The position numbers and the translations under genes are program-made. Of a stretch of DNA of 39,531 bases, positions 1-39,531 are shown piece by piece. The stretch is from Bacteroidales bacterium (GTDB lineage Bacteria; Bacteroidota; Bacteroidia; Bacteroidales; VadinHA17): positions 1 through 39,531 of the forward strand of contig JANYJP010000047.1 of the NCBI GenBank assembly GCA_025358455.1, read 5' to 3'. The first letter of the stretch is position 1. The number at the start of each line of letters is the position of its first letter. The notes under the pieces were generated by a model that was not told the DNA's origin, made no database searches, and saw nothing but the letters and a program-made list of their open reading frames with translations.

Positions 1-189
1 CGCATGAAATACTCTTTCTGCTTCCGGGGGTAGAGGCATCTTTCCTGAATGAACACATATCTGAAGATCAGATTCCGTTTCTGGACTCAGGTTTCTGAGA
101 AACCTTGCTGATGGAATAAGATCCGGTCCTGAATCCGATGCTTCAAAACCTATATTATAACCTGCAATATTTAAATTAAAGGTCCTCAT
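1..189 (-). CDS. Partial CDS, possible HPr-kinase-like protein (N-terminus only)
   Basis: An ATG at 189 opens an uninterrupted minus-strand frame of 63 codons that runs off the left edge, so only the N-terminus is visible. It begins MRTFNLNIAGYNIGFEA and ends near PLPPEAERVFHA. It starts 40 bp after the stop of the PqqD-like gene and is probably co-transcribed with it. From memory, PqqD-like genes in several phyla sit beside proteins with an HPr serine kinase-like C-terminal domain whose N-terminus has this beta-rich look, which is why I suggest that family. The Walker A motif that would prove it lies outside the window. The reading frame is well supported; the function is a guess. Confidence 0.5.
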   Translation of the reverse strand, partial: MRTFNLNIAGYNIGFEASDSGPDLIPSARFLRNLSPETESDLQICVHSGKMPLPPEAERVFHA

Positions 190-229
190 AAAAGAATGCT
201 TCTATAGAATGTCCTGAAAAATTATTTAA

Positions 230-514
230 TTATTGGATAATAAGATACTTACTCAGATTCTCAATAAAAGTAAATACATCACTTTCTGCATTCTTCCTAT
301 CAATATCATAATTCTTTGTAAGTGCAAAAATAATATCTTCAACGCTTCTTTTTCCGTTAATATGTTCCCAGATGAATGCGCCTGTTTCATTAAGAGTATA
401 AACACTGTTCATATCGGCGATGTTATTGGTAACAGGGACCAGAACATATTCATTACCTGTTTTCCTGGTTACTATTGAAGGCGAATGGGAAAGTATTGAT
501 TTCAAACCTGTCAT
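230..514 (-). CDS. PqqD family peptide-binding (RRE-type) protein
   Basis: A 94-residue protein with the PqqD family pattern (PF05402): a strand-rich N-terminus (residues 10-30), then LNETGAFIWEHINGKRSVEDI (about 41-61), the usual 'lN.tga.iwe.idG..sv.ei' signature, followed by an acidic helical C-terminus (FTFIENLSKYLI). PqqD-like proteins bind leader peptides of ribosomally made, modified peptides and hand them to a maturase, often a radical SAM enzyme. None is visible nearby, and the only partner in view is the truncated gene downstream. A CAAATGTA box at 532-539 reads TACATTTG on the minus strand, a good Bacteroidota -7 element for this gene. Family call is firm; biological role is open. 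Confidence 0.8.
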   Translation of the reverse strand: MTGLKSILSHSPSIVTRKTGNEYVLVPVTNNIADMNSVYTLNETGAFIWEHINGKRSVEDIIFALTKNYDIDRKNAESDVFTFIENLSKYLIIQ

Positions 515-531
515 GACATCTTAATTTAAAC

Positions 532-539
532 CAAATGTA
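532..539 (-). promoter_or_regulatory. Candidate -7 promoter element for the pqqD-like gene
   Basis: On the minus strand this reads TACATTTG, matching the Bacteroidota -7 consensus TAnnTTTG, 17 bp upstream of the ATG at 514. No clear -33 TTTG is seen at the usual spacing. Confidence 0.4.
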
Positions 540-582
540 TTAAATTTTTGTTCCTTATTCGTACCTTCGCAAAAACAGAATT

Positions 583-2712
583 ATGAGTAAAAAGGGAAAG
601 GGTAATGAAAGTCCCGGCATTTCAAGAGAGACACTTACCGCACAAATACTTGCAGCATTATCAAAAAATCCTGAACAAGGATTCAACTATAAGCAGATCG
701 CAAAACGTTTAAATATTACTGAAACACCTGAAAAACAGATGGTATCAGATATTCTTCGGGATCTGACCAAGCTAGGCGGAGTTCAGGAGATTTTTCATGG
801 TAAATACAGGGTGAAGCAAATCCGTGGTTATATAACCGGTACAGTAGATATGACCCGGATGGGTTACGGTTTTATTTCAACAGACGATCTTGAAGATGAT
901 GTCTTTGTAACAGCTAAAAACCTTAAGACAGCCCTTCATGGAGATAAAGTGAAGGTATGGCTTTATGCCAAGAGAAAAGGAGCCCGGCCCGAAGGAGAAG
1001 TTGTGGAGATAATTGAAAGATGGCGTACTTCGTTTGTGGGTACCGTTGAGATCATGCCAAACTTTGCATTTCTTATTCCCGATAACAAGAATATGCCTTT
1101 CGACCTGTTTATACCTACAGCAAAACTAAATGGAGCACTACAGGGTCAGAAAGCTGTTGCAAGAGTGGTTGACTGGGATCCAAAATCAAAGAATCCGGTG
1201 GCTGAGATCATTAATGTACTGGGATATCCCGGTCTTCATGAAACAGAAATGCATGCAATACTCGCGGAGTTTGAGCTGCCTTACAGTTTTACCGGAGAAG
1301 TTGAAAAAGATGCTGATAAAATTTCCGGAGAGATCACAGAAAAAGACATTCAGGAACGTCGCGATTTCCGTCATATTCCAACCTTCACTATTGATCCCAA
1401 AGATGCCAAAGACTTTGATGATGCACTATCGCTTAAGCAGCTTGAAAACGGAAACTGGGAGGTCGGAGTGCATATTGCTGATGTAACTCACTACGTTAAT
1501 ATCGGGTCGTTGGTTGAAGAGGAGGCAAAACAGCGGGCGACTTCAATCTATCTTGTCGACAGGGTAGTACCTATGCTTCCTGAACGACTGTCAAATCAAA
1601 TATGCTCTCTCAGTCCTGCTGAAGATAAACTTACTTATTCTGCAGTTTTTGAACTGAATGATAAATCGGAAGTGATCAATGAGTGGTTTGGCAGGACAAT
1701 TATCAATTCCGACAAGAGATTCTCATATAATGAAGCACAGCAGGTTATTGACACTGAAGAAGGCGATATGAAGGAAGAAGTGAAAGTTCTTCACAGACTC
1801 GCCCAGCAGTTACGGACAAAAAGATTTTCTTCAGGTGCATTTGCTTTTGAGAAGATTGAAGTTATGTTCGATCTGGATGAGGCAGGAAAACCACTTGGGA
1901 TAAAATTCAGGGAAATGGGCACTGCCAATCAGCTTATTGAGGAGTTTATGCTTCTGGCAAATAAGCGAGTTGCTGAGTATGTCGGGAAAATACTTAAGGG
2001 AAAAACATTTGTTTACCGCATCCATGATAAACCTGATCCTGAAAAGATCAGTAATTTCAGCCATTTTATAACACGCTTTGGATATAAACTGATGGAGGAT
2101 GACAAGACTTCCCTTCCTAAAGCGATGAATAAATTGTTGCATTCCGTTGCCGGCAAGAAAGAACAGAATATAATTGAGACGCTGGCCCTCCGGTCTATGG
2201 CAAAAGCGATATATTCAACTGACAATATTGGCCATTATGGACTTTCGTTTAAATACTATACACATTTTACTTCTCCAATCCGTCGTTATCCCGATATGAT
2301 GGTGCACAGGCTTATGTCGGCATATCTTGCTCAGGAAAACCCAGGCCCCAGGGATAAGTATGAAAAGCTCTGTAACCATTCATCAAAGATGGAAAGACTT
2401 GCCGCCGAGGCTGAAAGGGCTTCAGTTAAGTACAAACAGGTTGAGTATATGAGTGATAAAACCGGCAAAGTGTTTGAAGGTGTTATCTCGGGCGTTACTG
2501 AATGGGGGATTTATGTGGAAATTGTTGAAAATCAGTGTGAGGGAATGATTCATATAAGGGAACTTGCAGACGATTTTTATGAATATGATGAAGAAAACTA
2601 CTGCATAAAGGGACGTTCAACAGGGAAAGTCTATACCCTTGGCGACCGGGTTAATATTATTGTGGTAAAAGCGGATCTGCAGAAGAAGCAACTTGATTAC
2701 AGATTAGTCTGA
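583..2712 (+). CDS. rnr: Ribonuclease R (RNB-family 3'-5' exoribonuclease)
   Basis: A 709-residue protein with the full RNase R architecture: an N-terminal helical/winged-helix region (about 15-75), cold-shock OB domains (GYITGTVDMTRMGYGFISTD, about 80-100), the catalytic RNB domain with FTIDPKDAKDFDDALSL near residue 270 (the Asp cluster that binds the two metal ions), SPIRRYPDMMVHRL near 565, and a C-terminal S1 domain (VFEGVISGVTEWGIYVEI). It degrades structured RNA processively from the 3' end and contributes to mRNA and rRNA quality control. Length is normal for Bacteroidota. The start ATG follows a weak TACCTTCG promoter-like box at 562-569. The 3' end overlaps the convergent ispG by 16 bp. 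Confidence 0.95.
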   Translation: MSKKGKGNESPGISRETLTAQILAALSKNPEQGFNYKQIAKRLNITETPEKQMVSDILRDLTKLGGVQEIFHGKYRVKQIRGYITGTVDMTRMGYGFISTDDLEDDVFVTAKNLKTALHGDKVKVWLYAKRKGARPEGEVVEIIERWRTSFVGTVEIMPNFAFLIPDNKNMPFDLFIPTAKLNGALQGQKAVARVVDWDPKSKNPVAEIINVLGYPGLHETEMHAILAEFELPYSFTGEVEKDADKISGEITEKDIQERRDFRHIPTFTIDPKDAKDFDDALSLKQLENGNWEVGVHIADVTHYVNIGSLVEEEAKQRATSIYLVDRVVPMLPERLSNQICSLSPAEDKLTYSAVFELNDKSEVINEWFGRTIINSDKRFSYNEAQQVIDTEEGDMKEEVKVLHRLAQQLRTKRFSSGAFAFEKIEVMFDLDEAGKPLGIKFREMGTANQLIEEFMLLANKRVAEYVGKILKGKTFVYRIHDKPDPEKISNFSHFITRFGYKLMEDDKTSLPKAMNKLLHSVAGKKEQNIIETLALRSMAKAIYSTDNIGHYGLSFKYYTHFTSPIRRYPDMMVHRLMSAYLAQENPGPRDKYEKLCNHSSKMERLAAEAERASVKYKQVEYMSDKTGKVFEGVISGVTEWGIYVEIVENQCEGMIHIRELADDFYEYDEENYCIKGRSTGKVYTLGDRVNIIVVKADLQKKQLDYRLV

Positions 2713-4604
2713 TCACTCTCGATCAGTTTCAGCAATTCCGCTGCTGCATCTTTTTCGGGTACGTTTTTCAAAACGGGAACAGTACCTCTGTAAATATGTA
2801 CTTTACCATTGGAAGCTCCGACATATCCATAATCGGCCCCTGCCATCTCGCCCGGGCCATTCACTATACAACCCATGACAGCTATCTTAAGACCTTTCAT
2901 ATGGCCGGTTACTTCCTTTACCTTTTTCACAGATTCCTGAAGATTGAATTTTGTGCGACCGCATGTTGGGCATGACAGGTACATTGTCCGGGTGATACGC
3001 GTCTCAGTGCACTGCAATATTGAAAAGGCAAGAGCAGTTAATTCCCGTTTATCAACCTCGCCGTTATTGGTGACAGAGATTCCTGCAACTCTTTTATCAA
3101 TAACATACCGGCCAAGAAGTGCAGCAGCTTTGACCTGGAGATCTTCAAGATTATTTTCATGAAAGACCGGGTTAAGTATTATGTTATGTCTCAGATTGTT
3201 TTCCTCAAGAGAATTCAAAAATGTATGTGGGGCATACTGCTCCTTCTCAGGATCAAAAGTGAAAATGATGAGAACCCTGTCAGGATCTGGTTTTTTAAGA
3301 TATTCTATATTGAAATGCGATCCGGTAAGCAAAATATTCAGCTTCTCTGAGCTGTAAGTACTTTCATGAAATGTTTCAGGGGAGAATAATGGGAACAGTT
3401 TTTCATTATCCCTGTTGTTGTACCATATTTTGAAAGGCAGAACCAGTGATACATTATCCGGTATGTTCTCAGGAGGATTTTTTATAATGATCAGATCAGC
3501 GGATGCATCACTTCTTTTTATCATAAGTGATTCAGAGTTCACGCTGAATCCCGCATCTTTATAAGCATTCAGATTGAGTTCAGGGTACGACGTCAGATTT
3601 ACAATTACAAGAGGCCCATTTATTCTTTTGGTGATTTCCGGTTTTATAGATGGCGTTATAAATGAAAGTGGTTTTTCAGGTTCTGATCTGGAAATACCTC
3701 TTGGATAATATTCTGCCAGTTTTTTTGCTACCGGGATTTCTTTTTCCGGATCTTCTGATAATGACACTCTTATTGTATCTCCAATACCTTCAGAAAGAAG
3801 CGCCCCTATTCCGGCAGCTGACCTGATACGTCCGTCTTCTCCTTCTCCGGCCTCTGTAACCCCAATATGCAGAGGATATGACAGGCCTTCTTTTTGCATC
3901 ATAAACGCCAGTAAGCGTGTTGCCCTGATCATGATGGAAGTGTCTGATGATTTCATTGAGAGAACCAGGTCAGTAAAATTCTCCGCCCTGAAAATTCTGA
4001 TAAACTCCATCGCCGAATTAACCATTCCTTCCGGAGTGTTCCCGAAACGGGTCATAATGCGGTCGGAGAGTGAACCATGATTAATTCCAATACGTATTAC
4101 TGTTTTATTCTCGCGGCAGATATTAATCAGTGGAAGCAGTTTCGAATGAGTCCTCTCAAGTTCTTCAATATATTCCTTTTCGGTGAGTTCCTGCTTTTCA
4201 AAAGAGGCTCTTTTGTCGGCATAATTACCCGGATTAATTCTCACTTTTTCTATAAGACGTGCTGCTGTTTCGGCAGCAAGGGGATTAAAATGGATGTCAG
4301 CAATTAATGGAGTTCCAAATCCGGCTTTTCGTAACTCTTTTTTAATTACCCCCAGATTCCCGGCCTCCCTTACTCCCTGGGCTGTAAGTCTGACGTAATC
4401 AGCTCCGGCCTCAATAATTCTTATACATTGTGCAACAGAAGATTTGGTGTCTAATGTATCGGTATTTGTCATGGACTGGAGACGGATAGGGTTATCGCCA
4501 CCAAGAGGGGTGGAGCCAATCAGAACCGGTGAGGAGATGTACTTTGACCCCCCGCGGTCCCCCTGATAGGGCGACAAATCCGGTATTATGACGTTGTTCT
4601 TCAT
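2697..4604 (-). CDS. ispG: 4-hydroxy-3-methylbut-2-en-1-yl diphosphate synthase (IspG/GcpE, large insert-containing type)
   Basis: A 635-residue IspG of the long type seen in Bacteroidota, Chlamydiae and plants: an N-terminal TIM barrel (GGDNPIRLQSMTNTDTLDT, residues 35-53; RIGINHGSLSDR about 170-182), an inserted poorly conserved domain (about 300-520), and a C-terminal iron-sulfur domain with the cluster ligands in SCPTCGRTKF (cysteines near 543 and 546) and GCIVNGPGEMAGADYGYVG (cysteine near 577). It makes HMBPP from MEcPP in the MEP isoprenoid pathway. It is a single-gene unit running convergent to rnr, whose last 16 bp it shares. Confidence 0.95.
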   Translation of the reverse strand: MKNNVIIPDLSPYQGDRGGSKYISSPVLIGSTPLGGDNPIRLQSMTNTDTLDTKSSVAQCIRIIEAGADYVRLTAQGVREAGNLGVIKKELRKAGFGTPLIADIHFNPLAAETAARLIEKVRINPGNYADKRASFEKQELTEKEYIEELERTHSKLLPLINICRENKTVIRIGINHGSLSDRIMTRFGNTPEGMVNSAMEFIRIFRAENFTDLVLSMKSSDTSIMIRATRLLAFMMQKEGLSYPLHIGVTEAGEGEDGRIRSAAGIGALLSEGIGDTIRVSLSEDPEKEIPVAKKLAEYYPRGISRSEPEKPLSFITPSIKPEITKRINGPLVIVNLTSYPELNLNAYKDAGFSVNSESLMIKRSDASADLIIIKNPPENIPDNVSLVLPFKIWYNNRDNEKLFPLFSPETFHESTYSSEKLNILLTGSHFNIEYLKKPDPDRVLIIFTFDPEKEQYAPHTFLNSLEENNLRHNIILNPVFHENNLEDLQVKAAALLGRYVIDKRVAGISVTNNGEVDKRELTALAFSILQCTETRITRTMYLSCPTCGRTKFNLQESVKKVKEVTGHMKGLKIAVMGCIVNGPGEMAGADYGYVGASNGKVHIYRGTVPVLKNVPEKDAAAELLKLIESDQTNL

Positions 4605-4722
4605 TTTCCTTTTCCTCTGTGGTTTCCCTTTGCAGGGGACAAAATTGCAAAAATGACTGATCTTATTTTGCTGATCGCTGAATCAATATCTACTCATGGT
4701 TGATCTTAGGGAGTTTTAAATT

Positions 4723-6195
4723 TTATTCCCTTTCCCACTCAGCACCATCTTTTAGATCCTTCAATGCAATTCCTGCACTTTTCAGTTCATTTCTTATCTT
4801 ATCCGAAGTAGCCCAGTCTTTATTAGTTTTTGCATTCTGTCTTAACTCAACAATGATCTTCATTAATTCAGCCGTGAGCTTCTCATCATTTTTCCCGGTC
4901 GATTCATCTTTTAATCCGAGTATCTCAAAGACAAGGGTGTTGAACAACTCTTTTAATGATTCAAGTCCGGTAGCATCTATCTTCTCACCACCATCAACCA
5001 CTGAATTAATAATCTTTACTCCATCGAACAGATGTGATAATAAAATGGGGCTGTTCAAATCATCATCGAGCGCTTCGTAGCATTTCTTTCTCAGTTCATC
5101 GACATTGATTGTGGAGGTGGCCGATGGGTTAAGTTTGCTGAGTGTGATAACAGCTTTCATTAGTTTCTGAAGTCCTTTTTCTGCAGCCTGCATTGCCTCA
5201 TTTGAAAAGTCTATTGTGCTACGGTAATGAGCCTGCAGGATGAAGAATCTGATTGTCATGGGACCGTATGGCTGCTCTAATGCCGGGTGATTACCACTGA
5301 AAAGCTGATCGAGGGTAATAAAATTACCGAGTGAACGGGCCATCTTCTGGCCGTTTATGGTGATCATATTATTGTGCATCCAGTAATTTACAGACTCTTT
5401 ACCCAGGGCTGCAGTTGATTGGGCAATTTCGCACTCGTGATGAGGAAACTGTAAATCCATTCCTCCTCCGTGAATATCAAATACATCACCAAGATATTTA
5501 ACGCTCATTGCAGAACATTCAAGATGCCATCCGGGAAATCCTGTACTCCAGGGAGAAGGCCATTTCATTATATGCCCGGGAGCAGCCTTTTTCCATAGGG
5601 CAAAATCAAATGAATTATGTTTTTCTTGCTGGCTGTCAAGGCTTCTGGTATTGCTCTGAAGATCCTCAAGTTTGCGTCCGGAAAGCTTTCCATATTTATA
5701 TTTTTCGTTATATTTCAGAATGTCGAAATAGACAGATCCGTTTACTTCATACGCGTAACCGTTTGCCAGTATTTGTTTTATAAATTCCTGCTGTTCAATA
5801 ACATGGCCACTTGCTCTGGGTTCTATTGAGGGAGGCAGGGTATTGAGCTGTTCGAGATTCCTGTGGAACGTATTCATATATTTCTGAACAACTTCCATCG
5901 GTTCAAGATGCTCCTGCCGTGCTTTTTTCGATATTCTGTCTTCTCCCTCTCCTGCCGTTTCATCTTCGAGGTGTCCGACATCAGTTATATTGCGCACATA
6001 ACGCACCTTGTAATCCAGATGTGTAAGGTAACGAAACAGCAAGTCGAAGGTAATATTCGGTCGCGCATGACCAAGGTGCGTATCACTGTAAACAGTGGGT
6101 CCGCAGACATATAATCCGACAAAAGGTGAATGAATTGGTTTGAAGAGTTCCTTCTTCCTCGACAGGCTGTTAAAAATGGTAAAGTTATTCTGCAT
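4723..6195 (-). CDS. cysS: Cysteinyl-tRNA synthetase
   Basis: A 490-residue class I synthetase that charges tRNA-Cys. The zinc-binding Cys31 sits in [15 protein letters not shown], the HIGH motif appears as HLGH (residues 40-43), further zinc ligands lie in HLECSAMS and FPHHECE, and the KMSKS loop is [10 protein letters not shown] near residue 283. The C-terminal anticodon domain ends [20 protein letters not shown], which is typical. A TACTTTTG -7 box (minus strand, 6216-6223) precedes the ATG. It appears monocistronic. Confidence 0.97.
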
Positions 6196-6215
6196 TATTA
6201 TATTATTTGGTATAA

Positions 6216-6223
6216 CAAAAGTA
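6216..6223 (-). promoter_or_regulatory. Candidate -7 promoter element for cysS
   Basis: The minus strand reads TACTTTTG (consensus TAnnTTTG), 21 bp upstream of the cysS ATG at 6195. No convincing -33 box at the standard spacing. Confidence 0.4.
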
Positions 6224-6250
6224 AGGTAAATATTTATCCATTAGGAACTT

Positions 6251-6366
6251 TTTTTGCCACAAAGACTCCGGGACGCCAGGAACCGGCAGGGTTTATCAGT
6301 CAGGTGCAATTCATGGTGAATGACGATCTTAAACTTAGTGCCTTTATTTCCTGGTGGCAAGGAAGA
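6251..6366. repeat. Degenerate inverted-repeat element (GCCAC...GTGGC arms)
   Basis: The 250-bp gap between cysS and the pseudouridine synthase gene holds TTGCCAC (6254-6260) and its complement GTGGCAA (6354-6360), with flanking text (CACAAAGACTCCGGGACGCC on one side, TTAGTGCCTTTATTTCCTGG on the other). This resembles the dispersed 'gccacaaaggcac... / ...gtgccttagtggca' inverted repeats common in Bacteroidota intergenic DNA. The arms have diverged, so it is probably a decayed copy. No credible gene lies here. Confidence 0.35.
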
Positions 6367-6445
6367 TATAAGTAGTGTAAATTTTCTTAATTTTAACCCC
6401 TGTTAAATTCTTTTACAATTCTCTGATAATTAAATTTCGAACCAA

Positions 6446-7315
6446 TTGAAAACGACTGTAAATAAATCTTTTACGCTGATTGAGTTTCTTATAGAGCAGT
6501 ATCCTGATTCTCCCCGGACAAGGGTAAAAAAGTTACTTCAGAGCGGTGTGATCCGGATAAATAGCAAACCGGTTACATTACATTCCTATCCAATCAAGCC
6601 CGGAGATATTGTTGAGATCAATCACCACGATTTGAAAGCATCAAAAGTTGAGGTTCCATTCCCCGTTTTATATGATGACCAAAGTGTTATTGTGATCGAG
6701 AAACCAGCCGGCATATCAACTTCAAGTACCGATGGAAGCAAAAATGTCCAGGATATCCTTTCGGAGTTCCTGAAAAAACAAAGCGTTGGTAAAATCAGGT
6801 CATATGTTGTGCATCGGCTCGATAAAGAAGTATCAGGAATATTGCTGTTTGCCAAGACGCGTGAGATAATGGAAACGATTAAAGAAAAATGGGAAGAAAC
6901 TGAAAAACATTATTATGCCCTGGTCGAAGGAGTTCCTCCGGAAGCTGAAGGCACTATTAAAAGCTGGCTAATGGAAGACAAGTCACAGAAAGTACATTCG
7001 ACACATGAAACACCTAACGCTAAATTTGCAATAACAAACTATAAATTAATAAGACCGGTAAATGAGTATTCGCTTCTGGATATTAAAACTGATACCGGTC
7101 GGAAGAATCAGATAAGAGTTCACCTTTCAGATATAGGCTGCCCAATAGTAGGAGATCGCAAATACGGTGCATCCGCGAAATTTATTCGCCGTGTGAGGCT
7201 TCATGCATATTCCTTGTCTTTTCCTCATCCTGTAACCGGAAAAACAGTCTCCGTTCAATCGTCAATGCCAAAAGGGTTCCTGTCAATTAAAGATAAAGAC
7301 GAACATTATAAATAG
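6446..7315 (+). CDS. RluA-family 23S rRNA pseudouridine synthase
   Basis: A 289-residue enzyme with an N-terminal S4 RNA-binding domain (RTVRKLL-like stretch SPRTRVKKLLQSGVIRIN, about 22-39) and the RluA catalytic domain containing VVHRLDKEVSGILLFAKT; the catalytic Asp is near residue 125. The RluA family isomerises uridines in 23S rRNA or tRNA; which site cannot be read from sequence. The start is the TTG at 6446, because an in-frame stop lies at 6431-6433 and the next in-frame ATG is far inside the domain. It faces away from cysS and ends just before an inverted repeat. Confidence 0.88.
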   Translation: MKTTVNKSFTLIEFLIEQYPDSPRTRVKKLLQSGVIRINSKPVTLHSYPIKPGDIVEINHHDLKASKVEVPFPVLYDDQSVIVIEKPAGISTSSTDGSKNVQDILSEFLKKQSVGKIRSYVVHRLDKEVSGILLFAKTREIMETIKEKWEETEKHYYALVEGVPPEAEGTIKSWLMEDKSQKVHSTHETPNAKFAITNYKLIRPVNEYSLLDIKTDTGRKNQIRVHLSDIGCPIVGDRKYGASAKFIRRVRLHAYSLSFPHPVTGKTVSVQSSMPKGFLSIKDKDEHYK

Positions 7316-7395
7316 AAAGACTAAGAGACGAAGAGACGAAGAGACGAAAATACCTGTTTCTCAGTCATTTAGTCTTTAAGTCTCTTCGTCATTTT
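7316..7395. repeat. Inverted repeat with tandem GAGACGAA units, possible terminator
   Basis: Directly after the pseudouridine synthase stop codon, the octamer GAGACGAA is repeated three times (about 7325-7348). GACGAAGAGAC (7327-7337) is perfectly complementary to GTCTCTTCGTC (7380-7390), giving an 11-bp stem with a roughly 42-nt loop that itself contains further complementarity (AGACTAA / TTAGTCT). It may act as a transcription terminator; it also looks like a dispersed Bacteroidota repeat of the AAGAGACGAAGAGACG type. Confidence 0.5.
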
Positions 7396-7437
7396 AACAC
7401 CTCATCTGTTTCAAAAAATACACAATTAATTTTAAAT

Positions 7438-7468
7438 TTTGTATTTCAAAAAATCATTCCTACCTTTG
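7438..7468 (+). promoter_or_regulatory. Promoter of the methionine operon (TTTG-N19-TAccTTTG)
   Basis: TTTG at 7438-7441 and TACCTTTG at 7461-7468 are separated by exactly 19 nt, a full match to the Bacteroidota primary-sigma consensus. Transcription would start near 7475, about 35 nt before the SAM riboswitch. Confidence 0.75.
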
Positions 7469-7508
7469 ACGCTTCAAATCAAATATTCCTTCCTTTCAAG
7501 GGTGTTTG

Positions 7509-7624
7509 ATTTTTATTAAGAAGGGTGAAGAGATTAGGCTCCGCGAAACCCTGGCAACCAAACCGCCAACTGGCGGTGAACGGTGCCAATACCTAATCCC
7601 GGAAAGCCGGGAGATGATAAAAAT
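7509..7624 (+). promoter_or_regulatory. SAM-I (S-box) riboswitch aptamer
   Basis: All hallmarks of the S-box are present in order. P1 is TTTTTAT (7510-7516) with ATAAAAA (7617-7623). P2 is GGGT (7523-7526) with ACCC (7548-7551), followed by the conserved CTGGCAACCA. P3 is CCGCC/GGCGG (7563-7576). CGGTGCCAATACC follows. P4 is CCCGG/CCGGG (7598-7611). The tertiary pseudoknot is perfect: the P2 loop ATTAGG (7533-7538) pairs with CCTAAT (7592-7597). It binds S-adenosylmethionine and should reduce expression of the metY-metX-hom-metH-metF operon when SAM is abundant. No classical terminator immediately follows the aptamer; the next elements are a short leader ORF and a hairpin. Confidence 0.95.
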
Positions 7625-7639
7625 TTTAACACGAAAACA

Positions 7640-7708
7640 ATGAATTCGATTCATTTGACACACAACAACCTCATTATGCCGCTCATGCCTATGTGCATGT
7701 GCCGGTAA
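7640..7708 (+). CDS. Met/Cys-rich leader peptide (22 aa), candidate attenuator ORF
   Basis: An ATG at 7640 (just after an A-rich stretch, 15 nt past the SAM aptamer) opens 22 codons ending TAA at 7706-7708. The last ten codons read MPLMPMCMCR, that is four Met and two Cys among ten residues, in an operon that assimilates sulfide into homocysteine and methionine. Position, size, clustering of the pathway's own end-product codons at the C-terminus, and the alternative RNA folds downstream are the classic signs of a leader peptide that senses charged tRNA. A shorter version starting at the in-frame ATG 7676 is possible. This is inference from the sequence; I know of no description of it. Confidence 0.6.
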   Translation: MNSIHLTHNNLIMPLMPMCMCR

Positions 7709-7743
7709 GAACAATTACTGCAATCCGACATTTTCTAGTTAAC

Positions 7744-7788
7744 ACCGGAGGTCATGAGCGATAGCTATATCTGTCTGTCCGGTATTTT
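7744..7788 (+). terminator. Terminator-like hairpin of the met-operon leader
   Basis: ACCGGA (7744-7749) pairs with TCCGGT (7778-7783); an inner GATA/TATC helix (7760-7771) and short CA/TG and GA/TC pairs extend it. ATTTTGT follows. The U-tract is poor, so terminator strength is uncertain. The upstream alternative, CCGGT (7702-7706) with ACCGG (7744-7748) plus CGCTCATG (7680-7687) with CATGAGCG (7753-7760), is nested and excludes the hairpin. Confidence 0.4.
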
Positions 7789-7805
7789 GTAAAATTTAAA
7801 ATTAA

Positions 7806-9115
<1,310 letters not shown>

Positions 9116-9116
<1 letters not shown>

Positions 9117-10132
9117 TGGAGATATTGAAATATAATCAACCTTTTAAGACAGAGACAGGTGCAGCGCTTCCTGGTCTTGAAATAGCATATAACACCTGGG
9201 GTTCTTTAAACAGTGAGGCTGACAACGTCATCTGGATTTGTCATGCTCTCACTGCCAACTCCGATGTGGAAGCATGGTGGCCGGGCATGGTTGGGAAAGG
9301 TCTTCTTTTTGATCCTGAGAAATACTTTATTGTATGTGCTAATGTTCTGGGGTCCTGTTATGGTACAACTGGTCCGGCATCGGTAAATCCGGTGACCGGC
9401 ACTCCCTGGTTGAATGATTTTCCTTTGATTACGATCAGAGACCTGGTAAATGTTCATGAGATACTCAGGAAACATCTGAGTATTAAACGTATTCATAGTG
9501 TTATTGGAGCCTCAATAGGAGGATTCCAATCACTTGAGTATTCGATAATGTATCCTGAAATTGTGAAGAGACTGGTATTTGTCGCTTCCAGTACTAAACA
9601 ATCACCCTGGGCAATTGCATTCAGCGAATCGCAACGGCTTGCCATGGAGGCGGATCAGACTTTTATTTCGAATGATCCTGATGGTGGCAAAAAAGGGTTA
9701 AAAGCTGCCAGATCTGTTGCACTGCTCAGTTACCGCAATGCAGCAGCTTATGATCTGACACAGGTTGAGGATGATGATGAGAAAATCTCATCTTTTAAAG
9801 CAGCTTCATACCAGGTTTACCAGGGCGATAAACTAGTTAACCGGTTCAATCCCTTTTCATATTACTGTCTTGTTCGCCTTTCCGATACCCATAACGTCGG
9901 GCGGGGAAGGGGAGGAACAGCCAAAGCGCTTTCAACTATAAAGGCGAAAACATTGTGCATTGGCATTACCTCAGATATTCTTTTCCCTGTCGTGGAACAG
10001 AAGTATGTTGCAGTTAATATCCCTGGAGCACAATATGTTGAGATCGATTCCTTTTATGGTCACGACGGGTTTCTGATAGAAGTGAAACTTGTAACTGAAG
10101 CTGTAATAAAGTTCTGGGAAAAAACAGTGTAA
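9116..10132 (+). CDS. metX: Homoserine O-acetyltransferase
   Basis: A 338-residue alpha/beta hydrolase-fold acyltransferase. Family motifs: ICHALTANSD near residue 40, GTTGPASVNP about 82-91, and the nucleophile elbow GASIGGFQSLEYS with Ser near 132. The Asp near 285 (TSDILFP) and His near 316 (GHDGFLIE) complete the triad. It acetylates homoserine to provide the MetY substrate. The ATG shares one base with the metY TAA, implying translational coupling. Acetyl versus succinyl specificity is inferred from pairing with metY. Confidence 0.94.
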
Positions 10133-10156
10133 TTAAAATTATTATATTGATAAGAA

Positions 10157-11359
10157 ATGACACAGCAGAAATTAAGAATAGGCTTATTCGGCTACGGATG
10201 CGTTGGGCAGGGACTTCATGATGTACTGAACAGCAGCAAAGGATTCAAAGCAGACATTATTAAAATTTGCGTTAAAGACCGGACAAAAAAGAGAAGGATC
10301 CCGATGACGAATTTCACTTTCGATAAAAATGAGATCCTTAACGATTCATCAATAAACCTGGTTGTAGAACTTATTGACGATGCAGATGAGGCATTCAACA
10401 TTGTTACAACCGCGATGAAAAGCGGTAAAAATGTCGTTACTGCCAATAAAATGATGGTGGCAAAACACTTCAAGGAACTTGTTGATCTACAAACAGAATA
10501 TAATGTGTCACTTCTCTATGAAGCTTCAGCCGGCGCTAGTATTCCGATTATCAGAAACCTTGAAGAATATTATGATAATGAGTTACTCTACTCTTTACGC
10601 GGGATACTTAATGGGACTACAAATTATATCCTCACAAAAATGCATAACGAGGGAATTACTTATTCAAAAGCATTAATGGAAGCACAGGAGAAAGGTTTTG
10701 CCGAGTCAGATCCTACCCTTGATGTTGAAGGATGGGATGCCAAGTATAAGCTTTGCATTATTACCGGGCATGCTTACGGACTTTTTCTTAAACCGGAAGA
10801 AGTCTTTCATTATGGCATTAATAAGATCTCAGAATTTGACATTCAATATGCCAAAGAAAAAGGATTTAAGATCAAACTGGTGCCATATGTTGGCAAAACG
10901 AACGAAAATACTATAACCAGTTTTGTACTTCCACGGTTTATTTCATCCGACAAATATTTATATAATGTTGATAACGAGTACAATGGGGTAATAACTGAAG
11001 CCGCATTTGCCGATAAGCAATTTTTCAGCGGCAAGGGTGCAGGCGGGCATGCAACAGGTAGCGCGGTGCTTTCCGATATTTCAGCAAATTCATATGGATA
11101 CAGGTATGAATACAAAAAATTTCAGCAGGGAACCGTTTCTAATTATACCCGTAATCATAAACTTGAAATTTATCTGAGGTATAATGATGAAAAGGACAGG
11201 GAATTATTTGGATTTGAGGAAGTCTCGGAATACTTTAGCGGGAAATTTTATAAATATGTTATCGGAGTTGTAAATCTTGAAAGACTTTACATTTTGAGGG
11301 AACAACTTCGTTATCTGGATGTCTTTATAGTAAATACCGGACGGAAAGGAATACTTTAA
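10157..11359 (+). CDS. hom: Homoserine dehydrogenase
   Basis: A 400-residue NAD(P)-dependent dehydrogenase reducing aspartate semialdehyde to homoserine. N-terminal Rossmann fold [12 protein letters not shown] (9-20), NVVTANKMM (about 95-103), the catalytic-domain signature [12 protein letters not shown] (about 151-162), [15 protein letters not shown] with the catalytic Asp/Lys, and [17 protein letters not shown] near 292-308. No separate ACT domain is evident at the C-terminus and there is no fused aspartokinase. Its place between metX and metH ties it to methionine rather than threonine supply. It ends TAATG, overlapping metH by one base. Confidence 0.93.
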
Positions 11360-14300
11360 TGAAATACTCACTGGAACAGCTAATTCAACAAAAAATTCTA
11401 ATTCTTGATGGGGCCATGGGCACCATGATCCAAAAACACAAGCTTCAGGAAAGCGATTTCCGTGGCGAGAAGTTCAAAGATCATCCTCGCCTCCAGAAAG
11501 GGAATAACGATCTGTTATCCATTACTCAACCTAAGATAATTAAAGGTATCCACCTGCAATATCTTGAGGCCGGAGCAGATATAATTACAACCAACACATT
11601 CAATTCCAACAGGATTTCCATGTCGGATTATGGATTGGAGAACCGTGTCTACGAGTTAAATCTTCAATCAGCCCGACTAGCGGCTGAAGCAATAATTGAA
11701 TTTGAAAACTCAGGGGAACCTGAAGGACACTTTATAGCGGGAACTCTCGGACCCACAAATCGGACTGCATCAATGTCATCTGATGTCAACGATCCGGGTG
11801 CAAGAGCAGTGACTTTTGATCAGCTTGTTGAGGCATATTCCGAACAGGCCCGGGGACTCATTGATGGCTGTGTTCATGTTCTTCTTGTTGAAACAGTTTT
11901 TGATGTTCTTAATTGCAAAGCTGCCCTTTATGCAATTGATTCTGTATTCAGGGAAAAAGATACCCGTCTTCCTGTGATGGTTTCAGGGACAATTACTGAT
12001 GCCAGCGGCAGAACGCTGACAGGCCAGACTCTGGAAGCATTCATGGTGTCCGTTTCACATTTTCCTCTTTTCAGCATAGGTCTGAATTGCGCTCTTGGAG
12101 CTGAACAATTACGTCCATTTGTTGAGGAACTTTCGCTTAAGTCGGGGTTCTATGTTTCTGTTCACCCTAATGCAGGCCTTCCAAACCAGTTTGGGGAGTA
12201 TGAACAATCTGCATCATTCATGGCATCCATCGCGAATGATTTCATGAAAGAGGGATGGGTTAACATTATAGGAGGCTGTTGCGGTACCACTCCACAACAT
12301 ATCAGGGAAATAGCTGAGGTATCAAAACAATACAAGCCGCGGGTAAGACCTGAAATAAAGAAATTTACAAGACTGAGCGGCCTCGAGGTCCTGACTATTA
12401 CCCCTGAAACCAACTTTGTAAACATAGGCGAACGGACGAATGTGTCAGGCTCTATTAAGTTTGCCAGGTTAATAAAAGAAGAAAAATATGATGAAGCACT
12501 GGCTGTAGCCAGGAACCAGGTCGAGGGCGGAGCTCAGGTTATCGATATCTGCATGGATGAGGCTATGTTAGATTCGGAAAAGGCAATGGTTAAGTTCGTA
12601 AATCTTATTATGTCCGAACCGGATATTTCAAAACTTCCTCTGATGATTGATTCCTCACGCTGGAACACCATTGAAGCTGCTCTTAAATGTATCCAGGGGA
12701 AATCGGTGGTAAACTCTATCAGCCTGAAGGAAGGTGAAGAAGTTTTTCTGTCGCATGCACATAAAGTGAGAAAATACGGGGCTGCTGCCGTGGTAATGTT
12801 ATTTGATGAAACAGGTCAGGCTGATACATATGAAAAGAGGATAAGTGTTGCTGAAAGATCATATCGCCTCCTGGTTGATAAGCTGGGTTTTCCTCCCGAA
12901 GATATAATTTTTGACCCTAACGTTCTCGCTGTAGCAACTGGTATTGAGGAACATAGTAATTATGCTGTAAATTTTCTCAGGGCTACTGAATGGATTAAAC
13001 AGAACCTCCCATATGCCAGGGTCAGCGGTGGCATAAGCAACTTGTCATTCTCCTTCCGCGGAACTGATAAAGTGCGCGAAGCAATGCATTCGGTTTTTCT
13101 TTTCCACGCTATAAAAGCCGGACTTGATATGGGAATTGTTAATCCCGGCATGTTACAGGTTTATACTGAAATACAGCCCGATCTTTTGCATCTTGCTGAA
13201 GACGTGGTACTAAACCGGAGAAAGGATTCCACTGAAAGGCTTGTGAAATTTGCTGAAGGAATTAAAAATGAAGGGAAGAAACCAGAGAAAGAAGACGCGT
13301 GGCGTCAGCTTCCGGTTATCGACCGTATAAAACATTCTCTTATCCGGGGACTCGATGAATTTATAGAACAGGATGTTGAGGAGGCACGTTCTCTTTTCAG
13401 ACGTTCGATTGAACTTATTGAAGGTCCTTTGATGGGAGGCATGAATGAAGTGGGTGATCTATTTGGTTCAGGTAAAATGTTCCTTCCACAGGTAGTCAAG
13501 AGTGCCCGTGTAATGAAAAAAGCTGTTTCAAAACTGTCACCATATATTGAATTGGAAAGTGAGGGAGAAGAGAAAAAAATTGCCGGAAAAGTTTTGCTGG
13601 CAACAGTAAAGGGCGATGTGCACGACATTGGAAAGAATATAGTTGGTGTTGTACTTTCGTGCAATAACTATGAGATAATTGATCTTGGGGTAATGGTCCC
13701 TGCAGAAAAGATTATTGACACTGCCATTAAAGAAAATGTTGATATAATTGGTCTAAGCGGATTGATCACTCCTTCACTCGAGGAGATGGTTCATGTAGCT
13801 TCTGAAATGGAGCGCAGGAAACTTCAGATTCCGCTTCTTATTGGTGGTGCAACAACATCAGAAATTCATGCAGCAGTAAAGGTGGCGCCGGCGTATTCAA
13901 ATGCAGTAATTCATGTTAAAGATGCATCAAAGGCTGCAGGAGTTCTGTCATCATTGCTTCAGAAGGAGAATAGACTATATATAAAGGGCATTAAAGACAA
14001 ATACAGGAAGATGAATGAGGATTATGCCTCACGCCAAACTGATAAAAACCTGATATCCTTAACTGAAGCAAGAAAGAATAAGTACGTTACTGACTGGAAA
14101 TCTGCGAAGTTGTTCGAACCGCTAAAACCAGGTCTTCACGTTTTACAGGGTATTGATATAAAAGAACTTTCAACCTATATAGACTGGACCTATTTTTTCT
14201 TTGCATGGAAAATATCAGGTAAATATCCGGCGATATTCAGTGATCCGGTAAAAGGTGTTGAGGCAAAAAAACTGTTTGATGATGGACTTTTATATCTTAA

Positions 14301-15009
14301 AGAAATAATTGATCAAAAGCTTCTGACCGTAAAGGGAGTATTAGGATTGTTCCCGGCTGTTTCTGACGGAGATGATGTTAAGGTATATACTGACAAGAAC
14401 AAAAAAATAATGAAATCGGTTTTCAGGTTTTTAAGAAACCAGGAAACAAAAGAAAAAGGTGTTCCGAACCTCTCTCTTTCTGATTATATTGCACCTGAAT
14501 CTTCAGGATTAGTTGATAATATCGGAGCTTTTGTGGTAACTGTTGCAATTGATAATGTGGCGTTTGTAAAGTACAAAGATGATGATTACGCAACTATTAT
14601 GATCAGGATCCTGAGCGACCGTCTTGCTGAAGCTGCCGCAGAGTGGCTCCATGAAAAAGTCAGACGTGAATACTGGGGTTATGCAGCTCACGAAAATCTT
14701 ACTATTGATGAAGTGCTGAAGCTTAAATATAAGGGGATCAGACCGGCTCCCGGCTATCCCGCATGTCCTGACCATACAGAAAAAAGGGTTTTGTTTGATC
14801 TCCTCGGCGCTGAGAAAATGGTCGGAGCTGAACTTACTGAAAACTTTGCAATGGCGCCACCTGCATCAGTGAGCGGATACTATTTCGCACACCCGGGATC
14901 AACTTATTTTAATATTGGTAAATTAAGTGCAGATCAGCTGAAGGATTATGCAGCACGAAAAAATATGACTATTGAAGAAGCTGCCAGATGGCTGGCTCCT
15001 AACTTATGA
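11359..15009 (+). CDS. metH: Cobalamin-dependent methionine synthase
   Basis: A full-length 1216-residue MetH with all four modules. The homocysteine-binding barrel (1-330) has [10 protein letters not shown] and the zinc cysteines in [10 protein letters not shown] and [11 protein letters not shown]. The methyl-folate pterin-binding domain (about 350-620) contains [11 protein letters not shown]. The B12 cap and binding domain (about 660-890) has [14 protein letters not shown] and [11 protein letters not shown], whose His is the lower cobalt ligand. The C-terminal reactivation domain (about 920-1216) has [15 protein letters not shown] for SAM binding. It methylates homocysteine using methyl-THF made by the next gene. 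The organism therefore needs cobalamin for this step unless a MetE lies elsewhere. Confidence 0.97.
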
Positions 15010-15018
15010 TTTTAATAT

Positions 15019-15972
15019 ATGAGTGTTATTGATAAAATTAAGAATGCCTCCGGGCCTTTATTTACCTTTGAATTATTACCCCCACTTAAAGGGCATAGTA
15101 TTGAAAGAATTTATACTGCAATCGACAGACTTATCGAATACGCGCCTGCTTATATAAATTTTACTTCACATCGAAATGAAATTGTGTTCAGAGAAAGACC
15201 TGACGGCCTTATTGAAAAAAGGATTACAAGGATTCGTCCAGGGACAATCGCCCTGGCTGCAGCTGTAAAATATAAGTACAATATTCCGGTTGTTCCTCAT
15301 CTTCTGTGCGGTGGATTCAGTAAAGAAGAGACTGAAAATGTTCTGATTGAAATGAGATTCCTCGGGATTGATGATGTTCTTGCGCTGAGGGGTGATCCTC
15401 AGAAAGGAAGCAGAACATTTATCCCGGAAAAGAATGGGCATACTTATACATCTGATCTTGTTGTGCAGATAGCCGATATGAACAGGGGAAAATATCTTGA
15501 GGACAATCTTGAAAATGCCGATCCGACAAATTTTTGCATCGGCGTGGCAGGCTATCCTGAAAAGCATTTTGAGGCGGCAAACAGACACATAGACATGGAG
15601 AACCTGAAGAGAAAGATTGACGCCGGAGCCGCTTACATTGTTACTCAGATGTTTTTTGACAATAACAGATTCTGCCGTTTCAGGGATGAGTGCATTAAAA
15701 ATGGGATTACCGTTCCGGTTATCCCGGGGATCAAGCCTATTTCAGCGCTGAATGACATTAAGCTGCTTCCGCAAACATTTCATATTGATTTGCCGAATGA
15801 CCTGTTCACGGCAGTTCAGAAATGCAAAAGCGACAGTGAAGCACGGGAGACAGGGATTGAATGGGCCGTAATGCAGTCTAAAGAATTAATTAAGATGGGA
15901 GTTCCCGGTATTCATTATTATACTCTCGGGCGTTCTGATAATGTAGCCAGGATTGTAAAAGCGTCGTTCTGA
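15019..15972 (+). CDS. metF: Methylenetetrahydrofolate reductase
   Basis: A 317-residue FAD-binding TIM-barrel enzyme. The N-terminal FTFELLPPLKG carries the catalytic Glu; VPHLLCGGFSKEE, DVLALRGDPQKG and AAYIVTQMFFDNNRF (about 210-224) are family signatures. It reduces 5,10-methylene-THF to the 5-methyl-THF consumed by MetH, encoded 9 bp upstream in the same operon. This is the last gene of the SAM-riboswitch operon; a 46-bp tandem repeat follows. Confidence 0.95.
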   Translation: MSVIDKIKNASGPLFTFELLPPLKGHSIERIYTAIDRLIEYAPAYINFTSHRNEIVFRERPDGLIEKRITRIRPGTIALAAAVKYKYNIPVVPHLLCGGFSKEETENVLIEMRFLGIDDVLALRGDPQKGSRTFIPEKNGHTYTSDLVVQIADMNRGKYLEDNLENADPTNFCIGVAGYPEKHFEAANRHIDMENLKRKIDAGAAYIVTQMFFDNNRFCRFRDECIKNGITVPVIPGIKPISALNDIKLLPQTFHIDLPNDLFTAVQKCKSDSEARETGIEWAVMQSKELIKMGVPGIHYYTLGRSDNVARIVKASF

Positions 15973-15988
15973 ATTTGCCCTTCAGGCC

Positions 15989-16080
15989 CCTTCCTTGCGT
16001 CGTGCGTCCTGTATCGTGTAACCTTCTTATTTTGCCTTCCTTGCGTCGTGCGTCCTGTATCCTGCAACTCTCTTATAACT
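15989..16080. repeat. 46-bp tandem direct repeat between metF and metK
   Basis: Two copies (15989-16034 and 16035-16080) share an identical 27-nt start containing TTGCGTCGTGCGTCCTGTAT and then diverge slightly (CGTGTAAC versus CCTGCAAC). The second copy reaches the metK stop codon (16073-16075). The wording resembles dispersed CGTCCTGTATCCTGCAAC elements of Bacteroidota intergenic DNA. No strong terminator hairpin is visible in this convergent gap. Confidence 0.7.
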
Positions 16081-17416
16081 TAAATGCCTTCCTGATCTTG
16101 TCAACATAATCAAGTTTTTCCCAGGCAAAGAATTCTACTTTTTTGTTATAAGCTTTTTTACCGTTGCCATTCAAAGATTTTGGCTTGCTTCCCGGAACCT
16201 CATAATATACCTCAACATTTCCGACAAAATAATCGCGTCCGAAATGCCCGTAAGATGCAGTTTGAAGAAACACAGGGTTCTTTAATCCGAAACGCTCTAC
16301 AATAGAGTAGGGACGCATATCGAAGAGTTTGTTGATCTTTAATGCGATTTCCCCGTCATGGAGGATATTCCCTTTGCTGTCTTTTACTTTAGCTGTTCCG
16401 TAAGTATTGACATACAATCCGACAGGATCTGCAACACCAATAGCATACGCAACCTGAATTAAAGCCTGGTCGCAGACGCCTGCTGCCACGAGATTCTTGG
16501 CAATATGACGTGCAGCATATGCCGCTGATCTGTCAACTTTTGAAGAATCCTTGCCTGAAAATGCACCGCCTCCATGAGCGCCATGACCTCCATAGGTATC
16601 AACGATGATTTTTCGTCCTGTAAGACCGGTATCCCCATGAGGACCTCCGATAACAAACTTACCAGTTGGATTTACCATAAGTTTGGAATCTTTATTAAAC
16701 AACTTCTGTATCCTTGCAGGAAGTGTTTTCTTAACTCTTGGTATGAGAATTTTTTCAATATCCTCCCTGATCTTATTTTGCATTGTTTTTTCTGCTACCA
16801 GTCCGGCTTTATGCGATTTGTCTTTTGGAAGAACAAATTCGTCATGCTGGGTACTGATGACTATAGTATCAATACGAAGAGGTTTATTATCATCATCATA
16901 TTCGAGGGTGACCTGAGATTTGCTGTCGGGTCTGAGGTATTTCATCTGTTTCCCTTCTCGGCGTATTGATGCAAGTTCCTGCAGTAGCCTGTGAGCCAGC
17001 TCGATAGTTAAAGGCATGTAATTATCCATCTCGCGGCATGCATATCCGAACATCATGCCCTGGTCACCGGCTCCCTGTTCTTCCGGTTTTTCACGAACAA
17101 CACCCTGATTGATATCACTTGACTGTTCATGTATTGTTGAAATAACACCGCAGGAGTCGCAATCGAATCGGTATTCAGCTTTTATATAACCAATATTACG
17201 GATCACCTCACGGGCTGTCTCCTGAACATCTACCCATCCGTTGGTACGTACTTCCCCTCCGCAGACAACGAGGCCGGTAGTTACAAATGTTTCGCAGGCA
17301 ACCTTTGATTCAGGATCCCAGCGAAGAAACTCATCCAGTAAAGCATCTGATATCTGATCGGCAACCTTGTCCGGGTGCCCTTCTGAAACTGATTCTGAAG
17401 TAAATAAATATCCCAT
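16073..17416 (-). CDS. metK: S-adenosylmethionine synthetase
   Basis: A 447-residue MetK, longer than the roughly 385 of E. coli owing to insertions such as [21 protein letters not shown]. Motifs: [20 protein letters not shown] (6-25) with the ATP-binding His, [12 protein letters not shown] (about 115-126), [21 protein letters not shown] (about 263-283), and the P-loop-like [17 protein letters not shown] (about 287-303). It makes SAM from methionine and ATP, the ligand of the riboswitch on the opposite operon. It is convergent to metF and I see no S-box in front of it; its promoter was not identified. Confidence 0.96.
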
Positions 17417-17588
17417 ATAACAATAATTAAATTATTACTAAAAATACTGATGGTAAGATTGGTTGATTGTGAAAAAGGATATTAGAAGCGGTTTAGCATT
17501 TTTTTCCTGTGGTTGCAATCAGCACAAATTTTTCCACCAAAATATAATGGTACAAAGCAAGTAAAAAAATTCAGGATTACCAAATGAA

Positions 17589-18503
17589 TTATAAATTGGT
17601 AAGATGTCTGAATACTTCCTCCAGGTTACTTTCTTGTTTTTGAAGTGAAAGAACCGTGAGTTTGTTGCTTACTGCAAAATTAAATATTGAGGGTCGGATA
17701 TCAACGTCCCCTTCGGCTTCGATAAGCCATATATAGCTATTAATTTGTAGTATGGTACTTAAATTGATAATTTCCGTGAACAACGATTTGTCAATCATCT
17801 TATCGAATTCAACCCGGATAACCTGTTTAGGGCGCTTTAAAACAGAATAAATGTTGTTTTTTTCTTCATTAGCTACTATGATCCCTTTATCGAGTATTAT
17901 AACTCTGTTGCAAATTGCTTCGACCTCCTGCATAATATGCGTTGAAAGCATAACGGTTTTTTCTTTTCCCGCTTCCTTAATGAGGTTACGTATCTCAACT
18001 ATCTGATTCGGGTCGAGACCCGTGGTTGCCTCATCAAGGATCAAAACCCCGGGATTATGGATCAGAGCCTGGGCCAGACCTACTCTCTGCCTGTATCCTT
18101 TAGAGAGGGACCCGATTTTTTTCTTTTGTTCCGGAACCAGACCCGTTAATTCAATTATATTATCAATCAGGCTTTTCTTTGATTGTCCGGTGTTATATAT
18201 GGAAGCAACAAATCCCAGGTATTCCCTTACATACATTTCGGGGTATAAAGGGTTGTTTTCAGGAAGGTACCCAATTTGTTTTTTTATCTCAATATTGTCA
18301 GTCCCTACTTCAATATCATTTATCTTAATCTTACCTGAGGCGGCAGGGATGAAGCCTGTAATAATCTTCATCATGGTTGATTTTCCGGCACCATTTGGGC
18401 CAATAAAACCTACTATCTCACCGGTATTTACCTCGAAAGAGACATTATCAAGCGCTTTTTGCTCACCATAAAGCTTTGTAACCCCCTGAACTACAATTGA
18501 CAT
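17589..18503 (-). CDS. gldA: ABC transporter ATP-binding protein, GldA-like
   Basis: A 304-residue ABC ATPase: Walker A GPNGAGKSTMMK (36-47), Q-loop IGYLPENNPLYPEMYVREYL, signature LSKGYRQRVGLAQAL, Walker B GVLILDEATTGLDPNQ and the switch His in MLSTHIMQEVE. The C-terminal ~80 residues form an accessory domain ending NLEEVFRHLTNL. Gene length, motif wording and phylum match GldA, the ATPase associated with gliding motility in Bacteroidota; the partner membrane proteins GldF/GldG are not in the window, as in flavobacteria where gldA is unlinked. Homologues exist in non-gliding members, so motility should not be assumed. A general ABC-2 exporter ATPase is the alternative. Confidence 0.7.
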   Translation of the reverse strand: MSIVVQGVTKLYGEQKALDNVSFEVNTGEIVGFIGPNGAGKSTMMKIITGFIPAASGKIKINDIEVGTDNIEIKKQIGYLPENNPLYPEMYVREYLGFVASIYNTGQSKKSLIDNIIELTGLVPEQKKKIGSLSKGYRQRVGLAQALIHNPGVLILDEATTGLDPNQIVEIRNLIKEAGKEKTVMLSTHIMQEVEAICNRVIILDKGIIVANEEKNNIYSVLKRPKQVIRVEFDKMIDKSLFTEIINLSTILQINSYIWLIEAEGDVDIRPSIFNFAVSNKLTVLSLQKQESNLEEVFRHLTNL

Positions 18504-18599
18504 TTTAAAATTTATTCCTGATGAAAATGAAGGATAAATATAATATGTAAAATTAATAGAATATTAATTGGATAATTAAATTACTCTATATCCCTTTAT

Positions 18600-18619
18600 C
18601 CGTCGGTTAAAACCGACGG
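18600..18619. repeat. Perfect 9-bp palindrome, REP-like or terminator
   Basis: CCGTCGGTT (18600-18608) and AACCGACGG (18611-18619) form a perfect stem with a 2-nt spacer in the 188-bp gap between the stress-protein gene and gldA. It lies downstream of the stress-protein stop but has no U-tract on that strand. The motif resembles GCCGTCGG...CCGACGGC palindromes repeated in many Bacteroidota genomes. Confidence 0.5.
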
Positions 18620-18691
18620 CAAGCAGGAAAAACTATTTTTAATGAAAGAGAAGAGGATCTCCTGATCTATATGTTCGTCCCGGATTTTTTA

Positions 18692-19543
18692 TTAGTCTCC
18701 CCAGCCTCCCATAAACTGTCCTGTTTTGGCATACGTTGCCTTGGGATTTACACAACAGACAGGTATTTTTGAACTGTTTGCAATAATAAATTGTTCCGAA
18801 GCTCCCATTACGTAATCTGCAACAGTAATGTTCTTGGTTGTCATTATCAATATAAGGTCAGCACTTATCTTCTGTGCAAAATCGATCGTTTGTTCGGCAA
18901 AATTACCCCTGGGCACTTCATGAATCTCATATTCTATGTTATTCTGTATGAGATATCTAATTGCGAAGTTAATATTAGTGTTAGTCTTCTTGAGTATATT
19001 TTTATCAGTAGTAATTGTAACAAGGAACCGTATTTTTGAGTCAAAATATTTTCCCATAAAAATGGCCATTTTAATCTTTTCTTTATTCTCATTTCTAAAA
19101 TCAACCGGGAAAACTATATTATGATATTTATCCTGGTCGGCAGGAGGATCCTGTACCACAATGAAGGGAACTTTTGATTTGACAATAACCTTTAGGGCCC
19201 AGCTGCCTGTCAGCTTTTGCATTCCCTTCATCCCATGTGTTCCCATCACAACAATGCTCGCCTCTTTATCATTCGCAAATTCAGCAATAGCTTTAAATAT
19301 GCTGCCTTTTATAATATGATAACTAATAGGCATATTATATTTCTTGCCGTTTGCCTCAGTAACATGGTTCAGAAGAGCTTTTTTCTCACCCGCGGCTCTT
19401 GCGGCAATTCCCGCATCAACAATATGAAGAAGACATATTTCATTCCCGACCATCCGGCTGATTTTTACTGCATGGGCGAGTGCATGCTCAGCAACTTCAG
19501 TAAAGTCCCATGGCACAACTATTAATTTCTTATGTTCTTCCAT
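18692..19543 (-). CDS. Universal stress protein, two tandem UspA domains
   Basis: A 283-residue protein with two Usp folds. Domain 1 (1-~145) begins KLIVVPWDFTEVAEHALAHAV and keeps the ATP-binding pattern GTHGMKGMQKLTGSWALKVIVKSKVPFIVV. Domain 2 (~146-283) begins NIVFPVDFRNENKEKIKMAI and ends with the degenerate ASEQFIIANSSKIPVCCVNP, so nucleotide binding there is less certain. Such proteins help survival under starvation or stress; the specific role is unknown. A full promoter (TTTG-N19-TAACTTTG on the minus strand) lies immediately upstream. Confidence 0.88.
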   Translation of the reverse strand: MEEHKKLIVVPWDFTEVAEHALAHAVKISRMVGNEICLLHIVDAGIAARAAGEKKALLNHVTEANGKKYNMPISYHIIKGSIFKAIAEFANDKEASIVVMGTHGMKGMQKLTGSWALKVIVKSKVPFIVVQDPPADQDKYHNIVFPVDFRNENKEKIKMAIFMGKYFDSKIRFLVTITTDKNILKKTNTNINFAIRYLIQNNIEYEIHEVPRGNFAEQTIDFAQKISADLILIMTTKNITVADYVMGASEQFIIANSSKIPVCCVNPKATYAKTGQFMGGWGD

Positions 19544-19571
19544 AGCTTTTTTACAGTTTTCAATTTATACT

Positions 19572-19602
19572 CAAAGTTATTCAGATTTTACCAATTTTCA
19601 AA
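19572..19602 (-). promoter_or_regulatory. Promoter of the universal stress protein gene
   Basis: On the minus strand TTTG (19602-19599) and TAACTTTG (19579-19572) are 19 nt apart, the same spacing as in the methionine-operon promoter. The gene's ATG at 19543 is 28 bp downstream. The rest of the 305-bp gap (19544-19858) is AT-rich and, apart from the asnS promoter box, I see nothing else in it. Confidence 0.65.
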
Positions 19603-19819
19603 CCATTATATAAATGGGCAATACTGTAAATTTAATAACTGCGATAGAGGGTAATTAGTATGACTGACGGTCAAATAATCTGAACAAGAAGCCTCTAACG
19701 CACAAAAACAGTGCCATAAAGGTATAAAAACGTCGCTTAATAATTGATGCAATGAGTTTCTATAACTTAATAATGCAAAATAATGGTGAAATAGTGGAAC
19801 ATAGCGAACAACAATTTAT

Positions 19820-19827
19820 TATTTTTG
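19820..19827 (+). promoter_or_regulatory. Candidate -7 element for asnS
   Basis: TATTTTTG matches TAnnTTTG, 31 bp before the asnS ATG. No clear -33 TTTG at the usual distance. Confidence 0.45.
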
Positions 19828-19858
19828 CGCTACAATTTTTTGAATATAATTGAAAAGT

Positions 19859-21247
19859 ATGAAAAGGATTAAGATTAAACAATTGTTATCCGAGCCGGCA
19901 TTGGATTCAGAGGTATTGGTAAAGGGATGGGTCAGAACCAAAAGGGGGAATAAAAACATAGTCTTTATTTCTCTTAATGACGGATCGACAATCAATAATA
20001 TTCAGGTAGTTGCCGATACCGCTTCTTTTGATGAGAACCTTCTGAAGGATATATCAACAGGTGCATGCATAGCTGTAACCGGGAAACTTGTTGAATCGCA
20101 AGGGCAGGGTCAGCAAATCGAGATCAAAGCAGTCTCCATTGAATTATATGGCAAAAGCGATGCAGAAACTTATCCTCTCCAAAAGAAAGGACATTCAATG
20201 GAATTCCTGCGAGAGATTGCTTATTTCCGTCCAAGGACAAATACTTTCAGCGCTGTACTCAGGATCCGTCACTCGATGGCTTTTGCCATTCATAAATATT
20301 TTAACGATAAGGGATTCTTCTATCTTCATACGCCAATAATAACTGGAAGTGATGCGGAAGGAGCCGGTGAAATGTTCCATGTTACAACATTGGATCTTTC
20401 TAATGTACCCCGTAATACTGACAATTCAATTGATTATTCAGGTGATTTTTTCGGAAAATCAACCAATCTTACTGTTTCAGGTCAGCTCGAAGGAGAATTG
20501 GGAGCTCTTGCTTTAGGTGATATTTATACCTTTGGTCCAACCTTCAGAGCAGAAAACTCTAATACGCCCCGACACCTTGCAGAATTCTGGATGATAGAAC
20601 CTGAAATGGCATTCTATGATCTTAATGACAACATGGATCTCGCGGAGGATTTTGTCAAATACCTTATAAAATATGCACTTGATAACTGCCCTGAAGATCT
20701 TGAGTTCCTCAATAATATGATTGACAAAACACTTATTGATAAACTTAAATTTGTGCTTAATAATCAGTTTGTAAGAATCACATATACTGAAGCTGTATCC
20801 ATTCTCACAGCTTCAGGGAAAAAATGGGATTACCCGGTTAGCTGGGGTACTGACCTTCAGTCTGAACATGAAAGATATCTTGTTGAAGAGCATTTTAAAC
20901 GCCCGGTAATTCTTACCGATTATCCGATGTCTATTAAGGCATTTTACATGAAGCAGAACAGCGACGGGAAAACGGTCAGAGCTATGGATGTTTTGTTTCC
21001 GGGTATAGGCGAGATCATTGGAGGTTCGCAGAGAGAGGAGAACTATGAAAAGCTTCTTGGCCGTATCAGGGATTTGAAAATACCTGAAAAAGATCTATGG
21101 TGGTACCTTGAGACAAGAAAATTCGGTACAGCGCCGCACAGCGGATTCGGTCTTGGTTTTGAGAGACTTATATTATTTGTTACCGGAATGTTGAATATCA
21201 GAGATGTGATTCCATTTCCAAGGACCCCTAAGAATGCTGAATTTTAG
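19859..21247 (+). CDS. asnS: Asparaginyl-tRNA synthetase
   Basis: A 462-residue class IIb synthetase. N-terminal OB-fold anticodon domain ([20 protein letters not shown], about 15-34), class II motif 2 [24 protein letters not shown] (about 230-250) and motif 3 [16 protein letters not shown] near the C-terminus, ending in the usual [15 protein letters not shown]. The NTPRH/H signature favours Asn over Asp specificity. I chose the ATG at 19859; a TTG three codons earlier (19850) is also in frame but lacks any advantage. Confidence 0.95.
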
Positions 21248-21286
21248 AAAACCTTATTCAGGAGATCTTTTGATTATAAGAAATGT

Positions 21287-22741
21287 ATGTTAAAGCAAAG
21301 GTTACAGCAGAAACTGCTTCAGAAACTTTCACCGCAGCAGATACAGATGATCAAACTGCTGGAAGTTCCTACTTTGCAGATAGAGCAGCGCATAAAAAAA
21401 GAGCTTGAAGAAAATCCGGCTCTTGAAGAGGGTCAGGAGGAAGAAGAAATTCATTCAGAGGAGGAAGAAGAACAATTCGAGGAAACAGACAAAGACCAGG
21501 ACGAGTTTACTATCGATGATTATATTGAAGAAGACGAGATTCCTGAATATCGCCTCCAGACAAAAAACTATAGCAAGGATGAAGAAAAGAGAACCGAGAT
21601 ACCCTTCTCTGTCGGATACTCTTTTCATGAACATCTTGAATCGCAGCTGGGCCTTCGTGATCTAAATGATAAACAAAAAATCCTTGGAGAGTACATCCTC
21701 GGGAATATCGATGAGGATGGATACCTCAGAAGAGAACTGATAAACATTGTTGACGATCTTGCTTTTCTTCAGAATATAGAGACAACAGAAAGCGAACTGG
21801 AGGAGGTACTAAAAATTATCCAGGATCTTGAACCGGCAGGCGTTGGTGCAAGAACACTCAGGGAGTGTTTATTGCTTCAGCTTGAAAAAAGAGACATATC
21901 GCAACCGTCTATGAATCTTGCGCATACAATCCTTGATTCTCATTTTGATGAATTCACAAAAAGGCATTATGATAAAATTATTGCAAGGCTTGGAATTTCA
22001 GAAAATGAACTAAAGGCTGCAATCGAGGAGATTCTTAAACTCAACCCTAAACCGGGAGGAGTTTTCAGTGACCCTTTTAATAAGACATCTCAACCAATAA
22101 TTCCCGATTTTATTCTTGAGCTTTCTGAAGACGGCTTTGACCTTCATCTAAACGCAAGAAACCTCCCGGAGTTAAGGTTAAGCGCTGCCTACAGCGAAAT
22201 GCTTCAATCGTACAGCAGAGACAAGAGCCAGAAAAAGGAGATGAAAGATGCTGTAATGTTTGTTAAGCAGAAAATTGATTCGGCTAAATGGTTCATCGAT
22301 GCAATAAAACAGAGGCAGAACACTCTTCTGCTTACCATGAATGCAATTCTGGAGTATCAACAGGAATATTTCATCGATGGTGATGAAACAAAATTAAAAC
22401 CTATGATCCTCAAAGATGTTGCTGAAATGACAGGACTTGATATTTCAACTGTTTCACGAGTCGCTAACAGTAAATTTATTCAGACTCACTTCGGGATTTT
22501 TCCTTTAAAGTTTTTCTTTTCAGAAGGACTTCAGACAGATAGTGGAGAAGAAGTATCAACCAGGGAGATCAAAAGGATCTTGCAGGATTGTATAGAAAAT
22601 GAACAAAAACGAAGACCATTAACAGATGAGAGGCTTACTGAAATACTACAGGAAAAAGGGTATCAGATAGCACGACGTACGGTTGCCAAATACCGGGAAC
22701 AACTTAATATTCCGGTTGCGAGGCTGAGGCGAGAGATTTAA
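21287..22741 (+). CDS. rpoN: RNA polymerase sigma-54 factor
   Basis: A 484-residue sigma-54. The glutamine/leucine-rich activator-interaction region I is at residues 1-45 (LQQKLLQKLSPQQIQMIKLLEVPTLQIEQRI), a very acidic region II at about 46-90, the core-binding domain in the middle (QDLEPAGVGARTLRECLLLQL), then the helix-turn-helix (DVAEMTGLDISTVSRVANSKFI) and the RpoN box ARRTVAKYRE at about 462-471. It directs polymerase to -24/-12 promoters and needs AAA+ activators, none of which are in the window. It follows asnS by 39 bp and may be co-transcribed. Confidence 0.96.
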   Translation: MLKQRLQQKLLQKLSPQQIQMIKLLEVPTLQIEQRIKKELEENPALEEGQEEEEIHSEEEEEQFEETDKDQDEFTIDDYIEEDEIPEYRLQTKNYSKDEEKRTEIPFSVGYSFHEHLESQLGLRDLNDKQKILGEYILGNIDEDGYLRRELINIVDDLAFLQNIETTESELEEVLKIIQDLEPAGVGARTLRECLLLQLEKRDISQPSMNLAHTILDSHFDEFTKRHYDKIIARLGISENELKAAIEEILKLNPKPGGVFSDPFNKTSQPIIPDFILELSEDGFDLHLNARNLPELRLSAAYSEMLQSYSRDKSQKKEMKDAVMFVKQKIDSAKWFIDAIKQRQNTLLLTMNAILEYQQEYFIDGDETKLKPMILKDVAEMTGLDISTVSRVANSKFIQTHFGIFPLKFFFSEGLQTDSGEEVSTREIKRILQDCIENEQKRRPLTDERLTEILQEKGYQIARRTVAKYREQLNIPVARLRREI

Positions 22742-22803
22742 TGTCTGTAACAAACAACTCTGAATGTGGAGTGTTATATTAAAATGATTATTAAGTATAC
22801 TGA

Positions 22804-23439
22804 ATGAGCACAGACGAAAAAAAGAAAATCCCGGATATACTGGCAAGAATATTTTCATTTACATTTCATCCATTGTTAATACCTGCTTACGGACTGGCAA
22901 TAATTTTATCCGCGCCGACACTTTTTGGGTATCTTCCTTTTGAGTTGAAGAAATTATTATTCTTTATTGTGGTAATAAATAATGTATTGTTACCACTGTC
23001 GGTTTTACCATTACTATTCAACAGGAAAATTATCACTTCCTGGACTATCAATGACAGAAAAGAACGGATAATTCCCCTTATTATTACAACTGTTTTATAT
23101 GCAACAACATCATTCATTATTTTTAAGTTTCCTATCCCATTTTTTTTGAAATCGTTTCTTTATTCCTTAGGCTTTCTCTCTCTTGTGGTTACTTTAATCA
23201 ATTTAAAGTGGATGGTATCACTACATTCTGTTGGAGCAGGAGCACTTCTATCGATTGTGCTTATCCTTTCATTTAAAATGTACACTCCTTTGGTGTGGTA
23301 TCTGATTTCAGTTATTATTATTGATGGATTAGTGCTTTCATCGCGACTACAGCTTAAAACCCATAATCCGCAGGAAGTATGGCTCGGATTTCTTACAGGA
23401 TTTCTTGGTTTAGCCGTTTTTATGATTCTTCTCCAATAA
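22804..23439 (+). CDS. PAP2-like integral membrane protein with degenerate phosphatase motifs
   Basis: A 211-residue protein with about six hydrophobic segments (roughly 22-40, 50-72, 92-108, 112-134, 145-178, 194-210). It retains recognisable pieces of the type 2 phosphatidic acid phosphatase signature: S139-L-H141-S (motif 2 SxxH) and S180-R181-x5-H187-x3-E191-V (motif 3, usually SR..H...DV), while motif 1 (Kx6RP) is reduced to something like RKERIIP (85-91). The motif 3 His is kept but the Asp is Glu. A lipid phosphatase-like role is plausible, catalysis uncertain. Its last 30 bp overlap the convergent glycosyltransferase gene. Confidence 0.7.
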   Translation: MSTDEKKKIPDILARIFSFTFHPLLIPAYGLAIILSAPTLFGYLPFELKKLLFFIVVINNVLLPLSVLPLLFNRKIITSWTINDRKERIIPLIITTVLYATTSFIIFKFPIPFFLKSFLYSLGFLSLVVTLINLKWMVSLHSVGAGALLSIVLILSFKMYTPLVWYLISVIIIDGLVLSSRLQLKTHNPQEVWLGFLTGFLGLAVFMILLQ

Positions 23440-24519
23440 CTCGTTTAGTGCTTCGGTTAACAGTACCAGACTTCTTTCGATTATCTCTTTTGTCCATTGA
23501 ACTTCTTTTGACGGCATAGTCATTCCTCTTTTAATTTCACCCTGAGATACAGTGGAAAACCAACCTTTTTCTGTAAGATAGCCAGCAAGGTATTCCTGTT
23601 CTGTCTGACCGGGAGTGGGTATCAGCAATGCATGTTTATTAATGCTTATAAGATCCATAATTGTTGTATAACCCGACCGGCTGATTATGTAATTGCTACC
23701 GGTCAACATCTCTCTCATCTCCTGAGAAGCAAGATGATTATAATAAATTATGTTACCTGATTTTACTATTTCATTTGGCTTATCCGGTCTTCCTCCCAGC
23801 ATTACAGTGGGTGGCTCCTGTTCTTTTAGTAAGGAAGTCAGCTTCTGTTTTAACATTTCCCGTTGTGGTTCAGGGCCCGAAAGAATGACAGTATTATGTT
23901 GAAAATTAATAGGATTCCCGGGAATCGGTTCTTTGAAAAAAGTAAACCTTGACAAGATTCCTGTAAATCTTGCATTATCAGGAAGATTGATTCCATGGGA
24001 TAATCTCCCTGAAACATTCAACTCTCCCGGCAGGTCCGGGATAAAACAAAATGAATATCTCTTCATAACAGCCCGGTGCAACCGGACTCCTATTCTTTCA
24101 AGAAACCTAAGTGGTTTTGGTAGAGGGATCCGTGGCATGTGGGTCACATATACAGTTGTTACATTATTATTCCATAATCCAAACCGGTTATCACTTATGA
24201 CTATATCAATTGCATTTTCCCTGATAATACTTTTTAACCTTAAATGTTCATGGATTATGTGATACAGAAGGAGTGGTGTTTCTAAAAGGAGAACAAGATA
24301 CTGTGGAAAGTATCGTGAATACACGGGTCTGAACCCACTGAAATTAATATAGGTTAGTCCAGGCAATTCAGCGCGGAACAGTGCAAGATGCTTCTCTCCG
24401 GAACCAATTAAAACATTGTTATTCATCTCCCGGAGCATTCGCGCCAGTGGTATCATACGGGCTGCATGCCCCAATCCCCATTCAAGGGGACAGATAAGTA
24501 TGTTTTTGCTTTCCTTCAA
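23410..24519 (-). CDS. GT-B glycosyltransferase (MurG/UDP-GlcNAc-transferase-like)
   Basis: A 369-residue protein with a GT-B layout. The N-terminal lobe begins ILICPLEWGLGHAARMIPLARML, the acceptor-side GHAAR loop seen in MurG-like and related transferases (PF13528 type). The C-terminal lobe has the sugar-nucleotide site MLTGSNYIISRSGYTTIMDLISINKHALLIPTPGQTEQEYLA. Substrate unknown; a lipid or surface-sugar acceptor is plausible. The start is a TTG at 24519, 2 bp after the radical SAM stop; no better start precedes the GHAAR motif. The pair forms a two-gene minus-strand operon. Confidence 0.8.
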   Translation of the reverse strand: MKESKNILICPLEWGLGHAARMIPLARMLREMNNNVLIGSGEKHLALFRAELPGLTYINFSGFRPVYSRYFPQYLVLLLETPLLLYHIIHEHLRLKSIIRENAIDIVISDNRFGLWNNNVTTVYVTHMPRIPLPKPLRFLERIGVRLHRAVMKRYSFCFIPDLPGELNVSGRLSHGINLPDNARFTGILSRFTFFKEPIPGNPINFQHNTVILSGPEPQREMLKQKLTSLLKEQEPPTVMLGGRPDKPNEIVKSGNIIYYNHLASQEMREMLTGSNYIISRSGYTTIMDLISINKHALLIPTPGQTEQEYLAGYLTEKGWFSTVSQGEIKRGMTMPSKEVQWTKEIIERSLVLLTEALNELLEKNHKNG

Positions 24520-24521
24520 TT

Positions 24522-25304
24522 CTAACCGGAGACCTGTGTTTCAATTCCCAGATTTTCAACAAGCATTGCTATTTCTCTGAGTTCCTTAGCAGGTACTTTT
24601 TTTAGTTGTCCTCCAGCCGGAGTATCCCTCGATATTGTATAGATCATCACAGCAGATGGTTTGATCCGTTTAATAGCTTCAAGCCAGGCGTTAATTTCGA
24701 TGGGTGTTGTATTGTCTATAACATTACCGTTATATAACCCACGAACAAAGAGGGTCTGTATAATGAGTTTCCCATTAAATCCGGCAAGGCTTTCTATAAG
24801 TTCTGACACATTTATTTTAACACGGGGCTGATTATGCACTTTTATGGTTGCATCAATGGCAGAGTCGAGTTTAAGAATATTCTTGTCAACTTTTAATAAA
24901 GCTGCTTTAATCAGAGGATCAGTTATTGTTGTTGCATTTGAGAGGACAGCAATTTTGGACTTGGGGAAGTACTTGTTTCTCAATACAATACTATCGTCTA
25001 TAATACCGGGGAATTCAGGATGAAGAGTAGGTTCCCCGTTACCGGCATAGGTAATAACGTCAGGAGTATTGTTTTGATCTTTCATTTCGGTAAGCTTCTT
25101 CTCAAGAGCCCTGTAAACATCCTCGCGGTTCGGAAGATGGCTGACTGCTTTTTCAATATTCACTGTCCACCCGCATTCGCAATAGATGCAATTGAAATTA
25201 CAGATTTTTCGCTTCACAGGTAAAAGATTTATACCAAGTGAAACTCCAAGGCGTCTGCTTTTTACAGGACCGAATATTATTTCATCAAAAAGAAATGTGG
25301 CCAT
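24522..25304 (-). CDS. Radical SAM protein (COG0731-like)
   Basis: A 260-residue radical SAM protein. The cluster cysteines are C35, C39 and C42 in KICNFNCIYCECG (CX3CX2C, preceded by the typical FGPVKSRRLGVSLGINLLP). The GGE-like motif appears as YAGNGEPTLHPEF, and the barrel continues through ILKLDSAIDATI. It resembles the COG0731 group (archaeal tRNA-wyosine TYW1 relatives and uncharacterised bacterial members). Substrate unknown. A CAAAATTA box (25326-25333; TAATTTTG on the minus strand) is a likely -7 element. It is followed 2 bp later by the glycosyltransferase. Confidence 0.85.
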   Translation of the reverse strand: MATFLFDEIIFGPVKSRRLGVSLGINLLPVKRKICNFNCIYCECGWTVNIEKAVSHLPNREDVYRALEKKLTEMKDQNNTPDVITYAGNGEPTLHPEFPGIIDDSIVLRNKYFPKSKIAVLSNATTITDPLIKAALLKVDKNILKLDSAIDATIKVHNQPRVKINVSELIESLAGFNGKLIIQTLFVRGLYNGNVIDNTTPIEINAWLEAIKRIKPSAVMIYTISRDTPAGGQLKKVPAKELREIAMLVENLGIETQVSG

Positions 25305-25325
25305 TATTTAACCTTTTACCGGGCT

Positions 25326-25333
25326 CAAAATTA
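25326..25333 (-). promoter_or_regulatory. Candidate -7 element for the radical SAM/glycosyltransferase operon
   Basis: The minus strand reads TAATTTTG, 21 bp ahead of the ATG at 25304, within the 134-bp gap separating this operon from the amidohydrolase gene. No -33 box was recognised. Confidence 0.4.
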
Positions 25334-25438
25334 ATATAAAATGATGAATACTTTTATCACCCGGAGTGAAATCCATTAAACCCAGGGATTACATATGTTT
25401 TTGGGAGAAATAAGTAGCCGGATGTAAATGAGTACTCC

Positions 25439-26614
25439 TTAGGCCAGTCTTGTAACAAAACTATCAGGCAGGAGCTTCATGTTCTGTAAGTCAACATTAT
25501 CAAGAAGAAGTAATCCTGGCTTTTTTCCTGGTTCGATCTTGCCAAACTTGTCTTCCTCACCAAGAGCTTTCGCGCCATTCAGCGTGGCCCATCGCACAAG
25601 ATCTTCAAGTGAAACCGTCTGAAAATTTGACTGCAGCGTTATGAGTTCACTGAGTATATCAAGCCTTGAATTTGAAGCCAGGCTGTCAGTTCCTATAACT
25701 ATTTCGCATCCCTCTTCTATGAGCAGATTGACCGGGGGCATGGTTTTTTCAATATAATAATTGGAGTTTGGGCAAAGGCACCAGTATAAATTCTTTCTTT
25801 TCAAAACAGTTTTTATAGTCTTCCTGTCAGCAAAAGTATTATGAACAAGTATCAGGTTTCCTGACGGGGTGATCTCAGTCAGAATCGCATCAGCATGGTT
25901 TCCGGCTGTTTCCAGCCTGGTCGGTATTAGACCTGTCCGCATGTAAGATGTCATAAGAGGCCCTGTTTTATTTCCGAGGAAAGCACTTTCTCCTGATGTC
26001 TCCATAAAATGAAGAGATGTGACTTTGTTTTGCAAGCTTTGTTTTCTTAACAATCGCAGGAGGGAAAGCGACATCGAATACAGGGAATGTGGAACCAATG
26101 AGAAAGGAAGATTCATTTCCTTTGCATTAATGGATATTCTGATGACTTCATCCAGGCAATGCGAAGCTTTATCAGGGTCCATTCCAAAAACCTCAATCAG
26201 GTTGATATATTGTATCCTGCTTTTATTTTTAATATTAAAAGATTCTGTTGTGTTGCAGATATCCGCACATAATGAAATGCCTCTCTTATACATGTCATTA
26301 TCAGCTGAGTAGGCTGTGTCAATAATTCTATCGACAGTCGAATGTCTTTTGTTTATGATCTGCTCTATAAAAGTTCCCAAACCGGTTCCAGGGGATATTG
26401 CTCCTTTCATATGTGATAATTCCAGGTGACAATGGCAGTTTACAAAGCCAGGAATTATTATGCCGTTATGAAATTCGATTGAATGTGCTTCAGTCAGAGC
26501 TCCCTTTGTATCCTGAATATTTAGTATTGTGCCATCATCACTGGTCGTTACCACGGCCCTCTTTAACATGGGACCCGAATTGGTAATCAGGTATTGTGAT
26601 GAAAAACGTTTCAT
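25439..26614 (-). CDS. Metal-dependent amidohydrolase (COG0402 deaminase-like)
   Basis: A 391-residue amidohydrolase with FVNCHCHLELSHMKG (metal-binding H61 and H63), further His residues in LVPHSLYSMS and LHFMETSGE, and the terminal metal Asp in VIGTDSLASNSRLDILSE near residue 306. This layout matches the COG0402 cytosine/adenosine-type deaminases, including aminodeoxyfutalosine deaminases and chlorohydrolase-like enzymes. The purine or nucleoside substrate cannot be settled here; no other menaquinone or futalosine gene is in the window. It is the last gene of the rbfA operon and overlaps the preceding gene by 4 bp (ATGA). Confidence 0.82.
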   Translation of the reverse strand: MKRFSSQYLITNSGPMLKRAVVTTSDDGTILNIQDTKGALTEAHSIEFHNGIIIPGFVNCHCHLELSHMKGAISPGTGLGTFIEQIINKRHSTVDRIIDTAYSADNDMYKRGISLCADICNTTESFNIKNKSRIQYINLIEVFGMDPDKASHCLDEVIRISINAKEMNLPFSLVPHSLYSMSLSLLRLLRKQSLQNKVTSLHFMETSGESAFLGNKTGPLMTSYMRTGLIPTRLETAGNHADAILTEITPSGNLILVHNTFADRKTIKTVLKRKNLYWCLCPNSNYYIEKTMPPVNLLIEEGCEIVIGTDSLASNSRLDILSELITLQSNFQTVSLEDLVRWATLNGAKALGEEDKFGKIEPGKKPGLLLLDNVDLQNMKLLPDSFVTRLA

Positions 26615-27384
26615 ACGGCACCGGAGATGAAAGTAAATGATATTTTTTCAATTTTTATATGTTTGCCCGAATCATCCGGATTATTATCAAAATCGTAAAG
26701 CAGGCCTTTCAAGCTGAAGTGCGATTTATCTGCAATTCTTACAGGAAAAGAATATAAATGTGGCCGGCCATCTTTTATGTAGTTAATCGATGGTATATAA
26801 TACCTTTTTCCTGTAGTGATACTATCGGGATTAATTGTATAAGCTGTCATACGAGGATTAACCGTTTGATCATCAGGGAATAATGTTACTGAACAGGATA
26901 TTGCGTACATTCCGGTAACGGCAGCTGCAATATCAAATCCAGCTGATTCTGTGCCTCGTGAGGGCGGGTATGAATAGGAATCTTTTCCTGTCCATATATT
27001 TGCTCCCCGGTTCTGTAAAATAACCTCTTCTTTTTGAAGTCGTGAATCCATCTCACTTAATTTTCCCAGAGCCTGGTCATAAATCTTAACAAGTTTCTTT
27101 GGGTTTTTGATAAAATAGTACTTCATTGTTTTGTCCATCACTTCCTTAGTGAAGCCATGTTTTTCTATAACCTCTCTGTATGATGAAATAGAATCAATCC
27201 TGGCAAAATCATTACGAATTTTAGGAATGTTCAGAAGTCCGTTGGTAATATAAAGATCTGTTATTATCGATATCAGTTCTTTTTCAGGTATCAGATTACT
27301 TCTGTCAAGCTTATTAGTCCTGCTGGTACAGGAGCCGGTTAGCAGTGAAAATATTATCAGTATAAAAAGTAGTAACCGCGTCAT
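26611..27384 (-). CDS. DUF4296 lipoprotein
   Basis: Read from the ATG at 27384, the 257-residue protein begins with a lipoprotein signal peptide, MTRLLLFILIIFSLLTGSC, with the lipid-anchor Cys at 19. A longer reading from 27426 would add 14 residues and bury the signal, so I prefer 27384. Residues about 30-130 (LIPEKELISIITDLYITNGLL ... HGFTKEVMDKTMKYYFIKNPKKLVKIYDQALGKL) look like DUF4296, a Bacteroidota family of unknown function. The C-terminal half is beta-rich and unrecognised. It lies between a LolC/E-type permease and an amidohydrolase in one operon. Confidence 0.75.
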   Translation of the reverse strand: MTRLLLFILIIFSLLTGSCTSRTNKLDRSNLIPEKELISIITDLYITNGLLNIPKIRNDFARIDSISSYREVIEKHGFTKEVMDKTMKYYFIKNPKKLVKIYDQALGKLSEMDSRLQKEEVILQNRGANIWTGKDSYSYPPSRGTESAGFDIAAAVTGMYAISCSVTLFPDDQTVNPRMTAYTINPDSITTGKRYYIPSINYIKDGRPHLYSFPVRIADKSHFSLKGLLYDFDNNPDDSGKHIKIEKISFTFISGAV

Positions 27385-27418
27385 CGTGTTTGAAGTCGGT
27401 AAATATAATGATAGATTG

Positions 27419-28642
27419 TTATACATCTTTGTTAAGAAATTTTTTCGTAAGATAACGGACGGGGTACCATGCTGCCCAGTAGCCTATTAACAATACAGTT
27501 CCGGGAACAATTATGAAATCTTTGAGCTTCATAACCACCGGGTAGGAATCCATAATGAGCGATTCACTCTGTAGTTTTATAAGTCCGTAGGTTTGCTGCA
27601 GCCAGCAAATAATAAAACCCAGGATAATACCTGCTACTGCACCAATTATTGAGATGAGCCATCCTTCAAATATGAAAATCTTACGAATCAGGTTATTATC
27701 TGCACCAAGACTTTTAAGGATTTGAATATCCCGTTCTTTTTCGATTATCAGCATTGTTAATGATCCAATAATATTAAATGAAGCTATAATAAGTATAAGT
27801 GTAAGAATGAAGAATATAGCAAGCCGTTCCGATTTCATCACCTTATAAAATATCTCCTGTTGCTCGTACCGGTTCTGAACAATGAAACCTTTCCCGAAGA
27901 TTTTTACTATACTCTTTTGAACAGACTGCGGATCTGCATTCTCTGAAAACTTAATTTCAACTGAAGTTACACCTTTATCTATTTCAGTTAGTTCACGTGC
28001 AACTTCGAGCGGGATATAAACATATTTTGAATCATATTCCTTTTCAACTTCAAAAATACCGGCAGGGAAAATATATTTATTTTTTAAAGCTGTCTCCGGA
28101 TTAAAATTCGTACTTCCTGTTTTTCGGGGAAGGATAATATTTAATGGAGTAATAAAGTTGATCCTCATTCCAAGGTATTGGGCGACTCCTAACCCGGGGA
28201 TTGCAAATACACGGCCTTTATCGTTTTTAAGCACAAAATCACCCTCCCACATTGAACTGTCGATATTAGTCACCATGGCATAGTTATCATCCACACCTTT
28301 TATGGTTGCAATATATTGCCGGTCACCATACTTCAGCAGTGCATTTTCCTCAATAGTAAGAGAATAACAACATAACCCCCTGACATTAGCCAGAAGTTTC
28401 AGACGAGTGGTATCGGCAATAAATGTTTTGCCTGCAGCAGCCGTTATCTTAATATCAGGGTCAAACTTATTGAAAATGGAAGTGACCATTGTTTCAAGTC
28501 CGTTAAATACGGAAAGTATTATGATAAGCGCCATTGTTCCAACTGCAACCCCGGCTACGGATACAGAGGATATAACATTTATTGCGTTCCGGGATTTCTT
28601 TGCGAAAAGATACCTTTTTGCTATATATATTGATAGTTTCAC
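27419..28642 (-). CDS. FtsX-family ABC permease, LolC/LolE-like
   Basis: A 407-residue permease. N-terminal YIAKRYLFAKKSRNAINVISSVSVAGVAVGTMALIIILSVFNG (first membrane segment about 24-46), a long periplasmic domain (about 50-265), then three membrane segments (about 275-297, 320-342, 372-390) as in the MacB/FtsX core. The lipoprotein-releasing complex moves lipoproteins from the inner membrane to the outer-membrane route. The ATPase LolD is not adjacent. The start is a GTG at 28642, 5 bp after the methyltransferase stop; the following DUF4296 protein is itself a predicted lipoprotein. Confidence 0.82.
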   Translation of the reverse strand: MKLSIYIAKRYLFAKKSRNAINVISSVSVAGVAVGTMALIIILSVFNGLETMVTSIFNKFDPDIKITAAAGKTFIADTTRLKLLANVRGLCCYSLTIEENALLKYGDRQYIATIKGVDDNYAMVTNIDSSMWEGDFVLKNDKGRVFAIPGLGVAQYLGMRINFITPLNIILPRKTGSTNFNPETALKNKYIFPAGIFEVEKEYDSKYVYIPLEVARELTEIDKGVTSVEIKFSENADPQSVQKSIVKIFGKGFIVQNRYEQQEIFYKVMKSERLAIFFILTLILIIASFNIIGSLTMLIIEKERDIQILKSLGADNNLIRKIFIFEGWLISIIGAVAGIILGFIICWLQQTYGLIKLQSESLIMDSYPVVMKLKDFIIVPGTVLLIGYWAAWYPVRYLTKKFLNKDV

Positions 28643-28647
28643 TATGT

Positions 28648-29457
28648 TTATTTTCTGGCTGTAACGAGTAATCCGGTTCCTGTTTTATGCTTAATCCGGA
28701 GATCAAAAATGTTAAGAATTATTGAAACAGGGAAGAAAATCAAATAATAAAAGGGAAGTACGATGAAAAAGAGATAGGAGACATTGAGCATTTTAATCGG
28801 GAACTTCATAGAAAGTCTCCATGAGATATTTCCGGGTTTTCCATACGTATATCCTGCTTCGATATCACGGAACCCGGCAAGTGACAGCTTATCAGTTATA
28901 TCCTTAATACTGTAACCATCGCGTACATGTTCATCAATAAAAGATTCTTCGCTTTCGTTGTGTACATCTGATCCTCCCCTGTCTGATGGGGTGGATATCA
29001 GTAATATGCCATTGTTCTTAAGCGACATGTAAAAGCGTTTAAAGACCAGTACATCCTCTTCGATATGTTCCATTACATCAACCGAAAGGATTATATCATA
29101 AACGGCAGTATCAGTAAGAGCAGTAAGATCTCCGGTTTGAAAGGCCACCCTTTCCGACAAACCTGTTTTTCTGAAAAAACTATTGCAGTCATTTATCTGT
29201 TCAGAGTTAATATCAACGGCTTTTATATTCCACTGTTTATTTATCTTGCTCATACGCCATGAATACTGGCCGAACCCCGAGCCGGCATCAAGTACTGAAG
29301 CTTTGCCGGGAAACTGACGGGCAATTTTCCGCAAAGCCTTCTTTACATGCCATGTGCGCAAAAGCAACAGGTCGAGGAGGAAATATAAAGTTTTTCTCAA
29401 AAACAGAGATCCTGCAAAGAATCTTCCCAGAGATCTTTTTATAGGTTCGTATTGCAT
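28648..29457 (-). CDS. Class I SAM-dependent methyltransferase
   Basis: A 269-residue protein with methyltransferase motif I ASVLDAGSGFGQYSW (about 53-67), motif II NIKAVDINSEQI, a post-motif DVMEHIEEDVLVFKRF and LLISTPSDRGG. After the catalytic domain, residues about 215-250 are strongly hydrophobic (VSYLFFIVLPFYYLIFFPVSIIL), implying membrane attachment, which is common in Bacteroidota ubiE/coq5-like or polysaccharide-related methyltransferases. Substrate unknown. It is second in the rbfA operon, 7 bp after rbfA. Confidence 0.82.
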   Translation of the reverse strand: MQYEPIKRSLGRFFAGSLFLRKTLYFLLDLLLLRTWHVKKALRKIARQFPGKASVLDAGSGFGQYSWRMSKINKQWNIKAVDINSEQINDCNSFFRKTGLSERVAFQTGDLTALTDTAVYDIILSVDVMEHIEEDVLVFKRFYMSLKNNGILLISTPSDRGGSDVHNESEESFIDEHVRDGYSIKDITDKLSLAGFRDIEAGYTYGKPGNISWRLSMKFPIKMLNVSYLFFIVLPFYYLIFFPVSIILNIFDLRIKHKTGTGLLVTARK

Positions 29458-29464
29458 ATATTCA

Positions 29465-29803
29465 TCAGGATTTCAGAAGCTTGTCTATTTTATCGATATA
29501 GTCAAGGCTGTCATCGATATGGAAGGCGATATCAGGAACAATACGAAGCTGTGTCCTTACTTTTTGTCCGAGATCAAACCTTATCTTAGAGCTATATTCC
29601 TGAATGGAGCTAAGAACATCTTCCTGATTTGTTGCAGGGAATATGCTTATATAGACCTTTGCAAATGACAGATCAGGGCTGATCCTTACACGCGTAATTG
29701 AAACCAGTTTCCCATGGGCGAATTCATTACCTCTTTTCAGAAAGATGTCGGCCAGTTCTTTCTGAATTAATCGTGATACTTTTTTCTGTCTTGTCGATTC
29801 CAT
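29465..29803 (-). CDS. rbfA: Ribosome-binding factor A
   Basis: From the ATG at 29803 the product is 112 residues, the normal RbfA length. MESTRQKKVSRLIQKELADIF is the usual RbfA start, and VSITRVRISPDLSFAKVYISIFP plus LGQKVRTQLRIVPDIAFHIDDSLDYIDKIDKLL form the KH-like fold. It binds the 30S subunit during late maturation of 16S rRNA. An upstream in-frame ATG (29854) would add 17 unconserved residues and lies beyond the -7 box (29826-29833), so I reject it. It leads a five-gene operon otherwise devoted to envelope or unknown functions. Confidence 0.92.
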   Translation of the reverse strand: MESTRQKKVSRLIQKELADIFLKRGNEFAHGKLVSITRVRISPDLSFAKVYISIFPATNQEDVLSSIQEYSSKIRFDLGQKVRTQLRIVPDIAFHIDDSLDYIDKIDKLLKS

Positions 29804-29825
29804 GGCCAGTATTTTATTGATCCGG

Positions 29826-29833
29826 CAAAGGTA
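29826..29833 (-). promoter_or_regulatory. -7 promoter element for the rbfA operon
   Basis: CAAAGGTA reads TACCTTTG on the minus strand, a full TAnnTTTG match, 22 bp before the rbfA ATG. Its TA end overlaps the left arm of a 12-bp inverted repeat shared with the trpS promoter. Confidence 0.5.
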
Positions 29834-29922
29834 ATAAAAAAGGCTCAAAAGCACAACGGTACTATGGCAACGACAAATCTATAAAACCTTTAAGCCGCTA
29901 CGCCGTTACACCTTTTTTATTA
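29832..29922. repeat. Perfect 12-bp inverted repeat in the rbfA/trpS divergent promoter region
   Basis: TAATAAAAAAGG (29832-29843) and CCTTTTTTATTA (29911-29922) are exact complements separated by 67 bp, with a nested AACGG (29855-29859)/CCGTT (29903-29907). Each arm abuts a -7-like box, CAAAGGTA (29826-29833) for rbfA and TAGCTTTA (29921-29928) for trpS, so the two promoters are mirror images. Confidence 0.6.
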
Positions 29923-29953
29923 GCTTTACGCTGAACTATTACTAAAGATTAAA

Positions 29954-30943
29954 ATGGATACAGTAGTTAGCGGTATCAGATCCACGGGGAACCTGCATCT
30001 TGGAAATTATTTCGGTGCCATTAAAAACTTTCTCAAAATGCAGAAAGAAAATAATTGCTTTTTCTTCATTGCTGATTACCATGCTCTTACAACTCATCCT
30101 AAACCAGAAGACCTTCATGGAAATATTAAACAGGTACTTGCTGAATATCTTGCATGTGGTATCGATCCTGAAGTGGCAACTGTATTTGTTCAGAGTGATG
30201 TTCCTGAGGTATCTGAGTTATATCTTCTATTGAATATGAACGCCTATGTCGGAGAGCTCGAAAGAACAACTTCATTTAAAGAGAAGATAAGGAAACAACC
30301 TGATAATGTCAATGCAGGACTCCTGACATACCCTGTTCTTATGGCTGCGGACATAATAATACATAAGGCTAATAAAGTACCCGTAGGGAAGGACCAGGAG
30401 CAACACCTCGAAATGACAAGGCGATTTGCGAGAAGATTTAACATGATGTATGACGTTAGTTATTTTCCGGAGCCTGACGCATATAATTTCGGACAGCAAC
30501 TTGTTAAGATACCTGGTCTTGATGGCACTGGTAAAATGGGCAAAAGTGAAGGTAACGGTGTTTTTCTTTCAGATACTCCTCAGGAGATTAAGAAAAAAGT
30601 TATGAGGGCTGTCACAGATACTGGTCCGACTGCACCAGGGCAAGAACCTTCAGAGCCTGTAAAGAATCTTTTCACCATTATGAATGTTGTATCAGAACCT
30701 GATACAGTTAAGTTTTTCACAGAGAAATTTGCCTCCTGCGAAATCCGCTATGGAGATATGAAAAAGCAACTCGCTGAGGATATTATTAAGTTCACTGAAC
30801 CTATACGGATAAGGATCAGCGACATACTTACTGACAACAAATACCTTTCAAAAGTAGTTGCAAACGGTGCTGAAAAGGCAAGGGAAAGCGCATCAAAAAC
30901 TGTACGTGAAGTCCGGGAAATTATTGGATACAGGCCCTTCTGA
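29954..30943 (+). CDS. trpS: Tryptophanyl-tRNA synthetase
   Basis: A 329-residue class I synthetase of normal length. The HIGH motif appears in STGNLHLGNYFGAI-type wording (here GIRSTGNLHLGNYFGAI, residues 7-23), the tRNA/Trp-site NMNAYVGELERTTSFKEK about 95-112, DQEQHLEMTRRFARRFN about 147-163, and the KMSKS loop as GTGKMGKSEGNG near residue 195. It charges tRNA-Trp. It is divergent from rbfA and followed by a series of hairpins. No Trp-rich leader or T-box is visible ahead of it. Confidence 0.96.
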   Translation: MDTVVSGIRSTGNLHLGNYFGAIKNFLKMQKENNCFFFIADYHALTTHPKPEDLHGNIKQVLAEYLACGIDPEVATVFVQSDVPEVSELYLLLNMNAYVGELERTTSFKEKIRKQPDNVNAGLLTYPVLMAADIIIHKANKVPVGKDQEQHLEMTRRFARRFNMMYDVSYFPEPDAYNFGQQLVKIPGLDGTGKMGKSEGNGVFLSDTPQEIKKKVMRAVTDTGPTAPGQEPSEPVKNLFTIMNVVSEPDTVKFFTEKFASCEIRYGDMKKQLAEDIIKFTEPIRIRISDILTDNKYLSKVVANGAEKARESASKTVREVREIIGYRPF

Positions 30944-30955
30944 TTAAAATAAGAA

Positions 30956-30976
30956 AGCCAGGCTTCCTGCCTGGCT
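30956..30976 (+). terminator. Hairpin after trpS, likely terminator
   Basis: AGCCAGGC (30956-30963) and GCCTGGCT (30969-30976) form a perfect 8-bp GC-rich stem with a 5-nt loop, 12 nt after the trpS stop codon. A second perfect hairpin, CCCTGA-TCGC-TCAGGG (30979-30994), follows at once. Neither has a long U-tract. Confidence 0.55.
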
Positions 30977-31035
30977 TGCCCTGATCGCTCAGGGATATGA
31001 TTGAGATTGCCTGTGTAATAAAAATAAATCAAATT

Positions 31036-31080
31036 ACGTGCCAAAGGTTTTAATCTGGCACGTCCTGTTTATAAAGCAGG
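31036..31080 (+). other. Two further hairpins in the trpS downstream gap
   Basis: ACGTGCCA (31036-31043) with TGGCACGT (31056-31063) gives 8 bp and a 12-nt loop; CCTGTTT (31064-31070) with AAGCAGG (31074-31080) gives 7 pairs including one G-T. They lie between the trpS terminator-like hairpins and the next promoter box. Function unknown. Confidence 0.4.
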
Positions 31081-31134
31081 CATTAAAATCAATTTCATTA
31101 ATCATAGAACCCGCAGGTATGAACTTTTATTTGT

Positions 31135-31142
31135 TAATTTTG
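31135..31142 (+). promoter_or_regulatory. Candidate -7 element for the envelope cluster
   Basis: TAATTTTG matches TAnnTTTG, 28 bp before the ATG at 31171. No clear -33 box at standard spacing. Confidence 0.45.
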
Positions 31143-31170
31143 AAATGGAACTTTTATTAATGACCTGACA

Positions 31171-33849
31171 ATGGGAAAAAGAATTGCAATCATCCTGTCG
31201 GTACTCCTTGTTTCAGCTTTGGTCATATTGGGATATTTTCTGCAACAAGGCAGGAAAACCTTATTTACTGATCCTTATAAATCAATATCGCCCGAAGCAT
31301 GCATAGTTGTCGAAACTATTGACCTTCAGAGTTTTTTGAATTCTCTCACAACAGGAAAGGGGATATTCGGAGAGACAGGAAAGGTCAAAGAATTTGAAAG
31401 TTATAACCGGAAATTGAAATATTTAGCTGATCAGTCGAACATGGCCGGGTTCAAAAAGTATATTGCCGGTGGTTCAGCTATTATTTCCTTTTATCCGACC
31501 AGGGAAGGAAAGCTAAATAGCCTGCTTTCAATGACTGTCGCGGGTGAGCTGAAGAACCGGCATATCAAAGAAATGCTGAGTTCCATTGGTGTTAAACAGG
31601 TGCTAGATATTAAGGCCAACGGGAACATGGTTCTTAAAATACCGTATTCCGAAACCAACTCAATTGATACAGCTTATGTTTCAATAATCTCCGGTCTGTT
31701 GCTGTTCAGTAATTCATTTGATATTATTAAAAAAGCCGGAGCACAGATGACTCTTGAAAATGATGTCAGAAGTATGCCTGGTTTTTCCCGGGTATTAATG
31801 GCTTCCGGTAAGAACGAAGATAAAATCTTTGTTGTTTTTGCTAATCTGCCTTATCTTTTTAAATCTGCCCTGGCAGGGGATGGTCGTGGCTTGACTGATA
31901 AGATAATTAAGCTGGCCGGAACGGCAGGAGGCGATATTTATATTAATGAAGATGGTATTGTCCTGAGTGGTTATACCGAAAGTACAGATTCATCACAATA
32001 TCTTTATAAGTATAAGTTTCTTCCGTCAATTGAATTACACACCTATAAGATATTACCGGCTTCAACTGTGCTATTTGAAACTATTATTTTTCCTGAACAA
32101 AAGCTTGTAAAAATGGCCTCTGGCACTGACTCTCTTGAAGCTTTTAAGCTGGCAGTCAAACTTAAAGAATTTACAGGGAAGGAGGTCACCAGAGCTTATA
32201 TAGACATTAAAGAAGGAGAGGTTGACAATAACACTTTAATTATTTATGAGTTAAAAAACAGAGCCCAGGTTGAGCAGCTTTTTCTTGAGGAACTTGGAAC
32301 CGATAGTGAAGTTTTATATTTCGAACCTGATGACCAGACTAAAATTCCGGTTTACAAAACTACTTTCAAGGGATTAATTAATATTCTGATGCCGGGTTTT
32401 GCCTCCGGATTTAATGATACATATTTTGCTTTTTATGATAATTACATGATCACCGGCAACTCATACGTTACAATTTCACGGTTACTGTATGACAATCTTC
32501 TTAAAAGAACACTGGCCAATGATCTGATATATCGTGATTTTGAGGGCACTCTTCCAAGCCGGGCAAGCTATTTCTTTTATTGTGTCCCGGCCAGAATAAC
32601 AGATTATCTTGCCGGGTTCCTTAATGAGAATATAATTAAGGCACTTAAAACAAATAGAAATTCACTTGGTAAGATTCAGGCCGCAGGATATCAGGTCTCC
32701 TCAAGCAACGGGATGATATACAACAGTTTATCAATCAGGTATAAGGAAGAGGCCAGGGAAGAATCCACAACCGAATGGGAAACATTACTCGACACAACGG
32801 CAAGCATCAAACCTTTCTTTTTTACCAATCACATTACCGGGGCAAAAGAGATCTTCATTCAGGATATGAAGAACAATACTTACCTGATCAATGCAGCGGG
32901 ACGGGTGCTATGGAAAGTGCCGCTTAACGAGAGGATCGCGGGTAATATTTATATGATCGATTATTTCCGCAACGGCAAGTATCAGTTACTCTTTTCAGGA
33001 AAGAATTTTATACATTTACTCGACAGAAATGGTAATTATGTTGAGAGGTATCCGGTAAAACTCAGATCTCCGGCGACAAACTCCATTTCATTATTTGACT
33101 ATGACAATAATTTGAATTACAGGCTTTTTGTTGCCGGGGAAGACAAAATGATTTATTCCTATGAGAAATCAGGAAATGTCGTCAAGGGATGGAATCCTTT
33201 CAACACCCAGGGGAATGTGAAAGCAGATATCAGCTATTTTAAAGTATCAGGAAAAGATTACCTCGTTGCTTCTGATGAGATATCAATATATCTTCTTGAC
33301 CGGTCAGGGAATAAAAGGGTCACCCTGAGAGAACCTGTTACAAAAGCCAGGGGATCAGCAATGAGATTGAACCCGGGCTCAGAATCCTATTTGGTTTGTA
33401 CCGCGCCTGATGGTACAATACAACAAATATATTTTGATGGCACGGTTAAGAAATTCAGTATTAAAAAATTTTCAGACGATCATTCATTTGATATATTTGA
33501 CGTGGATGGCGATGGCATTACTGAATATATTTTTATTGATAAAGGTAAGTTGTATCTTTATGACCATAACAAATCAGAGATATTCTCCAGGGAATTTGGC
33601 TCAACTGTGCTGGGAGGCCCTATCAGCTTTATTTTTTCAGCTTCAGACAGAAAAATAGGTGTGTTCGACAGTAATAAAAAGCTAATATATCTTTTAGGGA
33701 AAAACGGAGAGACAATGAAAGGATTCCCTCTCAGGGGAGCATCAATGTTCTCAATAGGAAAATTGTCGGAAAAAAGCGACTGGCATCTTATTGTTGGCGG
33801 AACAGACAGGTTCCTGTATAATTATAAAATTGACACCTGGATTAAATGA
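31171..33849 (+). CDS. Membrane-anchored protein with C-terminal beta-propeller-like domain
   Basis: An 892-residue protein I cannot name. Residues about 5-26 (IAIILSVLLVSALVILGYFL) form a single N-terminal membrane anchor without a clear cleavage site, so the bulk should face the periplasm. Residues about 35-510 are alpha/beta and loosely recall DUF3352-type proteins (repeated 'ILPASTVLFETI'-like strands). Residues about 535-892 read as repeated beta blades (NNTYLINAAGRVLWKVPL, NFIHLLDRNGNYVERYPVKL, MIYSYEKSGNVVKGWNPF, IYLLDRSGNKRVTL, IFDVDGDGITEYIFIDKGKLYLYD), as in PQQ-like or FG-GAP propellers. It starts a cluster and overlaps the next gene by 4 bp. Confidence 0.75.
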   Translation: MGKRIAIILSVLLVSALVILGYFLQQGRKTLFTDPYKSISPEACIVVETIDLQSFLNSLTTGKGIFGETGKVKEFESYNRKLKYLADQSNMAGFKKYIAGGSAIISFYPTREGKLNSLLSMTVAGELKNRHIKEMLSSIGVKQVLDIKANGNMVLKIPYSETNSIDTAYVSIISGLLLFSNSFDIIKKAGAQMTLENDVRSMPGFSRVLMASGKNEDKIFVVFANLPYLFKSALAGDGRGLTDKIIKLAGTAGGDIYINEDGIVLSGYTESTDSSQYLYKYKFLPSIELHTYKILPASTVLFETIIFPEQKLVKMASGTDSLEAFKLAVKLKEFTGKEVTRAYIDIKEGEVDNNTLIIYELKNRAQVEQLFLEELGTDSEVLYFEPDDQTKIPVYKTTFKGLINILMPGFASGFNDTYFAFYDNYMITGNSYVTISRLLYDNLLKRTLANDLIYRDFEGTLPSRASYFFYCVPARITDYLAGFLNENIIKALKTNRNSLGKIQAAGYQVSSSNGMIYNSLSIRYKEEAREESTTEWETLLDTTASIKPFFFTNHITGAKEIFIQDMKNNTYLINAAGRVLWKVPLNERIAGNIYMIDYFRNGKYQLLFSGKNFIHLLDRNGNYVERYPVKLRSPATNSISLFDYDNNLNYRLFVAGEDKMIYSYEKSGNVVKGWNPFNTQGNVKADISYFKVSGKDYLVASDEISIYLLDRSGNKRVTLREPVTKARGSAMRLNPGSESYLVCTAPDGTIQQIYFDGTVKKFSIKKFSDDHSFDIFDVDGDGITEYIFIDKGKLYLYDHNKSEIFSREFGSTVLGGPISFIFSASDRKIGVFDSNKKLIYLLGKNGETMKGFPLRGASMFSIGKLSEKSDWHLIVGGTDRFLYNYKIDTWIK

Positions 33850-35081
33850 ATCAGATTATGATAAAGAAATTTTTGTACTTGATCTTCATACTCATGACAT
33901 TCTTAACAGCCGGTTGTGTTAAGGAAACATATGACATGAACAAGCTCTCGAAGAAGGCACATATTTCGCCAACCATGGCTGTTTCAGCTATAAAGGGAGA
34001 TATTTCATTCAGCGATATAGTAAAGGCGGGAGATACTGTCCTGTTCGGGCAGGATAAATCAGTTACACTTATATTCAAAATAGACTCTGTACTCGATTTA
34101 TCCCTTGCTGATTTTGTTAGTTTAAAAAACACAGGTGAATTTAGTGCCGGGCCCCAGGCTGATCCAAATCTTCCCAATCCTCTTTTTGATAACTCCAAGA
34201 GTACTCAGCTGGTAGCTGCAATTAAACCGGATTCAATAGATTTTAAAATAGATGAACTCTTAAATAACATTACCGGAACCTTTGGTATCGCCAATCCTTC
34301 AATAACGTTGAATTATTCAAATCCTTTTTTATTACCTGTGGAATTGAAACTGAATTTTACAGGAAAAAGGAAAGATAAAACTGTTGATCTGAATCTGACC
34401 CCCTTCTCGTTAATTCATCCGGTCGGATTGACTGATCCGGCGGTGAAAGGGTCGTTTATCATTGATAAAAGCAATTCATCATTGCCTGACCTGGTATCAT
34501 TGCCCCCCGGGAAACTTTATTTTTATGGCAAGGCCACTATGGACTTGCCGGGTAAAGCAAATGTGGATGGTTCTTATATTTCAGGAAACAGCAGACTGAC
34601 CGGTTCACTTGAGGTTAAATTGCCACTGGAGTTCAGAATGAACAACTTCCGGTTTGCCGATACTTTAGATAACTTTATGAAAGATGACGGGGGTAACAAA
34701 GATAATGCTCTCAACCCTGAAAATTTCAAATTATTGCGTGTCAATATCACTGCTAAAAATGGGTTTCCTCTCGGTGCCGCAATCAAGATGAGTTTGTATG
34801 ATTCTGTCACACACACAATTAAAAGCGCTGTAGATGCTACAGGATTAATTGCGCCAGCCCCTGTTGACAGTAATGGAAAGGTTACAGGTGTAACTGAAAC
34901 TTCAACGAGTATTGAATTCACACAGACGTTCTTCAGTAATATTAACAAGACTGATAAAATCATTTTCTTTTTTACCCTCAACACTACAGGAAATGGCGCA
35001 AAGGATATTAAGATTTATTCTGACTACAGAATTAATTTTAAAGCATCCCTGGTTGTGAAACCTGATATTAATTTGAATTGA
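33846..35081 (+). CDS. Uncharacterised Bacteroidota lipoprotein
   Basis: A 411-residue protein with a lipoprotein signal peptide, KKFLYLIFILMTFLTAGC, with the anchor Cys at 24. The mature part opens VKETYDMNKLSKKAHISPTMAVSAIKGDISFSDIV and is beta-rich with repeated 'L.ltapv.L...' style strands (VELKLNFTGKRKDKTVDLNLTPFSL); I do not recognise a named family with confidence. The ATGA overlap with the propeller gene and the overlap with the outer-membrane gene downstream imply one translation-coupled unit and probably a shared complex or process at the envelope. Confidence 0.7.
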   Translation: MNQIMIKKFLYLIFILMTFLTAGCVKETYDMNKLSKKAHISPTMAVSAIKGDISFSDIVKAGDTVLFGQDKSVTLIFKIDSVLDLSLADFVSLKNTGEFSAGPQADPNLPNPLFDNSKSTQLVAAIKPDSIDFKIDELLNNITGTFGIANPSITLNYSNPFLLPVELKLNFTGKRKDKTVDLNLTPFSLIHPVGLTDPAVKGSFIIDKSNSSLPDLVSLPPGKLYFYGKATMDLPGKANVDGSYISGNSRLTGSLEVKLPLEFRMNNFRFADTLDNFMKDDGGNKDNALNPENFKLLRVNITAKNGFPLGAAIKMSLYDSVTHTIKSAVDATGLIAPAPVDSNGKVTGVTETSTSIEFTQTFFSNINKTDKIIFFFTLNTTGNGAKDIKIYSDYRINFKASLVVKPDINLN

Positions 35082-35098
35082 CCATATATACCAGTAAT

Positions 35099-36571
35099 AT
35101 GCCCGGGAAATATAAATATTTACTCATCTCAATTCTGTCACTGATCTTAGCTGACGTATCAGCTCAAAACACCCAGGTGCTGTATTTTATGAATCTACCG
35201 CAGAATCATCTTCTTAATCCTGCTTTGCGGCCATCTAATTCAGTATACATAGGATTGCCGGTTTTATCTGGTTTTAACATTAACGTCAATAATAATTTTG
35301 TTAATTTTTCTGATGTTTTTCTGAAAGGACAACCGTCCGATTCAATAATCTCTGTTCTCAATCCGAAGTATAACATTGATGATTTCCTTGCCAAGATAAA
35401 AAACAAGAATTCTCTGGAGCCGGAGGTAACAGTTCCGTTGTTCGGTCTCGGTTTTTCTGTGGGTAAGACAGGGTATGTCTTTTTCGACGTAAATGAAAGG
35501 ATAGACGGGAATATTGTAATACCGAAAGATTTGTTCAAGCTGGCATTTAAGGGGAATGAAGGGTTTGTCGGAAGTAAAATTGACCTGTCTTCATTACGAG
35601 GTGATTTAAAATATTACCGTGAGTTTGGACTAGGCTATTCAAAAGATTTTACAAATAAATTAAGGTTTGGAGTAAAAGGGAAATTATTATTCGGAGTAGC
35701 AGCGGCCTCTATTGACAACAAAGCTCTTGGAATAACTGTTAATAACGACTATTCTCATACTTTTAATGCTGACATAACCGCAAATTTCAGCGCACCTCTT
35801 AAGGTTACTAAAAATGCAGATAAAAGTGTAGAGAGTATTGTTTTTGACGATTCGAGGTTAGATAACGGTAGCGGGATTGCCAATTTCATTTCAGGGAAGA
35901 AGAACATTGGTTTAGGCCTTGATCTGGGAGCAACATATGACTTTTCAGAAAAGTTAATTGTTTCAGCATCAATCACTGATCTTGGGTTTATAAAATGGAA
36001 AAAAGATGTAACCAACTTAAAATCCAAAGGTAAGTTTGAATTCAGTGGTTTGAATATCCTTGATGTAGTTAACGGAACGAAAACTATTGATGAAGTAGGA
36101 CAGGATATGATTGATTCACTTAAGAATTCATTTAAAGTTACTGATTCAAATACTGCTTTTACTACTTTTCTTCCTTTTGGGTTGAGTTTGGCAGGAAGTT
36201 ATAATCTTACAAAGAGTTTTTCTGTGGGAGTATTGTCGTATAGCAGGTTTATTGGCAAACAAATACGTGAATCGCTGACACTTTCAGCAAATATGAATCT
36301 GGGTAACGCTTTTTCCGCAAGTATTAGCTATACTGCAGAAAACCACAAATATGATAATCTCGGAGCAGGACTTGCATTCAGGCCCGGTATATTTCAGTTT
36401 TATATTGTAAGCGACAGGCTACCTGTAACATGGAATAAAATCAAAAGTGATAACAGCGCTGTTTTAATTCCTGCAAACTGGAACACTTTTAACCTCAGGC
36501 TTGGAATGAACCTTGCTTTCGGTAACCGGATCAAAAAGAAAAATGATAAACCGATGGTGCTTGTTGAATAA
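35099..36571 (+). CDS. DUF5723-like outer-membrane beta-barrel protein
   Basis: Read from the ATG at 35099 the product is 490 residues with a signal peptide (KYKYLLISILSLILADVSAQ, cleaved near 23). A TTG at 35078 that overlaps the previous stop would add seven residues and is the alternative. The mature N-terminus (FMNLPQNHLLNPALRPSNSVYIGLPVLSGFNINVNNNF) is the pattern of DUF5723 / PorV-like barrels with 'NPA' signature. The rest alternates hydrophobic residues as in transmembrane strands (FGVGV..., LGLDLGATYDFSEKLIVSASITDLGFIKW). Likely an outer-membrane protein; role unknown. It follows the lipoprotein gene without a gap. Confidence 0.75.
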   Translation: MPGKYKYLLISILSLILADVSAQNTQVLYFMNLPQNHLLNPALRPSNSVYIGLPVLSGFNINVNNNFVNFSDVFLKGQPSDSIISVLNPKYNIDDFLAKIKNKNSLEPEVTVPLFGLGFSVGKTGYVFFDVNERIDGNIVIPKDLFKLAFKGNEGFVGSKIDLSSLRGDLKYYREFGLGYSKDFTNKLRFGVKGKLLFGVAAASIDNKALGITVNNDYSHTFNADITANFSAPLKVTKNADKSVESIVFDDSRLDNGSGIANFISGKKNIGLGLDLGATYDFSEKLIVSASITDLGFIKWKKDVTNLKSKGKFEFSGLNILDVVNGTKTIDEVGQDMIDSLKNSFKVTDSNTAFTTFLPFGLSLAGSYNLTKSFSVGVLSYSRFIGKQIRESLTLSANMNLGNAFSASISYTAENHKYDNLGAGLAFRPGIFQFYIVSDRLPVTWNKIKSDNSAVLIPANWNTFNLRLGMNLAFGNRIKKKNDKPMVLVE

Positions 36572-36586
36572 ATAGATCTAAATGGT

Positions 36587-36775
36587 ATGATTCTGATCCG
36601 CTTTTTATTAATTGGTTTAATAGTTTATCTTATCCTCAGATTCTTTACGAAATACGGCAAAGAACAAGCCTCTGCCGGTAACAGGATGGAAAGTGAAAAG
36701 GATAAAAAGACCCCTGTTAAAAAGGTCTCGAAGGAGATAGGGGAGTATGTTGATTATGAAGATGTGGACAAGTAA
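36587..36775 (+). CDS. Small DUF4834-like single-pass membrane protein
   Basis: A 62-residue protein with one N-terminal membrane helix (MILIRFLLIGLIVYLILRFF) and a charged tail ending IGEYVDYEDVDK. This shape, hydrophobic segment then lysine-rich linker then a conserved GEYVDYEDV-type tail, matches DUF4834, a small Bacteroidota family of unknown function. It follows the DUF5723-like gene by 15 bp and ends 11 bp from the convergent mlaF. Confidence 0.75.
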   Translation: MILIRFLLIGLIVYLILRFFTKYGKEQASAGNRMESEKDKKTPVKKVSKEIGEYVDYEDVDK

Positions 36776-36786
36776 TCTTTTTAATG

Positions 36787-37542
36787 CTATTTTGTATTCT
36801 GTCTGAGCTTTTTAGCAAGCGAATTTGCGAAAACAAAATCATTCAGGATTTCACAATCAGAAATCAGGATTTCATTATTATTTCCTTCCCAGCATTTTGT
36901 ACCGTCGTGTATAAAAATGATTTTTTCTCCAATTTCCATAACAGAGTTCATATCGTGAGTATTGACAATTGTTGTCATGGCATACTCTTCCGTGAGTTCT
37001 TTAATAAGTGAATCAATTAGAATAGCGGTTAAAGGATCGAGTCCGGAATTAGGCTCATCACAAAAAAGATACTTGGGATTCAAAGCAATAGCCCTGGCTA
37101 TTGCAACTCTTTTTTTCATTCCTCCTGATAATTCTGCAGGAAATAGTTTGTTGGCATTTTTAATATCTACTCTGTTCAGACAAAAGTTAACCCTTTCATT
37201 TTTCTCCTCGGCGCTTTGTTCTGTGAACATGTCGAGCGGGAAACGGACATTCTGTTCAACAGTCAGTGAATCAAAAAGAGCACTGCCCTGAAAGAGCATC
37301 CCCATCTCACTGCGGATAGTCTTTTTGTCCTTAAAGTCAAGTTTATTAAATAATGTATTTTCATACCAGATCTCCCCGCTGTTTATTTCAAGCAGACCGA
37401 CAATAGATTTCAATAATACAGTTTTTCCTGAACCACTTCTTCCTATAATCAGATTTGTCTTTCCTGTTTCGAAGGTTACTGAAATATCATTCAGTACACT
37501 TTTCCCATTGAAGGATTTGGAAAGATTTTGCACCTTTATCAT
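36787..37542 (-). CDS. mlaF: MlaF-like ABC ATPase of an intermembrane lipid transporter
   Basis: A 251-residue ABC ATPase: Walker A IIGRSGSGKTVLLKS (33-47), Q-loop MGMLFQGSALFDSLTVEQNV, signature LSGGMKKRVAIARAI, Walker B YLFCDEPNSGLDP and switch His in NTHDMNSV. The phrase FQGSALFDS is characteristic of MlaF-type ATPases serving MlaE permeases. The start overlaps the mlaE 3' end by 4 bp. With MlaE it would power phospholipid movement between the membranes. No MCE-domain substrate-binding gene (mlaD) follows it here. Confidence 0.9.
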   Translation of the reverse strand: MIKVQNLSKSFNGKSVLNDISVTFETGKTNLIIGRSGSGKTVLLKSIVGLLEINSGEIWYENTLFNKLDFKDKKTIRSEMGMLFQGSALFDSLTVEQNVRFPLDMFTEQSAEEKNERVNFCLNRVDIKNANKLFPAELSGGMKKRVAIARAIALNPKYLFCDEPNSGLDPLTAILIDSLIKELTEEYAMTTIVNTHDMNSVMEIGEKIIFIHDGTKCWEGNNNEILISDCEILNDFVFANSLAKKLRQNTK

Positions 37543-38282
37543 GACAGCAGAAGTTGAGTAAGTATTACATTGAAGAGCAAAATCATCACACTACTGTACA
37601 CAACTGCTTTTGTACTGGCCCGTCCTACCTCAAGCGATCCGCCCTCTACATAATACCCCTGGAAGGAAGATATGCTGGTTATTATGAAAGCAAAAAACAC
37701 CGTTTTAATCAGAGAATAAACTATATAATAAGGAATGAAGTCATATTGGATACCATAGATAAAATTTTCCGGAGTCATTACACCTGAAAATGTTCCGGCT
37801 ATTCCCCCGCCAAATATTCCAATGACAATACTCATCAGAGTGAGGAATGGATTAAACACCACAGTAGCAATAATTTTAGGAAGAACCAGGTAAGAAGCTG
37901 AGTTAACTCCCATTATCTCAAGGGCGTCAATTTGTTCGGTAACCCTCATTGTGCCTATCTCAGAGGCGATATTAGATCCGACTTTTCCTGCAAGAATAAG
38001 CGCCGCGATTGTTGAGGAAAATTCAAGAATCATCGAATCGCGGCACCCGAGTCCAATAAGGTACTTGGGGTATATCGGATTTTCTGTATTATATGCAGTT
38101 TGCAGCGTAATTACTGCACCCATGAAGAAGGAGATTATGGCAACGATACCGACTGAAGTCAGACCAAGCGAGACAAGCTCACTCATCGTTTGTTTGTAAT
38201 AGATTGAAGGTTTCTCAGGTTTAGAGAAGACCTTTTTAAGGAAAAGGAAGTATTGCCCTACGCTTGAAAGAAACTTAAACAT
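37539..38282 (-). CDS. mlaE: MlaE-family permease of a lipid ABC transporter
   Basis: A 247-residue integral membrane protein of the MlaE/DUF140 type: N-terminal amphipathic helix, then LGLTSVGIVAIISFFMGAVITLQTAYN (about 37-63), the conserved EFSSTIAALILAGKVGSNIASEIGTMRVTEQIDALEIMGVNS coupling region (about 88-129), and three more membrane segments. A CAAAATTA box at 38303-38310 (TAATTTTG on the minus strand) supports a promoter here, divergent from manC. Confidence 0.92.
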   Translation of the reverse strand: MFKFLSSVGQYFLFLKKVFSKPEKPSIYYKQTMSELVSLGLTSVGIVAIISFFMGAVITLQTAYNTENPIYPKYLIGLGCRDSMILEFSSTIAALILAGKVGSNIASEIGTMRVTEQIDALEIMGVNSASYLVLPKIIATVVFNPFLTLMSIVIGIFGGGIAGTFSGVMTPENFIYGIQYDFIPYYIVYSLIKTVFFAFIITSISSFQGYYVEGGSLEVGRASTKAVVYSSVMILLFNVILTQLLLS

Positions 38283-38302
38283 CTTATTAAATTATTGAAC
38301 AT

Positions 38303-38310
38303 CAAAATTA
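38303..38310 (-). promoter_or_regulatory. Candidate -7 element for mlaE-mlaF
   Basis: The minus strand reads TAATTTTG, 20 bp upstream of the mlaE ATG at 38282. No -33 box recognised. Confidence 0.4.
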
Positions 38311-38342
38311 CTAATATTTACGATATTTCAGTAACAGGTTTT

Positions 38343-38376
38343 TTTGAAACCGAATAGATAATTAGTTATATATTTG
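38343..38376 (+). promoter_or_regulatory. Promoter of manC
   Basis: TTTG (38343-38346) and TATATTTG (38369-38376) are 22 nt apart, slightly longer than the 19 nt seen elsewhere in the window. The -7 box is a full match; the ATG follows 29 bp later. Confidence 0.45.
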
Positions 38377-38405
38377 TATTAACTGATTATGAAAAATATT
38401 CTCCT

Positions 38406-39491
38406 ATGGATAACAGGTATGTAATAATAATGGCAGGTGGCGTAGGGAGTCGATTCTGGCCTTTAAGCAGGCTTGACAAACCAAAACAATTTCTTGATAT
38501 TATTGGTGCCGGAGAGACCCTTCTCCAACAAACATACAGACGATTTAAGGGAGCATGTGCCGAGCAGAATATTTTTGTGGTTACCAATGCCGATCATAAA
38601 GACTTGGTAATAGAACAACTGGGGATTGACCCATCACATGTATTAGGAGAACCTTTTCGACGTAATACTGCCCCTTGTCTGGCATACGGCACCTTCAGAA
38701 TACTTAAGGAAAACCCCGATGCGGTTATTGCTGTCACACCGGCTGATCACCTGATAATAAAAGAGGATGTATTCACGGATGTTATCAAGAGGTGTTATGA
38801 TTTCGCTGAAAGGAATGACGGACTGGTCACGCTGGGAATTAAACCTGACAGACCGGAAACAGGATATGGATATATACAGGCTGATAAGAAGAAAACTGTT
38901 AAAGGTTTTGAAAATCTTTTAAGGGTTAAGACCTTTACTGAGAAACCTGATGTGGACCTGGCAAAAGTATTTCTTGAAAGTGGCGATTTTTTCTGGAACT
39001 CAGGAATATTTATTTGGAATATAAAGTCAATTCTCGCGGCATTTGAAAAGCATATGCCTGATACTTATTCTGCATTTGAAGAAGGGAAAAATGTTTATGG
39101 CACAAAACAGGAGAAAAGCTTTATAGGTAAAACCTATGCTGAATGCAGGAGTATTTCTATTGATTACGGTATAATGGAAAAGGCCGATAATGTGTATGTT
39201 ATGTGCACTGATATTGGCTGGTCAGATCTTGGTACCTGGAGTTCGTTATACGAGCATTCGGCGGTTGATAAAAAGGGCAATGCATTTGTCAGGGGAGATG
39301 TATTTTCATATGACAGCAAAGGGAATATCTTTAATATTTCACCAGGTAAAATTGCAGTTCTGCAAGGCTTAAAAGACTATATTATTGTTGATTCTGATGA
39401 TGTGCTTCTGATTGTTAAAAAGGAGGAGGAACAGAATATAAAGCAATACCTTGAAGATGTGAAGAAATCTACGAAAGAAAAATTTCTGTAG
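38406..39491 (+). CDS. manC: Mannose-1-phosphate guanylyltransferase
   Basis: A 361-residue nucleotidyltransferase: the pyrophosphorylase signature MAGGVGSRFWPLSRLDKPKQFL (10-31), EPFRRNTAPCLAYG (about 80-93), TPADHLI, TEKPD near 180, NSGIFIWN and DYGIMEKADNVYVM...GWSDLGTW about 256-278. It makes GDP-mannose for surface polysaccharide or fucose synthesis. The length shows a guanylyltransferase-only enzyme without the isomerase domain of bifunctional ManC/AlgA proteins. Only 40 bp follow it and nothing is recognisable there. Confidence 0.93.
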   Translation: MDNRYVIIMAGGVGSRFWPLSRLDKPKQFLDIIGAGETLLQQTYRRFKGACAEQNIFVVTNADHKDLVIEQLGIDPSHVLGEPFRRNTAPCLAYGTFRILKENPDAVIAVTPADHLIIKEDVFTDVIKRCYDFAERNDGLVTLGIKPDRPETGYGYIQADKKKTVKGFENLLRVKTFTEKPDVDLAKVFLESGDFFWNSGIFIWNIKSILAAFEKHMPDTYSAFEEGKNVYGTKQEKSFIGKTYAECRSISIDYGIMEKADNVYVMCTDIGWSDLGTWSSLYEHSAVDKKGNAFVRGDVFSYDSKGNIFNISPGKIAVLQGLKDYIIVDSDDVLLIVKKEEEQNIKQYLEDVKKSTKEKFL

Positions 39492-39531
39492 AAGTGAGCA
39501 ATAATAATAGAGGAGGGTAAAGATAGTAGAG

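Follow-up and report, generated by a model that had tools for sequence, protein, structure and literature searches.

A conserved, putatively coding methionine leader peptide, commonly placed behind a SAM-I riboswitch, ahead of met operons in Bacteroidales

The methionine operon of an uncultured Bacteroidales bacterium is preceded by a short upstream open reading frame (uORF) that, judged from comparative sequence analysis, appears to be a real methionine leader: it is conserved, looks like coding sequence, sits behind a SAM-I riboswitch in most of its genus and stands free of it in some relatives. We call "the window" the whole stretch of DNA analysed, 39,531 nucleotides. With a probability of about 0.6, we read the element as a leader for ribosome-mediated attenuation whose control codons would be those of methionine (cysteine in some lineages) and whose translation would be gated by the riboswitch. 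What the initial annotation had noticed at this place is real and far beyond chance; its interpretation as a whole is partly supported.

Read codon by codon, positions 7640–7708 (+) are ATG AAT TCG ATT CAT TTG ACA CAC AAC AAC CTC ATT ATG CCG CTC ATG CCT ATG TGC ATG TGC CGG TAA and give MNSIHLTHNNLIMPLMPMCMCR, 22 codons from an ATG to the TAA at 7706–7708, and the four methionines and two cysteines claimed for the last ten codons are indeed there. The leader also lies, as first described, between a SAM riboswitch and metY. The predicted SAM-I (S-box) aptamer at 7510–7623 (+) matches the full Rfam model RF00162 (positions 1–108; 69.8 bits against a gathering score of 44.4; E 1.8e-14), is the only match to that model in the genome, and ends such that the start ATG of the uORF follows 16 nt behind it. 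Within the uORF lie the near-invariant core ATGCCTATGTGCATG (M-P-M-C-M; 7685–7699, +) and hairpin H1 (7677–7707, +), which takes in Met codons and stop by a CAUGC/GCAUG stem with outer CCG/CGG pairs. A spacer of 103 nt (7709–7811, +), in which ACCGGA (7744–7749) and TCCGGT (7778–7783) form a candidate hairpin (+), leads to an operon arranged as metY-metX-hom-metH-metF, all on the forward strand. These genes encode O-acetylhomoserine sulfhydrylase (7812–9116; TIGR01326, the NCBIfam OAH/OAS sulfhydrylase model, 625.9 bits, above cut-off), homoserine O-acetyltransferase (9116–10132, overlapping metY by one base; best match TIGR01392 with 343.5 bits, below the cut-off of 500), homoserine dehydrogenase (10157–11359; NF004976, 320.9 bits, above cut-off), cobalamin-dependent methionine synthase (11359–15009; NF007024, 1926 bits, above cut-off) and methylenetetrahydrofolate reductase (15019–15972; TIGR00676, 295.2 bits, just above the cut-off of 293.7). 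The nearest named relatives of MetY, at 89–90% identity, are from metagenome-assembled genomes (MAGs) of uncultured Bacteroidales or Bacteroidetes, and a plasmid search returned gene-level similarity to metY only, in five records.

The promoter consensus of Bacteroidota is TTTG-N19-TAnnTTTG. By eye, we located a candidate that we take to resemble it at 7437–7468 (+), consisting of TTTTG (7437–7441), 19 nt and TACCTTTG (7461–7468); a scan of 7300–8000 for sigma-70-type promoters found none. Between the pseudouridine synthase gene and this met promoter lies a repeat-like stretch, noted by eye (7318–7390; agactaagagacgaagagacgaagagacg ... gtctcttcgtc), which is perhaps the end of the upstream transcript. 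At gathering scores, SAM-I and SAM-II were the only Rfam models listed for the whole window, with no T-box. The SAM-II riboswitch (RF01726, 54.2 bits; 17483–17543, −) precedes metK (16073–17416, −), and metK and the metY-metF operon are convergent. The window thus has SAM riboswitches of two classes some 10 kb apart, SAM-II before the maker of SAM and SAM-I before the makers of methionine.

Conservation of the leader was assessed under one rule, by which a uORF had its first ATG at base 5–20 behind the aptamer and 6–99 codons to its stop, and counted as Met/Cys-tailed with at least two Met or Cys within its last ten codons. Which gene counted as the first recognised one was decided by tblastn with four window proteins, which is why an amino-acid kinase gene can intervene between leader and metY (L034, L063). 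SAM-I occurs in 60 of the 98 genomes of the GTDB family, at 64 places, all of which were read. Where metY is the first recognised gene, 43 of 44 loci have a uORF and 42 of 44 a Met/Cys-tailed one; before other genes the respective numbers are 11 and 8 of 20, with no uORF at the usual place in nine of the 20. Six SAM-I loci of the family (L041, L043, L046, L051, L052, L054), from three genomes of the window's genus and three of another genus, combine aptamers of 107–108 nt with the absence of a leader ORF where one usually stands. In the order, SAM-I was found in 44 of 149 genomes, two of them from the window's genus, and all 47 new places were read: a Met/Cys-tailed uORF is present at 10 of 16 metY loci and 12 of 31 others. 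Among the matches listed for the sampled rest of the class, the counts are 5 of 11 metY loci and 0 of 85 others; two of these five positives came from a MetY search outside the SAM-I sample. Other classes yielded none among the matches listed, at 16 metY loci or six others. The loci beyond the order were drawn from a class listing of more than 100 places, 66 of which were read, and from a phylum listing, of which 50 places were read, namely 10 of the 30 loci L112–L141, the 20 left out being repeats of the same genera, and 40 further stretches; L230 and L234, counted under the class, came from the MetY search. The feature is thus common in the met leaders of Bacteroidales, and the sample from the remainder of Bacteroidia showed it only before metY.

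Across family, order and class, 14 SAM-I/metY loci have no Met/Cys-tailed uORF under the counting rule, and two of them (L064, L085) have one from a second ATG. At L064, one genome of the window's genus carries a further metY that is divergent (54% identity) and has SAM-I and a 45-codon leader ending in MIMCCMCCCCMC before it; this tail resembles those of other orders, and the gene was perhaps acquired by transfer. Where identified, the genes downstream of the leaders belong to the pathway: metY, metX, metH, an amino-acid kinase gene and HcyBio, the last two each tested in one case. SAM-I with a Met-tailed leader stands before an HcyBio-type homocysteine biosynthesis gene at L014, L056 and L097, an assignment made by a PF01837 match in L014 and judged from the first residues in the other two.

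The composition of the tails is far from what base sequence alone would give. At least three Met or Cys within the last ten codons are present in 49 of 54 family uORFs (those with the first ATG 5–20 nt behind SAM-I), whereas among dinucleotide shuffles with the start codon retained the share is 1.9%. The corresponding values are 10 of 33 against 1.0% in the order and, among the matches listed, 5 of 13 against 1.1% in the rest of the class and 0 of 4 against 0.5% in other classes. Short ORFs are abundant in such genomes (13,914 ATG ORFs of 10–60 codons in 1.66 million bases on both strands, nested starts counted apart), and one might by chance fall into a riboswitch leader; given the conservation, frame and composition of this one, that explanation has a negligible claim.

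Relatives that keep riboswitch and operon also keep the ORF and its Met codons, with synonymous variation, which is the check that the initial annotation had proposed. All 22-codon uORFs of the family (n = 31) have Met at positions 16, 18 and 20 and Pro at 17. At position 19, 21 of them encode Cys, five Arg, four Asp and one Gly, with C as the third base every time. Of the Met and Cys codons first pointed out, those of Met are thus kept at positions 16, 18 and 20 in 31 of 31 uORFs, and Cys is replaced at position 19 in 10 of 31: in the window's genus the conserved signal is methionine and not methionine plus cysteine. Cysteine-rich tails are found in other orders, unlike the window's genus. 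Met-Pro-Met is present in 48 of the 50 Met/Cys-tailed family uORFs, the remaining two reading IIIWMCNLCCMF, and at the nucleotide level ATGCCTATG is found at 48 of 54 family uORF loci. Of the 98 family genomes, 68 contain the pattern ATGCCTATGNNCATG; the same pattern read backwards, as a control, gives eight matches in seven genomes. These data show that codons for the product amino acid are clustered near the end of the ORF and have been conserved there in relatives.

The N-terminal half of the leader evolves as coding sequence, with the signature of purifying selection. For codons 2–12, pN/pS among 31 family uORFs is 0.44 in frame, with 1.05 and 1.39 for the two shifts; in the closest relatives, a 19-member MN clade, it is 0.24 as against 0.89 and 1.76. 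The contrast between frames is weaker in codons 13–22 (0.46; 0.62 and 1.41). Because related sequences are dependent, we regard all these coding statistics as descriptions, not exact probabilities. Behind SAM-I, the core M-P-M-x-M, traced by ATGCCTATG, is found at 49 loci; at 48 of them it shares the frame of the first ATG, over eight distances from 42 to 99 nt; the 49th (L111, from another family) has an in-frame ATG at +40, outside the window of the rule. Coding signature and conserved frame together point to a short coding ORF ahead of a biosynthetic operon.

The constant C at the end of codon 19, whatever the residue, indicates that part of the conservation is of RNA. An alternative explanation takes this further: the conserved object would be an RNA hairpin of two CAUG palindromes, with the Met codons as its by-product. 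Besides codon 19, which ends in C whether it encodes Cys, Arg, Asp or Gly, nnCATG follows ATGCCTATG at all 49 loci that hold it, and 87.9% of the H1 cells are paired (30 distinct sequences) as compared with 21–46% when the partner is slid, a contrast favoured by the structure having been drawn from the same sequences. Covariation in H1 is modest, however. Two pairs are changed on both sides, which 255 of 500 shuffles match; 15 of 500 reach the covariation score and 41 the paired share. Nor would a hairpin explain why the frame is held at 48 of 49 loci over eight distances, why the N-terminal half carries a coding signature, or why the tails of other orders do without this sequence, and we consider the explanation quite improbable. 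H1 itself fits the attenuation reading. Its mean folding z relative to shuffles is −1.56 in the window's genus (36 loci), −1.51 in other genera of the family (14) and −0.70 elsewhere (27), so that in the window's genus the control codons are predicted to lie within a hairpin that a stalled ribosome could open.

The leaders of other lineages end in different words. Tails in other families read SMCMR, MFMR, MDMRGMRM, MRMR, SSPMRMR, DMRCMR, VIMCMC and the like. Five tails come from outside the order: SCCMCFSMC in Pedobacter arcticus (Sphingobacteriales), NCCCMMR in a MAG of Cyclobacteriaceae (Cytophagales), and NCNMCMCCCC, CCMCCCWCMCS and ACCITRMR. If codons rather than a particular sequence are read, tails that differ in wording but keep these residues in this position are to be expected. 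This bears on the idea of an arrest peptide, of which TnaC, answering to tryptophan, is an example. Here a nascent chain ending in M-P-M-x-M would stall the ribosome on a small molecule such as methionine, SAM, homocysteine or a metal. The core is certainly kept beyond what a count of Met codons needs (MPM in 48 of 50 family uORFs, Pro 17 in 31 of 31), but tails outside the family (MRMR, CCMCCCW, RMCC) share with it only Met and Cys, as codon sensing predicts, and the residues past the last Met vary. We therefore judge an arrest peptide unlikely.

The leader is not confined to riboswitch-bearing transcripts. Of 25 places read at which ATGCCTATGNNCATG lies outside known leaders, eight are met leaders without SAM-I, two have SAM-I, one is cut by a contig end and 14 are non-leaders. 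The eight, all from the family, precede metY, metH or hom (L363, L368, L377, L378, L379, L380, L387, L390), and cmscan of these loci with E values up to 1 found nothing. The peptides of L379 (MNYIHLNHNNFIMPLMPMCMCR) and L380 (MNYFHLTHNNFTMPLMPMCMCR) are plain homologues of the window peptide; L377 and L378 would need a GTG start, and the start of L387 is uncertain. Counted from the beginning of the nearest TAnnTTTG box, the likely start lies 14 nt on in L363, 45 in L368, 33 in L377 and L378, 45 in L379, 47 in L380 and 13 in L390, with no box found in L387; as background, 10,468 bases from four of the loci contain the box seven times. Were the boxes before the starts promoters, an aptamer would have no room.

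A close MetY is encoded in 21 of 60 genomes of an order sample, the window's included. Of the 20 further metY genes five could not be placed and were dropped; upstream sequence resembling SAM-I is present for six of the other 15 and absent for nine, and cmscan at gathering scores found no aptamer at the eight of these nine loci that were scanned. Among the nine, L399 (...TMPMCMCCCGNHS) and L405 (...VRMCCCKH), both from families other than the window's, have a Met/Cys-rich leader ORF, and L403 (...MQDMLMLLG) a weaker one. Two named MAGs of Bacteroidales and Bacteroidia (L231, L233) have tails ARMCF and SRMCC without SAM-I. We discarded the metY leaders of Prolixibacteraceae type, in which the Met/Cys ORFs, judged by eye in L214 and L217, seem to read the upstream gene in another frame; none of the 20 such loci has SAM-I at gathering score. 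Three arrangements thus exist: a gene behind the aptamer, a gene behind aptamer and leader together, and a gene behind the leader alone. The leader is a device of its own that is usually stacked on SAM-I in the window's genus. The sensor stacked on a riboswitch, as initially pictured, is thus present as an arrangement, but the leader is no appendage of the riboswitch, the same ORF also standing before met genes without SAM-I.

Where the two are joined, their spacing is narrow. Among 77 Met/Cys-tailed uORFs behind SAM-I, 63 start at base 13–17 and the rest at base 7–12 (bases 5–20 having been searched), which is within one ribosome footprint of P1. Three metH loci of the order have the start of their own gene at this distance behind the aptamer, at +13 (L080), +14 (L070) and +16 (L078). 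Since the uORFs start where these directly controlled genes do, the simplest reading is that SAM-I would switch translation of the leader. The same coincidence would suit a uORF whose residues are irrelevant and which, under SAM-I control, shields the RNA or couples translation to metY; the available text of PMC11260477 describes metE and ppe2 of Mycobacterium tuberculosis as modulated by uORFs behind B12 riboswitches. Such a peptide-blind role leaves unexplained the Met/Cys tails, at roughly 30–50 times their frequency in shuffles, as well as the leaders free of SAM-I, and a spacer of about 106 nt is in our judgement long for re-initiation; it appears distinctly unlikely.

Taking these data together, we propose that at low SAM the P1 helix of SAM-I would be open and ribosomes would start at the ATG 16 nt behind it, and that at high SAM the closed P1, lying inside the initiation footprint, would stop translation of the leader. 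A ribosome on the leader would meet four Met codons in the last ten. With Met-tRNA charged, it would reach the stop and be released; with charged Met-tRNA short, it would stall on the Met codons and open H1, and the changed ribosome position and fold may then permit expression of metY. Full expression of the operon would require SAM and charged Met-tRNA to be low together, an AND gate on a single transcript. The sensing half of this device is likely, as far as sequence comparison can tell.

For the output step, the comparison with trp, his, leu and thr operons had implied a terminator/antiterminator pair, for which this clade offers no support. No classical pair of trp type is evident from the terminator scan of the window (7300–8000, none listed), from the 49 family loci or from the spacer hairpin. 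The ACCGGA/TCCGGT hairpin (7744–7783) was rejected as a terminator arm of that type, being broken in several close relatives and absent from the terminator scan. Intrinsic terminators between uORF and gene number four at 49 family loci (2.4 expected), five at 22 in the order (1.8) and one at five in the rest of the class (0.1); going by the latter two counts, some lineages outside the family may make use of a terminator. A hairpin just past the stop has a mean z of −2.4 in other genera of the family (14 loci), +0.2 in the window's genus (36) and −0.7 elsewhere; absent from the window's genus, it provides no conserved output fold, and none was predicted past the stop for a clade of 14 close relatives. 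Seven loci (L018, L026, L034, L042, L062, L063, L068), from other genera and one other family, have a hairpin of about nine pairs a few bases past the leader stop that a releasing ribosome would melt. Long-range pairing between the post-stop segment and the spacer was dismissed too: it reaches p < 0.05 at six of 36 loci (L002, L006, L007, L016, L049, L059), with a mean z of −0.30 and p = 0.605 in the window.

The length of the spacer is steady in the family (median 106, quartiles 103–110). Because an intrinsic terminator is lacking, Rho-dependent termination or a structural switch of unrecognised type in the ~106-nt spacer are the candidate outputs for the window. A Rho site was sought as an excess of C over G, which 25 of 48 family spacers have, hence no bias; the proportions are 15 of 21 in the order, all five of those from the rest of the class, and 49 of 104 among direct SAM-I leaders as control. 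As a sign of a general use of leader peptides we also considered his leaders, and set them aside: runs of five His codons occur in 21 genomes, and the 20 loci read (of about 70 places) contain three short ORFs with at least four His, none recognised as a his leader.

It is tempting to speculate that a modular two-input gate operates across Bacteroidales, in which a Met-tRNA leader stands alone or behind a SAM-I element that switches translation of the leader and not of the gene, with the operon fully open only when SAM and charged Met-tRNA are both low and with other orders using their own Cys/Met-tailed versions before metY. We put this forward tentatively, at somewhat less than even odds. 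Textbook leader-peptide sensors respond to Trp, His, Thr, Leu, Ile, Val and Phe, and methionine regulation in bacteria is usually credited to SAM riboswitches, T-boxes and repressors. If true, a Met leader would fill a gap among amino-acid leader peptides, and its coupling to SAM-I would enable the cell to distinguish too little methionine for protein synthesis from too little methyl donor. With parts that are found combined, alone and in other wordings, it would moreover be a natural two-input RNA device with a logic open to comparative tests.

Amino-acid attenuators with leader peptides are known from the trp, his, thr, leu, ilv and phe operons of Proteobacteria. In position, size and composition the window's leader fits this class, as had been suggested: a short ORF with control codons clustered near its end, a hairpin overlapping them, and the operon for that very amino acid behind. 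It differs in that the codons are those of methionine, no conserved terminator/antiterminator pair was found, and many relatives have it behind a riboswitch. No Met leader peptide of this kind was found in the literature searched (open-licence full-text papers, titles and abstracts), in line with the initial remark that none was known. The literature consulted includes a survey of terminators (PMC2965389) and one of 104 motifs (PMC2864571).

For Actinobacteria, the accessible text of PMC1262725 lists leader-peptide attenuators of trp, ilv and leu and states that RNA structures before methionine operons are absent. The same text describes mycobacterial cys operons with Cys leader peptides, without conserved terminators, for which Rho was suggested. 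These resemble the window in the run of control codons near the stop, the sulfur pathway and the want of a conserved terminator hairpin; unlike the window, they use Cys codons and belong to Actinobacteria, and no riboswitch is mentioned in that text. The cysS leader uORFC-8-2 of Rhodobacterales has two Cys codons in the first hairpin of a proposed attenuator (PMC8632094, available part) and thus shares the codons within a hairpin, whereas its end is like an intrinsic terminator, its target is a tRNA synthetase gene and the part available mentions no riboswitch. Within the window's own phylum, short ORFs in long 5' UTRs of Bacteroides thetaiotaomicron are reminiscent of leader peptides (PMC7366714), and clues for leader-peptide attenuation before amino-acid operons exist in Flavobacterium psychrophilum (PMC9723704); the available parts of both reports name neither a Met leader nor a combination with a riboswitch. 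A parallel for the combination is M. tuberculosis metE and ppe2, where a B12 riboswitch and a translated uORF share one leader (PMC11260477, available text), in one case at a methionine-pathway gene. What that text describes is modulation by translation of the uORF and not codons that sense an amino acid; aptamer and phylum are different. Finally, the window's riboswitch has the full aptamer of SAM-I (RF00162), but its likely target would be the start of a leader peptide instead of a terminator or the start of the gene.
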